Shown here piece by piece: positions 1 through 64,000 of a stretch of DNA of 64,000 nt. Numbering within the stretch: the stretch's first letter is position 1; each line of letters begins with the position of its first letter. This DNA comes from Candidatus Kapaibacterium sp. GTDB lineage: Bacteria; Bacteroidota; Ignavibacteria; Kapaibacteriales; NICIL-2. The translations under genes were made by a program, and so were the position numbers. The notes beneath the pieces were generated by a model that saw only the letters and a program-made list of their open reading frames with translations, had not been told where the DNA came from and did no database searches. Where the stretch lies: NCBI GenBank assembly GCA_026003475.1, contig BPHJ01000001.1, positions 1,673,189 to 1,737,188 on the forward strand. The letters are read 5' to 3'.

Positions 1-292
1 GCTCACGACGGACAGTTTTCTCGCAAACTTCGACGCCACAGCGGTCGCAGACAATGCCCCGGTAGCGAATGCGCTTGTACTTACCACAGGCGCATTCCCA
101 GTCGCGGATCGGTCCGAAAATTTTCTCGCAGAACAGACCGTCTCGCTCGGGCCGAAACGAGCGGTAGTTGATCGTTTCGGGTTTGATGACCTCACCGTGG
201 GAGCGGCGCAAAATGTCGTCGGGCGACGCAAGGCGAATTTCGAGCGCCCGGAATCCACCGCGAGGAATTTGGATGGTTTGAACTCGAGCCAT
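1..292 (-). CDS. rpoC: RNA polymerase subunit beta' (N-terminal part, cut by window edge)
   Basis: Start of the largest RNA polymerase subunit; about 97 codons are visible and the rest lies beyond base 1. The translation begins [14 protein letters not shown] and continues through the conserved N-terminal zinc-binding region, with [13 protein letters not shown] followed by [10 protein letters not shown], which supplies the four-cysteine zinc site of bacterial beta'. The start codon (290-292) is preceded by a strong GGAGGA ribosome binding site. It lies only 19 bp downstream of rpoB, the normal rpoB-rpoC arrangement, so both are expected on one transcript and act together in the core enzyme. 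Confidence 0.97.
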
Positions 293-311
293 GGAATAAA
301 TCCTCCGTTGG

Positions 312-3300
312 TTAGTTAATTCGATCTTCAATGCGTTGCCCATCGAGCCGCACGTCCAAGCACAGACCCTGCAGCTCACGCACCAGCACCATGAACGCTT
401 CGGGGAGGTTCGGTTGTGGTGCGTTGAATCCTTTCACGATCGCTTCGTAGACCTTGGAGCGACCGTTGACGTCGTCGGATTTCACGGTGAGCATTTCTTG
501 CAGCGTTGCGGTGGCGCCGTAAGCTTCCAGCGCCCAGACTTCCATTTCGCCCAAGCGCTGACCGCCGAACTGTGCTTTTCCACCAAGCGGCTGCTGCGTG
601 ATCAGCGAGTAGGGGCCAATCGAGCGCGCATGGATTTTATCCTCGACCATGTGCGATAGCTTCATCATGTAGATGACGCCAACGGTCACCTTGTGCTCGA
701 ATGGCTCACCTGTTCGGCCGTCGTAGAGAATGGTTTTGCCATCGCGGGGCAGGCCGGCTTGCTCGAGGTAATCACCGACTTGCTCCCAGGTGGCACCATC
801 GAAAACAGGCGAGGCAAAGTAAAGCCCTAACTTCGATGCTGCCCACCCGAGGGCTGTCTCGTAGAGCTGGCCCAAGTTCATCCGCGACGGCACACCTAAC
901 GGGTTCAAGATGATGTCCACGGGCGTTCCATCGGGCAAGAAGGGCATATCCTCGATCGGAACAATTTTGGAAACGATGCCCTTGTTCCCGTGGCGTCCAG
1001 CCATTTTGTCGCCCACCTGTAGCTTGCGCTTTTTGGCAACGAACACTTTCGCCATCGCCAGGACACCTGATTGCAATTCATCGCCCAGCGTGGCACGACT
1101 CCGCATCAACCGCGCATGGGCAGCAATTTCGTTGCGGCGAATGTGATAGTTCTCCATGAGCTTCCGCACCCGTTCCATGGCTTGCTTGCTGGCAACCCAA
1201 TCGCCTTCGAGATTGAGGTCGAGAAGAACCAGATCGCCCTTCTGGTACTTGTCGAACAGATTCTGGCGAGTAATGCGGGTGCCGCTCATGTAGATCCGCT
1301 TACCGTCCAGCGCTGTAATGCCGAGGCTTTGCTCCCCTTCCAGGATTGTTGCCAGACGTTCGATGCACTCGCGATCGAGAGCGGCAAGCTGTTCTTGCTC
1401 TTCGCGGTCAACGGCATCACGGCGGCGCTTTTCTTCGGCGCGGTACTCAGCATCACTGACGATGAACCGACGCTGAAAGAGCTTAGTGTTGATCACCGTT
1501 CCTCGTAGCCCAGGTGGTGCTTTCAGCGATGCGTCCTTGACTTCTCCGGCGCGGTCACCGAAGATTGCGCGCAAGAGCTTTTCTTCCGGTGTCGGATCAA
1601 CTTCGCCTTTGGGGGTTACCTTCCCGATGAGGATGTCGCCTTCCTTGACTTTGGTGCCGATGCGGACGATGCCGTGTTCGTCGAGGTCCTTGATCATGTC
1701 CTCGCTCATGCTGGGAATGTCGCGGGTGAATTCTTCTTCACCGCGCTTGGTATCCCGAACAACGGCAGTAAATTCTTCGATGTGGACAGAGGTGAAGACG
1801 TCCTCGGCGACGAGTCGCTCGCTAACAATGATAGCATCTTCGAAGTTGTAGCCACGCCACGGCATGAATGCAACGAGCACATTGCGTCCCAATGCCAGCT
1901 CGCCTCTATCGGTGCAGGCACCATCGGCAATGGGCATGCCGCGCGTGACTCGATCCCCTACCCGTACAATCGGTCGCTGGCAGATGCTCGTGTCTTGGTT
2001 GGTTCGATGGAAGCTCAGCAGGGGATAGGTCACAACCCGATCGCCTTCGAACGAGACGAGCTTTTCCTCCGGCGTGCGGGGATCGTCGTAGCGAATGCGG
2101 ATGCACTCGGCAGAAACGTACTCGACAACGCCATCATCTTCGGCAAGCAATAGTGCACGCGCATCGCGAGCAATGCGCGCCTCCATGCCGGTACCGACCA
2201 GCGGAGCATCAGGGCGAAGCAGTGGCACCGCTTGCCGTTGCATGTTCGAGCCCATCAGTGCACGGTTGGCGTCGTCGTGTTCCAAGAACGGGATGAGCGA
2301 CGCAGCCGGCGAAATGATTTGATCGGTGGTGATGTCCATGTACTCGACTTCGTCGGGATTGACCGTGACGTAGTCGCCGCTCTGCCGTGCACGGACCCGC
2401 TGTGCGGTAATCTTCCCACGAGCATCAACCGGCGTCGAGGCAGGCGCAATGACTTTGCCCTCTTCATCCTCGGCTGATAGGTACTCGATTTGATCGGTAA
2501 CCTTTCCGCCGACCACTTTTCGGTATGGTGTCTCGATGAACCCAAACTGGTTGATCCGTGCATGCATTGCCAGCGACGAGATCAGACCAATGTTCGGGCC
2601 TTCCGGGGTTTCGATCGGGCAGAGCCTGCCATAGTGGGTGTAGTGAACGTCCCGAACTTCGAAACCTGCACGCTCTCGAGTCAGACCACCAGGACCGAGC
2701 GCAGACACGCGTCGTTTGTGCGTGAGCTCTGCCAGTGGATTGGTTTGGTCCATGAACTGGGAGAGCTGGTTGGTACCGAAGAACTGATTGACCACACTGG
2801 TGACGGCGCGGGCGTTGGTTAGCACTGCCGGTGACAAGTCATCGAGTTCCTGGACCGTGAGCTTGTCCTTCATGCCTCGAGCAAGCCGCGTGATACCGGT
2901 CATGTAGATCGCAGCAAGCTGCTCACCCACACTGCGGACACGGCGGTTGGACAGGTGGTCAACATCATCAATCGGATACTTCCCCTCGTGGACACCGAGT
3001 AGATAGCGTACTGTCGCGACCAGGTCTTCGTTGGTCAGCACCGTCGTTTCCAGCGAAGGCGGCTCGACGCCAAGCTCTCGATAGATTGCTTCAAGTTTGC
3101 GGTTGATGCGGAACCGTCCAACATCCCCGATGTCGTAGCGCTTATCGTCGAAGCAGATCCGGAAAATCACATTCCAGGCTGATTCCATGTCGGGTGGTTC
3201 GCTGGCGCGGATCTGGCGATAGATCGTTTCCAGAGCATCCTCATGGGAGCGCGTCGTGTCTTTGTCAAGCGTCCGTTTGATAATTGGCTCATCGTTGGGT

Positions 3301-4214
3301 TCGGTGTATGTGTAGAGCACCACTTCCCCAGCCTTCGACTTCTTCAGCGCTGCCATGAGCTCCTCGTCGAGCACACTATTGCGGAGAGCAACGACCTCGC
3401 CCGTTGTGTAGTCAATGGTATCGGCAGCGACAATTCGCCCGATATGCTCCTGACTGAGCTTGGAGGTTCGGATACGCTCGGTAACGTTGAACAGCGCCAA
3501 AATTTCCTCGTCGGTCGAGCAGAACGGTGTGCCGTCGGGTTTTCGGAGTGCACGAAGAAAGGTTGTCGCCAGGAATTTCTTCTTGCGGTCAATGTAGGCG
3601 TAGAGCAGGTTGTTGATGTCGGTAGTGAACTCGACCCACGATCCCTTGAACGGGATGATGCGCGCTGAATGGAGCTTCATACCGTTGGCATGGATCGTTT
3701 CGTCGAAGAACACGCCCGGCGAGCGGTGGATCTGCGAGACCACAACGCGTTCAGCGCCGTTGATGATGAAGGTCCCGCGCGGTGTCATTGCCGGGATTGT
3801 CCCCATGTAGACTTCCTGCTCGATCGGGTCAATGTAGTCTTCCGAGCTGGGATCTGCTTTACTGGAGAGCCGGAGCTTGGCTTTGAGCGTTTTGGCATAG
3901 GTCAGTTCCCGCTCCCGGCACTCTTCTTCGCTGTAGCGCGGCCGTTCGATCGAGTAGCCAAGGAAGTCCACTTGGAGAATTCCTTGGTTGTCCTCGACGG
4001 GGAAATTTGCCAGAAACGCCTTTTGAAGCCCGATCGGCTTGCGCTGATCAGGGGGAACGTCCTCCTGGAGGAATTCCTGGTAGGAACGGATCTGGACATC
4101 GAGCAGGTCGTCGTGGAGTTGCAGACCGGATACGCGGGCAAACGAGATGCGCTCGCGCAGCGGCAACGACGGCTGAGGATGCTGCTCGTTAGTGGTTAGT
4201 TTAGCATTTTTCAT
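312..4214 (-). CDS. rpoB: RNA polymerase subunit beta
   Basis: Catalytic beta subunit of RNA polymerase, 1300 residues, a usual bacterial length. Typical blocks are present, including the rifampicin-region segment [18 protein letters not shown], the [16 protein letters not shown] and [14 protein letters not shown] motifs, and the C-terminal [24 protein letters not shown] region. I chose the ATG at 4212-4214 (protein [11 protein letters not shown]...). An in-frame extension to 4289 adds 25 residues that do not resemble RpoB. The ribosome binding site is weak. The gene follows rplL after an unusually long 346-bp gap containing two strong hairpins, and precedes rpoC by 19 bp. Confidence 0.97.
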
Positions 4215-4409
4215 CGTACCAGAGCGACAGAGTACATGAAACACGAAAGGGCTTCTTGAGCGCCCGTGCCTGCAACTGGTGCATAGCACACGCAGTCAAG
4301 AAACCCTCGGCTATAGCAGGAAGTGCAGTGGTTCTGGTCGGACAGCGATCGGCAAAACCGCCACCGGCTGATGGCACACTTGCGGCACCCAGTCAGCCAA
4401 GGGAGTGCT

Positions 4410-4448
4410 GATTGCTCCCGGCAGGAAGGACCGATCCAGGGAGCAATC
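4410..4448 (-). promoter_or_regulatory. Hairpin in the rplL-rpoB intergenic region (proximal to rpoB)
   Basis: A perfect 10-bp inverted repeat, GATTGCTCCC at 4410-4419 and GGGAGCAATC at 4439-4448, encloses a 19-nt loop. The loop holds a smaller GGA-TCGG-TCC stem. No T-run follows it on either strand, so a simple Rho-independent terminator is unlikely. The position between rplL and rpoB is where other bacteria place a partial terminator or RNase processing site that sets the ratio of ribosomal protein to RNA polymerase. That function is an inference here. The rest of the 4215-4560 gap holds no convincing gene. Confidence 0.5.
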
Positions 4449-4512
4449 CGGCACGCTTTGTTGTACGACGGTTTCGCGCGATTGAGATCCACCGCGGCGA
4501 AACCCACACACG

Positions 4513-4545
4513 GGTGCACGCACGCTCTCGGCGCGTGCGTGCACC
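4513..4545 (-). promoter_or_regulatory. 13-bp perfect hairpin just downstream of rplL
   Basis: GGTGCACGCACGC (4513-4525) and its exact reverse complement (4533-4545) flank a 7-nt loop, 15 nt past the rplL stop codon. The stem is GC-rich and perfect but has no U-tract on the rpoB-ward side. It therefore looks like an attenuator or RNase III-type processing stem rather than a strong terminator. rpoB needs read-through from the ribosomal protein genes unless it has its own promoter in the gap. Confidence 0.55.
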
Positions 4546-4560
4546 ATGCGCGGGAGAGCG

Positions 4561-4947
4561 CTACTTGAGTGTAACTTTTGCGCCAGCTTCTTCCAGCTTT
4601 TTCTTGATCGTCTCGGCTTCTTCTTTGGACACAGCCTCTTTGACGATCTTGGGAGCACCTTCGACCAAGTCCTTTGCTTCTTTGAGTCCCAGACCCGTGA
4701 TTTCGCGGACGACTTTGATGACGTTGAGCTTCTGTCCGCCGGCTTCGGTCAGTTCGACATCGAAGCTGGTTTTTTCTTCTTCCGCTGGTGCAGCGGCAGC
4801 GCCGCCGCCTGCTGGCATCGCTGCCATCATCATCGGTGCGGCAGCAGTGACGCCGAATTTGTCTTCGAGCGCTTTTTTCAATTCGGCTGCTTCGGCAAGC
4901 GTCAGGTTGCTAATTTTCTCAACCAGTTCTTCAACGATTGCAGACAT
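4561..4947 (-). CDS. rplL: 50S ribosomal protein L7/L12
   Basis: Stalk protein of the large ribosomal subunit, 128 residues. The N-terminal dimerisation helix ([19 protein letters not shown]) is followed by an Ala/Gly-rich hinge (around residues 40-55). The C-terminal factor-binding domain contains the conserved [16 protein letters not shown]-like segment and ends VTLK. It is preceded by a clear GGAGA ribosome binding site. I rejected an upstream in-frame extension to 5037 because it overlaps rplJ and does not look like L7/L12. It lies 37 bp downstream of rplJ, whose product L10 it binds in several copies. Confidence 0.97.
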
Positions 4948-4984
4948 GGGTATTCTCCAGTAACAGTGGTGTAACAAAAACAGA

Positions 4985-5515
4985 TCAGGCAGCTTTCTTT
5001 TTGGCGGCTTCTTCGATGACCGATGCCAAGCCGCCAATGACGGAGTTGATCGTACCGACGATGCCCGAAGCTGGTGCTGTCAGGCTACCCATGATTGCGG
5101 CGATGATTTCTTCGCGCGTGGGCAGCGAGGCGATCATTGTGAGCTTGCTTCCGTCATAGACGGCGCCCTCGACAATTGCCAGCTTCAGGCGTGGTTTGCC
5201 ATCATGCTTTGCGGCATACTCTTTGAGTAGCTTGGCCGGTGTTATCGGGTCCGACGGTGGTGCAAACACCACCGCTGTTTGACCAAAGAGCATGCGCTCA
5301 TCGAACTGCGGCTGGTTGGTCTGCTCGAGCGCGCGCAGCAGGAGCGTGTTTTTGACCACGCGGTACCGCGCACCTTTGCTTTTGACCAATCGCCGCAATT
5401 CCCAGTCTTCGGCTACTGTCATTGTGGCAAAATCCACAAAGTACAGCGCCGACGACTCGGTGATGGCTTCGGCAACGTCGGCAACGACCTGGGCTTTCTG
5501 TTCGCGTGTTGCCAT
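4985..5515 (-). CDS. rplJ: 50S ribosomal protein L10
   Basis: 176-residue L10, the base of the ribosomal stalk that anchors L7/L12 dimers and binds 23S rRNA. The N-terminal part ([16 protein letters not shown]... with [10 protein letters not shown] and [12 protein letters not shown]) is typical of the rRNA-binding domain. The C-terminus is Ala/Lys-rich, as is usual for the L7/L12-binding helix. The 105-bp upstream spacer is longer than its neighbours' and is the normal site for L10-mediated feedback regulation. Confidence 0.97.
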
Positions 5516-5620
5516 AGGAGCATTCCAAAATGTAACGAATGCGGTGCGTTCGCTGAGCGCAGGGCGTCCACATCACCGCGCGCGCAGCCTGAGAGTATGA
5601 GTGCGTAATAGCTTTCGTCG
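5516..5620 (-). promoter_or_regulatory. rplJ leader region, possible L10-binding autoregulatory site
   Basis: This 105-nt untranslated spacer between rplA and rplJ is GC-rich and contains short complementary segments. In many bacteria the L10(L12) complex binds an rplJ leader RNA to repress translation. The position fits, but I cannot confirm the kink-turn consensus by eye, so this is a positional inference. Confidence 0.3.
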
Positions 5621-6331
5621 TTAGGTAGTGGCGCCAGCGGGCATGCTTGCTTCGCTGACACGCACACTGGGACCCATCGTCGCACTGAATGCGATGCTTT
5701 TGATGTATTTGCCTTTTGCCGTTGCTGGTTTGGCCCGGAGAATACTCTGGTAGAGCGCTGCAACGTTGTCGGCAAGCTTGTCGGCAGGAAACGAGCACTT
5801 CCCTACCGATGCATGGACGATGCCTGCTTTATCAACGCGGTATTCAATCTTGCCCGCCTTGACTTCGGCGACTGCTTTGGCGACGTCGAAGGTTACGGTG
5901 CCGCTTTTGGGGTTCGGCATCAAGCCCCGCGGGCCGAGGATACGCCCGAGCTTACCGATTTCGCCCATGACGTCCGGCGTAGCGACGATCACGTCCACAT
6001 CCGTCCAGCCGCCTTGGATTTTTTCGATGTACTCGGCAAGACCAGCATAGTCAGCACCGGCGTCGAGCGCTTCTTGGTCCTTGGGTGGCTTTGCCAGCAC
6101 CAGCACGCGCACGGATTTGCCGGTTCCGTGGGGAAGTGCGACTGTTCCCCGCACCAGTTGGTCGGCTTTGCGTGGATCCACACCAAGGCGGATTGCCACG
6201 TCGAACGATTCATCGAACTTGGCAGTGGCAGTTTTCTTGACCAGCTCGATCGCCTCGCGGAATGCATACTCGGCGGCTGGGTCTATTGCGCTTGCGATAG
6301 CGCGGTAGCGTTTACCGTGCTTGTGTGTCAT
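5621..6331 (-). CDS. rplA: 50S ribosomal protein L1
   Basis: 236-residue L1, which binds 23S rRNA at the mobile L1 stalk. Recognised from [34 protein letters not shown] and the [15 protein letters not shown] segment. The start ([11 protein letters not shown]) is preceded by an excellent AAGGAGG site; the in-frame extension to 6448 would run into rplK. The gene lies 73 bp after rplK, the standard L11-L1 arrangement in which L1 often represses its own operon. Confidence 0.97.
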
Positions 6332-6404
6332 AGTGCCTCCTTGTGCTCCAAGCGATGCTCCCGGTTGTAGCGGAGCATCTCGCACAGCAGTGGTGAAACA
6401 TACC

Positions 6405-6830
6405 TTAGGATTCGACGACGATGCCCATACTGCGCGCGGTGCCCGCAATCATCGAGACTGCGGCATCGAGGGAATCACAGTTGAGATCGTCCATTTTGAT
6501 TTTGGCAATTTCTTCCAACTGGGCGCGGGTTACTTTCCCAACTTTGTTACGGTTGGGTTGTCCGGACCCTTTCTCGACCCCAGCAGCTTTCGCCAGAAGC
6601 ACGGCTGCTGGCGGTGATTTGACAACGAACGTAAAGGATTTATCCGCGTAGTAGGTGACAACCACCGGAACGACCATGCCTTGCTGCTTGGCAGTTCGTG
6701 CGTTGAACTGCTTGACGAACTCTGCGCCATTGAGACCGCGCTGACCAAAGGCAGGACCAACCGGCGGCGCCATTGTCGCTTCGCCTGCTTTCAGCTGGAG
6801 CTTGAAACTACCGACAACTTTCTTTGCCAT
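6405..6830 (-). CDS. rplK: 50S ribosomal protein L11
   Basis: 141-residue L11, part of the GTPase-associated centre of the large subunit. The N-terminal domain has the proline-rich [14 protein letters not shown] motif, and the C-terminal RNA-binding domain contains [15 protein letters not shown] and [12 protein letters not shown]. Length and sequence are standard. It lies 27 bp downstream of nusG and begins the L11-L1-L10-L7/L12 series. Confidence 0.97.
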
Positions 6831-6857
6831 CTCGACTGCAACCTACATGCGTTGAAC

Positions 6858-7430
6858 CTATTCGGGACGCTCGATTTCGACTTGCGCAAAATCCAACTCC
6901 ACGGGCGTCTTGCGCCCAAGGATCGCAACCTCGACTTTGAGCTTTTGCTTTTCGTTGTTGACCTCGGTGACCGTGCCGGCGAATCCTTTGAACGGACCAT
7001 CAATGATGCGAACGGGGTCGCCCACCTGGTAGGCGTTTTCGATGGTGGCGATGTCCTTCCGTTCCTCGATGCGTGAGAGAATACGCTCGACTTCCTCCGG
7101 TTTGAGTGGCTGCGGACCGAGCCGGTCGTTGACGCCCAGGAAGCCGCTGACGCCCGTAATGCTCAAGATGATGTCCTGCAGCTTTTTATCCAGCACCGCT
7201 TCGATGAGGAGGTAACCGGGAAGAAAGTTCCGTTTTTTCTCGCGTCGCTTGCCCCGGCGAATCTCGAAGACAGTTTCTTCGGGAATCACAATGCGCAGAA
7301 TGCGCTCCTGCAAGTGGCGGTGCTTGATTTCTTGCTCGATGGCTTTCTGGACACGACGCTCGTGGCCGGTGTAGGTGCGGAGAACATACCAGCGCGGCGT
7401 CGTTTGCTGTTCTGTGGTCGGATTGGTCAT
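6858..7430 (-). CDS. nusG: Transcription termination/antitermination protein NusG
   Basis: 190-residue NusG, which binds RNA polymerase and links it to Rho or the ribosome. The N-terminal NGN domain starts RWYVLRTYTGHERRVQ. A KOW domain lies near the C-terminus (VGDPVRIIDGPFKGFAGTV, about residues 135-155). The ATG at 7428-7430 has a GAGGT site just upstream; the longer frame to 7511 overlaps secE and is rejected. Its place between secE and rplK is conserved across bacteria. Confidence 0.96.
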   Translation of the reverse strand: MTNPTTEQQTTPRWYVLRTYTGHERRVQKAIEQEIKHRHLQERILRIVIPEETVFEIRRGKRREKKRNFLPGYLLIEAVLDKKLQDIILSITGVSGFLGVNDRLGPQPLKPEEVERILSRIEERKDIATIENAYQVGDPVRIIDGPFKGFAGTVTEVNNEKQKLKVEVAILGRKTPVELDFAQVEIERPE

Positions 7431-7462
7431 ACCGGTACCTCGCAAGAGCGCAGTTGCAAGCG

Positions 7463-7645
7463 TTAGTAGAGTTGCTGCATGATAAAGCTCATGGCTAAAT
7501 CCACTAGCCACACAAAGGCGGAAATGATCAAACAGGACACCGTGACCACGACCGTGGATTCACGAAGCTGTTCGCGCGTTGGCCAGGAGACTTTGCGCAT
7601 CTCCTTGCTGACGTCGCTGAAGTAGTTTTTGATGCGTGCTATCAT
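7463..7645 (-). CDS. secE: Preprotein translocase subunit SecE
   Basis: 60-residue SecE, the single-spanning stabiliser of the SecYEG channel. The amphipathic helix carries the family signature EMRKVSWPTREQL (residues 12-24), followed by one membrane segment. I start it at MIARIKNYF; the longer frame to 7699 would run into tRNA-Trp. The ribosome binding site is weak. It lies 27 bp after tRNA-Trp and 32 bp before nusG, the usual tRNA-Trp-secE-nusG order. Confidence 0.95.
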   Translation of the reverse strand: MIARIKNYFSDVSKEMRKVSWPTREQLRESTVVVTVSCLIISAFVWLVDLAMSFIMQQLY

Positions 7646-7672
7646 CACAGGCGATTGAATCGGTGCGACATG

Positions 7673-7745
7673 CAGGGGTGGCAGGACTCGAACCCACAAC
7701 CCGCGGTTTTGGAGACCGCTGCTCTACCAATTGAGCTACACCCCT
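7673..7745 (-). tRNA. tRNA-Trp (anticodon CCA)
   Basis: Full cloverleaf on the minus strand: acceptor AGGGGTG pairing with CACCCCT, D-arm AGCTCAATTGGTAGAGC, anticodon loop with CCA, T-arm GTGGGTTCGAGTCC. The discriminator is G and no CCA tail is encoded. It sits directly before secE, as in most bacteria. Confidence 0.96.
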
Positions 7746-7751
7746 GTCGCG

Positions 7752-7824
<73 letters not shown>

Positions 7825-7859
7825 ACACGGCAGCTGCAGCAGCATCTCTGCCACTGATG

Positions 7860-7931
7860 AGCGGGAGACGGGGATCGAACCCGCGGCCCTCAGTTTGGGA
7901 AACTGATGCTCTACCACTGAGCTACTCCCGC
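7860..7931 (-). tRNA. tRNA-Gly (anticodon CCC)
   Basis: Acceptor GCGGGAG/CTCCCGC; anticodon stem TCAGT/ACTGA with loop TTCCCAA, giving anticodon CCC; T-arm CGGGTTCGATCCCCG. It is 72 nt long and lies beside a second glycine tRNA with the same acceptor stem. Confidence 0.95.
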
Positions 7932-7959
7932 GCCGAATGCGCAGCAGACGCGACAGTTG

Positions 7960-8032
7960 AGCGGGAGACGGGACTCGAACCCGCGACCAACAGCTTGGAA
8001 GGCTGTGACTCTACCAACTGAGTTACTCCCGC
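7960..8032 (-). tRNA. tRNA-Gly (anticodon TCC)
   Basis: Acceptor GCGGGAG/CTCCCGC, identical to the neighbouring tRNA-Gly(CCC); anticodon stem ACAGC/GCTGT with loop CTTCCAA, giving anticodon TCC; T-arm CGGGTTCGAGTCCCG. The two glycine tRNAs probably arose by tandem duplication with anticodon divergence. Confidence 0.95.
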
Positions 8033-8042
8033 CTCCAAAGCG

Positions 8043-8126
8043 TGGGCGGGGAAGGATTCGAACCTCCGAAGGCATCACGCCAGCAGATTTACAGTCTGCC
8101 CCATTTGACCGCTCTGGAACCCGCCC
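8043..8126 (-). tRNA. tRNA-Tyr (anticodon GTA)
   Basis: Class II tRNA of 84 nt with a long variable arm: acceptor GGGCGGG/CCCGCCC, anticodon stem CAGA/TCTG around CTGTAAA (anticodon GTA), T-arm GGAGGTTCGAATCC, discriminator A. It is the first gene of the tRNA-secE-nusG-rpl-rpo block and lies just downstream of a good promoter. Confidence 0.96.
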
Positions 8127-8140
8127 AGCTTTAGGGATTG

Positions 8141-8172
8141 CAAAAATACTACGCCATTGCATCTTTCCCAAA
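8141..8172 (-). promoter_or_regulatory. Promoter of the tRNA-secE-nusG-rpl-rpo block
   Basis: On the minus strand TTTG (8172-8169) is followed by a 20-nt spacer and TATTTTTG (8148-8141). This matches the Bacteroidota housekeeping promoter (-33 TTG/TTTG and -7 TAnnTTTG). The box ends 15 nt before the 5' end of mature tRNA-Tyr, a sensible start-site distance. Confidence 0.7.
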
Positions 8173-8192
8173 TCCCTGCAGCACCAATTCGC

Positions 8193-9356
8193 TCAGATCA
8201 GCGATGACGCAACCGGTGCTGTGCCAGTGGTTACATGCTTGCGCATCTCCATATGCTCGATGAATGCCGCAAAAATGTACCGACTATCGTGGGGACCTGG
8301 TGCCGCTTCGGGATGATACTGCACCGAGATGACCGGCAAGCGCCGATGCCGCAATCCCGCCACCGTTCCGTCGTTGAGATTCACGTGTGTTACCTCCAAT
8401 TCTGCAGGTAATCCCTCCGCCCGCACAGCAAAGCCATGATTTTGCGAGGTAATCTCGACTGCACCTGTCCGAAGGTTTTTGATTGGATGGTTGACGGCAT
8501 GATGCCCAAAGCGCAGCTTGTAGGTGCTCCCCCCAAACGCTAACGCAATGATTTGATGTCCAAGACAAATGCCCAGCAAGGGAATTCCACTTTCGGCAAG
8601 TGTGCGCGCTGTCGTAATGCCGTAGTGCACCGCTGCTGGATCGCCCGGACCATTGGAGAGAACCACACCATCGGGATGAGTCGCAAGGATCTCGGCAGCC
8701 GTCGTCGTCGCCGGCACAACGGTAACGGCACATCCATGCATCGCCAGCATACGCAGAATGTTTCGCTTGACCCCAAAATCAACCACCACTACCCGGTACT
8801 GCGGTTGTGGAAACTCATCCAACAAATCGCCTTCGCTACGCACGGGCTCAACAGTGTATGGCTGCGGCGTCGTGACAAGGGGGCATAGGTCTAAGCCTTC
8901 CATCGAGTGCAGTTGCCGGACGCGCCCCAGCAGCTCATGATCACTTTCCGTGCTGGTCGTGATGATGCCACGCATTGCCCCCTCGCTCCGAAGGATTCGC
9001 ACCAGACGTCGGGTGTCTATGCCCTCAATTCCAATCCGCCGATGCTGCTGGAGATAGTGGCTCAGCGTCCACTGTGCACGCCAATTCGAGGCTATCCGAC
9101 TGCACTCGTGCACGATGATACCTTCCACTTGGAGCGCATCCGATTCGTTGTCCCATGGATTGATACCGTAATTCCCGATATGCGGAGCAGTAAATGCCAC
9201 AATTTGCCCTCGGTAGCTGGGGTCTGTCAGCACTTCCTGGTAGCCGCTCATGGCGGTATTGAACACAACTTCCCCTGCTGCTTCAACGGTTGAATCACCA
9301 ACGGCGGTGCCATGGAACACCGCGCCATTTTCTAAAACAAGCCGTGCAGGAACCAT
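8193..9356 (-). CDS. carA: Carbamoyl-phosphate synthase small (glutaminase) subunit
   Basis: 387-residue glutamine amidotransferase subunit that hydrolyses glutamine and channels ammonia to CarB for carbamoyl phosphate, feeding arginine and pyrimidine synthesis. The N-terminal CarA domain contains GEVVFNTAMSGYQEVLTDPSY. The class I amidotransferase domain shows the nucleophile Cys264 in GICLGHQ and the His348/Glu350 pair in YHPEAAPGPHD. No carB lies beside it, so the large subunit is encoded elsewhere. The ribosome binding site is weak; a promoter-like TATTTTCG box lies 33 bp upstream. Confidence 0.97.
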   Translation of the reverse strand: MVPARLVLENGAVFHGTAVGDSTVEAAGEVVFNTAMSGYQEVLTDPSYRGQIVAFTAPHIGNYGINPWDNESDALQVEGIIVHECSRIASNWRAQWTLSHYLQQHRRIGIEGIDTRRLVRILRSEGAMRGIITTSTESDHELLGRVRQLHSMEGLDLCPLVTTPQPYTVEPVRSEGDLLDEFPQPQYRVVVVDFGVKRNILRMLAMHGCAVTVVPATTTAAEILATHPDGVVLSNGPGDPAAVHYGITTARTLAESGIPLLGICLGHQIIALAFGGSTYKLRFGHHAVNHPIKNLRTGAVEITSQNHGFAVRAEGLPAELEVTHVNLNDGTVAGLRHRRLPVISVQYHPEAAPGPHDSRYIFAAFIEHMEMRKHVTTGTAPVASSLI

Positions 9357-9388
9357 CGCAGAGAGCAGACGTTGAAACCGGTCAGGCG

Positions 9389-9396
9389 CGAAAATA
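9389..9396 (-). promoter_or_regulatory. Likely -7 box for carA
   Basis: TATTTTCG on the minus strand, 33 bp before the carA start. It is the TAnnTTCG variant of the TAnnTTTG box, which also occurs upstream of other genes in this window. I could not identify a clear -33 element. The remainder of 9397-9583 has a weak GGAGT/ACTCC stem and no gene. Confidence 0.45.
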
Positions 9397-9583
9397 CGGC
9401 CGCTTCAGCCTTGGGAGTGTATCCAAACTCCTGCCCAACAAATTGTGAGCAACCAAAAGAGTGTCTCGAAAAAATTTGCAGTGGTACTGTTACCTGCCTC
9501 CTTCAACGATTGTTACTGCACACGAGTCGAAGCAAACGCGATCGCGTTCGGTCCTCATGTTTCACCATCTCATGTTTTGTTCT

Positions 9584-10420
9584 ATGAAGGCACTCGTCAA
9601 GAGCCGGCTGTGGGTGAGTCTTACAGCAATCCTTGCGGTTGGCGCACCGTTGTTTTTAGCAAGTTGCTCGTCGTCGAGCGACCTTGCCACCAGCCCCACC
9701 ACAAGTTCCAGCGATGATGTCGCTGCAACGTTGATGGTGTCCGACCAGCCAATCGAGAAGTGGCAATCCGAAGACAATGATGCGCTCCCGTTGAGCCCGC
9801 CGACTGATCCACGCGGAGGGAAAGACAGCAATGGGATTCATCCATCGGAGCCCGGAAGGGGCATGCGTCCTCTGCCCCTGCCATGCCTTGGGCTAACTCC
9901 AGAACAGATGCAGCAAATTCTGCAATTCCAAGCGCAGCTTGATTCAGCCAACAAAGCTGCAATGGCAGGCATTCAAGAGCAGCTCGATGCCTTCCGCCAG
10001 CAAGAGCAAGCTGCATGGGAAACCTACCGTCAAGCGACCGCTGATCAACGCCAACAGTTGATGGAGCTCTACAATCAGTTCCGTCAACAAGTGGCTGAAA
10101 TTCGCCAGTCGCTCCGCCAAGGGACAATCTCTCGCGATAGCGCTCGTGCGATTCTCCGCCAGATTGCCCAGGACTTCATGGCAGCGCGCAAAGCGATTAT
10201 TGACTCTACCGCTGATGCTCGTGCCCAACTCAAAGCAGCACTCGATCAAATCGCCGAGCAGCGCAAAGCGCTAATGGATTCCATCAAGCCACAACTTGAT
10301 GCAAACTACCGACAGTTCTTGAGCAATGTCGCTTCGATCCTGACACCAGAGCAGCAAGCCATCTGGCAACGCTGGCTCAATGGCGAAGATCCCTGCAAAG
10401 GGCGCGGTCGGCGCGGATAA
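9584..10420 (+). CDS. Helical periplasmic lipoprotein (LTxxQ/Spy-like), function unknown
   Basis: 278-residue predicted lipoprotein. MKALVKSRLWVSLTAILAVG is followed by the lipobox LASC. A low-complexity Ser/Thr/Asp linker runs to about residue 95, then a long, highly charged Gln/Ala-rich helical domain starts with LTPEQMQQILQFQ and ends with ILTPEQQAIWQRW. Paired LTxEQ motifs on long helices recall the Spy/CpxP (LTxxQ) family of periplasmic chaperone or stress proteins; this is resemblance only. The ATG at 9584 is chosen because it gives a clean signal peptide; an in-frame extension to 9461 does not. A Rho-independent terminator follows. Confidence 0.8.
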   Translation: MKALVKSRLWVSLTAILAVGAPLFLASCSSSSDLATSPTTSSSDDVAATLMVSDQPIEKWQSEDNDALPLSPPTDPRGGKDSNGIHPSEPGRGMRPLPLPCLGLTPEQMQQILQFQAQLDSANKAAMAGIQEQLDAFRQQEQAAWETYRQATADQRQQLMELYNQFRQQVAEIRQSLRQGTISRDSARAILRQIAQDFMAARKAIIDSTADARAQLKAALDQIAEQRKALMDSIKPQLDANYRQFLSNVASILTPEQQAIWQRWLNGEDPCKGRGRRG

Positions 10421-10450
10421 CGTTCGCAGCGGTTCCCTTCCTTTCAGAGA

Positions 10451-10483
10451 GGGCTTCCACACACTGGGAGCCCTTTTTCTTTG
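10451..10483 (+). terminator. Rho-independent terminator after the lipoprotein gene
   Basis: GGGCTTCC and GGGAGCCC form an 8-bp stem (one G-U pair) around a 7-nt loop, followed directly by TTTTTCTTT. Confidence 0.85.
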
Positions 10484-10491
10484 CAATAGCG

Positions 10492-10499
10492 TATTTTCG
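10492..10499 (+). promoter_or_regulatory. Likely -7 box for tRNA-Val
   Basis: TATTTTCG ends 11 nt before the first base of tRNA-Val, as expected for a -7 element of the TAnnTT(T/C)G type. It lies immediately after the upstream terminator. No TTG element at the ideal spacing is apparent. Confidence 0.55.
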
Positions 10500-10509
10500 C
10501 ATCCGCTTT

Positions 10510-10584
10510 GGGCTGTTAGCTCAGTTGGTTTAGAGCGCTACTTTCACACAGTAGAGGTCAGAGGTTCGAATCCTCTACAGCCCA
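10510..10584 (+). tRNA. tRNA-Val (anticodon CAC)
   Basis: Acceptor GGGCTGT/ACAGCCC, D-arm AGCTCAGTTGGTTTAGAGC, anticodon stem CTACT/AGTAG with loop TTCACAC (anticodon CAC), T-arm AGAGGTTCGAATCCTCT, discriminator A, 75 nt. It stands alone between a terminator and an FmdB-like gene. Confidence 0.94.
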
Positions 10585-10679
10585 CACCTCCTGGGTGCAG
10601 AAACACTCCTCTACACGAAAGCACGCCGCCATTCGACTATTGCAACCGGTTCATGTTCAACATTGGTGAGTTGCAACCT

Positions 10680-10967
10680 ATGCCAACCTATGCCTATCGC
10701 TGCACAACCTGCGGACAAACATTCGAAGTTTTCCAGCCCATCAGCGCCGCACCGCTGGAGTACTGTGCGGAGACCGCGTGCTCTCACCCAACTGCAAAGG
10801 GCCAAGGAAAGGTCGAACGACTCATTAGCGGTGGTGCAGGACTCATTTTCAATGGCAGCGGCTTCTATATCACTGACTACAAACGCAGCAGCAATCAACC
10901 CCAATCGAGCCAGAGCACGGCATCATGTGCCAGTGGCAACTGCGGCTGCAGCAACAACAGCGACTAA
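10680..10967 (+). CDS. FmdB-family zinc ribbon protein
   Basis: 95-residue small protein. It opens MPTYAYRCTTCGQTFEVFQP, the FmdB/CxxC_CXXC_SSSS signature, with a CxxC knuckle at residues 8-11 and further Cys at about 30 and 35 to complete a zinc ribbon. The central SGGAGLIFNGSGFYITDYK block is also typical. The Ser/Gln-rich tail ends in a Cys-rich CASGNCGCSN segment. FmdB-like proteins are widespread small proteins of unclear function. A GGTGAG ribosome binding site precedes the ATG. Confidence 0.85.
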   Translation: MPTYAYRCTTCGQTFEVFQPISAAPLEYCAETACSHPTAKGQGKVERLISGGAGLIFNGSGFYITDYKRSSNQPQSSQSTASCASGNCGCSNNSD

Positions 10968-10987
10968 ATTCATTCCCCATCAAGCGC

Positions 10988-11018
10988 AGCGGCACTCTCG
11001 CATAGCGGGAGTGCCGCT
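10988..11018. terminator. Bidirectional terminator between convergent FmdB-like and Rieske genes
   Basis: A 14-bp near-perfect stem, AGCGGCACTCTCGC with GCGGGAGTGCCGCT (one G-U pair), encloses a 3-nt loop in the 79-bp gap between convergent genes. Flanking T/A runs are short, so the strength of termination is uncertain. Confidence 0.65.
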
Positions 11019-11046
11019 TGTCCACTCACCGATCGTCCGATGTCGG

Positions 11047-11532
11047 TCAGAATGTAATCGTCAAGATGTTCGTTTGCGGGTCGAACGTCGCGCTGAACCG
11101 CTGAAGGGGCCCCGTCGGCCCGCTCCCTGATGGCAGCTTCGTCTGCGCACCAGTCTGTGGATCGTATTCGGATAGGTGGCAAGGGCAGACCAACCGTCCA
11201 CCAGCTTGCTGCGGCAGACCAACTTCACACCCTTGGTGTGTACATCGCGAGGATAACACCAAAAAGCTTGCCTGCGCCGTTCGGATAATGAACACTGGCA
11301 TTCCTCCGTTGTTATTGCCGAACGTGCGCTTGATGATGCCACCAACATTTACCAGCGCTGGTTCCGCTGACACATCGAACTGAACCGTCTGGCCAGTGGT
11401 TGAGGGCTTGGTGGTGTCGCTTTCACAACTGGCAAGCAGCGACGCCAGCGCACTGCTGGAAAGAACCGCACCAATGCTTGCGGCTGCATCGAGGAGAAAT
11501 TCCCGCCGTTGGTAATTACAGGTGGATGCCAT
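11047..11532 (-). CDS. Rieske [2Fe-2S] protein, Tat-exported lipoprotein
   Basis: 161-residue periplasmic iron-sulfur protein. The cluster ligands are complete: Cys97 and His99 in RCTHQGC, and Cys116 and His119 in CPCH, with Cys102 and Cys118 placed for the disulfide of high-potential Rieske proteins. The N-terminus has a twin-arginine motif (QRREFL, Arg9-Arg10), a hydrophobic stretch and a lipobox LLASC (Cys36). It is therefore probably folded before Tat export and then lipid-anchored. It is the last gene of a four-gene operon with a cytochrome-barrel protein, so I infer electron transfer rather than a dioxygenase role. No cytochrome b gene is adjacent. Confidence 0.9.
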   Translation of the reverse strand: MASTCNYQRREFLLDAAASIGAVLSSSALASLLASCESDTTKPSTTGQTVQFDVSAEPALVNVGGIIKRTFGNNNGGMPVFIIRTAQASFLVLSSRCTHQGCEVGLPQQAGGRLVCPCHLSEYDPQTGAQTKLPSGSGPTGPLQRFSATFDPQTNILTITF

Positions 11533-11564
11533 ACCTTGCTCCAGGATGGTGAAACATTCGTTGC

Positions 11565-12212
11565 TTACTTGGACACACCCAACAGCGTTGCCTCGACGGT
11601 GATTTTCTCACCCACGCGACTACCGATGAGAGTGCCTTTTCCTTTGATACCGAATTCAGCCAGTGGAACAGAGAAATTTGCCTGCACCAGCGCCAGATCA
11701 CCTTCGATGATCGCCCGGGTTTTCTCAGAACGTTCCAGGTACGTTATGGTAACGTCTGCCGAGAGTTCCTTGGTGATGCCATGGAGCGTAAAGTCACCGA
11801 TTGCGACAGCTTTGACCACTGCGCGATCGGCATCACGGGTTACGGTAGGAGATTCCAAGCGCTTGAGTCGGAATGCAATGGTCGGATACCGGTTTGCATC
11901 GAGCCAGTCGCTGCCATACATGTGTCCATCGCGCGTTGAATTCCCCGTTTTCATCGAGCGCACCTGGAGCGTGATGGTGCCGCTGGCACGCTTGAACTCG
12001 CCAATGTCGAGCGTAAATTCCCCGCTGAAGCCATCGGCGGTTCCAACGATAGTCTCCAGGGGAGCAGAGCTGGTAAACTGAGCCTGGTTTCGATACTTGC
12101 CCGCGTTCGTCAGGACAAAGGACTTATCGCCAGCCCATACGGTGGCAGAACCAATTACCAACAACAGAAAGAGTCTGCAAAGCATACGAAGCATCCGACG
12201 TTTATGAAACAT
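11565..12212 (-). CDS. YceI-family periplasmic protein
   Basis: 215-residue secreted protein with an N-terminal signal peptide (MFHKRRMLRMLCRLFLLLVI... to VWAG) and a YceI-like lipocalin-fold domain. The domain shows GTADGFSGEFTLDIGEFKRASG, the DWLDANRYPTIAF segment and GDFTLHGITKELS. YceI proteins bind polyisoprenoids such as quinone-like lipids. The start at 12212 overlaps the end of the upstream small membrane protein by 11 bp; a start six codons further in is also possible. The Rieske gene follows after 32 bp. Confidence 0.9.
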   Translation of the reverse strand: MFHKRRMLRMLCRLFLLLVIGSATVWAGDKSFVLTNAGKYRNQAQFTSSAPLETIVGTADGFSGEFTLDIGEFKRASGTITLQVRSMKTGNSTRDGHMYGSDWLDANRYPTIAFRLKRLESPTVTRDADRAVVKAVAIGDFTLHGITKELSADVTITYLERSEKTRAIIEGDLALVQANFSVPLAEFGIKGKGTLIGSRVGEKITVEATLLGVSK

Positions 12213-12510
12213 GCATTTGTGACCGTTTCCGAAGCCATAGGCCAAGCGCTCCAAGCCCCAACCACAGCCCGCACAGTGGGACAGCTCCAAAGGGCGGCGC
12301 TGCATCGAAGAGACCCAACCATCGTCCCGGCTGCAGTTCCACCCGTTTGATCTCCTGACCAAAGAGCCGATCATGCTCGACGATGACAACCTCCCGGGCT
12401 GTCTTGCTCAGCAGCAGCGGCTTGCCATAGTCAATCGAGTCCCACACCCACCATGCAAGGGTAGCAAGCGTCAGAACAACCGATAGCGTCAACAACACTT
12501 TTGCCAGCAT
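12202..12510 (-). CDS. Small two-span membrane protein, unknown
   Basis: 102-residue protein with a hydrophobic N-terminal segment (residues 2-24, ending WWVWD), a roughly 45-residue polar part, and a second hydrophobic segment rich in Gly/Leu near the C-terminus before a basic tail (LRKRSQ). I do not recognise a family. A strong GGAGG site precedes the ATG. It lies 16 bp after the cytochrome-barrel gene and overlaps the YceI gene, so it is part of that operon and may be an inner-membrane partner. Confidence 0.75.
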   Translation of the reverse strand: MLAKVLLTLSVVLTLATLAWWVWDSIDYGKPLLLSKTAREVVIVEHDRLFGQEIKRVELQPGRWLGLFDAAPPFGAVPLCGLWLGLGALGLWLRKRSQMHVS

Positions 12511-12526
12511 CGTTCCTCCGACAGCG

Positions 12527-13696
12527 TTAGTAAAACACGTGCAACTGGACAGTCCAACGATTCAAGCGGTAGAGCGGCAAATCAATGATGCGATACTCAG
12601 GGCGAAGCTCAACAAATGGAAGTACGAAAATCTGTGCACCGATTAGGTACTGCTCTTGCCGCATGGAAACACCGTTTGCCAGTGTTTCTCCATATTCCCC
12701 GCGCATGTACACGTAGAGTGGTTCCGCAGGATGGAGCATGAGTTCGGCAGAGGTCGCCGTGATGGTCCGCACCCCGGTAGTCTGCTGATGCATGGTTTCC
12801 AGCGTGAGTGCGGCAACGTCGGCATACCCAAGACCACCGAACACATTCCACAGCGAAAAATCCCCTTGCTGGAGGGTTGAGCTGCCGATGTTGAGGGTCA
12901 GTCGTTCCCGGAACAGACGAGGAGAAAGCAAGAGCCTACCGATAAGCGCTGGCTTGGATGGCTCGCCAAGGAGCGGACGCTCGGCGCCCGTGGCATCGGT
13001 GAGCGTAGCACCTGCCAGGCTGGAAAGCGACGATACACCAAGTGTTGCGGTGAGCCATTCGAAGCGGTAGTAGTTGAGTTCGGCACCCCACTCTGCCCAG
13101 TTCGGAGCGAAAAGGTAGTCCTGGCTTCCCGCGGGAATTCGACGCACCAGCATTGTATGGTCATCAAATCGGTAGCCAATGGAGGGCTGAAAAAATCCCA
13201 CGCGAAGCTGGGGATAGTCCAGCGACGGCTGCACGGCAATACTTGCCGACCAGGATTGCTGCCCTGCATACGCGTACACTCGTCGGCCGAGATTATAGCT
13301 CCCCTCCACACGTAGCCAATCAAGTGGCTTATACGCTGCGTAGAATGCTCCTTGCATCGGGAAGAGGCGACGGTCATCAGAGGTATCGCGCAGTGAACGC
13401 GCACTTTGCAATCGAAAATCGAGCCCAACGGTGAGACGATCGTCGAGGAATGTATTCGTCGAGAGGACGGGCCGGAGGGCACTGAGCCCAAGGTCATCAA
13501 ATTGGAGCACGCCCACGCTCTCCATCGCATACCAACCTAAATCATTGCGCGCACCCCCACCTTGCACGTTGACGTGGCAATTGATGCAACGATTCCCCGT
13601 GAGCAAACTGAACTGCGGCAGCGCCTGCAAGGGCGAACAAGCTACCACCAGCAGAAAAGAGCCCACCGGTGCAATCCCTTTCCAGAATCGGAGCAT
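12527..13696 (-). CDS. Monoheme cytochrome c / outer-membrane beta-barrel fusion (Cyc2-like architecture)
   Basis: 389-residue exported protein. The signal sequence (MLRFWKGIAPVGSFLLVVAC) may carry a lipobox at Cys20. A single c-type heme site follows, CINCH (residues 37-41), then a glycine-rich GGGARNDLG segment. The remaining 330 residues or so look like an outer-membrane barrel: alternating aromatic/polar strands, repeated Tyr/Phe/Trp, and an aromatic C-terminus (LHVFY). A heme domain fused in front of a porin-like barrel is the architecture of the iron-oxidising cytochrome Cyc2. The Cyc2 consensus after the heme is not obvious, so this may be another CxxCH-barrel family. It is the first gene of a four-gene operon. 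Confidence 0.75.
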   Translation of the reverse strand: MLRFWKGIAPVGSFLLVVACSPLQALPQFSLLTGNRCINCHVNVQGGGARNDLGWYAMESVGVLQFDDLGLSALRPVLSTNTFLDDRLTVGLDFRLQSARSLRDTSDDRRLFPMQGAFYAAYKPLDWLRVEGSYNLGRRVYAYAGQQSWSASIAVQPSLDYPQLRVGFFQPSIGYRFDDHTMLVRRIPAGSQDYLFAPNWAEWGAELNYYRFEWLTATLGVSSLSSLAGATLTDATGAERPLLGEPSKPALIGRLLLSPRLFRERLTLNIGSSTLQQGDFSLWNVFGGLGYADVAALTLETMHQQTTGVRTITATSAELMLHPAEPLYVYMRGEYGETLANGVSMRQEQYLIGAQIFVLPFVELRPEYRIIDLPLYRLNRWTVQLHVFY

Positions 13697-13742
13697 GCCA
13701 GAACGCAAATTGGTGTTGCAACAAAATTTGGTGCAATAATAC

Positions 13743-13775
13743 ACACGGCGGCATGTTTGTTTCATGCCGCCGTGT
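13743..13775 (-). terminator. Terminator-like hairpin after the giant surface protein gene
   Basis: A perfect 13-bp stem, ACACGGCGGCATG with CATGCCGCCGTGT, has a 7-nt TTTGTTT loop and lies 55 bp beyond the stop codon. Downstream on the minus strand is only a short T/A-rich stretch. It separates the surface protein gene from the cytochrome-barrel operon on the same strand. Confidence 0.7.
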
Positions 13776-13829
13776 CCGATGTGCGACACCGTGTAGGTCT
13801 TGCGTCGCCGTGGTCTGCTGGGATGCGCG

Positions 13830-16800
13830 TTACCGAACCACGACGATAAGCTGCCGAACAGCTGTGCCGCTGGTAGTCCGCAGTTCAAGCGAGTACGTAC
13901 CCGACGGCAAATCGAGTGCTTGCACCGACAGACGGAGCGTTGTTTCTCCCGTGCCCGCGTAGCCGCGGAAGAGCACAGCGCGTTCCTTCCCTGCCATATC
14001 GAACAGCGCGATCGTTACCTGCTCAGCCCGCGCAAGGCGATAGCGCACCGTTGCATCGCTGGCAATCGGCATCGGTTCAACGCTCAGCATCGCTCCACTT
14101 GCTACTGCGCTCTCCTCCGCGCTGGTGATAATCGTCACACCAACTGCACGCGACGTCACCGATCCGCAATCGTTGCTAACGACGACCTCGTACGTTCCAG
14201 CATCAGCGCCCTGGGCATTGAGCTTGCGATAGGTGCTACTTGTGGCGCCAGGGATGTTCTGCCCGTTTCGCCGCCATTGGTACCGCAATGCCGACCCTTG
14301 CGCAACGACGGTCAGTTCAAGCGTTTCGCCCCCAGCGATACGAACTTCTGCTGGTGGCTGCTGCGTGATCGTTGGTGGTACTTGGACCGTGAGGGTTACT
14401 TCTTGCGAGGTCACTTGCCCGCATTCATTGCGGACGATGCAGCGGGCAGTGCGACCATCGAGCTGTATCACTGCTTGTGGAACGCGGACGATCGCCTCTG
14501 TTGCGCCGGGGACATCTTGCCCATCGAGCTGCCATTGGTACTGCAAGCCGCCACCAGTTGCCGCGATGCGGATTTCGAAGGGCTGCCCTTCACAGAGCAC
14601 ACCGACTTGAGGCTGCTGCGTGATCTGCGGCTGGGTGTGGACAGTCACGCGCGCAACTTGTGAGCTCACTTGACTGCCGCCTGGCTGAACGGTGATGACA
14701 CACATGTAATCGCCCTCATCGGCTGGTGTGGCTGTAAGGATTCGCAACGTCGCTGTCCGCGAGCCGAAGATGTTGCCACCATCGCTGAGCGGCTGGCCGT
14801 CTTTCATCCACTGAATCGAGATCTGCGCTTGCGTCACCGATGGATGATTCGGCACGTAGTCAATGCTCAATTGCACAGGACGCCCAGCGCAGACCGTCTG
14901 CGATGATGGTTGGCGTGTGATCTCGACCGAGGGAATAATAATCGCAAAGTCCGGAGAGCGGACCGTCCCGCACACTCCGGAAACGACCACGGAGTAGTCT
15001 GTTCCAAGGTCGGATTGACGGATGTCGCGAATTGTAAGCCGCGAGGTCGCAGCGCCAGTAATCCGCAGGCCGTCAACAAGCTCTTGGCCACCCTTGTACC
15101 AACGATAGACAAGATCGCCGAGCGTGCCGAGACCCGTTCCCTCCGCTTGCACTTCGACGGTGACTGTTGCGCCGAAGGCAACGAGCTGATCGGTCGGGTT
15201 GCGTGTAATTGTCGTTGGAATGGCAACGTCGATGACGAACTGTTGCGTCGTCAGCGTGGGAGTACCGCAGACGCTGCTGCCGGTGACGACACACCAGTAC
15301 GTGCCCGCCGTGGTCAGCAGTGCGCTCGGGATAACAAGTGCAGGCCCGTTCTGCCCAACCAGTGGCGCACCGTCTTTGTACCACTGATAGCCTTTCACCG
15401 TCCCGAGCGTCTTGATGGGAACGATCACCGGCGACCCAACGCATACCACTGTCGAGCGCGGCTGATCAGTGATGGTGGTAGGCTGCTCGACCGAAAGCGT
15501 TGCAATCGCTGAGCGGCTCTGCGAGCACGTCCCCGAGATGAGGACGTCGTAGTTACCCGAATCGGCAACACTCGCACTTGCAATCGCATAGACTGCACCG
15601 GTTGCGCCCGGAATCGGCTGGCCGTTGCGATACCATTGGTATTGCGGTGCTGTGCCAGTAACCAGGACATTCAATTGCACCGGCGACCCAATGCAGACGG
15701 TCGTATTCTGCGGCTGCTGCGTGATGCGAATGTTTTGGTTGACGTTCAGTTGCGCTGTGTTGGTTGTAACACCATTGGGCGAGCAGGTGCCCGTGATGCG
15801 GCAATCGTAGCTGCCTGCATCGGCTGCAGTGACGTTGGTTAGCACCAGCGTTGCTGTCTGCGCTGTCGGATTGCCGGTGATTGGCTGACCGTTCTTCCGC
15901 CATTGGTAGGCGGGTGCATCACCAGTGACGCTGACAGCATAGCTGACGGTTGCTCCTTCGCAGACGGTCTGGTTTTGCAGAGGCGAGCTGGTAATGCGAA
16001 TCATTGCGCGAACAGTTAGCGTTGCATCCTGTGAGCGCTGGGTGTCGCCACAGTCACCTCTGACCGTTGCGTAGTAGGTACCAGCATCGCTGAGCTGCAC
16101 CGAGCTGAAGTTCAGTGCAAAGCCTGTCGCTCCGGGGATTGCGGTGTTGTTCTTGTACCATTGCACCTGGAGGTTGGCACCAACTGCTCCAACCACCAGA
16201 CTCAGTGCGCTCTGCTCGCAGACAGTTTGAGACTGCGGCTGCTGGGTGATCTGCGTGATCGGATTGACGGTGAGTGTTGCTGCCTGCGAGGTGATACCGT
16301 TGGGCTGGCATGGCGTCATAATCACGCAACGATATTGCGCAGCATCACTTGCACTGACGTTGGTCAGTACCAGGGTCGGTGAAGTTGCTGTCGTGTTGCT
16401 TGTGATGTTGATGCCGTTTTTCTGCCATTGGAATGTTGGCATCGTCGCATCGCTATTGATTTGCACTGCGAAGCTCACTGTTGCACCTGGGCACACCGTC
16501 TGCGACTGCGGATGCTGCGCGATCGTCGCGCTGACGTTGACTGTCACCACTGCGGTATTGCTGGTAACGCTGTTGCACGTCCCGCTGACGACGACTGAGT
16601 ACGATCCCGCATTCGCCGTCGTTGGATTTGCAATCGTGTAGGTCGCGTTGGTTGCACCACTGATGGGATTGCCGTTGAAGCGCCATTGATACGTCAGCCC
16701 TGCACCCGTCGCATTGACGCTGAGGACGAGCGGATTGCCCGTACAGACACTCTGCGACTGCGGATGCACTGCAATACGCACTAGCTCGTTGACCGTGAGA

Positions 16801-19800
16801 GTCGCTGCATTGGAGAACACACCATTGGGGGTGCATGGCCCGGAGACGAAACAGCGATACTGCCCGGCTTGCGAGGGCTGGACGTTGGTCAGTTGAAGCG
16901 TCGGTGTCGTCGCTGTGGGATTCGTGCCTGGGTTGATCGGCGCGTTGCCGATGAACCACTGGTACGAAGGCTGCGTCCCTGTAGCCGTCACGGCGAACGT
17001 GACGTTCTGCCCTTCGCAGACTGTTTGGCTGCTCGGATGAGCTGTGATTGTAATCGGCTGTCGAACGACCACGGAGACGACATCCGAATAGAGCGGCACG
17101 CTCGAGCACGAGCTGGTGATCGCCACGCGGTAGTTGCCATCATCGCTTACTGCTGCGCTGGCTTTGGTGTAAGTGTTGCTGCTTGCACCGGCGATGTTGG
17201 TCCAGTTGCCAGTGCGGCTGGGATCGAACTGCCATTGGTAGGAGATCGTCAAGCCTTGCTGGATGCTGGCCTGGACACTGAGCGTGAACGATTGACCCGG
17301 GCAGAGCGGTTGCGGCGCTTGTGGTTGCTGTGCAATCGTCGGCGGTGAGCACGTATAAACGCTCACAACGTTGGTCGTCTGCGCCCCTGGTCCACATGGA
17401 CCGGTAACGATGCACCGGAAATTGCCCGAATCGGCAACGCTGGTGACGGTGAACTGGTACACGTTCGAGTTCGTACCAACGTTGACCCAGTTCCCGTTGC
17501 GGAATTGATCGCGCTGCCATTGGAAGTTCGCAGTGCCAGTGTAGCCAACGGTGAGCGTGACCGTCTGCCCCACAGTGACCGGTGTGCTCGGCCAGGATGG
17601 CTGCGAGGTAATCGTGAACGGTTGCTGCACGTTCACAAGCGCTGGATTCGATGGGATCGGTGTCGTCGAACAATTCCCAACGATGACCAAGCGGTACTGC
17701 CCACTATCGGCAACGGTGGCATTGGTTTTCGTGTAGGTGCTGCTGGTTGCACCGGTGATATTCGTCCACGTGCTGCCAACAAGACGTTGCCACTGGTAGC
17801 TCACGACTGTGCCGATTGTTTGCACGCTCAGCGAAATAGTCCCACCTGTGCAGAGCGTCTGCGACTGCGGATGCTGCGAAAAGTCTGCGTTTTGAATCAC
17901 CGTTAGTGTTGCGATGTTACTGGTCACCTGTGCAGCACATGGACCAGTTAGAATCACGCGGTAGTCCCCCGCATGGCTGAGCTGAATTGGATTGAGCGTC
18001 AGTGTCGGGCTGTTCGACCCAACGTTGCTCCAGTTCCCCTGCCCTTGGGGCGAGCGTTGCCATTGGAAGATTGTCACCGTGCCGCTATAGCCAACCGTGA
18101 TCGTGGCTGATTCGCCAGTACATAGCGTTGCAGAAGGCGACCACTGCGGCTGCTGAGTGATTGCATGGGGAACATTGACTGTGACAGGAACGGACACGGA
18201 GGTATCGTTCCCGCATGCACCCGTGACGATGAGCCGATAGTTCCCACTATCACTTGTTGTAGCATTCGACTTGCTGTACACAAGATTCGTCGCGCCGCTG
18301 ATGTTCGTCCATGCGCCACTGCTGCCAGGCCGGAATTGCCACTGGTACTGCAGTGAACCGCCGGTTACTTGCGTTCCGCTGATCGTAATCGGATCCCCAA
18401 CGCAGAGCGGGTTCGGTGGCGTTGGCTGCGTCGTGATTGAAGTGTTGGGAATTTGTGTGACTGTCACCGAACTCGACGTCACGCTCCCGCACGTTCCCGT
18501 GACGATAACGTCGTAGCTCCCAAAATCGCTCGCCTGCGCATTGGTCTTCGTGTAGGTGCTATTAGTTGCACCTGTGATAGGCGTTCCAGCTTTACGCCAC
18601 TGGTAGGTGAGATTTGCGCCGCTGGCCTGGACGCTCAGTGTGAACGTCCCGCCAAGACAGAGCGACGATGGCGTCGCAATTGGCTGCTGCGTGATAACAG
18701 TTGGCGGAATCTGCGTGACGGTAACAGGGTTGGATGTCACAGTCCCGCATGTCCCAGAGACGACGACATCGTACGTTGCAAAATCAGCGCTCGTTGCCGA
18801 TGAGACAGTGTACGTTGCGTTGGTTGCGCCAGAAATTGGCGTTCCGCCGCGCCGCCATTGATACGTCAGGTTATGCCCAACCGCTCCAACGGTGATTGAG
18901 AACGATTGCCCAAGGCATACGGAACTTGGCGTTGCGACAGGCTGCGCAGTAATCTGCGTCGTGCGGCGGACGTTGACCGTAGCGGTGTTCGACGTTGCAG
19001 TTCCGCACGTTCCGCTGACGACGACGCGGTAGTCACCGGAATCGCTCGGCGTAGCACTTGCGACGCTGTACGTGGTACTTGTCGCACCGGAAATGTTGCT
19101 CCACGTGCCGCCGACAAAACGCTGCCACTGATAGGTCAAACTTACACCGCTTGCAGTGACCGTAAGGGTGAACGGGTTCGATTGGCAGAGCGTTACCCCG
19201 CTTGGCTGCTGCGTGATCTGCGTTTGCGGGTGCACGGTCACCGTTACTGTGCCCGATTGCACTGAATCAATCGGACTGGCATAGACGCGGACAAAGTAGC
19301 TGCCGCCGTGCGAGAATGTGGCGCTGGGCACAATGTACACCGCATTGGTTGCACCAGCAATCGGATTACCATTCTGGAACCATTGATAGCTCAGGGTCGG
19401 CGTCACACGGCCGCTAATGCCATCGTTGTACTGTGCCGATGCCGCAACCGAAAGCGTGAGCGTGCCGCCATCGCAGAGGACCGTATTCTGCGGTTGGGTT
19501 GTGATGGTAACGTTGATTTTCACCTCGTCGGCGCCCATCGTAAAGCGAGTACGCGTTTCGCCGTCGTAGTCCGTTGAAACCGAGGAGCTGACCGCATTTG
19601 TCCCAAGCAGCGTCGGATACTGCTCGGCAAGGTGCACATCGGCAGTAAGTGTGGTATCTACAAAGCGCACCGACACGGTCTGCGAATTTTGATCGCGCCC
19701 TATCGCTGTGCGGAGCCCGGTAAGCGACGTTACATCTGCACCATTCGCATATGCAAGCACACCCTGCGCAGTCGCTGATACATCGTAGTTGTTGTAATCG

Positions 19801-22800
19801 AGCGCGGCAATGGGAATCGTACTGGGGTTTGCCGCTACGTAAAGAGCATAGGACTTCGAGCCGCTCGCACCGTACATCCGGTTGTGGAAGATGTTATTCC
19901 GTACATCAATGTTCGCAGTGCTCGTGTTGATGAGCAGTGCGGCGCTCTGGCCTGACCCACTCGATGGCACAAAGTACGACCCGCGGAGGAACACGGAGTT
20001 ATGGTACACCTTGACGTTGCCAGTCGAGGTAATGCGAATGCCGTAGGTACGATATAGTGTGGACGAAAAATAATCGCGATCGTGCGCGACGTTGGAGATC
20101 ATGTTGTTGGCAAGGATGATGTTCGCATTACCGCCGCTGGTTGTGACATCAATCCCATATGCCCACCAGCCTCCATCTGCGGTGTAGAAGATGCGGTTGA
20201 TCCGATTCCCGAGAACTGTCGTGTTGGCAACGCCCGTCGAAAGCCCAATCCCATAGACATTGTACCCGCTGCTGGAATAGCCGAGCACGCCATCAATAAC
20301 GTTTCGTGCGAGTGTACTTCCAGAGATGTTATCAACAAAGATTGCCGCACCACTTGACGCAGCGGGTGAAATGTTGAGAATTGCGTTGTCGGTGATCGAG
20401 AGATTCGTCGCCCAACTTGCCATGATGCCGCGATACCGAACGGTGTCGCTCGAGCCGTAACTCGATCCACTGCCGCCTATTGTATTCCGGGCAATCGTAA
20501 TGCTATCGCTTGGGAAACCACTCGTCCCAATGATACGCACGCCATAGTAGGTGGCCGAGACTTGATTATCGCTGAGCACGATCCCACGGTTGCCGTAGCC
20601 GGCTGAGCCTACCGACGTTCCACCAATGAAGATGCCATACGCACTCGAGTTGGCGTTACTCCCCGTTTTGATCGTGCAGAACCGTACAGTGTCGTAGGCA
20701 CACCCTGTCAGTGAAGGATTGTACGCCGACTGCCCCATAAAGTGAATCGCAGCGATTGCTCCGCTGGTGGCATTGTTGACGATCGTGAGATTGTTGCCGC
20801 TCGATTCGCCTGGACGGCGGCCGTCAATGATGACTCGCTGCGCGCTGTTGAAGCGGAGCAAGCCACCAGAGGAATTGGTACCACTGATTGTCGGGCTGGT
20901 GCCCGATGCTGGACGAATGGTGATTGTGTACGTACCAGCGCCGGCGCCCTCTTCCGCAAAGGCATTGAGTGCAACCGTCCCTGTTTCGCTCGTCAAATTA
21001 CCAGTGACGAGAACGGTGACGTTGCCCGTTACAACGCGATTGTTGATGTAGTCGAAGACACCGCCAGTATTTGTTAGCGACGTTATGGACTCGTTCGGAC
21101 CAACCGTAATCGTCCCACTGACGCCCTGCGCAATGGTGTAGGAATAGACCGGCGTTGCAGGGAAGTTCGCATTCGTGAGTGCAACGCTCGTCGGCTGCGT
21201 AGTAAGGACTGCACCACCAACTGCAACGTTCGGTGTCGAAGCCAAATCCTGGGCGACGAAGAAGTACTGGATCACATCCCCAACGCTGAGCGCACTGGTG
21301 AGCAGCGAATAGTTGATAACGAAGGTAAATGGCGAGCTGGTATTGGAGGCTTCGACCCACTTCCAGCCGTTGTCGGTGCTGGTATTGCCGACGTATTGGT
21401 TGGCTTCGGTGGACTTTTTGAAGTAGAGCCGTGGACGAGTGCCGCTGGTGGTGTTGACCCCACTTCCTCCGTCAATGATGATGATGTTCGGTACTGTGCG
21501 TGTGCTGGTGACGGTCCCGTTGGTAAGCGGAGTGAACGCGATCGCCGGTGGCACAATGTCGTTGACGGTGAAGTTCCCTGCGTCAGCGCCAATATCAATC
21601 GGCGATAGCGACGAGCGCGATTGGCCATCGTAATCGTCGGTTACTGCTGGGCCGAAGAGTATCGGGCCGCCACCGCCTTCGACTGGTGTCGAGCCAGTCG
21701 TTGCGATGTGCAAATCACCTGTGCTCGCACTCCCATTCGGATTGACAAAGTTCGCATCGCCGTAGCCGCTGGAGGCATCCATCCCGGATCCGGTACGCCA
21801 TGCGGCAAGCGTTTGGTAGAGCGTGATGGTGGATGTTCCAATACCACCGACAAAGCCGCCTGTGCCTGGTGTGTAGAAGAGGTTGTTATCACATGCCAGC
21901 GTCGTCGTTGTTCCGAGCACGATTGCAACGTGGTACCCGGTCCCTGAGGATGTCGTACGGTTGACTTGGACGATGTTGTTCCGAATTTCATCGGTGCTGG
22001 TTTGATTACGGAAAAGGCCAAGAGAGTAGAGCACCCCGCCAGCGCCCGATGCAACACTGCCACCGATGTAGATGCTGTTGTGGTAGATGCCCGTCGGTGA
22101 TGCATTGTTCTTGTAAATGCCATAGAAGCTCACCTGCCCAGTTACTGCGTTTCCGTTCGGATCAAGGCCGAGTCGAATCATGTTATTGCGAATGTTCGTC
22201 GCTCCACCGAAGATGAGCATCCCTGTCCCGATCACTGCAACCGAGGTACTCGATGGAGTCGCTGCCAAGGTCAAGGAGTGGATGTAGTTTTTCTCCACCA
22301 GCGCAATTCCTCCACTCGTGGTGGAGGCAGAATTGACACCCATACCGAGCACCCAGTGCGAGGCTGTCGCTGTTGCTGTGTTGAGACTGCGGAGACTGTG
22401 GACGACATTCCCCCGCACAATGTGACCGCTCAAGCCGCTCAGTGGCTGCGTGGTCGAGTTGACAGCGATCCCGGTGAGCGCCATCGATGGGAAGGAGGTG
22501 CTGCTGTTGAGCGTGGTCGTTGAGAGGTTGTACACCGTATTGTTCTCGACAGTCACCACTCCGCTATTGATGAGGATGCCGCGGATAAACTGCGTCCCAG
22601 AACTTGTCGAGGTACCGTTGTTGTTCAGATTGGCAACGGTGTTTCCCGAAACAATCATCCGCACATGGCTTGCACTGGCACTGATACTTATGCCGGTAAG
22701 CTGCTGTGTGCCAGTTGCGCTTGTAGCAGCGTTGATGCTGTTGGCCGTAGAGGTGCTCCCGATGAGGTTATTGGTTACGTATGACTCACCACCTATCGTC

Positions 22801-25026
22801 GAGGCAACGTTGATGCCAATGAAATTCCACCCCGATGCAGTGTTCTCAGCATTCATCGTGATTCCACCGACAGTGTTCCCGCTGATGGTCACCGCGAATC
22901 CTTGCGTCGAGGAGGGGTACCCATAAATCCCGTTGAACGTCGGTGGCGTGCTCGTCGTTGTGCTCTGGAGTGTGATGGCGTTCGTTGCAGATGCGCTGCC
23001 GACCACGTTGTTTTGGATGATCAAATTCCCGCCGAAGGCATAGATGCCATTGCAGGCAACCGTTGAGGTACTCGCTGTGCGGAAGTAGAGATTGGTGATG
23101 ACATTTCCAATAATCCGTGTTGTATCGAACGTACTCGTGACGAGAGAGCAATAGATACCGTACATGATTGGTGTAAGCGTCGTCGTGTTGATATTGTACT
23201 GCAACTGCGAACCACCGGCGTTCGGCTGAGTGCCGCCGATGTAGTTGCCCGCTGATCGTGTGGCCACCAGAATATGTAGATCCGACCAAGTAAATGTGGT
23301 AAAACGTAACGCTCGATGTGAACGTGCGGGCAGTTGTTTGGTAGAAACTATTCCCCGTGATGATCCATCGCGTATAGCCAGTAGAACCGAAGATACCATA
23401 GTGCGTCGTGTTTGCAAAGTAGTTGTAGATGTTGCAGTTGCTAATCGTGTTACTATCGCTGAGGATAGTTGTTGTTCCGACGGCATACACTGCGATGGCA
23501 GGCTGCGTTGTTGATAGGGTATCGCCGATGTTGCAGTTGTCGAAGGTGTTCTTCCGGTTGCCGATGGAGGTTCCGGGGCTGCCGAAGTAGATCGTCCCTG
23601 TTGATGTCCCCGTCGTCGCACCGAGAATTCGGCAGTATTGGAACGTGTTGTTCGTCGCCCCGTTGTAGAGGCGTATCGTTCCTGCTGAGGCAGCGGTGTT
23701 GACGTTGGCAATCGTCAGCGCACGGGTTGTGCCCGTTCCGCCAGGCCGTCCGTCAAACCTGACCCAACTCGCACCGTTGAGATCGAGGATGGTGGTACTA
23801 TTGCTGGCACCGATGACAACACTTGATACACCCGAGGCAGGACGGAAGGTGACGGTGTTGCTGCTCGATGCACCTGGAATCGGCCCATTGAAGACCAGCG
23901 GGAACGCTGGCTCATTTGAACTTGAGTAACTGGAGAGAAGCTCGAAGACAACCGAACATGCAAGCCCTAACGTGTAGATGCTATCTATTGCTGCTTTGAT
24001 ATTCGGGTAGTTGGTGCTCGGGATCTGCCGCGTCCCGCAGAGCAAGGGACCGGTTGTCGCTTGCGTTCCACTGAGAGCAGCACTGGCTTTGCCTTCGGAC
24101 ATCGCATAGATTCGCCAGTAGTATGTTGTACTCGGCGTCAGTCCTGTTGCAGTGTAGGAGGTTGCGTTTGGCGAGGTAAGCACAACATTCGTGTAGTTTG
24201 TTCCGTCCGTGGAGCGCTGGATCAAGTATCCAATTTCATTGCTGGTGTTATCCTGCCAGTTGAGCGTCATCTGGCCAGGCAGCACGTTCGTGAACGTCAA
24301 ATTCGTTGGGGCATCGAGCGTAACTTGCGGGGGCGTAAAGGTCAACACAGTATTCGTGGGTGGTATGGTAGTGATAGAGGTAGTCTCCGTTGTTGAACTT
24401 ACCGCATTGTACGATGAGTTTACAGAGAGAAAATTACCACTCCCTGTGCCTACTGCGGTAATACCAATAGAAGCAGATCCTGCATCCCCATTTGAGTTAT
24501 CCTCGTATCGATAGCGAAACTCAATGATCCCACTACTTTCATACAACTTGATTTGAAATGAGAATAAATCACCATTGCCGGAAAGAAATTCAACGTTATA
24601 CCACTCAGCGGTAAATACTCGATTCGGTGAGGTACCATCGGTGCGATATGAGAAGTACCCGACGCCACTGTTCATAATCAGATCGTCCCAAAATGCCGTA
24701 ATGATTGGCCTGGGAGTTTGTGACGTCAAGTTGTTAGTGTACGCAGTAGGAGCGGTTGAACCAAGACAAAGTACACCATTTGTGCTCGCAGAAACCTGAG
24801 AGTAGAATTGCCCCATGAACACAAAATCGAAACCAATCGGGATCATTCCAGTGACAGCATCATCACCCGAAAGAGTCGTTGTCGTTGTACCAGATTGTCC
24901 ATAGATCTGGCTGAACGTTGCTGTTGAGTTACTAAATGTGTAGTTGGTAATGCTCTGCCCCCAGAGTAACGGCGTAATGAGCGCTGCACTGAAAAGAGCA
25001 AAGCAAAGAGAAGACACGCGTTTCAT
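13830..25026 (-). CDS. Giant T9SS-exported surface protein with beta-helix and 20 Ig-like repeats (one frameshift)
   Basis: About 3730 residues if one frameshift is repaired. From MKRVSSLCFALFSAA it has a signal peptide, a roughly 200-residue N-terminal beta domain and a fibronectin III domain (APTNLTFTNVLPGQMTLNW). Two right-handed beta-helix modules follow, each closing with a DYDGxxR...GAD motif. Twenty Ig-like repeats of about 90 residues come next (14130-19520). The T9SS C-terminal sorting domain ends LPSGTYSLELRTTSG...RQLIVVVR. The reading frame changes at the GGG run 23248-23250: the N-terminal part is read from 25026 to about 23251 and the rest in another frame to 13830. The start has a CGGAG ribosome binding site. 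It is likely an adhesin or cell-envelope protein delivered by the SprA-type machinery. Confidence 0.88.
14130..19520 (-). repeat. Tandem array of 20 Ig-like domain repeats
   Basis: Coding repeats of about 270 bp within the surface protein. The typical unit is ITQQPQSQTVC..G...L.V.A.G..LTYQW..NG.PI.GAT...Y......ADSG.Y.VVVSGTC..VTS..ATVTV. Units are diverged in protein, but short DNA blocks recur, such as gtctgcgactgcggatgc near 16500, 16750 and 17860. Three units (8, 17 and 20 from the N-terminus) lack the first cysteine. Confidence 0.9.
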
Positions 25027-25137
25027 GGTACACTCCGACAGATTGTGAAACAACATCGACGTTCGATTGCAGCGTACGCGAACGACACTGCTCCGACAGG
25101 AGCAATGAGAGCAGATCGGGTGTTCCTCCTCCGGACG

Positions 25138-25168
25138 CAAACATACAGCGCCAAAAGGAATTATGCAA
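25138..25168 (-). promoter_or_regulatory. Promoter of the giant surface protein gene
   Basis: TTG (25168-25166), a 20-nt spacer and TATGTTTG (25145-25138) on the minus strand match the -33/-7 Bacteroidota promoter with the same spacing seen before tRNA-Tyr. It implies an untranslated leader of about 105 nt. The rest of the 227-bp divergent region up to ftsH shows no other gene. Confidence 0.6.
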
Positions 25169-25253
25169 CAGGTGCTGTACAATGCACAATTTCGGCTATA
25201 CGTCAATGGCAAAGAACGTTGTACATTCCCCCTTGCAGCGCGTGAGCAATCGC

Positions 25254-27161
25254 ATGCAACAACCTGGACGGAACGAATCCCCCACCGGACGCATCCTTCG
25301 TTCGATTCTGGTGTGGATGGGTATCTTCCTTTCGATCATCGTCATGTACGTCCTGCTTCATAGCGGGCAGCGTCCCGAATGGAACGTCCGCTACACCGAC
25401 TACCTTAGCTTCCTGGACGAAAACCTCATCGCATCGGCAACGATCACCAAGAGCAACCTCAACGACTACGAGTTTCATGGTGAGCTCAAGCAGCCCGTCT
25501 CGATGATGGTCGAAGGGCGGATGCGGCAGGTCAAGTACTTCGTCACACGGCTGGGCACCATTGATAGCCGCACCGAAGAACTCTGGCGCTCCAAAGGCAT
25601 CACCTGGACGTATGAGCAGAGCGATTCCTCCTGGCTGGGGACGGTGCTGACTGTCCTGATGTGGGTGGGGCTGTTTGCCATCTTCCTGCTCATGATGCGG
25701 CGCATGCAAGCAGGCAACTCTACCCGCACAATTTTCAGCTTCGGCAAAGCACGGACCCGAACGCTCAACGAAATGACCAAGCGCATCACATTTATGGACG
25801 TCGCTGGTGCGGAAGAAGCAAAGTTCGAACTCCAAGAAATCGTCGAGTTCTTACGCGAGCCGCAGAAGTTCCAGCGCTTGGGCGGGAAAATTCCCAAAGG
25901 TGTTCTGCTGTTGGGTCCGCCGGGCACGGGCAAGACGCTCTTAGCACGTGCGGTTGCAGGAGAGGCGAACGTACCGTTTTTTTCGATCTCGGGCGCTGAC
26001 TTTGTCGAAATGTTTGTCGGCGTTGGGGCAAGTCGTGTGCGTGATCTTTTCGACCAAGCCAAGCGGAATGCTCCCTGCATTGTGTTCATTGACGAAATTG
26101 ACGCTGTCGGGCGCCAACGGGGCGCTGGCTTGGGCGGTGGGCATGATGAACGCGAGCAAACGCTCAACGCGCTGCTGGTCGAGATGGATGGCTTCGAGCA
26201 AAATAGCGGCGTCATCGTCATTGCTGCCACCAATCGCGCCGATATCCTCGACCCAGCACTGCTGCGCCCCGGTCGCTTCGATCGGCACATCGTCGTTGAT
26301 CGTCCGGACGTGCGCGGGCGCGAAGGGATCCTCAAAGTGCACACACGCAACATCCCCCTGGCGCCGGACGTGGATTTGAGCGTCATCGCGCGCTCGACAC
26401 CGGGAGCTTCGGGCGCCGACCTTGCCAACATCGTCAACGAAGCAGCCCTGTTTGCTGCACGACGCAACAGCAACGTCGTCACGATGGACGATTTCGAGCA
26501 AGCAAAGGACAAAGTCTTCATGGGCATCGAGCGGCGAAGCCTTGTCCTGACCGACCAAGAAAAGCGCACCACCGCCTACCACGAAATGGGACATGCACTG
26601 CTGGGCAAGCTGCTTCCCAATGCCGATCCCGTGCACAAGGTAACCATCATCCCACGCGGACCCGCACTCGGGGTCACCTCGTACCTGCCCAAGGAGGACC
26701 GCCACACCCTCTCGAAGGACTACATCGAAACCCAGATCATGTGTTTGCTCGGTGGGCGCATCGCCGAAAAAATCGTCTTCAACCAATACACCACCGGCGC
26801 TGCAAACGATCTCGAACGCGCCACCACACTGGCGCGAAAAATGGTCACCGAATGGGGTATGAGCGATCGCATCGGTCCGGTCAACTACAACTCCTCTCAC
26901 AACGAAGTTTTTCTGGGACGGGACTTCGGACACGTGCGCCCCTACAGCGAGCAAACAGCGCAACTCATTGACGCAGAAGTGACGCGTATTGTCCGCGAAC
27001 TGGAACACCGCTGCGAAGAGCTCCTCCGCCAGCACGAGGGCTTGATGCATTTCTTGGTCAAGCACCTGCTCGAGAAGGAAACGCTCGATGCAGCCGAACT
27101 CGATCGTCTCATTGAGGAATACCACCACGCACACCCAGTCTCAGCCGAAGTGGCATCGTAG
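25254..27161 (+). CDS. ftsH: ATP-dependent zinc metalloprotease FtsH
   Basis: 635-residue membrane-bound AAA+ protease that degrades unassembled membrane proteins and regulators. Two membrane segments (about residues 14-36 and 128-148) flank a periplasmic domain. The AAA domain has Walker A GPPGTGKT (221-228), Walker B VFIDEID (Asp280-Glu281) and the second region of homology [20 protein letters not shown]. The protease domain has the zinc site HEMGH (443-447) and a downstream AANDLERAT acidic ligand. I prefer the start at 25254 because it gives the usual length; in-frame starts at 25182 and 25206 exist, and none has a good ribosome binding site. Confidence 0.95.
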
Positions 27162-27193
27162 CGTCAGCTTGCCGGCGCGTTGTTGGTCGCTGG

Positions 27194-29491
27194 CTAAAAC
27201 GCGTGTCCAATGCCGATTTGCCATTCGATCGAGCCAAGCACGCTTCGTTGCGTGATCCAACGGCGGTCTGGTTGCATCGGATCATAAACCCGCAGCCCAA
27301 AATCCAAGCGTGCCGGGCCAGCAGGCAATGCATAGCGTATGCCGCTGCCAATCACCCATGCCCATCGCGACGGATTGAGCACATCCCCACTGCGCGCGGT
27401 CCCATACGATTCCCGCGTGAGCCGATTGAACGCGTTGCCTGCATCAGCAAAAAAGACAATCCCCAGACGGCTGACCTGCGATGCCAGGAATTCCCCCAAT
27501 GCCTCGTAGTACGAGAGCGTGTACCGAAGCTCGGCGCTGAGTTCAATAATGGTGCCGCTACCGATGTAGTTAGTCAGCGTGCCAACCTCCGATGGATTGG
27601 TGCCCCCGGATTGCAGGTCCACAAGCTGTCGGCTTGGATACCCACGAATGCTGATCGCGCCTCCGGCAAAGTAGTGCCGATCAAACGGCACAATCGTCGT
27701 CGCCGGATCGTGCCACCAAATCCACCCGCCACGAAATTTGAACGCCGCCACGCCACTGCCCATGGGGTGGTAGGTTGTGTAGGTCATCTGCGCTTGCGAA
27801 TACCCCGATAGCAGGCGTGCGACCGTGCTTTCGATAAACATGGTCAGCGTGTTGCCCCGCGAAGGGTAGAACACATCGTTGCGGAAATCGCGGAAGTATC
27901 GCAGTGCCACAATGGCTGACGTCCAGCGGAGCTGACCACCAGTGTAACTGTTGAGTAGGCGGTATTGCTCGAGTGTTTCGCGGATAAGCATGCTATCAAT
28001 GGTTGGGTTCCGCTGGACGGCACGCTCGACAGCCTCATCGAACCGTTCGGGGCGATTGGCTTCCATGATTACATCGAACTGGAGGCGCTCGTCGAAGCCA
28101 CTCAATGGCACCATCACCCCCGCACGGAACGAAAGCGAAAAGAGTTTGAACGGATCCACAACAAACCGATACGATGCGATGAGCTGGGCGCTGGCATCGA
28201 GGCGGAACCGATCTCCAAGCCGCAGCCAATCCGGTTGCGTAAAAAGTGCACCAGCTTCCAGGTCCTTATCCACGATCGCAAAGGTGCGCCCCAGCCCGGA
28301 GTCGGGGAGAATCTGGGCAAAGTACGACGTGTTGCGCAGCGTCGGGCGAACGTACATCGTCACCGCCTGCGCTGCATTGAACATGTTGCGGTGAATGTAC
28401 GAAAGATCAATGCCGGTGTTGTTGAAATTGTCCGGGAAGGTTGAGTTGAAGAACCACCCAACGCTTGCCTCCCAAACCCGACGGTAGTACAGATGCAAGC
28501 GAATGTTGATGAGCGAATCGCTCACCGATGCAGTGTCTGCCCAGATCCGATCGAAGGTGCCCAGCGCCATCAAGTTCGCAATGCTCCGTTCGATCCGGAG
28601 TGGGCTGTACCATTGCCCTGGCGCCACGGCCAACTGCCGCTGCTTGAGTTCAGCACCCACGATCGGGTTGCCGCGTGTGCTATCGGCAATGCTGATATCT
28701 CCCACGCGAGCGCGGCGGCCCGGTGCAATGGTTATCGTGACACGATCGCGCTTGGTTACCGTGTCGCTTGCGACCGCCGGAAGCACGCGCACGATCTGAC
28801 CGGTTACAGAATCGCGCTGCTGCGCAAACCCTGCACCGACGTAACCACGATTCCGCAATGTATCCAGCAGCGTTTCGACCATTGCACGGATGCGGTCCTC
28901 CTGGTACGGTTGCCGAAGGGGAACGGCTGCGATGACCTGCTCGGCACTGGCACGAACATCTGCAGGCAGCGTTTCGATGCCGCCAACGATGATCGTGTCG
29001 AGCCAATACCGCTTCCCAAGGTGGAGGACGTACTCAAGCTGATTGTTCCGGCCATGGTCACGAATACGGAACACGTACCGCACCTGCGCATCGTGGTAAC
29101 CAAACTGGTTGAGATAGTCGCTCAGGCGCAGCACATCCTGGTCGGCAGCAGCGCGGTCGAAATACCGCAAGTCGTGCTCGACTGATTGGGCATAGGCTCG
29201 TGCAACGATCAAGGTGATTGGACGGGGAAAATCCGGCACCGCCAGACCGTTGTAGGTAATCTCGCGCAGAATGCGGCTGGGAACGGAAATGTCCGAGGCT
29301 TGCTGCGACAGGATACCTTGCAATTGACCGCTCGTAAAGGGCACATCGAGATCGCTACTATCGGCAACGATGGTGAGCGTGAGCCGATGAATAACATACC
29401 GGTGCGCAACACGGGGACGCTCGCCTGCTGTTTGTGCCAGCACAGACCACGATGCAAGAAGCAGCAGACTGCACCAGAGCAGCAATCGCAT
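27194..29491 (-). CDS. Omp85-family outer-membrane protein (BamA/TamA-like)
   Basis: 765 residues with a cleavable signal peptide (MRLLLWCSLLLLASWSVLAQ). About 330 residues of POTRA-like repeats follow; one fits the pattern of glycine-rich strand, charged helix and a YxxxG turn (RNRGYVGAGFAQQRDS). The 16-strand surface-antigen barrel contains the GAISIRGYPSRQL segment with the Omp85 RGY motif and ends in an aromatic F. BamA inserts barrels and TamA-like proteins help export autotransporters or lipids. I cannot tell which from sequence alone; the few POTRA domains and isolated location favour a TamA/TamL-type protein. A TAACTTTG box lies 31 bp upstream. Confidence 0.85.
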   Translation of the reverse strand: MRLLLWCSLLLLASWSVLAQTAGERPRVAHRYVIHRLTLTIVADSSDLDVPFTSGQLQGILSQQASDISVPSRILREITYNGLAVPDFPRPITLIVARAYAQSVEHDLRYFDRAAADQDVLRLSDYLNQFGYHDAQVRYVFRIRDHGRNNQLEYVLHLGKRYWLDTIIVGGIETLPADVRASAEQVIAAVPLRQPYQEDRIRAMVETLLDTLRNRGYVGAGFAQQRDSVTGQIVRVLPAVASDTVTKRDRVTITIAPGRRARVGDISIADSTRGNPIVGAELKQRQLAVAPGQWYSPLRIERSIANLMALGTFDRIWADTASVSDSLINIRLHLYYRRVWEASVGWFFNSTFPDNFNNTGIDLSYIHRNMFNAAQAVTMYVRPTLRNTSYFAQILPDSGLGRTFAIVDKDLEAGALFTQPDWLRLGDRFRLDASAQLIASYRFVVDPFKLFSLSFRAGVMVPLSGFDERLQFDVIMEANRPERFDEAVERAVQRNPTIDSMLIRETLEQYRLLNSYTGGQLRWTSAIVALRYFRDFRNDVFYPSRGNTLTMFIESTVARLLSGYSQAQMTYTTYHPMGSGVAAFKFRGGWIWWHDPATTIVPFDRHYFAGGAISIRGYPSRQLVDLQSGGTNPSEVGTLTNYIGSGTIIELSAELRYTLSYYEALGEFLASQVSRLGIVFFADAGNAFNRLTRESYGTARSGDVLNPSRWAWVIGSGIRYALPAGPARLDFGLRVYDPMQPDRRWITQRSVLGSIEWQIGIGHAF

Positions 29492-29521
29492 TCAGCCTGG
29501 GTGGTAGTAGAACGATCGCTG

Positions 29522-29529
29522 CAAAGTTA
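29522..29529 (-). promoter_or_regulatory. Likely -7 box for the Omp85 gene
   Basis: TAACTTTG on the minus strand, 31 bp upstream of the start codon, matches TAnnTTTG. No clear TTG element lies 20 bp further upstream. Confidence 0.5.
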
Positions 29530-29579
29530 CGCCCGTAGATTTGAGCCTTCGTTGAAGGCGACACTAACCAAAACATCGG

Positions 29580-30467
29580 ATGAAACAGTGGCGTTGGTGG
29601 GTCCAGGCAAGCAGACCGAAAACGCTGGTACTGAGCTTTTTCCCAACAGCCTGCGGAATTGCCTGGGCCTGGCATGATGGAGTGGTGATTCCCGTCCGCG
29701 CTGGTATCACGCTGGTATGCGCAGTTCTGCTCCAAGTGCTGGCCAACTACGTCAACGAGCTCGGCGACTACGTCCGTGGCGCAGATACACCAGACCGCCT
29801 CGGTCCGCCCCGCGCCGTGGCCATGGGGGCAATCTCGCCCTCTGCCATGCGACGAGCATCGCTGATAGTTTCGGCAGTTGTGCTGGCATTGGGACTTGTG
29901 TTGGTGGCCCAGGTTGGATGGTGGCTCCTTGCGGTTGGACTTGCCGCACTCCTGCTGGCATGGCTCTACACAATGGGTGCGCGACCGCTTGCCTACCTTG
30001 GCCTTGGCGAGCTTGCCGCTGTTGTGTTTTTTGGCCTTGTTCCATCGGCAGGAGCCTACGCTATCGAACGCCTGGCGCTGGCAGCAGAACCTATCATTAG
30101 CGGCCTTGCCTTCGGAGCCTTTGCTGCCGCTGTGCTCGGCATCAACAACGTGCGCGATCTCCAGCTCGATCGGCAGGTCGGTAAGCACACGCTCGCTGTT
30201 CGATTGGGCAAGGATGCCGCAACGCGACTGCTCCACCTGCTTTTGGCAATACCTTATGCCACTGCACTGGTGCTGAGCATTTGGTATCCAGCAGCAAGCA
30301 GTGCACTTGTAACGCTGCCGTTTGCATGGACGATTGCTCGGGACCTGCAGCATGCCGACGGGAAAGCCTACAACCAACTACTTGCACGCACCCTCCTTCT
30401 GACCACGCTCTATGGCGTTCTGCTCATCGGTGCGATAGTTTTGCGCCCGTTGACCACCACCAAGTGA
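29580..30467 (+). CDS. menA: 1,4-dihydroxy-2-naphthoate polyprenyltransferase
   Basis: 295-residue UbiA-superfamily membrane enzyme that attaches the polyprenyl tail in menaquinone synthesis. The first aspartate-rich motif NYVNELGDYVRGADTPDRLG (about residues 57-76) with DRLGPPRAVA is characteristic of MenA rather than UbiA. The second motif is NNVRDLQLDRQVGKHTLAVRLG (about 183-204). About eight to nine hydrophobic segments are visible. It supports menaquinone as the respiratory quinone. No other men genes are adjacent; a glycosyltransferase gene starts 2 bp after its stop. Confidence 0.92.
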   Translation: MKQWRWWVQASRPKTLVLSFFPTACGIAWAWHDGVVIPVRAGITLVCAVLLQVLANYVNELGDYVRGADTPDRLGPPRAVAMGAISPSAMRRASLIVSAVVLALGLVLVAQVGWWLLAVGLAALLLAWLYTMGARPLAYLGLGELAAVVFFGLVPSAGAYAIERLALAAEPIISGLAFGAFAAAVLGINNVRDLQLDRQVGKHTLAVRLGKDAATRLLHLLLAIPYATALVLSIWYPAASSALVTLPFAWTIARDLQHADGKAYNQLLARTLLLTTLYGVLLIGAIVLRPLTTTK

Positions 30468-30469
30468 CG

Positions 30470-31315
30470 ATGACCTACGACCTTGCCATTGCCTATCGTG
30501 TGTACCCCGGAATCGCCAAATCTCCGGCTTTCTATGCCAACAACAAGCTCAAGCTTGCGGAGCTGGGTTTGCGCTCGCTCCAGCAGGCAGTCGGCGATAC
30601 GCTGCGTGTGCGCATGTTTGCGCTGCTCGATGGTTGCCCGCCAGAATACGAAACAATGGTCTTACGTTACTTCCCCCGTGAACATACCGACCTGTACCGG
30701 CTCGATCGTATCGGCAATGCGGGAACGTTTCTCCTCCAGCTCAAACTGCTGCTGGAGCAATCCTATGCCGAGTTCGTGTACTTTGCCGAGGATGACTACC
30801 TCTACCGAAGCGGCACCTTTTCGCACATGGTGGACTTTGCTGCTTCATCCGATGATGTGCACTTTGTGACCCCCTGCGACCATCCCGACTACTTTCGGCT
30901 TCCCCTCCACGAGGGCTGTTCTCGCGTGCGCTACGGCTGCGGGCACTTTTGGCGGACCGTTGGAAGCACGTGCCTGACCTTCCTGACGCGACGTTCAATT
31001 CTCCGGAAAGCAGCACCGATTTTTCGCACCTACCGACGCGGCAACTTCGATGCCAGCATGTGGCTGGCGCTGACCAAGCATGGCATGTTCAACCCTCTGC
31101 ACGTTGCTCGTGCTGCGCTCCATAGCAGACTGGAAGCGGCCATACTGGCCAAAGCATGGCTCTTCGGTTGGTGGCATATTCTTGCCGCGCGCCGTCTGAC
31201 ACTCTGGGCGCCGATGCCCTCGATTGGGACGCAGATCGAAAGTGATACGCTGGCTCCCGGTGTTGATTGGCACACCGTCGCGGCACAAGTTGAGCGCGCT
31301 TACGCCGACTCTTGA
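30470..31315 (+). CDS. Putative GT-A type glycosyltransferase
   Basis: 281-residue soluble protein starting MTYDLAIAYRVYPG. The order of elements suits a GT-A fold: an N-terminal beta-alpha region, an acidic VYFAEDDYLY motif (about residues 103-112) acting like the DXD metal/nucleotide-sugar site, then a conserved HFWRTVGSTCLTF acceptor region. I know of no precise function. The start is 2 bp after the menA stop, suggesting translational coupling, and the 3' end overlaps the convergent trxA gene by 16 bp. Confidence 0.75.
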   Translation: MTYDLAIAYRVYPGIAKSPAFYANNKLKLAELGLRSLQQAVGDTLRVRMFALLDGCPPEYETMVLRYFPREHTDLYRLDRIGNAGTFLLQLKLLLEQSYAEFVYFAEDDYLYRSGTFSHMVDFAASSDDVHFVTPCDHPDYFRLPLHEGCSRVRYGCGHFWRTVGSTCLTFLTRRSILRKAAPIFRTYRRGNFDASMWLALTKHGMFNPLHVARAALHSRLEAAILAKAWLFGWWHILAARRLTLWAPMPSIGTQIESDTLAPGVDWHTVAAQVERAYADS

Positions 31316-31629
31316 GCGCCTGCCATTTCTAAGAACGGTTCCAGCTCACCAGCCAATTGCGCTGCCGTCCGATACCCCGTGCCGCGCCATTGAACCGCCC
31401 CACGACGGAATAGCACCAGCGTCGGCACACTCCGCACCCCTTGCGAGGCAGCGAAGGTTTCGTTCTTGGGATTATCCACATCCACCGTCACAATGGTCAG
31501 CCGATCGCCCAGCATCCGGGCAAGTGTCTTGAGTTCTGGTTTGAGTATCTGGCATGGCCCGCACCATTCGGCAGAAAAATCTACCAGCACGGGACGCTCA
31601 CCAGCAATCAGATCGCCAAGCGTTGCCAT
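31300..31629 (-). CDS. trxA: Thioredoxin
   Basis: 109-residue thioredoxin fold protein with the canonical active site WCGPC in VDFSAEWCGPCQILKPEL (about residues 16-33), the VDVDNPKNETFAASQGVRSVPTL segment and the cis-proline. It lacks a signal peptide, so it is cytoplasmic. I start it at MATLGDLIAG; the longer frame to 31722 adds an unrelated basic tail. It overlaps the convergent glycosyltransferase gene by 16 bp. Confidence 0.92.
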   Translation of the reverse strand: MATLGDLIAGERPVLVDFSAEWCGPCQILKPELKTLARMLGDRLTIVTVDVDNPKNETFAASQGVRSVPTLVLFRRGAVQWRGTGYRTAAQLAGELEPFLEMAGAQESA

Positions 31630-31788
31630 AAACGGGTATTGAGTGAGATACAACCGCCAGAGCAGACGAACACACGCGCCCTTCCGTGTTCGTGCCCTGC
31701 TCAAACAAACCCCGCTGTTCAACGTTATTAGCGCTACTGCTGTCGAAACGCAGCAACTGTTGTTTCACGTTCGTCCTCAGAACACTCC

Positions 31789-34746
31789 ATGGTTCGTCGG
31801 TCTGTTGTATTCCTGCTGCTGTCGGTTGCGGCCTCTGCTCAAGTTGTCATTGGCACGGTTGCCGATAGCGTCAACGGCACGCCCGTCATAGGCGCAACAG
31901 TGACACTGCGGCGTCCCAGTGGTGAGGTTGCCGGTGGTGCGGTGACCGATCGGGGAGGGAATTTTTCGGTCCGTGTCTCGGAAGGATTCTACATGCTCCG
32001 CATTCACTCGATCGGTTACGATACCATCAGTCGCCCCTTACGCGTGCGCGCTGTTGATACGCTTCGGCTGGGAACAATCCGCTTGCATCCTTCCAGCGTC
32101 CAAGCCCAAGACGTCGTCGTCGAAGAGACAGCACCGCGTATCGAGGTCAAAGGCGACACCCTTGAATACAATGCCAGCCAATTCAAAACCGAGCGCAACG
32201 CTGATGCGGACAAACTGGTCGCTAAGCTTCCCGGCGTCGAGGTCGAAGGCGGGCAGGTCCGCGCACAAGGACAGCAGGTGCAACGTGTGCTCGTTGATGG
32301 CAAACCATTTTTCGGACAAGACCCCTTGGCAACCTTGCGTTCGCTCCCAGCAGAAATTGTTGACCGCGTCCAAGTCTATGACCAGCAGAGTGACCAGGCA
32401 CAATTTACTCGCTTCGACGACGGCGAGCGCATCAAGACAATCAACCTGGTCACGCGTCCCGACCGGCGCAACGGGCAATTTGGCAAACTCTACGGCGGCT
32501 ACGGGGACAATACCCGCTACACCGCCGGCGCAACGGTCAACTACTGGGGTGGCGAGCAACGCGCATCCGTGCTTGCAATGAGCAACAACATCAACCAGCA
32601 AAACTTTGCCATCGAAGACATTGTCGGTATGTTCGGTGGCGGCGGCAATCCATTCATGCGCACGATGGGAAGCGCCTTCGGTGCTATGCGACAGAGCATG
32701 CGTGGCGCTGGCGGTGGCGGTCCGGGTTTTATCAACAATTTTCTGGTCAGCCCCACCGACGGTATCATCACCAGTCACGCTGCTGCCCTCAACTACTCCA
32801 ACGAATTCGGTTCGTGGCTTGACCTATCGGCAAGCTACTTTTTCAACACATCCACCAACGAGGCGCAACAGTGGCTCAACCGCCAACTCTTCGTGAGTGA
32901 CACGGCAACGCAGCTCAACTCCCAATCCACCAGTGCCACCACGCGCAACACCAACCACCGTTTCTCGATGCGCGCCGACATAACGCTCGACTCCATGAAT
33001 TCCATTCTGATCACCCCACGATTGACTTGGCAGAATAGCGACCGATCCCAACAAACGCAAACAGCCACCGTAGCACAGGCACAACTGCTCAACCAACTTG
33101 CAACCACCACCCACACACCAGCCAACGGCTTTACCAGCAATTCCGAATTGCTCTACCGTCACCGCTTTGCAACCGAAGGGCGCACCCTCTCGGCACGGCT
33201 TCAGTGGAATCAGTGGACCAATACAACCGATCCCTCGACCCATTCCTTCAACGAGTTCTTCACCGATGGCGTTCCTCGATACGATACCGTCGAGACAACA
33301 CAACCACAGGATGGAACAACCCGTACGCTGAGCGCTAATGCCCTCTACACCGAACCGCTGGCAGAACGTCACCAACTGCAACTTGGCTACACTATCACCA
33401 GCACCACCACCGCCTACGACCGTTCCTGGATACAACCGACCGGACCGAATGCAACAACCGCTCGATGGACCACAACCAGCACCGCACTTGCGCAGCAACC
33501 GAGCCTGCGGTACAAGCTCATTCTCGGCTCGCCAGATACCAGCAGCGCTACCCAACTGCTGGGAACGATCATGAGAGGATTTGCACCGCGTGGCATGCAG
33601 CGGATGATGCAGCAGAGCGGGGTCGGCATCTGGAACATCGAGCTTGGCGCTGACTATCAGGGCACAACCTTCGATGCCGAGCAAACGGGCTCAATCACCA
33701 CCAGCACCGGTACCATACCGGATGCCTTCAACATTGGCCGCCAGTTCCACAACATTCTGCCCACACTCTCGGTCTCGACACGTCCCTCTATCACCAGCTT
33801 TTTCCGTCTCTGGTACAACACCCGAACAAATTTGCCGAGCGTTTCTCAACTCCAGGAAGCACTCGACAACACCAATCCTCTCCAACTTTCCATCGGCAAT
33901 GCCGCGCTCAACCAAGAATACACGCACTCGATCTGGCTCAACTACGGCACTTTCGACCTCGCATCGGCGACGACGTTGTTTGGTGCAATCAGCATTAGTC
34001 GAACCGACCAGCGCATTACCAATGCTGTCGTGATTGCTCCCAGCGATACAACAGTGACGTTAGCGCTTGCCAGTGGAAATAGGAGCATTCCTTTGCGGGC
34101 AGGAACCCAGCTCACCCAACCGACCAATCTCGACGGGTTTTGGAGCGCTTCTGCATTCGTGCTCTACAGCCGTCCGGTTACGCTGTTTGAGAGCATCAAA
34201 CTCAACCCCAGCGTCTCGCTGGCCGTCAACTACCAGCGCGACCCCAGCTTGATCAACGGTGCCGAAAATATCGCCCACAGTGGAACCATCACCCCAGGCA
34301 TCAACATCACCAGCAATATCAGCGAGAAGGTGGATTTCACCATCAGCGGGCGCACCGCCTGGAACACGGTCACCAACACCATCCGTCGTGAGCTCAACCA
34401 GCAGTTTGCTACCCATACACTGTTGGCACGCGCGACCTTCATCACCAGCGACTCATCGGCATGGCTGGATGGATGGGTCTTTACCGCAGATTTCAACTAC
34501 GTCGCCACGACTGGCTTGGCGGAAGGATACAACATCGCTGTTCCTCTGCTCAACCTTGGTATCGGGAAACGTTTCCTCGACGGGCGGGGCGAGGCGCGCC
34601 TGTCGGTTTTCGACGCACTCAACCGCAACAACTCGATCAACCGCACCGTCGGCAGTGGCTACATCGAAGACACACAGACGGTGGTGCTCCGCCGCTATGC
34701 ACTGTTGAGTGTGACCTACTTTCTCCGCGCTTTTCGGAATCCGTAG
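31789..34746 (+). CDS. TonB-dependent receptor-like outer-membrane protein with carboxypeptidase-like N-terminal domain
   Basis: 985 residues. A signal peptide (MVRRSVVFLLLSVAASAQ) is followed by a CarboxypepD_reg-like domain (GTVADSVNGTPVIGATVTLRRPSG) and a plug-like domain with KLPGVEVEGGQVRAQGQQ and VLVDGKPFFGQDP. A long barrel of the OMP_b-brl_3 type ends with aromatic strands (VTYFLRAFRNP). A Gly-rich loop with MFGGGGNPFM and GAGGGGPGF lies at about residues 280-310. Receptors of this group import or bind large substrates; the substrate is unknown here. It is transcribed alone, with 159 bp upstream shared with divergent trxA. Confidence 0.88.
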   Translation: MVRRSVVFLLLSVAASAQVVIGTVADSVNGTPVIGATVTLRRPSGEVAGGAVTDRGGNFSVRVSEGFYMLRIHSIGYDTISRPLRVRAVDTLRLGTIRLHPSSVQAQDVVVEETAPRIEVKGDTLEYNASQFKTERNADADKLVAKLPGVEVEGGQVRAQGQQVQRVLVDGKPFFGQDPLATLRSLPAEIVDRVQVYDQQSDQAQFTRFDDGERIKTINLVTRPDRRNGQFGKLYGGYGDNTRYTAGATVNYWGGEQRASVLAMSNNINQQNFAIEDIVGMFGGGGNPFMRTMGSAFGAMRQSMRGAGGGGPGFINNFLVSPTDGIITSHAAALNYSNEFGSWLDLSASYFFNTSTNEAQQWLNRQLFVSDTATQLNSQSTSATTRNTNHRFSMRADITLDSMNSILITPRLTWQNSDRSQQTQTATVAQAQLLNQLATTTHTPANGFTSNSELLYRHRFATEGRTLSARLQWNQWTNTTDPSTHSFNEFFTDGVPRYDTVETTQPQDGTTRTLSANALYTEPLAERHQLQLGYTITSTTTAYDRSWIQPTGPNATTARWTTTSTALAQQPSLRYKLILGSPDTSSATQLLGTIMRGFAPRGMQRMMQQSGVGIWNIELGADYQGTTFDAEQTGSITTSTGTIPDAFNIGRQFHNILPTLSVSTRPSITSFFRLWYNTRTNLPSVSQLQEALDNTNPLQLSIGNAALNQEYTHSIWLNYGTFDLASATTLFGAISISRTDQRITNAVVIAPSDTTVTLALASGNRSIPLRAGTQLTQPTNLDGFWSASAFVLYSRPVTLFESIKLNPSVSLAVNYQRDPSLINGAENIAHSGTITPGINITSNISEKVDFTISGRTAWNTVTNTIRRELNQQFATHTLLARATFITSDSSAWLDGWVFTADFNYVATTGLAEGYNIAVPLLNLGIGKRFLDGRGEARLSVFDALNRNNSINRTVGSGYIEDTQTVVLRRYALLSVTYFLRAFRNP

Positions 34747-34772
34747 AACGGGTGCAGCGCTGTTGGCACCAG

Positions 34773-35879
34773 CTACACGCAAGCCAGCTCGCGCGGGGCA
34801 GTGGTCAAGATTTCGATCGTGCCTTTCTCACCGACGAACACATCATCTTCCAGTCGCATGCCGAACTTACCCGGCACATAGATCCCCGGCTCGACGGTCA
34901 CCACACACCGAGCTGGAATAGTGCCCTTCAGATTTCGCGGCGACAGTGCTGGCGGCTCGTGCACCTCGATCCCCAACCCATGCCCCAGAGAGTGCCGAAA
35001 GTACTCGCCATACCCTGCACCCTCGATAACCTCGCGGGCAGCGCGATCAACATCTGCGGCAGCAACTCCCGGACGGAGCTGCTCGATTGCACGCTGGTGA
35101 GCACTGCAGACGGTGTCCCAGGCGCGCTGCACCTCGGATGGAATCCTGGCGCCGATGTAGAATGTCCGCGTCATATCGCTGTGGAATCCATCCACGCGGC
35201 AGCCAAAATCAACGGTCACAACATCGCCTTTGCGCAGCCGGCGGTCCGAAGCGCGTCCATGCACAAACGCCCCATGGTCACCGGCAACGACGATAATCTC
35301 GAAGGCATCGCCCTCCGATCCCATGCGACGGGCACGGTAGGAAAGTTCTGCCGCAACATCGCATTCCCGCATCCCGACCCGTACCTCCGCCAGCACGTCT
35401 GCATAAACGGTGCTGGCAATCTGCGCAGCTTTGCCGATAGCAGCAACTTCCGAGGCAAACTTGGTCATCCGAAGGTGATCGAGGGAAAACAGCCGGCGGA
35501 CTTTGATGCCACGCATGACCTTGCGCAAGACCGCATGCTGCGCAAGCGTGATATGCTCTTCCTCGATGCCGATCGTTGCAACATTGGCAGCACGACAAAT
35601 ATCGGCAGCAGCGGAGAAAAATTCCCGCGTAATGTGAACCGAAAGAGTGGGAAGTGGGCTTAGCTCTGTTTTGACTTGCTCGGCATAGCGATCGTCGGTG
35701 AAAAAGTGCACTTCCCCGCCACCGCCATCACCGATCACCAGCAGTGCTGCATTCGATCCCGAAAACCGCGTCAGATAGCGCACCGTGGGCAGGTGCAGAA
35801 TGAGTGCAGCATCGAGCTTCGCCGATGCGAGCCCAGCCCGAAGCTGTTCCAGTCGCCACCGCTGCGGATCAGTGCGCAT
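34773..35879 (-). CDS. M24-family Xaa-Pro aminopeptidase
   Basis: 368-residue metallopeptidase that removes an N-terminal residue next to proline. An N-terminal creatinase-like domain (to about residue 130) precedes the pita-bread catalytic domain. Both metals have their ligands: Asp224 (VDFG), Asp235 (HSDMTRTF), His300 (HSLGHGLG), Glu330 (VEPGIY) and Glu344 (RLEDD). The FVHGRASDR loop is typical of PepP/PepQ-like members. Its 5' end overlaps the end of the upstream hydroxylase gene by 11 bp, so the two are probably co-transcribed. Confidence 0.93.
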   Translation of the reverse strand: MRTDPQRWRLEQLRAGLASAKLDAALILHLPTVRYLTRFSGSNAALLVIGDGGGGEVHFFTDDRYAEQVKTELSPLPTLSVHITREFFSAAADICRAANVATIGIEEEHITLAQHAVLRKVMRGIKVRRLFSLDHLRMTKFASEVAAIGKAAQIASTVYADVLAEVRVGMRECDVAAELSYRARRMGSEGDAFEIIVVAGDHGAFVHGRASDRRLRKGDVVTVDFGCRVDGFHSDMTRTFYIGARIPSEVQRAWDTVCSAHQRAIEQLRPGVAAADVDRAAREVIEGAGYGEYFRHSLGHGLGIEVHEPPALSPRNLKGTIPARCVVTVEPGIYVPGKFGMRLEDDVFVGEKGTIEILTTAPRELACV

Positions 35880-36510
35880 TGGACACGCGCTGATCGAGAC
35901 TCTTCTGCTGCGGTGTTGTCGCGAACACGTAATCCCAGAGCGGATTGCTCACACCAAATGCCGAACGGTCGTCCACGTAGTGATGCTTCATGTGGTAGGC
36001 CTTCAAAAAACGACCGATCCGCCCGCGCATCGGCCAATGGTGGGTCATGTAGTGAATCGAGTCGTACGCCACATAGCCCGCGACAAAGCCCGCAAAGAAC
36101 CCTTCATGCCAGCCGGAAGGAAGTATCGCACCATAGGCAAAGTAGAGGAGCGTTGCCAACGGCACGCTCACCAGCAGCGGCATGACCAGACGCGTCCGAT
36201 CGCGCGGATAGTCGTGATGGACACCGTGTACCAAAAAATGGAGCTTCTTCCCCCATTGGCTCTTCGGTTCGTAGTGGAAAACAAAGCGGTGGAACACATA
36301 CTCGAACAGCGTCCATCCGATTAGTCCCAGCAGCGCAATGACGATGAGCTGGTACCACGCCAGCACCTGTGCTGACCAAATGAGCATCCACACCACCACG
36401 GGAACGTACACAACGACCGGTGTCGCTGGGTGAATGTGCGAAAAATATTCGAGCACCGGGTTCTTGAACAGTCGGACAGTCTCGTCTTTGTTCGATACAT
36501 ACATCGCCAT
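35869..36510 (-). CDS. Fatty acid hydroxylase-superfamily membrane protein
   Basis: 213-residue integral membrane di-iron protein. The histidine clusters of the family are present: HRFVFH, HGVHHDYPRD, HYMTHHWP and KAYHMKHHYVDD. These are spread between four hydrophobic segments. Members hydroxylate or desaturate lipids such as sphingolipid fatty acids, sterols or carotenoids. The family resemblance is closest to fatty acid 2-hydroxylases, but the substrate is not certain. I start it at MAMYVSNKDETV; a TAATTTCG promoter-like box lies 36 bp upstream. It is followed directly by the M24 peptidase. Confidence 0.85.
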   Translation of the reverse strand: MAMYVSNKDETVRLFKNPVLEYFSHIHPATPVVVYVPVVVWMLIWSAQVLAWYQLIVIALLGLIGWTLFEYVFHRFVFHYEPKSQWGKKLHFLVHGVHHDYPRDRTRLVMPLLVSVPLATLLYFAYGAILPSGWHEGFFAGFVAGYVAYDSIHYMTHHWPMRGRIGRFLKAYHMKHHYVDDRSAFGVSNPLWDYVFATTPQQKSLDQRVSNAH

Positions 36511-36545
36511 GGCACACGGCAGTGATGGTGGAACCACACGCGATG

Positions 36546-36553
36546 CGAAATTA
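36546..36553 (-). promoter_or_regulatory. Likely -7 box for the hydroxylase-peptidase pair
   Basis: TAATTTCG on the minus strand, 36 bp upstream of the hydroxylase start, is the TAnnTTCG variant of the -7 element. The gap is shared with divergent ftsL, whose own promoter I could not identify. Confidence 0.4.
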
Positions 36554-36651
36554 CGGAGTGCTCGCAATGCGGTGCTGTTCTCTCCGGCTCGTCCTGATCG
36601 GCGGTTGGGTGTGTAAATTGCGCTTGCAGCATTGTTGACCTCTCGCGTTCC

Positions 36652-36930
36652 ATGTCCCATCGGAAAAGTGTTTGGTTCGTCGCCGGTGCACTGGCAGCAG
36701 TAGGGCTGGTGTTCTGGCAAGTGAGCAACGTCGTCAGCATCAACGCATTGCTGGTACGGATCGAGCAGAAGCAACGGACACTCGATTCGCTGCAGTGGCG
36801 TTCGCGGCAGGAGCAGATTCTCATCGCCCGCTTGGAATCAGCCGAGCGCATCGGACGCATTGCGCGTCAACGTTTCGGCATGCAGACACCGGACCGACCG
36901 CCGATTCTCATCCGCGCACAACTGCCATGA
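36652..36930 (+). CDS. ftsL: FtsL/DivIC-like septum protein
   Basis: 92-residue bitopic membrane protein: a short cytoplasmic N-terminus, one membrane helix (about residues 7-25), then a coiled coil with heptad-like Leu/Ile spacing (INALLVRIEQKQRTLDSLQW) and the QRFGMQTPDRPP tail typical of FtsL. The gene overlaps ftsI by ATGA, the arrangement expected of ftsL-ftsI in the division cluster. FtsL forms the FtsQLB scaffold that activates FtsWI. The name rests on size, topology and context. Confidence 0.8.
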   Translation: MSHRKSVWFVAGALAAVGLVFWQVSNVVSINALLVRIEQKQRTLDSLQWRSRQEQILIARLESAERIGRIARQRFGMQTPDRPPILIRAQLP

Positions 36931-39041
36931 GCATCGAGCATCTGATCAGCTACCAACCGCAGATGCTGCAGTGGCGGCGGCGCCTGCTGGTGATCGTCAT
37001 GGCGCTGCTTGCCGCTGCAATTGTGGTGCGGATTGTCGTCGTTGGGATCGTCGAGCGTGATCGGTGGCAAGCGCTTGCCGAGCAGCAGTACCGCGCAACG
37101 ATCCCAATCAGCGGGGAACGGGGCACGCTCCGCGACCGCACGGGGAGAGTGCTGGCAACGGCAGTACCGACTGTCTCGCTGGCGCTCGATCCAAAGATGG
37201 TGCGATCAGCTGCAACGATTGCGCATGCGGTCGAACGCATCGGGATTACCTCCGCTGCAGAACTACTCGCGCGCATCGCTGCATCGAAGGATCGAAACTT
37301 CGTCTGGATTGCACGGGGCATCCCGATGGAACTTGCTGCAGCTCTCGATACCATCAACGATCCGGGTCTTATCCGTCTACGCGAGCTGCAGCGAACCTAC
37401 GTCCTCGACTCGTTAGCTGCGCAACTGCTCGGCACAACCGACGTTGATGGCCGCGGTATTGCTGGCATTGAACTGGAGTACGATACTCTCTTGCGTGGCA
37501 CCACTGGCGTGCGTAGTATGGAACGGATCGGACGCGGCCGCTTGCGTCCGATGCTGGACGACCGCACCAGCACTGCACGTCCTGGTGCGTCCATCGAGCT
37601 GACGCTCGATGCCGATCTCCAGCAGATTGCTGAACAAGAATTGGCGCGGAGTGTCTCCTCAACTGGAGCTGCTGCCGGAATTGTTCTGGTGCTCAACCCC
37701 ACAACCGGAGAGCTACTTGCCTGCGCACACCAGCCTGCTTACTCCCACACTCGCCGCAACACGACCGATGCGCTTCGCCTTCGCGCGGTAACAGACATGT
37801 ACGAGCCTGGTTCGACGTTCAAAGCAATCGTCGCTGCTGCGGCACTGGCCGAGGGTCGCGCCTGGCCGGACCGACTCTTCGACGGACACGGCGGCACGCT
37901 GCGCACCACCGACGGACGAGCCATCACCGACCATGAGCCGCTGGGATGGTGCACTTTGACCGATGCTCTGGCACATTCCAGCAACATTGTTTTTGCCGAA
38001 CTGGCACGCCAACTTGGTGCGCGCACGCTCTACCGCTACGCCCGCGATTTCGGTTTTGGCATACGTACCGAAATCGAGCTCCCGGGAGAGGCGCGTGGCG
38101 TGCTCCGCTTGCCGCGTCAGCTCGATCCTGGTGATCTGCTGTTCATGGGGTTCGGCTATGGCATTGCATGCACCCCGCTCCAGCTCGCTTGTGCGTACGC
38201 CGCCCTTGCCAACGACGGCACACTCATGAAGCCGTATGTGGTGCGTCGCATCCTCGCTGCCAATGGTGACCTCATCGAAGAGCATGTGCCCCAGCGCATT
38301 CGCCAGGTTATCCCCCCAACAGTTGCACAGCAGGTGCGCTCGATGCTCCAACAGGTCGTTGAGCGGGGCACCGGCACCAACGCACGCATCGAAGGGATAC
38401 CGATCGCAGGCAAGACAGGAACAGCACAGCAATGGGTCGAAGGCAGTTACTCCAAACGCGACTATACTGCCTCGTTTGTTGGCATGGTGCCAGCAACCAA
38501 GCCAGCGCTGGTCATTGTCACTATGCTCGACCGTCCGCGGAGCGACATTTATGGTGGGAGCACAGCAGCACCTCTGTTTCGGCGGATTGTGGAGGCGATG
38601 ATGGGCGTCCCGAGCCTAACCGCGCGGTACGGTTTCTTTCATCAGCAGAGAAGCTCACATGCTTCTGATAGCGTGGTGGTACCCGATGTCCGTGGATTGA
38701 CTTGCGTACAAGCCCAGAAGGTCTTCGATGCACTTCATCTGAGGTGCAATGTCATTAGGAGCGAGCGTTGTATTGTCACGTTCCAAACCCCAGCACCAGG
38801 CTCGCTCGTCAAACGCCAGAGCAGTGTGACACTGACCACTGCGGTGCCTGATACACTCAAGCAGCTGCCACTTGTAGGATTGCCAGCGCGAAATGCAGTT
38901 GGATTCTGCCATTTCCTAGGGATTCCTGTTGTGGTGCACGGTAGAGGGCGCGTTCGGTCATATCGGTGGGAGACTCTTGGTCGGCAGCAGCGAGTGATAC
39001 TGTTCACCGATGAACGCCGGTGCTTCGACTGCATACACTGA
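36927..39041 (+). CDS. ftsI: Penicillin-binding protein 2/3 (FtsI-type) with PASTA domains
   Basis: 704-residue class B transpeptidase for septal peptidoglycan. One N-terminal membrane anchor (residues 18-41) precedes the PBP dimerisation domain. The catalytic domain has Ser296 in STFK, SSN at 351-353 and KTG at 496-498. A C-terminal PASTA domain covers about 583-640, and a second, degenerate one follows to the end. PASTA-tailed FtsI resembles SpoVD/PBP2x-type enzymes. The start overlaps the ftsL stop by 4 bp. The next gene is convergent and unrelated, so murE and the rest of the division cluster are not here. Confidence 0.93.
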   Translation: MSIEHLISYQPQMLQWRRRLLVIVMALLAAAIVVRIVVVGIVERDRWQALAEQQYRATIPISGERGTLRDRTGRVLATAVPTVSLALDPKMVRSAATIAHAVERIGITSAAELLARIAASKDRNFVWIARGIPMELAAALDTINDPGLIRLRELQRTYVLDSLAAQLLGTTDVDGRGIAGIELEYDTLLRGTTGVRSMERIGRGRLRPMLDDRTSTARPGASIELTLDADLQQIAEQELARSVSSTGAAAGIVLVLNPTTGELLACAHQPAYSHTRRNTTDALRLRAVTDMYEPGSTFKAIVAAAALAEGRAWPDRLFDGHGGTLRTTDGRAITDHEPLGWCTLTDALAHSSNIVFAELARQLGARTLYRYARDFGFGIRTEIELPGEARGVLRLPRQLDPGDLLFMGFGYGIACTPLQLACAYAALANDGTLMKPYVVRRILAANGDLIEEHVPQRIRQVIPPTVAQQVRSMLQQVVERGTGTNARIEGIPIAGKTGTAQQWVEGSYSKRDYTASFVGMVPATKPALVIVTMLDRPRSDIYGGSTAAPLFRRIVEAMMGVPSLTARYGFFHQQRSSHASDSVVVPDVRGLTCVQAQKVFDALHLRCNVIRSERCIVTFQTPAPGSLVKRQSSVTLTTAVPDTLKQLPLVGLPARNAVGFCHFLGIPVVVHGRGRVRSYRWETLGRQQRVILFTDERRCFDCIH

Positions 39042-39066
39042 GTAGTGAGCAAATCCCTGGAGTACT

Positions 39067-39106
39067 CCTTCCCACCCACGTTACTTGCGTGGCGTGGGTG
39101 GGAAGG
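39067..39106. terminator. Perfect 14-bp hairpin between convergent genes
   Basis: CCTTCCCACCCACG (39067-39080) and its exact complement (39093-39106) enclose a 12-nt loop in the 81-bp gap between ftsI and a convergent gene. There is no U-run on either side, so it may end transcription in a Rho-assisted way or act as a 3' RNA stabiliser. Confidence 0.5.
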
Positions 39107-39122
39107 CCTGCGGAGCCGCCCT

Positions 39123-39587
39123 TTAGCGATGATTATGATGCTGGCGCATCATATCTGCGCAGCGAGGGCAAACCCACTTGCCGTCGTGGGTTTCAACGGC
39201 TTTGGAGAGAGGAACGCGGTGCCCCATGTCATCAATGACGTTCCCATCATCGAAGACTGTTGTCCACGTGTTGTTCTGCTTGATCTCTAAGCGACGTGCG
39301 GTGACGATTACCCGATCAAACAGCGTGCTTCCAATAACGCGGGCACTGTCTCCAGCCCAGCGTGCAAGGAATGCCTGTGGGAGGTTTGCCAGTGCGATTG
39401 CCATCGAGGGTGCCTCGAAAATGACTGGCAGCTCTGTTCGGCGTAAATCGTGGTGTGCCGGGCATTTCATACCATGCGCAGCACAGAGCGCGCCAGTAAC
39501 GACGCCACTGTAGGTATTATCTGCACGAAGAGGGACCGCTAAACTGGCGGACACAACCACAAGCACCATCAACTGTACCCGTGCCAT
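39123..39587 (-). CDS. Secreted Cys/His-rich protein, unknown
   Basis: 154 residues from MARVQLMVLVVV. A signal peptide ends near LRA-DN. The mature part has an N-terminal YSGVVTGALCAAHGMKCPAHHD block and a C-terminal WVCPRCADMMRQHHNHR tail, giving two Cys/His clusters that could bind a metal. The body (about 60-140) is a beta-rich region with FDDGNVIDD. I do not recognise a named family. It is the last of a same-strand run with a Crp-type regulator and a P460 cytochrome. Confidence 0.7.
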   Translation of the reverse strand: MARVQLMVLVVVSASLAVPLRADNTYSGVVTGALCAAHGMKCPAHHDLRRTELPVIFEAPSMAIALANLPQAFLARWAGDSARVIGSTLFDRVIVTARRLEIKQNNTWTTVFDDGNVIDDMGHRVPLSKAVETHDGKWVCPRCADMMRQHHNHR

Positions 39588-39726
39588 GAGCGAACATGAA
39601 TAAATTGTGAAACATTGCCGACGCAAACTTCGAAGTACACCGAACTTTTTTCTGTCGGCATCACGACATGGTGGAGAATTATCTTACGGTTGGTCTTGGC
39701 GTTGAATCGCTAAAGGAGAATCAGGC

Positions 39727-39999
39727 TCAAGGTCGGCACCGTGTGTCGCTCTTGAGTGCCAGGAGAAGTTCTTCTGGTGTGAAAAGCCCGTAGAAAGTGA
39801 GCATGTCGTTGATGAACGTTGCGGGGAAAATGCATACACCTGTGGTATTGCTTGCCTCATGCGTGAGAGCGGTAGCATCGAGTACGCGAATGTCTGCCTG
39901 GAGGGAATCGTGCAGTGTATCAAGTAGCTCAACAACGCGTCGGCACGAGGAACACTGTGGAAGGATGTAGACAATAATACGTGCTCGTTTCTGTGCCAT
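39727..39999 (-). CDS. Thioredoxin/glutaredoxin-like protein with CSSC motif
   Basis: 90-residue small thioredoxin-fold protein. A first beta strand (RARIIVYIL) is followed by the redox motif PQCSSCRRV (Cys16 and Cys19) and a helix. A cis-proline-like IFPATFIND segment replaces the usual SVPT. There is no signal peptide. Start and preceding stop are 3 bp apart, so translation is probably coupled to the crp-type gene. Likely a cytoplasmic disulfide reductase or sensor; the substrate is unknown. Confidence 0.75.
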   Translation of the reverse strand: MAQKRARIIVYILPQCSSCRRVVELLDTLHDSLQADIRVLDATALTHEASNTTGVCIFPATFINDMLTFYGLFTPEELLLALKSDTRCRP

Positions 40000-40002
40000 G
40001 CC

Positions 40003-40725
40003 CTATGAATGCTGTTGAATTTGCTGCTGGGCGAGGCGACGAAGGTTCTCATACTGCTTGATGATGATGTGGTGGCGGGAGTATTCGAGAAAACCTTTAC
40101 TCCGAAGCTGACCGAGTACGCTGGTGACTGTCTGACGTGATGCACCGATCAGCATCGCAATTTCACTGTGCGAAAGTGGTAGCGAGAGTGTGGCTATCCC
40201 TTGACGAATTTTCCCAAAGTCTTCTGCTAAGCTGACCAGTAGCCGAATCAGACGTGTAACGACATCGCAGTAGAGATAGTCGGTAAGCCTCCGTTCGATC
40301 CGCCGCATCCGAAAGCCAACCTGCTTGACGAGCTCGAACGATGCTTCCGGATGTCTGTTGAGCAGCATCCGAAAATCCTCCGGCGAGATTGCGCAGATGA
40401 GAACATCATCGAGTGCTTCTACCGTGTCGTATGAGGAAGAATCCTGTCCTTCAGGGAAGATTTCGCCGAAGATCTCGCCAGGACCAAGGATGTCAACAAT
40501 CATTTCCCGGCCATTTTCATCGAAGCGAGAAATCTTGACGTGCCCGTGCTTGAGAAAAAACACCGCCCGACTCCGCTGCGCTGGAAAGTAGAGCAACTCG
40601 CCCTTCCGTACTTGCTGGGAGGTTGTCATACGGTCGAGCTGCTCGATTAGAGCTGCATCCATGTCGCCGAAAATGTCGAAGTTCTTCAAGTACCAGAGCT
40701 TTGTCTGGGAGCCGGTTCCTGTCAT
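40003..40725 (-). CDS. Crp/Fnr-family transcription regulator
   Basis: 240 residues. An N-terminal cyclic-nucleotide-binding beta-roll (GPGEIFGEIFPEGQDSSSYD) is followed by a dimerisation helix (LLNRHPEASFELVKQVGFRMRRIERRL). The C-terminal winged helix has the recognition motif LSHSEIAMLIGASRQTVTSVL. There is no N-terminal Cys cluster of the FNR type, so direct oxygen sensing by an iron-sulfur cluster is unlikely. It sits between a P460 cytochrome gene (48 bp upstream) and a CSSC thioredoxin-like gene (3 bp downstream). I infer that it controls this redox cluster. Confidence 0.9.
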   Translation of the reverse strand: MTGTGSQTKLWYLKNFDIFGDMDAALIEQLDRMTTSQQVRKGELLYFPAQRSRAVFFLKHGHVKISRFDENGREMIVDILGPGEIFGEIFPEGQDSSSYDTVEALDDVLICAISPEDFRMLLNRHPEASFELVKQVGFRMRRIERRLTDYLYCDVVTRLIRLLVSLAEDFGKIRQGIATLSLPLSHSEIAMLIGASRQTVTSVLGQLRSKGFLEYSRHHIIIKQYENLRRLAQQQIQQHS

Positions 40726-40752
40726 TGCTCGCTGATGCGTCAGTCCTATTCA

Positions 40753-40760
40753 CGAAAGTA
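40753..40760 (-). promoter_or_regulatory. Possible -7 box for the crp-type gene
   Basis: TACTTTCG on the minus strand, 28 bp before the regulator's start codon, within the short gap after the P460 gene. It is the TAnnTTCG variant, with no good -33 partner. Confidence 0.35.
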
Positions 40761-40773
40761 CAACACGACAATG

Positions 40774-41283
40774 TCAGCGTGTGAACACATAATCACTTGC
40801 AGCCTTGTGGCATGCTGCGCACATCCCGTCCATCACATTCGAACCCCGCATCGTGATCGCACCCTGCCCATCGAGAACGAACCATTCCCAGCCTTTGTCG
40901 TTTGGATTGAACGAACCACCACGCTTTACCATCGCGGTGATCATCGGGATGCTACCATCTGGCGCACGTAGCTCCTTGAGAAAAATAGTCCCGACGGGGA
41001 ATTCCCTGTTGCCTTGACGCTGGGCATTGCTGTTGTTGACGAAAATGGAGCGGATAACCATTGTGTCCTGCGCTGCGTGCGCATCCCCGATGAAGCCCGA
41101 TGGGTCTGGGCCACGTCGTGGGGCGGTCGTCTGCGTCCAGGTGCGATAGCCGGAAAAATCCTTTGCCTCCGCAACAAATTCGGAAGGAGTGCTATCGGTG
41201 CTTTTTTCGCACCCGCTTATCAGCGTCATCAACGCGCCAACGATTCCAATGGAGCAGGCGCAGGAACACAGTACTCGAACCAT
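40774..41283 (-). CDS. Cytochrome P460-family monoheme lipoprotein
   Basis: 169 residues. The lipobox LISGC (Cys25) indicates a lipid-anchored periplasmic protein. The domain is P460-like: FSGYRTWTQTT, the FLKELRAPDGSIPMITAMVKRGG core with candidate cross-linking lysine, GWEWFVLD, and a C-terminal heme site CAACHKAASDYVF (Cys155, Cys158, His159). P460 cytochromes oxidise hydroxylamine or bind NO; close relatives only bind gas ligands. Which applies here is unknown. The start has AAGG upstream. The next gene is a Crp-type regulator. Confidence 0.85.
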   Translation of the reverse strand: MVRVLCSCACSIGIVGALMTLISGCEKSTDSTPSEFVAEAKDFSGYRTWTQTTAPRRGPDPSGFIGDAHAAQDTMVIRSIFVNNSNAQRQGNREFPVGTIFLKELRAPDGSIPMITAMVKRGGSFNPNDKGWEWFVLDGQGAITMRGSNVMDGMCAACHKAASDYVFTR

Positions 41284-41371
41284 GGCAACCTTGAATGTTG
41301 TGGAACACTACACTGCGAAGATCGCCCTGGGGTGCGGGAACAACTTGTCGTCTCCCCGACAGTTTGTTGAT

Positions 41372-41949
41372 TTAGCTGCCAGTTATGGCGTGCAGTACCA
41401 CTTGGCGTGCCTGTGAAAGTGTACTGGATAGGTCATCGTTGACGATCGTTGCGTCGAATTGATCGCGGTAGCTCATCTCCATCGCTGCGCGCTCTAAGCG
41501 TCGGCGGATTTGCTCTTCAGTTTCAGTCCCCCGATGGCGTAACCTTCGCTCCAATTCTTCCAACGAGGGCGGCGCGATGAATAGGAGGAACGTGTCGTCC
41601 GGGTATGCGCGCTTGAGTGAAAGCGCTCCCTTGACGTCCACGTCGAAGATCATCACACTGCCGCTTGGTGGAGTGCATGCTTCCGTCTGCCGAGCGGAGC
41701 GTGCCGTAATAGTTGCCGAAGATTTCTTCGTACTCGACGAGCTCCCTCCGTGTGCAATTTTCCGTTCAAATTCCTCGCGGGACGCAGAAAGTGGTAATCG
41801 CGCCCATCAATTTCCCCGTTGCGGCGCGGGCGTGTTGTGGCAGACACCGAAAAGACTGCATTGGGGATCACGCTGAGGAGGTACCGAGCAACGGTTGTTT
41901 TCCCCGCACCGCTCGGCGCTGAGAGCACGATCAACCGCCGTGGCTGCAT
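41372..41949 (-). CDS. gmk: Guanylate kinase, broken by three apparent indels
   Basis: GMP kinase of purine metabolism. The N-terminal part reads [19 protein letters not shown] (P-loop) to [11 protein letters not shown] in frame; the C-terminal part reads [15 protein letters not shown] to the end in another frame. Between them the expected [28 protein letters not shown] and EAC segments each appear in a different frame. That implies a shift at 41774-41784, another at 41745-41750 and a third at 41684. The gene is normally essential, so sequencing or assembly error is more likely than decay. Its ATG overlaps the yicC stop (TGATG), a conserved yicC-gmk pairing. Confidence 0.85.
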
Positions 41950-42824
41950 CACTCGATATTCTGGACTTGTTCGCGAATGCGCTCGAGCTCCTCCTTGATG
42001 ACAACCACATGCTGACTGATACCCGCATCGTTTGCCTTCGCACCGATGGTGTTGATCTCGCGATTCATCTCCTGCGTCAGAAAGGTCAGTTGCCGTCCCA
42101 CTGGATCGGTGCTTTTGAGCAACTCGGCAAAAAACTTCAGGTGGCTGCGGAGACGAACAATTTCTTCCGAGCAGTCGAGCTTATCAGCAAGCAGGAGGAT
42201 TTCCAGTTGCAAGCGTTGCTCGTCAATTTCATCGGACTCAAAAAGCTGTGCAATCCGTCCGCGAAGTCGCTCCCGTTCTTCTGGAATGCGCTGCATACTG
42301 CGCTGCTCGATCTGGTCAACTCGTTCCTCGATGGATTTCAGGCGTGCGCGGATGTCTTTTGCCAATTCTTTCCCTTCGTTTTTGCGCATGATATCCAAAC
42401 TGGCGAGCGCAGCGCGGACCGTTTTTGCGACCACTTTCCATTCCTGCTCTGCCTGCTCGAGCGCGACCGCATCGTCAGTGATAAACACATCCGGAATGCG
42501 AAGGATATCTCCCAACGACAGGGGCGCCGAAATTTTGAGCTTCTTGCGGAGCTTTTCCAATTGCGTCCAATAGGCTTCGATACGCTCGGGATTGAGCGCG
42601 GCGGCCACTGGAGTATCACTTTCGGTTTTGATGCTGACATGAACCGATCCCCGGTGAATCGCGCTGCGGATAATCTCGCGCAATTCGACTTCCTTGTGCG
42701 AAAGTTGTTTGGGCAATCGAGCAGTGATTTCCAGATAGCGTCCGTTGACGGTGCGAATTTCGACAGTGGCTCGAATACCGTGCTCGCTCAGCGTTGCAGT
42801 ACTGAGCGCTGTCATGCTCTTCAT
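41949..42824 (-). CDS. yicC: YicC/YloC-family endoribonuclease
   Basis: 291 residues. The N-terminal domain begins [16 protein letters not shown] with [13 protein letters not shown] and [13 protein letters not shown]. The C-terminal domain carries the family motif [36 protein letters not shown], giving an HVVxIKxEExRIREQ-like end. YicC-type proteins are stress-linked RNases. I start at the first M of this motif; the frame upstream to 42881 is unlikely. The gene directly precedes gmk with overlapping stop/start. A TATCTTTG box lies 41 bp upstream. Confidence 0.92.
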
Positions 42825-42864
42825 GCGCGTTCTGAATCCGTGGTAGAGTGGAAAGTTGTGGGCG

Positions 42865-42872
42865 CAAAGATA
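42865..42872 (-). promoter_or_regulatory. Likely -7 box for yicC-gmk
   Basis: TATCTTTG (minus strand) matches TAnnTTTG and lies 41 bp upstream of the yicC start, in the divergent gap shared with an EamA transporter gene. Confidence 0.5.
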
Positions 42873-42939
42873 CGGCACCAATCCTAGCGAAGCTGTCCGA
42901 GCAGTTTTGCACCGTCAATCCCCACCGACTGTGTCTGCG

Positions 42940-43812
42940 ATGAATACAACACTCCTTGTCCTCGTGCAACAAATGGTTGCTTCCAGCACGCACGTCGTCG
43001 CACGGTCAATCGCAATAGCGGTACCGGCAACGACGATTGTGCTCTACCGCGGTTTGTTCTCCATCCTTGCCTATGCTGGATGGTTTGCCTTCCGGCGTCA
43101 TCGCTCTCCGATGCGGCCGATTGAGGCTAACGATTGGTGGCGGTTTGCAGTGCTGGGCCTTCTCAATATGCCGATCAATCAGTTTTTATTCGTTGCCGGA
43201 TTGCAGCATACAACCCCGCCGAATGCAGCGCTTGCGTTTGCGCTGTCGCCAGTTTTTGTGCTGGTCTTTGCATGGGCGCTCTTGGGCGAGCAACTAACGC
43301 GAGCCAAACTTGCCGGTGTTGCGCTTGCCGTCACAGGTGCTGCTGTCGTTGCGGTGGGACGGGGTGCATCGGTCCACTCGGCAACCACCCTGGGGAACCT
43401 GATGGAGTTCGCTGCCAGTTGCGCGTGGTCGCTCTACACCGTCTGGGGTCGCCCGCTCGTGCAGCGGTACGGTGCCGTACAAACAACTGCCGTGGGAATG
43501 CTCATGGGATTGGGTTTGTTTGTGCCCGTTGCGTTGGTGGTGCCCGATGGCATCGTTCATCCCTGGACACTAACAGCCCGGCAATGGTTCGAGATTGCCT
43601 ACTTGGGCATTGTCACCAGCGGCATCGGTTGGGCGCTGTGGTATGTCCTGCTCCGCCGGATGGAAGCTGGGCGCCTTGCTGTGTTCAACAATCTTCAGCC
43701 GGTGCTGACGGTCGCACTTGCGTGGCTTGCCTTTGGCGAGCTGCCAGCGGTGGAATTTTGGATTGGCGGCACTATCGCCATCGCTGGCGTTATCATCACC
43801 CAGCGCGCATGA
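42940..43812 (+). CDS. EamA/DMT-family transporter
   Basis: 290-residue integral membrane protein with about ten hydrophobic segments and the duplicated EamA (DUF6) architecture. The first half ends near GEQLTRAKLAGVALAVTG, and the second repeats with FGELPAVEFWIGGTIAIAGV. Typical segments include NQFLFVAGLQHTTPPNAALAFALSPVF. Such proteins export amino acids, nucleosides or metabolites; no substrate can be read from the sequence. It is transcribed alone, convergent with an ABC ATPase gene 3 bp away. Confidence 0.9.
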   Translation: MNTTLLVLVQQMVASSTHVVARSIAIAVPATTIVLYRGLFSILAYAGWFAFRRHRSPMRPIEANDWWRFAVLGLLNMPINQFLFVAGLQHTTPPNAALAFALSPVFVLVFAWALLGEQLTRAKLAGVALAVTGAAVVAVGRGASVHSATTLGNLMEFAASCAWSLYTVWGRPLVQRYGAVQTTAVGMLMGLGLFVPVALVVPDGIVHPWTLTARQWFEIAYLGIVTSGIGWALWYVLLRRMEAGRLAVFNNLQPVLTVALAWLAFGELPAVEFWIGGTIAIAGVIITQRA

Positions 43813-43815
43813 TCG

Positions 43816-44904
43816 CTACAACCGATTTCCACTGCTATCGAAGACTAATACACCCGCCCGATCAAAGCACAGCCCAATCGTCTGGCCCCTTTGGATTGCC
43901 TCGTGGCCATTGAGCCGGAGCACAACTGGCACGCGCCCCACTCGAACATGCACAAGACGTTCGTGCCCGGTGTATTCGATCGCCTCGATGATCCCCGATA
44001 CATCCGGTGGAGCATCCGATGCAACGAACACATGCTCAGCTCGAACAGCAAGGGTTGCTCGCTGCTCACTGTGGGAGAGCGGTCGGCGCAGCACCGACTG
44101 CGGAAGCACCAGTTGCAGTCCGGCATCCGGTGCAACCAAGTGGAGCTGCTCACCAGCCTGAACAAGTGTTCCTTCAATCGTGTTGATTGGCGGCGTTCCC
44201 AAAAACGTCGCCACAAAGAGATTGTCCGGATTGGTGTAGAGCTGTTCGGGTGCGCCAACCTGGAGGAGTTTCCCCCCTTCGATGACAGCGATTCGATCCC
44301 CCATCGTCATCGCTTCGACATGGTCGTGGGTAACGTAGAGCGTGGTAATGCCAAGTCGGCGCTGCAGGGCAGCCAGTTCGGTGCGCATCGCCGACCGAAG
44401 ATTGGCATCGAGGTTCGAGAGAGGCTCATCGAACAAGAACACCCGCGGCGATCGTACCAGCGCCCGCCCAACAGCGACCCGTTGCTGCTGTCCACCCGAG
44501 AGTTGCTTGGGCAACCGATCGAGTAAGCCTTCCAAGCCGAGCAATGCAGCAACGTGGCGGATGCGCTCCTGCTGTTCCGATCGCGGCACCTTTCGTACCC
44601 GGAGCGGAAAGGCAAGGTTCTCTGCGACCGTCAAGTGGGGATAGAGCGCGTAGTTCTGGAAAACCATCCCGACATCGCGCTGTTGGGGTGGCAGGTTCGT
44701 GATTGGCTCATCGTCGAAGTAGATGTTGCCGCTGCTGACCGTTTCCAAGCCAGCAATCAGGCGCAGCAGCGTACTCTTTCCACAGCCGGAGGGGCCAACA
44801 ACAACCATCACCTCTCCCGCCTCGATGCGGAGAGTCACCTCCGACAGTGCTGGGGCACTGCTATCGAACGATTTGGTTACGCGATCGAGCCGAACATTGG
44901 TCAT
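43816..44904 (-). CDS. ABC transporter ATP-binding protein (MalK/UgpC type)
   Basis: 362 residues: Walker A GPSGCGKST (about 38-46), Q-loop, signature LSGGQQQR, Walker B VFLFDEPLSNLD, switch His in VTHDH, then a C-terminal TOBE/OB domain. The long tail marks the sugar/polyol/glycerol-phosphate importer class. No permease or binding-protein genes are adjacent, so it probably serves transporters encoded elsewhere. Its start codon overlaps the hrcA stop by 4 bp, which is unusual company for this family. Confidence 0.93.
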   Translation of the reverse strand: MTNVRLDRVTKSFDSSAPALSEVTLRIEAGEVMVVVGPSGCGKSTLLRLIAGLETVSSGNIYFDDEPITNLPPQQRDVGMVFQNYALYPHLTVAENLAFPLRVRKVPRSEQQERIRHVAALLGLEGLLDRLPKQLSGGQQQRVAVGRALVRSPRVFLFDEPLSNLDANLRSAMRTELAALQRRLGITTLYVTHDHVEAMTMGDRIAVIEGGKLLQVGAPEQLYTNPDNLFVATFLGTPPINTIEGTLVQAGEQLHLVAPDAGLQLVLPQSVLRRPLSHSEQRATLAVRAEHVFVASDAPPDVSGIIEAIEYTGHERLVHVRVGRVPVVLRLNGHEAIQRGQTIGLCFDRAGVLVFDSSGNRL

Positions 44905-45983
44905 GCAACGCTGGGGGAATGTTCCTGCTGGCGGGCAAGGAGTCCAGCCACTTCCCCAACCAGCGCCATCATCTTGGCATAGTTCATCCGCTTGGGACCG
45001 ACAACCCCAATGGCATACGTTGCCGAGCCGATACGATACCGCGTCGAGATCAATGCGTAGTCGGTCAACTGCCGGTCCCCCAGCTCGTGACCGATTTTGA
45101 CCTGCACTCCGTAGAGCGGCGCATCGCTGGAGCTTTCCAGCAGGTGGATGATCATTTCCTCGTTTTCCAACAGCTCGATGACAGCGCGGAAACGATCAGG
45201 AGACGAAAACTCTGGAAGCTGAACGAGCTGCTGTGCGCCAGCAACATACACACGGTGACTCTCGTGCTGCGCAAAGAGCACTTCGATCGAATCGGCAAAC
45301 AACCGCAGCACCGGATGGCTGAGCCGCTCTTGTAATAGCATCGAAAAATGCTGACGGATAAAGTCCAACGTCCGACCCGAAAGCCGCTCGTTGAGCAACT
45401 GCGCAAGCTGCGACAGCTCGCCCGGATTGAGTTCAACGTCGGTTTCCAGCGTCAGTGTCCGGACAACGGCAGAATCGAGGTCAACAACAACAGCAAACCG
45501 CTGCGATGATAAGGACACTAGTTCAACGCGCCGGATCACCAGATCCCGCAGGCTGGGCAATTGCGCAACGCCAAGCAAATGCGAAAGCTCTCCCAGAATG
45601 CGCGAAGCGGTTCGTAACGCCAGTTCGCCACTGACAGCAGAAAGATTCTCGCGCAAGGTTTGCTCTTCCCGTTGGCTCAGCCGCCCTTGGTGCATCAGGT
45701 AGTCCACATAGAACCGATACCCTTTGTCGGTGGGGATACGTCCGGCGGAAGTGTGGGGATGGGTAAGGTAGCCGCGATCTTCAAGCTCGGCCATCACATT
45801 CCGAATGGTCGCTGGCGACAGCCGCAGCGTGCGCGCAAGCATCCGCGCCAGCGTGTGCGATCCGATCGGCGCCGCACGCAGCACGTAGGTTTGGATAATT
45901 GCTCGCAGAATGATTTGCTCACGTTCGCTCAATTCGAGCTCCGGTTTCTGCAGTGACGATGTCCGAGCAACCAGACGGCTCAT
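44901..45983 (-). CDS. hrcA: Heat-inducible transcription repressor HrcA
   Basis: 360 residues. The N-terminal winged-helix domain (LSEREQIILRAIIQTYV, IGSHTLARMLARTLRLSPATIRNVMAELEDRGYLTHPHTSAGRIPTDKGYR) is diagnostic. A GAF-like domain and the RYRIGSATYAIGVVGPKRMNYAKMM C-terminus follow. HrcA represses chaperone genes through CIRCE operators. I see no CIRCE inverted repeat upstream, and grpE-dnaK-dnaJ are not adjacent. The start at MSRLVARTSS is the first plausible one. It overlaps the following ABC ATPase gene by ATGA. Confidence 0.95.
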   Translation of the reverse strand: MSRLVARTSSLQKPELELSEREQIILRAIIQTYVLRAAPIGSHTLARMLARTLRLSPATIRNVMAELEDRGYLTHPHTSAGRIPTDKGYRFYVDYLMHQGRLSQREEQTLRENLSAVSGELALRTASRILGELSHLLGVAQLPSLRDLVIRRVELVSLSSQRFAVVVDLDSAVVRTLTLETDVELNPGELSQLAQLLNERLSGRTLDFIRQHFSMLLQERLSHPVLRLFADSIEVLFAQHESHRVYVAGAQQLVQLPEFSSPDRFRAVIELLENEEMIIHLLESSSDAPLYGVQVKIGHELGDRQLTDYALISTRYRIGSATYAIGVVGPKRMNYAKMMALVGEVAGLLARQQEHSPSVA

Positions 45984-46081
45984 GGTTGACGCTTGCAATT
46001 GTGCTTCTGGATCATTGGGCAGACACGCCAACGGTGGCATGCACTGCCCATCGTAAGAAACGCAAAATTCCACCCAACATT

Positions 46082-48610
46082 TTACGGGAAAAAGATGGTG
46101 CCGAAATATCCCAGGTAGGTTAGCAGTGCTACCTGTGATTGGAGAACCATCACAGCACCGGCCGCAATGACCACGATCGCGCCGATGCCAATGAGATACA
46201 CCCACAATGGCGCAGCCTCGAAGACAATGGCAATGCCGCGCAGCAAACGCCCAACTCCCCAGAGGGTCACTCCTCCAAGTAATCCGAACCAGAGCAATGG
46301 GGGCGTAACGCCAAGCAACCGAAAGAGCACCATTGCGATCGGTAAAAACAGCACAATCGGTACCAACGACCAAACAACCATCGTCAACGCATCAGCAAAG
46401 AGAACTCCCCGCGACGCTAGAGCTGCAACAGCGCGAACCACCAGCGCGACCGCAACGATTTTGACCAACACCAACAGTTCGATCACCGTCAATGCCAGCG
46501 ACGGTGACCAGGCAAGTTGGATGTAGAGAGCTTTCCCCGCAGGCGAAAGCGACAGCACATTGCTCAAATAATCGGCAGCCGGATCGTTGCGCGTCACATA
46601 GAGCAGCGTTGCCAGCACCAGTGCGTAGGTGGTGGCAATCACGACCGCCAGCAGCAGCGTCTGCCCTTGCAGCAAGATTCGCTGGTCGCGAATGTCCACA
46701 AAAAAGTTATGCAAACGCACAAACGCTCGGAGCATGTACTCCCGAAATCGCCGTGAACGATTCAGGAGCCAGAACAGAAGGATTATCCCTCCCATCCCGC
46801 CCGCAAGGAAAACGTAGGGTGTTCCGGCATCGTAGCTGCCGGCTTGCAGCAACGGCTCGGTTTCCTGGAAAATCAGCGCGCGAAGCATCTCGAATGCCAG
46901 GCGCCGCTGCCGTGCGGTATCAACCACCCCTTCATAGCAAACGCGCTCGTGAGGACGATTAGTTGGCAGCAGGGGATATTCCGTCCGGTAATCGCAGAAC
47001 GAACCAACGATGAGCCCATCGGCACGCGTCGTACTTGCCAGACGATAAAGCCCGCTGATGTATTCCGCCTGTGCTTCAATTGAGAGCGGATCGGCATAGC
47101 CATTCCGATTTGATGGCTGCACGAGCGCACCACCAAGGAGCACCCATGGCACCACAAGTGAAGGACGTGTCCGTTCCAGCAGCGACGATAGGTCACGGCG
47201 GCGCGCGGTGGCCAACTGATCACTGACCAGTACCGCGTCGAAGGGTAACCCCTGCGGCAACAGATGACCAGCAGGAAGCACTGCCAAGCGGAGCAGACCC
47301 GCTCTGTGCACAATCGGCGACACAGCACGGAGATACTCTTGCACCGCAGCGTCGGTATAGTCGAGGGCGTTCCCGAAGACACAACCAACAACGCACGGTT
47401 GCTCCCCATACGCATCGCGCATGCGGATTGCGATGTTCTGTGCACGGGTGCGGAGCTCCTCGCCTGCAAAGTAGCCTGGGGGAATCATCCCAACGGGCAA
47501 CTCAACGAGCACCGATAGCCCTGCACGATTGCACTGCTCGATGAACTCCTCCGATGGTGGAAGCCATGCACAGTACACCATGTTGACTCCCAACTGCCGC
47601 AAGAGTTGAATATCCCTCCCGTAGTCTGGCCGACGCAGACTGCCATCGGGGGCCGAAAGCCACTGGTCAACATACACAATGCCCTTGGCCGGTAACGCTT
47701 GGCCACTATCGGTACCGGCAGCAACCATCCACACCCCATTACTGGGCACAGGAGCAACCTGACGGAACGCAATGTCCCGCTCGACCTCATCAACGCCGAC
47801 ACCATTGACCAACAACTCGCATCGCAACTGGTAGAGGTCTGGCGATTGGGCTGACCACTGGTGGGGTTGGACAATGCGCAAGGCCGCAGTGACAGACACT
47901 GTGCGCTCTGGAACAAGCCCAACACTCTGCTCGGCGGTTGCAACGACCGCTCCATTGAACAGAACGCTGGCGCGGAGAACTGCTGCTTGTGTGGCCGCTC
48001 TCTGCATCGAAGCAACCGAGCACGTCAGGCGAACAACTCCCGTCCCGCCTTCGACGCTCCGTTCGGTAGCGACGCGCTCGATGAACACCGGTGCACTCCC
48101 AACCAAAACAATCGGGCGCACTATTCCCAGCGGACGCTCGGGCGCGCGCCATTGCAGGCGTGCTTGCAGCAGAGATTCGTCCGATGCAGGAATGGCTGCC
48201 ACTTCAACCGTATTGCGACCGACGCGAAGCATGCGAGGTGGCACTGCAACCGAAAACGGCACTTGGCCGCTGAAGTAACGCCCGACGTATTGTCCGTTGA
48301 TGCTCAGCTCGACCGCGTCGCGAACACCGCCGAAGGCAAGGTGCCAGGCTTTCCCCAACGCGCTGCTATCGAGAAATACCGTCTTGCGGTACAGAATGCG
48401 ATCGGCACCATAGTCAGCACGCGGAAGCTGCACCTGTTCCCACGATCGCCCCTGGTCGAGCGAACGCTGCCAGTTCCCGTCGAGCGGGATAACTTGTCGC
48501 ATACTTGATCGCCACGGTAGCACCTGGCTGTGCGCTATTGCCGGTACAAGACCATACACCAACACAAGGAGCAAGAGAGCATGCATGCTCGTCACCATTC
48601 GACGCCACAT
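46082..48610 (-). CDS. GH2-like multi-domain protein with C-terminal membrane domain, probably inactive as a glycosidase
   Basis: 842 residues. After a signal peptide (residues 1-28) comes a GH2-type sugar-binding jelly roll (about 40-175; IPLDGNWQ, YRKTVFL, LSINGQYVG). An Ig-like sandwich (to about 290) and a TIM-barrel-like region (300-590; RRPDYGRDIQLLRQLGVNMVY) follow. The GH2 acid/base motif GNE reads GNA (413-415), so the catalytic Glu is missing. The C-terminal 245 residues carry about six membrane helices (near 600-615, 652-672, 707-731, 742-764, 771-790, 803-823). The barrel would lie in the periplasm. Divergent from sprA. Confidence 0.75.
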   Translation of the reverse strand: MWRRMVTSMHALLLLVLVYGLVPAIAHSQVLPWRSSMRQVIPLDGNWQRSLDQGRSWEQVQLPRADYGADRILYRKTVFLDSSALGKAWHLAFGGVRDAVELSINGQYVGRYFSGQVPFSVAVPPRMLRVGRNTVEVAAIPASDESLLQARLQWRAPERPLGIVRPIVLVGSAPVFIERVATERSVEGGTGVVRLTCSVASMQRAATQAAVLRASVLFNGAVVATAEQSVGLVPERTVSVTAALRIVQPHQWSAQSPDLYQLRCELLVNGVGVDEVERDIAFRQVAPVPSNGVWMVAAGTDSGQALPAKGIVYVDQWLSAPDGSLRRPDYGRDIQLLRQLGVNMVYCAWLPPSEEFIEQCNRAGLSVLVELPVGMIPPGYFAGEELRTRAQNIAIRMRDAYGEQPCVVGCVFGNALDYTDAAVQEYLRAVSPIVHRAGLLRLAVLPAGHLLPQGLPFDAVLVSDQLATARRRDLSSLLERTRPSLVVPWVLLGGALVQPSNRNGYADPLSIEAQAEYISGLYRLASTTRADGLIVGSFCDYRTEYPLLPTNRPHERVCYEGVVDTARQRRLAFEMLRALIFQETEPLLQAGSYDAGTPYVFLAGGMGGIILLFWLLNRSRRFREYMLRAFVRLHNFFVDIRDQRILLQGQTLLLAVVIATTYALVLATLLYVTRNDPAADYLSNVLSLSPAGKALYIQLAWSPSLALTVIELLVLVKIVAVALVVRAVAALASRGVLFADALTMVVWSLVPIVLFLPIAMVLFRLLGVTPPLLWFGLLGGVTLWGVGRLLRGIAIVFEAAPLWVYLIGIGAIVVIAAGAVMVLQSQVALLTYLGYFGTIFFP

Positions 48611-48779
48611 AGGTAGCCAGCTTGGAGAATACTCGAATGCCGCCGGGATGACTATCTGCCAGCTCCCGACCGAATGCGGGCGAAAATACGGGAGCTGCAG
48701 CACCGCGCCTTACAACACAGCGCGGCACGATTCGTCACCTACCCCGCCGCCACAACTGGTACATGGCACTCGCATCGTG

Positions 48780-48803
48780 TATTTTTGGGTTGCAGCAAAA
48801 GTA
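48780..48803. promoter_or_regulatory. Divergent -7 boxes between the GH2-like gene and sprA
   Basis: TATTTTTG on the plus strand (48780-48787) points to sprA, and TACTTTTG on the minus strand (48803-48796) points to the GH2-like gene. The boxes are 8 bp apart inside a 303-bp intergenic region that otherwise shows no gene. Matching -33 TTG elements are not clear, and the implied leaders are long (about 120 and 180 nt). Confidence 0.4.
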
Positions 48804-48913
48804 CCACCAGTCGCAACAAGGAACCATCGTCGCATAGTGCTACCCGCTTCTCCTGTTGTAAGCGCTTCCGCCGAGCACTCGCATGCATCCGGCGGATGTG
48901 ATCGTGTTGTTTT

Positions 48914-51900
48914 GTGAGCTCTCTCGACCTCGACGTGAGCATTTATTCATTCAGCCTTGTGTCGGATCTACGGCGGATCGCGGCTGTTACCGTCATTGTT
49001 GCATGGACGGCGGGCAGCACCTGCGCCAGCGCTCTGTGCTGGAAACGGGTAGCACCACCGGATAGTCTGCGGCCATTCCGGCAACTCCGCTATGGCGATA
49101 ACACGCATCGCCGACGTCCAACAGGACTGGAAATCCTCCAGCAGCTCGACACGAGTGGTACTGTCCGCATCCACGAGCAAGTTGGCGGAACCGACGTCTC
49201 GTTGCCACGGGTTGTGGAACTTGATGCTTACCTTGCCGAACGGCGTCGCACCGCGAGCCGCCGCATTTGGGATTCGCTTTCGACCAACTACGACCTCAAG
49301 CGCGCCCTCAGCGGTGGAAACTTGGCAAAGCTCCTGGCACAGTCCTCGGGCATTTCGATTCCGCTCCCTCCCAATCCACTCACCACCATCTTCGGAAAGC
49401 CAGAAATCAGCATCACCGTCAATGGCGAGGTCAATCTCCGTGCTGGCTGGCGGTGGGACTCCCAAAACTTAGGGGCATCGAGTGCCTTCGGGCAAAGCCA
49501 GTCGGCCCCCGTGTTTTCGCAAAACATCCAGCTCAACGTCAGCGCACGCATCGGGGACAAGTTCCGTTTGGGCACCGATTGGAACACGCTCCGCCAGTTC
49601 GACTTCGACAACCGTTTCAAGATTGGCTACGAAGGCTACGACGACGACATCATCAAGCTGGCCGAACTTGGGAACGTGCAACTGCCGACCAACAGCGCCT
49701 TCATCAGCGGTTCCCAGACGCTCTTCGGTGCCCGCGCTGATTTCCAGTTTGGCCCGCTCTACCTGAAGACAATCGGTGCGCAACGCCGGGCAGAGCGTCG
49801 CATCCTCCGTGCCAATAGTGGTGCTGCCCGAACAACGTTCGTGCTGCGCGCCTACGACTACGCCGAGAACCATTATTTCCTCGACACTGCCTACAAAGCG
49901 CTCTACCGCCAGTACTGGCAATTGACAACGCCCGTACCTGTCCCGGCTGGTCCGCTGCTGGTCAAAGAAATCGAGGTCTACGAAAGCACTGCCGATGTTC
50001 GTGACCAAGCAGTCGGCGGCATCGAAGTGATTGCCTACGACACGCTCTCGCCGATTCGCTTTGCGCAAGGGGAACGCTACCCCGCTTCGATGAAAAGTCC
50101 CTCGGTCCGCATCGAGCAGGGGAAAGTCGAGCGCGGTCGTTTTGTGCGCCTGGACCCGACACGTTTTACATTCAACCCCAATCTTGGAACGTTGGACATC
50201 TGGGGATTCCGCCGCGATCGCACCTACGCCGTTGCCTACCGCACCGAGGGAGCTTCACCTGCGAAAGAGGACGATCTCTACCATGGTACGCTGTCGGCAA
50301 CAGCCAAAGATGGCGATACACTCATCTTGAAGCTCATCTACCGCCCCAACCTCCAGCCAGGTTTTACGAATCTGTGGGCACGGCAAATGCGGAATATCTA
50401 CTTCATCAATGCCACTAACGTCTCCACCCAAGACGCACGGATCACCATCTACTACCTGCGCACGAACAACGACTCGACCGATATTCTCGAAGGCACATCC
50501 GATAAGCTCGTCACGGCGCTCGGTGTCGATCGCGTCAACAATGCAACAGGGCAACCGCCCGGCGACGGACTCTTTGACTTCACCGGTGGCGCTCCACCAA
50601 CACAGCAGCAAGCGGGAGCAGGATTTACCCCAGGACAAAGTATGCTCCCCGGTCAGCAGCAGCAAGCTTCCGGTGGAAGTCCCTATTTCAATCCCGTCCG
50701 CGGTGAAATCATCTTCCCCTGGATCGAACCCTTCCGCGAAGGGTTGGATTCTGCTTTTTCCCGACGCGGCAACCCCGCATTGGCAAAGCAGTACTACTAC
50801 AGCGCCGTCTACGACGTCCAGAAAGCCTTCGCCCAGCAACAAACCGCCCAAGACCGATGGCTCATCGTCGGGGACGTTCAGGGACAAGCCGCCGGACGCA
50901 TCTCGCTGGGCTTCAACGTTGCTCCCGGCAGTGTGCGCGTGTTCTTGAGCGGTCGGCAGCTTCGGGAAAACGATGACTACGTTGTGGACTACTACTCCGG
51001 CACTGTCAGTATTCGCAATCCCCAAGCACAAGCGGCCGGTAGCGATTTGGTCATCGAGTACGAATCCAACGATGTGATGAACATCCAAACCCGGACGCTG
51101 CTCGGGATGCGGGCAGACCTGGTGCTCTCCCGTACCCGGAATGCCTCGCTAACGCTGGGAAGCACACTGATGAACTTCAACACCGCTGCCTTAGTTGACC
51201 GCGTCCGTATCGGCGAAGAGCCAATTTCGAACACTATGCTTGGCTTCGATGCCAACTTCAACTGGAATGCTCAGTGGCTCAGCGATGCACTCAATTGGCT
51301 ACCATTCTACAGCACCAGAGAACGCTCGACCATCACCTTCCGTGGCGAATGGGCGCAGCAAATGCCCACCCCCAACAAACGCATCTCGGAAATCCCCGTG
51401 GACAACAACCAAGCTGCTGCCTACATTGACGACTTCGAAGGTGCTCAACGCTTCATCTCAATGGGACTAACCGGCACACTCTGGACACACTCGTCGCCGC
51501 CTGTAGATTCGAGCATTGATGCAGAGCATGAACGGCGCGCTCTCTACCGGGGAAAACTCTACTGGTACAATTTCTTCCTGCCCCGTGTCCCGATCGCAGA
51601 AGTCTATCCCAACCGGCAGACCGTCCAAGGGCAAACCCGACTGTCCCCACTGGTGATCACGTTCGACCCCGACCAGCGCGGCATCTACAACCCCAATCCC
51701 GAATACCTCGACACGCTCAACCCTCGTTGGGATTCGGTCAAGACTAACCCCTGGCAGCAACGTCCGGCAAATCGGCAGCGCCTGTGGGCAGGGATGCAAC
51801 GGCTGATCTCCACCTTCAATGCCAATTTCGACCTCGACAATATTGACTTCATTGACATCATGATGCGCATCGAGGAGCGGGAACCCGGCGCACAGATGTT

Positions 51901-54900
51901 CATTGACTTAGGACAAATCAGCGAGGACATTATCCCCAACTACCGCCTCAACACCGAAGATGGCATCACTGCCGGCGCACCCATTCCCAACGGGCGAATT
52001 GATCCAGGCGAAGACGTCGGCATTGACGCACTCGACAACGCCGGCGAACGTGCTGCGTACCCATACCCACTCAACCTCGAAGACGACCCTTCGCGCGACG
52101 ACTACTTTTTCAACTTCACCAAACCAAACGAGCAGCAAGTCGATCAGGACTTCCTCCGCTGGAACAACTTCGAAGGCAATGCTGCCCAATCCGAGCTGGG
52201 ACAATTCCCCGACACCGAAATCCTGAACAAGCAGAATGGACAGACCATCGCACTCGACGACAGCTACTTCAGCTACGAAGTCAATCTCGATCCCTCCGAT
52301 GCGAACCCACAAGTCGTCGGCGGTGGCACTAATGGCTGGCGGCTCTATCGGATCCCACTGCGTGGCGCCAAACGCATCGTCGGTAATCCACTGTTCTCGA
52401 ACATCCAGTACGTCCGCGTCTGGTTCAAAGGAGGGCGTATCAAAGTCTCGATTGCCGATTGGCGTTTTGTCGGCGCGCAGTGGCAGCGCACCAACTACGC
52501 ACAAATCCCCAACAGCGCGGTCTCGAACGACACCGTCATCCGTGTTGCATTTGTCAACCGCGAGGAGAATGCCGGCCCACCCGACTACTACACCATGCCG
52601 CCGGGTGTGCAGCCGCCGCGCAACCTTGCCAATCCTGATTTCCAAAACGACATTCTGCTCAACGAGCAATCGCTGGCGATCGGCGTTTCGAACCTCCCGT
52701 GTGGCGACGAGCGCCGAGCAACGCGCTTTTTCTTCCGACCGATGGACTTTTTCTACTATCGCTCGCTGAAGGTGTTCATCAAAGGCGTCGGCGGACAGGA
52801 CTACATCCCACCGGATTCCCTGCTCCTGACTCCTGCCGATACGAGCGCACCGCAATTTTTTATTCGCTTCGGTATCGACAGCGCCAATTACTACGAATAC
52901 CGCGCTCCCATCGTCCGTCAATGGCGCAACGTCGCCATCCCACTGCAGACGCTGGCAGCGCTCAAAGCCCAGCGCGATAGTCTCCTCCAGTGGCAGCGCA
53001 TCACCTATCCCGTGCCTGGAGATCCGTACGCTCGCTTTGCTATCGTGGGGAACCCGCTGCTGACGCGGGTGATGTTCATTTCGATCGGGATCGCTAATCC
53101 GCGGGAGCGATGCCCCCAAGCACTGGGCACCACCATTTGGGCAGACGAACTACGCCTGGTCGGACCCGATGCCCGCACCGATTGGGCTGGAACAGCAAAC
53201 CTGGATATCAAACTTGCCGATCTGGGCAGCATTCGTACTGCGTACACGCAAACCAACCCATTCTTCCACCGCTTGGAGGAGCGCTTCGGCACGCGCGAAC
53301 AGGCGCGCGACTTTACCTTCACCCTCGAGCTTGGAGGGGAAAAATTTCTGCCCAAGGAATGGAAAGATGCACGCATTCCGTTTGCCTTTACGCGTACAGT
53401 TCGCGAGCGTCTTCCCATCTTCGCTGCCCAAAGCGATGTCAACATCGAGCAGGCAGCAATGATGGCCTACAATAGTGTGCTCTCTGCCGGTGGTACGCAG
53501 CAGGAAGCGCTCGACCGTGCCGACTACGTCCGTCGCCGCGCCCGCACCCGTATCGCCCAGACACAGTGGAGCATTCTGGGCTTTCGCTTTGGCATTCCCA
53601 CGTCGCTGTGGTGGATTCGCGAAACGCTCAACCGATTCGTTCTCGGCTACGCATACACCCAAGAAGCCGAGCAATCCCCTGTCTATGCGGAGCGATTCCG
53701 CTGGCAATGGGACCTGACGGCGCAGTACGCACTTCCACTGCCGGCAACGCTGGCGCAAGTGTCGCTCGGTGGTTGGATGCAAGGCATCCCTCTGCTCGAA
53801 ACATACGCCGGCTGGAAAATCAACCTGCTCCCACAGAACATTTCGCTCTCGACACGACTGTCGCGCTACCGCCGTACCGAACAATCGTGGTTTCTGCCCT
53901 TTCCCTCACCGGTCGAACGTGGATTTACAGCAACCAACTCTGCTGCAATCCAGTGGAAATTCACCGAAGGAGGTTTACTCTCGCCAATGCTGGACTATCA
54001 GCTCTCTCAAACGAACACCCTGGTCCCACTCGAATTAGATCCTCTCGGGCAGCAGCGCACAGGCTCCCAGATCGCACGCCAGATGTTTTTCAACAGCGGA
54101 CGCCCGATCAACTTCGGGACACCGATCTCGGTACAGCAAACTACAACGCTCACCTTTCGGCCTCTTCTGCCCAACGTCGGGAACCTAAACCGATTTTTTG
54201 ACCTGTCGGGCACGTTCACGACGACGTACTCATGGAACGATCCGCTCCAGCCCGATCCGCGCCTGCGCGATGCAGTCAAGCAGGTCGGCTATACCAACAC
54301 CATTCGTTGGAACGCGAACCTCCGGCTGCAAGCGATGACGAATTCGTGGTTCGGCATCGAGCAAGCACCGACGCGACGCACCGGACAACGCGACACCACT
54401 CCCCCACGCCAATCCTCCTCCCTGCTGGGCGATGCGCTCGACGTTCTCCGTTCGATTCTGTTCGACTACCAGCAACTGACCATCAGCTTCACCCAAACCA
54501 ACACCGCCAACACCCCAGGCGCCTTCGGGGGAACAGGCGTCAGCAACCTGTGGGGACGCATGCTCACCGGCCGCAACAGCGAACTCTTTCTGGGACCATC
54601 GGCTGCCTACCAGCTTGGGTTGGTGCGCTATCCCCATGCGGGGATTGGCATGCGATTGACCTCGCGTTTCCCGTTTGTTGCCTTCTGGGAGGACATCGGC
54701 ATTCGTCCCCCCAACGCGCAGTTCCAGGACAACATCTCCCAACAAACGGGACTGGAAATTCGCACCACACGTCCGCTCTGGAAGGGAGCAACGCTCGACC
54801 TGACGTGGCGGACGCAGTTTGGAATCAACCGCAACCAACTGACCACCACCGATGCGCAGGGACGCATGACCTTCACCAACGTTACCTTGAGCGAACAGTA

Positions 54901-55798
54901 CCAGCGAACGTTTTTGACTGCACCCTACTGGCTCTTCTTTGCAGCATTCAACAATCGCCCCGAAACCGTCGTCGAGCGATACCGCCAGCTCCGCACCCAG
55001 ATCATCGGCACCAAAAACGAAGACTCGCTCAGCATTGACGAGCAACTGGCGCTTCAGAATGCCATGACGAGCGCATTCATCTCCGGTTTGCAGGCGTTCG
55101 AGTTTTTACCCGGCGTGCTCCAGCGATATTTGCCGCAGGTCAATTGGTCGCTCCGCTGGGAAGGCATCGAGAAATTTTGGATCCTCGACCAATTTGCCCA
55201 GCGCATCACACTCGAGCACGCCTACCAGACGCTCTACACTGAAAGCGCCTACACAACCGACAATGGGCGCGTGGTCAATGCCCAAACCGTCCAGATGCAA
55301 TTTCAGCCGTTAGTCGGCGCCATCTTGTCGTTCGACGAGAAAAAACTCCAGGGGCTGCTCACTGCTAACCTCCGCTACAACACCCGCACCAACTACAGCA
55401 TCGCCGCCGCTGCACGAACACTGACCGAGGAAGTGCAGAATGAGCTTTCCTTCAACGCCAACTATGCGCTCCGTGGCTTTAGCTTTCCGTTGCTGGGGAT
55501 TGACTTGAAAAACGACGTCGAGTTCTCGCTCATCGCATCCTACCGTGCCAGTAGTCGGCGGACGTTCCTGCTGGGACAGCGCTCCGAGCAAGCCCAGCAG
55601 AGCACCAACGGCACCGAAGTAGATGGACGCCGCTCATTCCTGATTGAGCCACGGGCACGCTACACTCTTAGTCGCTTGGTCACTGCTACCGCATTCTTCC
55701 GCTACAACGGCGAGTTCACCACCGGTGCTGCGAATCCCGGTTTCAGTGTGACCGAAGTGGGGGTTGAACTGCGCATTTCGATCAGTGGCGGGCGCTAA
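48914..55798 (+). CDS. sprA: Type IX secretion translocon protein SprA (Sov)
   Basis: Up to 2294 residues, the size of SprA, the giant barrel that passes T9SS cargo through the outer membrane. Recognised from GKPEISITVNGEVNLRAGW, YEGYDDDIIKLAELGNVQLP, the AYIDDFEGAQRFISMGL motif and repeated blocks of beta strands to the end. There is no ATG: the frame opens at GTG 48914, with further GTGs at 48935 and 48959. The signal peptide (SDLRRIAAVTVIVAWTAG...CASA) fits best with a start at 48959, so the first 15 codons are uncertain. It is transcribed alone and its stop overlaps that of the convergent rfbB-like gene by 4 bp. Confidence 0.93.
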   Translation: MSSLDLDVSIYSFSLVSDLRRIAAVTVIVAWTAGSTCASALCWKRVAPPDSLRPFRQLRYGDNTHRRRPTGLEILQQLDTSGTVRIHEQVGGTDVSLPRVVELDAYLAERRRTASRRIWDSLSTNYDLKRALSGGNLAKLLAQSSGISIPLPPNPLTTIFGKPEISITVNGEVNLRAGWRWDSQNLGASSAFGQSQSAPVFSQNIQLNVSARIGDKFRLGTDWNTLRQFDFDNRFKIGYEGYDDDIIKLAELGNVQLPTNSAFISGSQTLFGARADFQFGPLYLKTIGAQRRAERRILRANSGAARTTFVLRAYDYAENHYFLDTAYKALYRQYWQLTTPVPVPAGPLLVKEIEVYESTADVRDQAVGGIEVIAYDTLSPIRFAQGERYPASMKSPSVRIEQGKVERGRFVRLDPTRFTFNPNLGTLDIWGFRRDRTYAVAYRTEGASPAKEDDLYHGTLSATAKDGDTLILKLIYRPNLQPGFTNLWARQMRNIYFINATNVSTQDARITIYYLRTNNDSTDILEGTSDKLVTALGVDRVNNATGQPPGDGLFDFTGGAPPTQQQAGAGFTPGQSMLPGQQQQASGGSPYFNPVRGEIIFPWIEPFREGLDSAFSRRGNPALAKQYYYSAVYDVQKAFAQQQTAQDRWLIVGDVQGQAAGRISLGFNVAPGSVRVFLSGRQLRENDDYVVDYYSGTVSIRNPQAQAAGSDLVIEYESNDVMNIQTRTLLGMRADLVLSRTRNASLTLGSTLMNFNTAALVDRVRIGEEPISNTMLGFDANFNWNAQWLSDALNWLPFYSTRERSTITFRGEWAQQMPTPNKRISEIPVDNNQAAAYIDDFEGAQRFISMGLTGTLWTHSSPPVDSSIDAEHERRALYRGKLYWYNFFLPRVPIAEVYPNRQTVQGQTRLSPLVITFDPDQRGIYNPNPEYLDTLNPRWDSVKTNPWQQRPANRQRLWAGMQRLISTFNANFDLDNIDFIDIMMRIEEREPGAQMFIDLGQISEDIIPNYRLNTEDGITAGAPIPNGRIDPGEDVGIDALDNAGERAAYPYPLNLEDDPSRDDYFFNFTKPNEQQVDQDFLRWNNFEGNAAQSELGQFPDTEILNKQNGQTIALDDSYFSYEVNLDPSDANPQVVGGGTNGWRLYRIPLRGAKRIVGNPLFSNIQYVRVWFKGGRIKVSIADWRFVGAQWQRTNYAQIPNSAVSNDTVIRVAFVNREENAGPPDYYTMPPGVQPPRNLANPDFQNDILLNEQSLAIGVSNLPCGDERRATRFFFRPMDFFYYRSLKVFIKGVGGQDYIPPDSLLLTPADTSAPQFFIRFGIDSANYYEYRAPIVRQWRNVAIPLQTLAALKAQRDSLLQWQRITYPVPGDPYARFAIVGNPLLTRVMFISIGIANPRERCPQALGTTIWADELRLVGPDARTDWAGTANLDIKLADLGSIRTAYTQTNPFFHRLEERFGTREQARDFTFTLELGGEKFLPKEWKDARIPFAFTRTVRERLPIFAAQSDVNIEQAAMMAYNSVLSAGGTQQEALDRADYVRRRARTRIAQTQWSILGFRFGIPTSLWWIRETLNRFVLGYAYTQEAEQSPVYAERFRWQWDLTAQYALPLPATLAQVSLGGWMQGIPLLETYAGWKINLLPQNISLSTRLSRYRRTEQSWFLPFPSPVERGFTATNSAAIQWKFTEGGLLSPMLDYQLSQTNTLVPLELDPLGQQRTGSQIARQMFFNSGRPINFGTPISVQQTTTLTFRPLLPNVGNLNRFFDLSGTFTTTYSWNDPLQPDPRLRDAVKQVGYTNTIRWNANLRLQAMTNSWFGIEQAPTRRTGQRDTTPPRQSSSLLGDALDVLRSILFDYQQLTISFTQTNTANTPGAFGGTGVSNLWGRMLTGRNSELFLGPSAAYQLGLVRYPHAGIGMRLTSRFPFVAFWEDIGIRPPNAQFQDNISQQTGLEIRTTRPLWKGATLDLTWRTQFGINRNQLTTTDAQGRMTFTNVTLSEQYQRTFLTAPYWLFFAAFNNRPETVVERYRQLRTQIIGTKNEDSLSIDEQLALQNAMTSAFISGLQAFEFLPGVLQRYLPQVNWSLRWEGIEKFWILDQFAQRITLEHAYQTLYTESAYTTDNGRVVNAQTVQMQFQPLVGAILSFDEKKLQGLLTANLRYNTRTNYSIAAAARTLTEEVQNELSFNANYALRGFSFPLLGIDLKNDVEFSLIASYRASSRRTFLLGQRSEQAQQSTNGTEVDGRRSFLIEPRARYTLSRLVTATAFFRYNGEFTTGAANPGFSVTEVGVELRISISGGR

Positions 55799-56847
55799 GC
55801 CTCTTGGCTGCTGCCCTGACTGCTCTCCGATAGCCGCCATCCATACTGCTGGCGATAGTAGCTGCGGTACTCTCCCGATCGAACCGCATTGACCCATGCC
55901 TGATTGTTCCGGTACCAGGCAATCGTGCGTTCGAGTCCTTGGTCGAAATCAACCGTGGGTGCCCACCCGAGCTGCTGGCGTGCTTTGGTGCAGTCAATTG
56001 CATAGCGGCGGTCGTGACCAGGCCGATCGGCAACATGCTGAATCAGCGACTCTGGCTTGCCCAACAACCGGAGAATCGCACGCACCACATCCACGTTGCG
56101 CCGCTCACTTTCCCCGCCGAAGTTGTAGACTTCTCCGACCTGTCCGTGCTCGTAGGCAGCGATCAAGCCCCGGCAGTGATCCTCGACGTAAATCCAATCG
56201 CGCACCTGCTGTCCATCGCCGTACACAGGCAGTGGCTTCTCCTCGAGCGCATTGGCAATCATCAACGGGATGAGCTTTTCGGGGAATTGGTAGGGACCGT
56301 AATTGTTTGAGCAGCGCGTAATAATGGCTGGCACGCCGTAGGTGTGCACAAATGCCCGCACTAAACAGTCAGCGGCGGCTTTCGATGCCGCATAGGGTGA
56401 ATTGGGACGAAGGGGCGATTCCTCCGTAAACGGTGGATCCTCGGGTTCGAGCGAGCCATACACCTCGTCGGTTGAAACATGGACGAAGCGCTCAATCGAA
56501 CAGGCGCGTGCTGCTTCCAACAGCACCAGTGTCCCGCGAACGTTGGTTTCGATGAATGGTTCGGCCGAAAGAATCGAACGGTCCACATGGCTTTCGGCAG
56601 CGCAGTGGATGATCCCACCGACGGCATACTGCTCGATCACCTGACGAACCAAGCGCGCATCCTCGATCCGCCCGTGCACGAAGTGGTAACGGGGGTTCTG
56701 CTCGACTTGCCGGAGGTTGTCCAGATTTCCTGCGTACGTGAGCGCATCAAGATTGACCACATGCCAATCCCGCCAGCGAAGAATCCACCGCACAAGATTG
56801 CTGCCAATGAACCCTGCTCCACCGGTGACGATAACAGTATGGCTCAC
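55795..56847 (-). CDS. rfbB: dTDP-glucose 4,6-dehydratase
   Basis: 350-residue short-chain dehydrogenase/reductase of the extended type. The NAD-binding motif GGAGFIG is at the N-terminus. The THVSTDEVYG segment carries the Asp-Glu pair specific to RmlB, and YAASK supplies the catalytic Tyr and Lys. The C-terminal DRPGHDRRYAID block is also typical. It makes dTDP-4-keto-6-deoxyglucose for rhamnose and other deoxysugars. The start is GTG, overlapping the stop of the proline dehydrogenase gene (GTGA). No rmlA, rmlC or rmlD genes are near. Confidence 0.93.
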   Translation of the reverse strand: MSHTVIVTGGAGFIGSNLVRWILRWRDWHVVNLDALTYAGNLDNLRQVEQNPRYHFVHGRIEDARLVRQVIEQYAVGGIIHCAAESHVDRSILSAEPFIETNVRGTLVLLEAARACSIERFVHVSTDEVYGSLEPEDPPFTEESPLRPNSPYAASKAAADCLVRAFVHTYGVPAIITRCSNNYGPYQFPEKLIPLMIANALEEKPLPVYGDGQQVRDWIYVEDHCRGLIAAYEHGQVGEVYNFGGESERRNVDVVRAILRLLGKPESLIQHVADRPGHDRRYAIDCTKARQQLGWAPTVDFDQGLERTIAWYRNNQAWVNAVRSGEYRSYYRQQYGWRLSESSQGSSQEA

Positions 56848-57764
56848 GTGCGTCGCCCCCAACCATCCAACGACACAAGCGCGCGGAACACATGCCCGGC
56901 AACTTGCGGATTCTCTTTGAGCCGTCGCAGCGAGTAGCCGTACCAATCCTCGCCGTAGGGAACGTAAATGCGCATCGGGTAGCCACGCGCGATCAAGGCA
57001 TCGCGCTTGGCTTCGCGCACCCCAAGCAACATTTGGAACTCGTAGCGATCGCTGCTCAATTGCCGCTCTGCGATCAAGCGCTCGGCATCGTCAATGAGCA
57101 CATCGTCATGCGTTGCAATGCGAACGGTCATTCCCAGGTCCAGGATCAAGCGCAGCAGGAGGCGGTAGTTGGCCCGAATGCCCTCGCGGTCCTTGATAGC
57201 GATCGAAGGATCTTCGTTGTAGATGCCCTTGCAGAGTCGAATATCAGCGCGGTAGGGTGCCAGGTCTCGAATGTCGTCGGCGCTGCGGTAGAGGTAGGCT
57301 TGAATGACCACGCCGAGGTTGTCGAAGCCAGCATCGCGCATGCTGCGGTACAGCTCCAGGGTGGCAGTTGTGTACGGCGAATTCTCCATGTCCAAACGCA
57401 CGAACAATCCCAACTGCTGTGCACGGATGAGAACGCGCCGCAGATTTGTTTCCGCAAGCGTGCGATCAATGGCAAGCCCGACCGAGGTTAGCTTCAGCGA
57501 CAGATATGCCGGCAACTGGTGCGTCGCAATTGCTTCGAGGGTGCGGAGTGCCTGCTCGGTTTCCCGCTCTGCCTGGTCGGCTGCGGTCACAAATTCGCCG
57601 AGCGCATCAATAGTTGCCGTCGCACCACGAGCAGCAAGCCGCCGGACGGTGGCAATGGCGTCGTCGAGCGTGGTGCCGGCAATGTAGCGCCAGGCAACAC
57701 GCCGCACAATCGGTTTGGGAATCAGCGGTAAGGACCGCGCAACGAGCGTATCGAGAAGGCTCAT
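56844..57764 (-). CDS. Proline dehydrogenase
   Basis: 306-residue monofunctional FAD-dependent proline dehydrogenase (PutA PRODH-type TIM barrel) that oxidises proline to pyrroline-5-carboxylate at the membrane. Key blocks are LSLKLTSVGLAID, VRLDMENSPYT, IRLCKGIYNEDPSIA and YEFQMLLGVR, with the substrate-site end RIYVPYGEDWYGYSLRRLKENP. I chose the ATG at 57762-57764; the open frame to 58070 runs through tmk. A TAATTTTG box lies 30 bp upstream. No P5C dehydrogenase gene is adjacent. Confidence 0.93.
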   Translation of the reverse strand: MSLLDTLVARSLPLIPKPIVRRVAWRYIAGTTLDDAIATVRRLAARGATATIDALGEFVTAADQAERETEQALRTLEAIATHQLPAYLSLKLTSVGLAIDRTLAETNLRRVLIRAQQLGLFVRLDMENSPYTTATLELYRSMRDAGFDNLGVVIQAYLYRSADDIRDLAPYRADIRLCKGIYNEDPSIAIKDREGIRANYRLLLRLILDLGMTVRIATHDDVLIDDAERLIAERQLSSDRYEFQMLLGVREAKRDALIARGYPMRIYVPYGEDWYGYSLRRLKENPQVAGHVFRALVSLDGWGRRT

Positions 57765-57793
57765 GAGGATCGAAGATGCAACAACCGTGGACG

Positions 57794-57801
57794 CAAAATT
57801 A
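57794..57801 (-). promoter_or_regulatory. Likely -7 box for the proline dehydrogenase gene
   Basis: TAATTTTG on the minus strand, 30 bp before the start codon, matches TAnnTTTG. It overlaps the last codons of tmk (stop at 57799), so the gene can also be read from the upstream operon. Confidence 0.45.
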
Positions 57802-58437
57802 GGCGACGCGTTCGGCGCTCTGCCGAGCAAGAATCCCCGCAACAATGGTTCGGATGCGCTCCTGCAAGCCTTCGACAGGCTCGGCAGCATCGAGCAGGTG
57901 GACCCGTTGTGGGTTCCGAGCTGCCAGTGCGTGATAGCCAGCGCGGACACGCTCGAAGAACTGACGAGAGGCACCCTCCATCCGATCAGCAACGTCGGCA
58001 GCCCGTCTGCCCCGGCGAGCCAGCGCTGTGGCCACGTCCAGGTCCAGCACAAAGGTTGCTTGCGGCACAACGTCCTCGATGGCGTAGGCGATCACGTGTT
58101 CGACCATGGCAATGTCGAGTCCGCGACCATAGCCTTGGTAGGCAAACGTCGAGTCGGCATACCGATCGCAAATGACAATCTCGCCCTGCTCAAGTGCCGG
58201 GCGAATAACTTCCTGCACCAATTGCCGCCGCGCAGCGCAGAACAGAAAGAGCTCTGCAACGGAATCAATTTGCTGTTGCACATCGAGCAGGACACGCCGA
58301 ATTGCTTCCGACAGTTGCGTCGAGCCTGGCTCCCGAAGTATGCGCACGCGGTGTCCGCGGGACTGGAGCCATTCTGCCAGCAGCACAGTGTGGGTGGATT
58401 TTCCTGCGCCGTCAATGCCTTCGAATGTGATGAGCAT
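57799..58437 (-). CDS. tmk: Thymidylate kinase
   Basis: 212 residues. P-loop FEGIDGAGKST (residues 5-15), the REPGST motif after strand 2, the DRYADSTFAYQGYGRGLD segment for nucleotide binding, and the LDLDV strand with an RRGRRAADVADRME LID region. It phosphorylates dTMP to dTDP. The start MLITFEGIDG is 4 bp after the rsmI stop, so it belongs to the same packed operon; the longer frame to 58524 lies inside rsmI. Confidence 0.95.
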   Translation of the reverse strand: MLITFEGIDGAGKSTHTVLLAEWLQSRGHRVRILREPGSTQLSEAIRRVLLDVQQQIDSVAELFLFCAARRQLVQEVIRPALEQGEIVICDRYADSTFAYQGYGRGLDIAMVEHVIAYAIEDVVPQATFVLDLDVATALARRGRRAADVADRMEGASRQFFERVRAGYHALAARNPQRVHLLDAAEPVEGLQERIRTIVAGILARQSAERVA

Positions 58438-58441
58438 ACCG

Positions 58442-59140
58442 TTACTCGGATCGTCCGTGCAAAAGTACCACGAATTCTCCCCGCACAGGGATGGTGTTCC
58501 CAATCTGCAGGGCGATTTCGCCAAGTGTGCCGCGGTAGAACGACTCGTGCACCTTCGTCAGCTCACGCGCAAGCGTACACCTGCGTTCTGGGCCACAGAC
58601 AGCCACCAGTTCGGCAATCAACCGCTCGATGCGGTGGGGCGACTCGTAGAGAATCACCGTCTGTTCGAGCGCGGCGATGCGGTCGAGGAAAGCTCGGCGC
58701 CCCTTCTTGTGTGGTGGAAATCCGACGAAGGTGAACTCGTGCACGGGCATACCGCTGGCTATCAGCGCGGTCAGTGCTGCATTGGCTCCCGGCAATGGGA
58801 CCACCCGCACACCGCGCGCTATTGCTTCCTGGACAAGCCGATAGCCAGGATCGCTCACCAGCGGCATCCCCGCTTGGCTGCAGAAAACAACGGCTTTCCC
58901 TTCCGTGACCGCGTTGATAAGCCGGCGACTTTGCATGCGCTCGTTGTGTTCATGGCATGAAACGATCGGTGGCGGTGCAATCTGGTACATTGCCAGCAAC
59001 TGCCGCAGCGATCGCGTATCCTCGGCGGCGATGAGATCGGCACTCGAGAGCACGCGCAAGGCTCGGAGGGTAATGTCTTCCCGATTCCCGATCGGCGTTG
59101 GCACAAGGTACAGTGCAGCCTCCAGCGGCTGGGGTTTCAT
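58442..59140 (-). CDS. rsmI: 16S rRNA (cytidine-1402) 2'-O-methyltransferase RsmI
   Basis: 232-residue tetrapyrrole-methylase-fold enzyme. LYLVPTPIGNREDITLRAL, AEDTRSLRQLL, SCHEHNE, GMPLVSDPGYRLV, PLPGANAALTALIASGMP and VILYESPHRIERL are the standard RsmI motifs. It methylates the ribose of C1402 in 16S rRNA. Length is slightly short because it lacks the extra C-terminal domain of some members. Start overlaps the stop of the MutT-TadA fusion gene by 4 bp. Confidence 0.95.
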   Translation of the reverse strand: MKPQPLEAALYLVPTPIGNREDITLRALRVLSSADLIAAEDTRSLRQLLAMYQIAPPPIVSCHEHNERMQSRRLINAVTEGKAVVFCSQAGMPLVSDPGYRLVQEAIARGVRVVPLPGANAALTALIASGMPVHEFTFVGFPPHKKGRRAFLDRIAALEQTVILYESPHRIERLIAELVAVCGPERRCTLARELTKVHESFYRGTLGEIALQIGNTIPVRGEFVVLLHGRSE

Positions 59141-59985
59141 TGCCGAGTCCGGTGGTGGTCGAAAAATGTTTGGAGCAGAACTCGTGCCTGATCAGCGCAG
59201 ACACCACCACGAACCACAGCACGATGATTGAGCCGCCGATCGCTGGTGATGGTGTAGAGCGTCTCACAGGCGCCAGCTTTGGGATCATGGGCACCGAAAA
59301 CAACGCGCTCAATTCGCGCCAGCACAATCGCACCAGCACACATCGGGCATGGCTCGAGCGTCACGTAGAGTGTTGTACCGCTGCCGAGCCATTTCGAGCC
59401 AGTCGTAGCGCACGCCTGTGCAATAGCCAGCACCTCCGCATGTGCAGTTGCCAAGCTAAGCTCTTCGGTGCGGTTGTGCGTTGCAGCAAGAATGTTCCCC
59501 TGGCGGACAATGACACAGCCGACGGGAACTTCGCCGCGTTGTGCAGCCAATTCTGCTTGTTCGAGTGCCGCAAACATGAAACGCTCGTCCTGGCTGGAGT
59601 CCAGGTACTGCCGAAGCTGCGGAAGAATACGGCGATTGGCGTCGAAGAGTGCATACCCCTCGAGCACATCGGGGGACACCCATGCATGCTCTTCCCAGAG
59701 CGACATGCTCGGCGTGCCTTCCCACTGCGTGACCAGAAAGTACCACACACGGAAGTGTCCGCCGTCGCTGTAGCGGTGGTCGGTTGCGGTCAGGAACGTA
59801 ACATGGTGGGCAGTGATGCCGAGTTCTTCCTGCACTTCGCGGCGGAGTGCGTCCACGGGCGATTCCCCCGGTTCGACTTTGCCGCCAGGAAATTCCCAAA
59901 CGCCTTGGTAGCGCGTTCCTTGCCGGCGCTTGCCGATGAGCACCCGTCCAGTGTCCATCACGATCGCCACGGCAACATCCTGCAT
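59137..59985 (-). CDS. Fused MutT-type Nudix hydrolase and TadA-type tRNA adenosine deaminase
   Basis: 282 residues in one frame. The N-terminal half (1-128) is a MutT-like Nudix protein with a complete Nudix box, G35 x5 E41 x7 R49-E50-V-x-E53-E54-x-G56. MutT enzymes sanitise 8-oxo-dGTP. The C-terminal half (from about 132) is TadA-like: DERFMFAALEQAELAAQRGEVPVG, zinc ligands His182, Cys213 and Cys216 (HAEV, PCPMCAGA) and catalytic Glu184. TadA makes inosine at the wobble position of tRNA. No stop or shift separates the halves. It lies 4 bp after the beta-CASP gene and overlaps rsmI. Confidence 0.88.
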   Translation of the reverse strand: MQDVAVAIVMDTGRVLIGKRRQGTRYQGVWEFPGGKVEPGESPVDALRREVQEELGITAHHVTFLTATDHRYSDGGHFRVWYFLVTQWEGTPSMSLWEEHAWVSPDVLEGYALFDANRRILPQLRQYLDSSQDERFMFAALEQAELAAQRGEVPVGCVIVRQGNILAATHNRTEELSLATAHAEVLAIAQACATTGSKWLGSGTTLYVTLEPCPMCAGAIVLARIERVVFGAHDPKAGACETLYTITSDRRLNHRAVVRGGVCADQARVLLQTFFDHHRTRQ

Positions 59986-59989
59986 TGCC

Positions 59990-61372
59990 TTACACCTGCA
60001 CTGTTTCACCACGCGATGGATTGGTCACCGACCGCCAGCCAAGCTCGCGCAGTCGCTCGGTAAGGGGTGCCTGGGCCGGTGGTTCTCCATGCACAAGGAA
60101 GACATGCTCAACGTGGCTCTTGTCCAGCGCGGACAAGTACTGGACAAGCTCTTCCTGGTCAGCATGCGCCGACAGCGAATGGAGCGTTTCCACCCGCGCA
60201 CGCACACGGTATTGCTCACCAAAGATGCGCACGCTCTCTGCTCCGTCGGCAAGCCGCCGCCCGAGGGTATGCTCGGCCATGAAGCCAAGCAAAAGCACGG
60301 TCGTGGTCGGGTCCTCGATAGTGTTCCGCAAGTGGTGGAGAATGCGCCCGCTTTCGCACATCCCCGACGCCGAAATAATCACCAGCGGTCCAGCTCTCCC
60401 GTTGAGCGCTTTGGATTCTTCGACGCTGCGTGTGTAGCGGAGCGACTCGAAACCGAATGGGTCTGGATCAGCAAGCATCGCGCGTCGCACCGTATCGCTA
60501 AAACACTCCGGGTGGAGCCGATACACATGCGTTGCGCTCGTCGAAAGTGGTGAATCAACTACGACCGATACATTGGGAAGTTGGCCGCTGTTGTAGAGCT
60601 GGTTGAGGTAGTACACCACACTTTGCGTCCGTCCTACGCTAAAGGCTGGAATGAGCAGCTTGCCCCGCTCGTGGGCGGCGCGCTCAACAAGACGGCGGAG
60701 GACCTCCATCGTTGTCCCGACGGGTTGATGGTGCTTGCCGCCATAGGTGGACTCGCTGATCACATACGCAGGCGATGGTGGTGTATCGGGTGGGCGAAGC
60801 AGCACTGGCGCCGGTCGCCCGACGTCGCCGGTAAACAGGAGCGTAACGGTTCGTCCGTGCTCGGTGAGCCACAGCATGATTGCCGCCGAGCCGAGAATAT
60901 GCCCCGCATCGTAGAACGCCGCTTCAATGCCGGGCAACACCAGAATGCGCCGGCGGTACGGGACCGCATGGAACAGCTCCATGGTTCTCCCAACGTCGGA
61001 AAGATCGTAGAGCGGCTCGGCAACCTCCTTCCCATGACGGCGGAGATAGTCGGCATCGCTTTCTTGAATGTGTGCGCTATCGGCGAGCATGAGTGCGCAC
61101 AGGTCGCGCGTTGCTGCCGTCGTATAGATGAGACCTCGAAAGCCACGCTTGACCAGGGTGGGCAAGTTGCCCGAATGATCAATGTGCGCGTGCGACAGAA
61201 GCACCGCATCAATCGAGCGTGGATCGAACGGGAATTCGTGATTGATGGCGTAGGCTTGGGCACGATGGCCTTGGTAGAGTCCGCAATCGAGCAAGAGCCG
61301 ATAGCCGTTACACTCGACCAGATGCATCGAGCCGGTCACTGTCTGTGCTGCGCCCAGGAAGGTAATGTTCAC
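59990..61372 (-). CDS. MBL-fold beta-CASP metallohydrolase (RNA-processing type)
   Basis: 460 residues with the metallo-beta-lactamase motif SHAHIDHSGN, later metal ligands in DAGHILGSA and LFTGDVGRP, and a beta-CASP domain with ISESTYGGKHH, IPAFSVGRTQ, SASGMCESGRILHH and the C-terminal HSLSAHADQEEL. It resembles CPSF73/Ysh1-like nucleases of bacteria, which act on RNA. The GTG at 61370-61372, with GAGGCAGGA just upstream and right after the preceding stop, is the favoured start; an ATG at 61402 overlapping the upstream gene is the alternative. Confidence 0.9.
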   Translation of the reverse strand: MNITFLGAAQTVTGSMHLVECNGYRLLLDCGLYQGHRAQAYAINHEFPFDPRSIDAVLLSHAHIDHSGNLPTLVKRGFRGLIYTTAATRDLCALMLADSAHIQESDADYLRRHGKEVAEPLYDLSDVGRTMELFHAVPYRRRILVLPGIEAAFYDAGHILGSAAIMLWLTEHGRTVTLLFTGDVGRPAPVLLRPPDTPPSPAYVISESTYGGKHHQPVGTTMEVLRRLVERAAHERGKLLIPAFSVGRTQSVVYYLNQLYNSGQLPNVSVVVDSPLSTSATHVYRLHPECFSDTVRRAMLADPDPFGFESLRYTRSVEESKALNGRAGPLVIISASGMCESGRILHHLRNTIEDPTTTVLLLGFMAEHTLGRRLADGAESVRIFGEQYRVRARVETLHSLSAHADQEELVQYLSALDKSHVEHVFLVHGEPPAQAPLTERLRELGWRSVTNPSRGETVQV

Positions 61373-61379
61373 TCCTGCC

Positions 61380-62279
61380 TCACTGCTCGATGGCTGCTTC
61401 ATAGACCGATGCGTTGCTCGGATCGAGCGCGCGGAGCATATAGAGCACGCGACGATTTCGGGTACCGCGGAAGACTTCACAGAGCTCGTTCATCTTCGCA
61501 TCAAAAAACAGTCGCAGCAGGTAACTCGGCTGCGTTAGATCGCGTTTGAACAGCACCATTTTCGCTAACACCTGTTCCAGAGCAGCACGGGCGCTATCGG
61601 GTTCGGTAGCGAAGCGATTCATGCCGTCGTAGTGGTAATCGAAAATCAACTTGCGAAAGTTCTCGAAGCGTGGATTGAGCAATTCGGTCACCAGGGAAAT
61701 GCGACTGAGCTCGCCCGGCTGCTGCACCACTTGCGTATAGCCAGGGGCATTGGTAGCAGCGCCGAGGAGGCAGAGTTCCTGCGCCCGCTGGTAGTACGGC
61801 GTTCCACCCAGGTACTCGTAGGAATCAGCGTCGAAGCCAAGCGCGATGAAGGTGTAAAAGTCTATCAGCGTCGAGAAGGGATCAAAACGCAGGGACTGAA
61901 ACGTCAGCTGCTGGTTGAGTGTGTAGGGAAACGTCCACTGCTGATCGAGCACGCGCAGTATGGGCGAGGTGCGCCCGCTGTCGAGATTGATGCTTGAGCT
62001 GTAGAGCAACCGCGCGGTGTAGCGCCGCGTTGCAAGGTTGCCACCGGTGACGTAGATCGTGAGCTCGACGGGGATTTTGGGTCCTTGCCACTGCTTCCCG
62101 CTAAAACTCTGCTGCCGAAGGTAGGTCAGAACGTCGTACTGCATTGTCGAGACATCCTGTCGCAATTCGGGCGAAAGCATCGAGACATCAACGACCACGC
62201 GCGGCTCGAGTTCTTGAGCAAGGAGCATGGAGCTACTGGCAAGGATAGCCGCGACGAGAATGCATTGTATTTTCGGCAT
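61380..62279 (-). CDS. DUF4835 (PorD-type) T9SS-associated protein
   Basis: 299-residue periplasmic protein. A signal peptide (MPKIQCILVAAILASSSMLLA) is followed by VVVDVSMLSPELRQDVSTMQYDVLTYLR, the IPVELTIYVTG strand, LTFQSLRFDPFSTLIDFYTFIALGFDADSYE and the DYHYDGMNRF segment, all typical of DUF4835. Members are reported as T9SS accessory proteins in Bacteroidota; the PorD name is from memory and should be checked. It heads the minus-strand operon through the beta-CASP, MutT-TadA, rsmI and tmk genes, and is divergent from an outer-membrane protein gene. Confidence 0.85.
   Translation of the reverse strand: MPKIQCILVAAILASSSMLLAQELEPRVVVDVSMLSPELRQDVSTMQYDVLTYLRQQSFSGKQWQGPKIPVELTIYVTGGNLATRRYTARLLYSSSINLDSGRTSPILRVLDQQWTFPYTLNQQLTFQSLRFDPFSTLIDFYTFIALGFDADSYEYLGGTPYYQRAQELCLLGAATNAPGYTQVVQQPGELSRISLVTELLNPRFENFRKLIFDYHYDGMNRFATEPDSARAALEQVLAKMVLFKRDLTQPSYLLRLFFDAKMNELCEVFRGTRNRRVLYMLRALDPSNASVYEAAIEQ
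62268..62275 (+). promoter_or_regulatory. Likely -7 box for the outer-membrane protein gene
   Basis: TATTTTCG on the plus strand, 29 bp before the ATG at 62304, has the TAnnTTCG form. It lies within the first codons of the divergent DUF4835 gene. Confidence 0.4.
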
Positions 62280-62303
62280 GGCGAAATTGTTGGTGGTGAT
62301 GCA

Positions 62304-63128
62304 ATGGACTGCACACCAAAAATACTCCGCTGCTGCGCTATTGCATGCATGGTCGTCCGGCTCGGCAGCACAGCGCTTGGGCAGACAGTTCTTACCAATC
62401 CAGCAACAATCGCTACAGCAACGGGGCGCACAGTCATCACACCCTTTGCCGATGGCACGATGCCAGCAACAATCGGCTACCGGCATCATTGGAGCATTGC
62501 AACATGGGTCACGCCATCACGGCTGGGTAGTTCGGAACTGCGCACGGTATATGGGCAAGCATGGTACCATCAGGAGACGTGGTCGGCAGCAGTGCTCATC
62601 GGTGCATTGGGGATGGATCGGTACACCGAATTGAATCTTTCCGCCCTGGGATCGATCGCGCTCAGCGACGCACTGACCATTGGCGCTACGTGTGCGTACA
62701 CATTCGCCCGTGCCCGCGGATTTGCTGCCGAGCACATTCTGGTGATCAATGCACAGATGCTCTTCGCACTCGATACCCTCACCGTTATTGGTGCAGTCGG
62801 CACTAACATCGGGCAAGCCGAGCGCAGCGGTTCATCGGCAGGTGCACTCTCGCAGTTTCGCATCGGCATCAGTCGCACCATAGCCGATGGGCTTACCCTT
62901 GATGCCGATGTTGTGCTTCCCCTTCGGCTGGCAAGTGGGCTGGCCGTTGCTCTTGGATGGGATGCCCTCGACATTCTCCGTCTGCGTGCTGCCTATAGCA
63001 CAGTTCCACAGAGTGCCGAGGTAAGCATTGCGCTTGCTGTGCCGGGCGAGCTTACCATCCTGGGAACGCTGCACTATCACCTGAGCCTGGGAGCAAGTCC
63101 CACCATCGGCATCGGCTACCAATGGTGA
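62304..63128 (+). CDS. Outer-membrane beta-barrel protein, PorV/PorQ-like in style
   Basis: 274 residues starting MDCTPKILRCCAIACMVVRLG with a signal peptide ending near ALGQ. An NPATIATATGR motif at the mature N-terminus and alternating hydrophobic strands (GSIALSDALTIGATCAYTF; LTIVGAVGTN style) end in a Trp (GYQW). The NPA start recalls PorV/PorQ-type barrels, but I do not recognise a specific family. It overlaps the next gene by 7 bp, and the DUF4835 gene diverges from it, so a secretion role is possible. Confidence 0.65.
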   Translation: MDCTPKILRCCAIACMVVRLGSTALGQTVLTNPATIATATGRTVITPFADGTMPATIGYRHHWSIATWVTPSRLGSSELRTVYGQAWYHQETWSAAVLIGALGMDRYTELNLSALGSIALSDALTIGATCAYTFARARGFAAEHILVINAQMLFALDTLTVIGAVGTNIGQAERSGSSAGALSQFRIGISRTIADGLTLDADVVLPLRLASGLAVALGWDALDILRLRAAYSTVPQSAEVSIALAVPGELTILGTLHYHLSLGASPTIGIGYQW

Positions 63129-64000
63129 GACGATGGATGCTCCTGCTGGTGCTGCTCCCCGGCGCAGGAATGGCACAAGATGCCCTGCTCGAACAGATCG
63201 CCGGCGAAACGGTTCCGACACCGGACCTGGACCGTATCGAATACTATCGCGACAACCCGATCCTGCTCGATTCAGCCAGCGTTGACCAGCTTACCGAGTT
63301 GCCCTTCATATCGCGAAGCTTGGCTCGCCGCATCCTGAGCAGGCTCCACGCACAACGATTCAGCAGCGTCGCCGAGCTCTGCGGGGCGATCGAGTGCACC
63401 GAAGAACAGCGGTATGTTCTGGAACGTTGCACCCGTCTTGCTGGTGAGCCAGCCTTGGGATTCCCGCTGAGTCTTCGCACGCGTGCGATGCTCTGGGCCA
63501 CACCACCGGTTGCTTCCACTGATGGACGCTTTCGCGGTAGCTCGGCGGAACTCTACAACCGCGTCTTTGCAACGGTGGGGCAGACGACAATCTCCGCACT
63601 AACCAACAAGGACGCTGGCGAACCGCTCGTGGCTGATTTCGCCTCGATCTCGATCGGATCACGGCTTGGCTCAACACGTCTTGTCATCGGCGACTACTAC
63701 GCTGAGCTGGGGATGGGACTGGTGCTCTGGCGTCCATTCGGTGCGCGCAAAGGTACCGACGTTATCACGCCGTGCACCGAGACCGGACGTGGCCTCGTCC
63801 AGTATCGCTCGGCGCTGGAATATCGGTTCTTTCGCGGCATTGCTGTCGAGCAGCCCTTTGCGATCGGCGACTCCACAGAAGTCCTCCTCCGCGGCGGCAT
63901 CTCTGCTTTGCCGCGAAGCGCAACGCTTGACACAGCAAGTGGCACGCTTTCCTCCCTTGCAACCGATGGATACCATCGCACCACGTCGGAATTAGCACGG
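63122..64000 (+). CDS. Helix-hairpin-helix protein with predicted barrel-like region (cut by window edge)
   Basis: At least 293 codons are open to the window end. A signal peptide (MVRRWMLLLVLLPGAGMAQ) is followed by helix-hairpin-helix-like motifs (NPILLDSASVDQLTELPFISR and SLARRILSRL), similar in position to ComEA-type DNA-binding regions. A beta-rich section comes next (IGSRLGSTRLVIGDYYAELGMGL). Proteins combining these in Bacteroidota are of unknown function. The start overlaps the upstream gene by 7 bp; an internal ATG at 63137 is also possible. No stop was found up to base 64000. Confidence 0.7.
   Translation, partial: MVRRWMLLLVLLPGAGMAQDALLEQIAGETVPTPDLDRIEYYRDNPILLDSASVDQLTELPFISRSLARRILSRLHAQRFSSVAELCGAIECTEEQRYVLERCTRLAGEPALGFPLSLRTRAMLWATPPVASTDGRFRGSSAELYNRVFATVGQTTISALTNKDAGEPLVADFASISIGSRLGSTRLVIGDYYAELGMGLVLWRPFGARKGTDVITPCTETGRGLVQYRSALEYRFFRGIAVEQPFAIGDSTEVLLRGGISALPRSATLDTASGTLSSLATDGYHRTTSELAR

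Follow-up and report, generated by a model that had tools for sequence, protein, structure and literature searches.

What does a porin-like barrel with a fused heme do in the outer membrane when it is encoded together with a Rieske protein, a YceI-family protein, and a small membrane protein? Four such genes lie on the minus strand of the 64,000-nucleotide stretch of a Candidatus Kapaibacterium sp. genome analyzed here (the window). The original prediction read them as a possible route for electrons across the outer membrane, with a heme-barrel protein (cytochrome-porin) built like the iron oxidase Cyc2. Our analysis makes it reasonably probable that these four genes are an operon encoding a module for electron transfer at the outer membrane. 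Its conserved unit is the pair of heme-barrel and Rieske genes, a point new to the present analysis.

Operon structure and genomic setting

The four minus-strand genes are located as originally described, with intergenic gaps of exactly 16, −11, and 32 bp in the order heme-barrel, two-span membrane protein, YceI, and Rieske, and two hairpins bound the unit (Table 1). The host genome is closed and 2.16 Mb in size, and its nearest named relatives, judged by the heme-barrel gene, are one MAG each of Candidatus Kapabacteria and Chlorobiota (78%–83% identity). Directly upstream of the operon lies the gene of a giant protein (3293 aa; window positions 13830-23711, minus strand) that has numerous Ig-like repeats and ends in a T9SS-type C-terminus; this neighbor is conserved in the genus (loci L055 and L056). 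As an outside redox partner it was dropped, since it lacks a CXXCH heme motif and a hairpin lies between its gene and the operon.

Table 1. Features of the heme-barrel/Rieske operon and its boundaries (positions in the window)
Feature	Position	Strand	Description and basis
Heme-barrel (cytochrome-porin) gene	12527..13696	-	389 aa; translation, AlphaFold2, Foldseek, homologues
Two-span membrane protein gene	12202..12510	-	102 aa, small; translation; homologues in 36 loci; optional operon member
YceI-family gene	11565..12212	-	215 aa, signal peptide, lipocalin-like; Pfam PF04264; optional operon member
Rieske 2Fe-2S gene	11047..11532	-	161 aa, Tat signal and lipobox; Pfam PF00355; core partner of heme-barrel
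CINCH c-type heme motif	13574..13588	-	Heme-barrel precursor residues 37-41; C13/C16/H17 in alignment numbering
His of DDHT motif	13157..13159	-	Residue 180 of heme-barrel (position 156 in alignment), in the long strand 5-6 loop
Invariant Met, motif FPMQ	13355..13357	-	Heme-barrel residue 114; alignment position 90; start of strand 2
Perfect 13-bp hairpin	13743..13775	-	Between upstream T9SS gene and operon; likely terminator of T9SS gene
14-bp hairpin	10988..11018	-	3' of Rieske gene; likely operon end

A porin-type barrel with a single c-type heme motif

The heme-barrel precursor starts with a signal peptide, read by eye as ending in ...LQA and followed by LPQFSLLTGNRCINCHVNVQGGGARNDLGW, and its single CXXCH motif (CINCH) sits just after this predicted peptide. 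No Pfam or NCBIfam family matches the protein, a scan of 59 homologues yielded weak generic barrel matches only, and solved structures searched by sequence with the protein or its profile gave no match. The AlphaFold2 model, calculated from a 59-sequence alignment (pLDDT 91.5), has a helical segment at the N-terminus and a porin barrel of 16 strands. Foldseek matched it to 233 solved structures at E < 1e-3, with general porins at the top and OprP (2o4v; rank 3, TMq 0.61) and OprO (4rjw; rank 10) among the matches, so that the predicted fusion of a heme domain to a porin is borne out by structure prediction. The longest loop of the model connects strands 5 and 6 and contains the DDHT motif; general porins carry a constriction loop at the same place.

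The CINCH motif can hardly be due to chance, as all 62 homologous ORFs retain CXXCH and C13, C16, and H17 are invariant in the 59-sequence alignment. Among 76 homologues from the order and the wider class, CXXCH is again present throughout, and the invariant positions are C13, C16, H17, R26, G30, D69, R71, and M90. Alignment position 156 (His180) is a His in 73 of these sequences and a Met in the remaining three, which are paralogues in family f3 of the order (L086, L090, and L092) with no Rieske neighbor. His and Met are the two usual axial heme ligands, and their exchange at position 156 suggests that loop residue 180 may bind the heme. His180 of the DDHT loop is our proposed second axial ligand on this alignment pattern, with Met114 (M90, 76/76 homologues) as an alternative candidate for the distal position. 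Sequence and model together support a predicted porin of 16 strands whose short N-terminal domain bears one c-type heme and whose regular partner is a Rieske lipoprotein.

Relationship to Cyc2 and other porin-cytochrome systems

The anticipated Cyc2 architecture was recovered in the layout of the protein (signal peptide, one N-terminal CXXCH, OprP/OprO-like 16-strand porin) but not in family membership. OprP and OprO are the structures on which Cyc2 was modeled, and Cyc2 proteins carry the motif AXPXFAR[Q/K][T/Y] upstream of CXXCH (PMC8406198). The window protein has a similar AxPxF...TG..C..CH start over its first 19 residues, but its upstream motif ALPQFSLLT keeps AXPXF and T without AR[QK], as in its relatives. 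The Cyc2 motif PXL, four residues after CXXCH, is absent (CINCH-VNVQ-GGG), and in the heme-barrel family CH instead continues as VNxQGGGxRNxLGWY. Further differences from Cyc2 are the barrel part, which has no detectable sequence similarity, and the regular Rieske lipoprotein partner. A profile of six Cyc2 homologues from plasmids had no match in the host genome at E 1e-3, while the same profile detects true Cyc2 in other genomes of the phylum with E values around 1e-125. Comparison of the heme-barrel and Cyc2 with hhalign aligned only 19 N-terminal columns (probability 63%, E 7e-5), and a bridging group (A4) aligned with Cyc2 over 37 N-terminal columns (probability 93%). Motifs (FAR[QK] and PXL), profile search, and profile-profile comparison thus reject Cyc2 membership. 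The mini-cytochrome of the heme-barrel looks related to that of Cyc2 by these alignments, whereas its barrel sequence is not demonstrably so. When the barrel profile was run against plasmid records that carry Cyc2, no match was obtained, a result of little weight. AlphaFold2 modeling of a true Cyc2, for which only six close sequences were used, reached a pLDDT of 31, and the putative shared fold rests on the published OprP/OprO template rather than on a direct comparison of models.

Cyc2-like sequences were also noted in other genomes. Besides its Rieske-linked barrels, one member of the order (G018, L173) has a distinct Cyc2-like gene (AIPAFARKYQTSCVTCHTIFPQL), after which cupredoxin-like genes follow. 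In family f29 of the phylum (probably Chlorobiaceae; L172 among others), each genome encodes one to four proteins of ~400-500 aa with Cyc2-like first 40 residues. On a Caballeronia plasmid, a gene for a high-potential iron-sulfur protein (L095, 1418-1729) lies upstream of one for a Cyc2 homologue, comparable to the Rieske partner.

MtrCAB, PioAB, and MtoAB likewise combine a porin with heme at the outer membrane, and the version of the operon in family f3 includes an MtrC/F-like multi-heme lipoprotein. In contrast to these systems, the window operon has a single heme fused to the porin and no MtrA-type decaheme wire. An MtrCAB-type conduit was rejected, since the single CXXCH is fused to the barrel and no multi-heme gene is present in the window operon.

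Distribution and the conserved heme-barrel and Rieske pair

The heme-barrel gene is present in 54 of the 61 genomes of the order (52 of the 58 good genomes) and the family in 74 of the 395 genomes of a phylum sample. In loci with enough flanking sequence, a Rieske gene follows 3' of the heme-barrel gene on the same strand within 3 kb in 49 of 57 cases, and the pairing occurs in nine of the ten families of the order. The reversed arrangement, with the Rieske gene immediately before the barrel gene, is found in two lineages outside the order, one from the same class as the window genome (G212, L141) and one from the same phylum (G318, L148). Survival of the pair through this reversal of gene order is good evidence of a working partnership between the two proteins. 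Barrel and Rieske distances correlate as well (r = 0.74; permutation maximum 0.20), for which shared vertical descent is a sufficient explanation. A limited literature search found no paper describing the pair.

The remaining genes vary. All four are present in families f1, f5, f8, and f10, except for one f1 locus on a short contig. The ten f2 loci encode barrel, two-span protein, and Rieske and all lack YceI, and most f3 loci encode a six-heme MtrC/F-like lipoprotein, the barrel, the Rieske, and a mono-heme cytochrome c, in that order; YceI is absent from 12 of the 14 f3 loci, where barrel and Rieske persist. In f2 and f7, a mono-heme lipoprotein adjoins the operon. Family f4 lacks the Rieske, and two of its genomes retain barrel, two-span protein, and YceI without this gene as a neighbor; a few heme-barrel copies in f7, f3, and f9 stand alone. 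A lipoprotein gene just before the barrel in a locus of this heme-barrel family (L057, 2879-3268, minus strand) encodes CTLSGCH, whose CX4CH spacing is unusual among heme motifs. The expectation that the four genes stay together in relatives held insofar as they co-occur, but the conserved unit is barrel plus Rieske, and the set of four was dropped as a functional unit, since the losses of YceI and of the two-span protein are independent of each other. None of the outcomes that the original prediction named as refuting it was observed.

Heme-barrels at the class level (alignment A3) are full-length homologues (hhalign, 330 columns, E 3.7e-46) and share CXXCH, the invariant Met, and the DDHT loop with the window protein, but mostly lack Rieske or YceI genes next door. 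Instead, several of them follow a T9SS-secreted Temptin_C heme protein. Such secreted mono-heme proteins are encoded just before the barrels in loci L136, L138, L139 (with the Temptin_C match), and L140, and they share the motif CxxCHxNPxGGGxRNxFG with the N-terminus of the adjoining barrels. It is possible that these secreted proteins are outside partners of some class-level barrels.

The Rieske protein and its respiratory context

The predicted Tat-exported Rieske lipoprotein is supported by its match to PF00355 (E 2.4e-10) and by an N-terminus with RR-x-F-L (Tat) and a lipobox-like LLASC. RR-x-F is kept in nearly all family members and the lipobox cysteine (C36) in all; the cluster ligands C97, H99, C116, and H119 (CxH ... 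CxxH) are present in all 51 aligned members. The two disulfide cysteines are mostly kept or lost together across the family. Ser and Tyr residues raise the potential of bc1 Rieske proteins, and the corresponding Ser121 and Tyr123 are both found in the window copy and in few relatives, so that a high potential is not a conserved property of this Rieske family.

The protein resembles bc1/b6f Rieske subunits, which are its closest solved Rieske structures, in its Tat-type N-terminus and in the disulfide cysteines and the Ser/Tyr pair that the window copy retains. It differs from them in having a lipobox rather than a membrane anchor helix, and in being encoded with an outer-membrane heme-barrel and not with a cytochrome b partner. 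No cytochrome b scored above the Pfam cut-off in the host genome (PF13631 remained below it) and none is encoded in the operon, so no bc1/b6f complex was found to which the window Rieske could belong. Its score against TIGR01416 is 39.8 bits, compared with a cut-off of 97.4. These results do not support a role as a bc1/b6f subunit. The host genome further has two other Rieske-domain genes, two COX1-family genes, and genes recognized, by eye only, as a putative Alternative Complex III (ACIII).

The YceI and two-span proteins

Membership of the third protein in the YceI family, as first proposed, is confirmed by PF04264 (E 2.5e-26; 93.3 bits, cut-off 23.7), and weak matches to solved polyisoprenoid-binding YceI proteins were found in the PDB. 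The two-span protein matched no known family. YceI proteins can hold ubiquinone-8 (PMC9113575), and by analogy a quinone role of the window YceI is possible. The YceI gene occurs in 30 of 61 loci and lies outside the conserved core. The pairing of the YceI lipocalin BcnA with the cytochrome b561 LcoA is similar in that YceI is encoded with a redox membrane protein, but the window operon has no cytochrome b561 and its conserved core can dispense with YceI.

Proposed function and alternative explanations

We think it fairly likely that the operon encodes an outer-membrane electron-transfer module whose Rieske protein connects heme-porin and periplasmic cytochromes, and an electron route across the outer membrane is plausible. 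The heme domain would plug the barrel at its periplasmic mouth, a placement also proposed for Cyc2 (PMC8406198), with the heme held by the His of CXXCH and probably a second ligand that the barrel provides, either His180 or Met114. A redox partner or a dissolved reductant would reach the heme via the pore, and the lipid-anchored Rieske protein would pass electrons between the barrel heme and periplasmic c-type cytochromes, which may in turn feed, or be fed by, ACIII and a caa3-type oxidase. Inward flow, i.e. the oxidation of something outside, is modestly favored over outward flow. YceI and the two-span protein would be accessories rather than parts of the conduit. YceI might carry a quinone or isoprenoid to protect or supply the chain; the two-span protein might serve in assembly or anchoring.

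Electron transfer is favored by the conserved heme motif, the confident porin model, and the recurrent barrel and Rieske pair, as well as by the f3 operon, in which all proteins are redox proteins, and the mono-heme lipoprotein beside the operon in f2 and f7. Several points count against it. One heme does not reach across the membrane, which requires that a partner come into the pore; presence in 52 of the 58 good genomes fits a housekeeping role better than a specialized electron donor; and the f4 barrels without a Rieske neighbor, the lone copies in f7, f3, and f9, and the non-conserved high potential of the Rieske are further difficulties.

Electrons might instead leave the cell when the usual oxidase is limited, reaching an extracellular acceptor or a secreted heme protein, which we regard as possible but rather unlikely. 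Although the six-heme lipoprotein of the f3 operon and the T9SS-type secreted heme proteins near many copies would suit such an outward flow, the bc1-like Ser/Tyr of the window Rieske points to a potential so high that most outside acceptors would be unsuitable, and the window operon lacks a multi-heme conduit. An iron oxidase in the manner of Cyc2, in which dissolved Fe2+ enters the pore and reduces the heme, with the Rieske taking the role usually played by a periplasmic cytochrome, seems unlikely. Iron oxidation is not known from the order in which the gene is near-universal, FAR[QK] and PXL are absent, the host genome has no Cyc2-profile match, and some Kapabacteria have a separate Cyc2-like gene too (L173); against this stand the Cyc2 layout, the resemblance over the first 19 residues, and the high-potential iron-sulfur protein gene beside the Caballeronia homologue.

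We find it improbable that the operon serves as an envelope antioxidant, in which a quinone-loaded YceI would quench lipid peroxyl radicals of the outer membrane and be recharged via the Rieske and heme proteins, as has been proposed for BcnA with LcoA (PMC9113575). Barrel and Rieske persist where YceI is missing (10/10 f2 and 12/14 f3 loci) and the operon has no cytochrome b561, despite the precedent of a YceI protein with ubiquinone-8 and a redox partner (PMC9113575), the shared operon in most families, and a near-universal presence that fits a protective role. Finally, a structural or gating heme, in a porin or redox-sensitive channel switched by the Rieske, is very improbable, as the neighbors in other families are cytochromes and not transport or regulatory genes, even if the predicted general-porin fold with a heme plug in the pore mouth would agree with it.

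Implications for heme-porins in the Kapabacteria

Returning to the electron-transfer module, we tentatively suggest, at somewhat less than even confidence, that it constitutes a previously undescribed respiratory module of the outer membrane. A Rieske lipoprotein that has left the bc complexes would be the dedicated periplasmic partner of a mono-heme porin. The module would be ancestral and nearly universal in Kapabacteria and reach into neighboring lineages, and single-heme cytochrome-porins would form a broad envelope redox class with Cyc2 as one branch. To our knowledge, Cyc2 is the only fused heme-porin family with a tested function. If our suggestion is true, a second, unannotated heme-porin family, found almost throughout an order and coupled to a Rieske protein, would mean that heme-porins do more than oxidize iron, and the gene set together with the residue predictions (His180 and Met114) would offer a concrete handle on how electrons may pass through an outer-membrane barrel with one heme.
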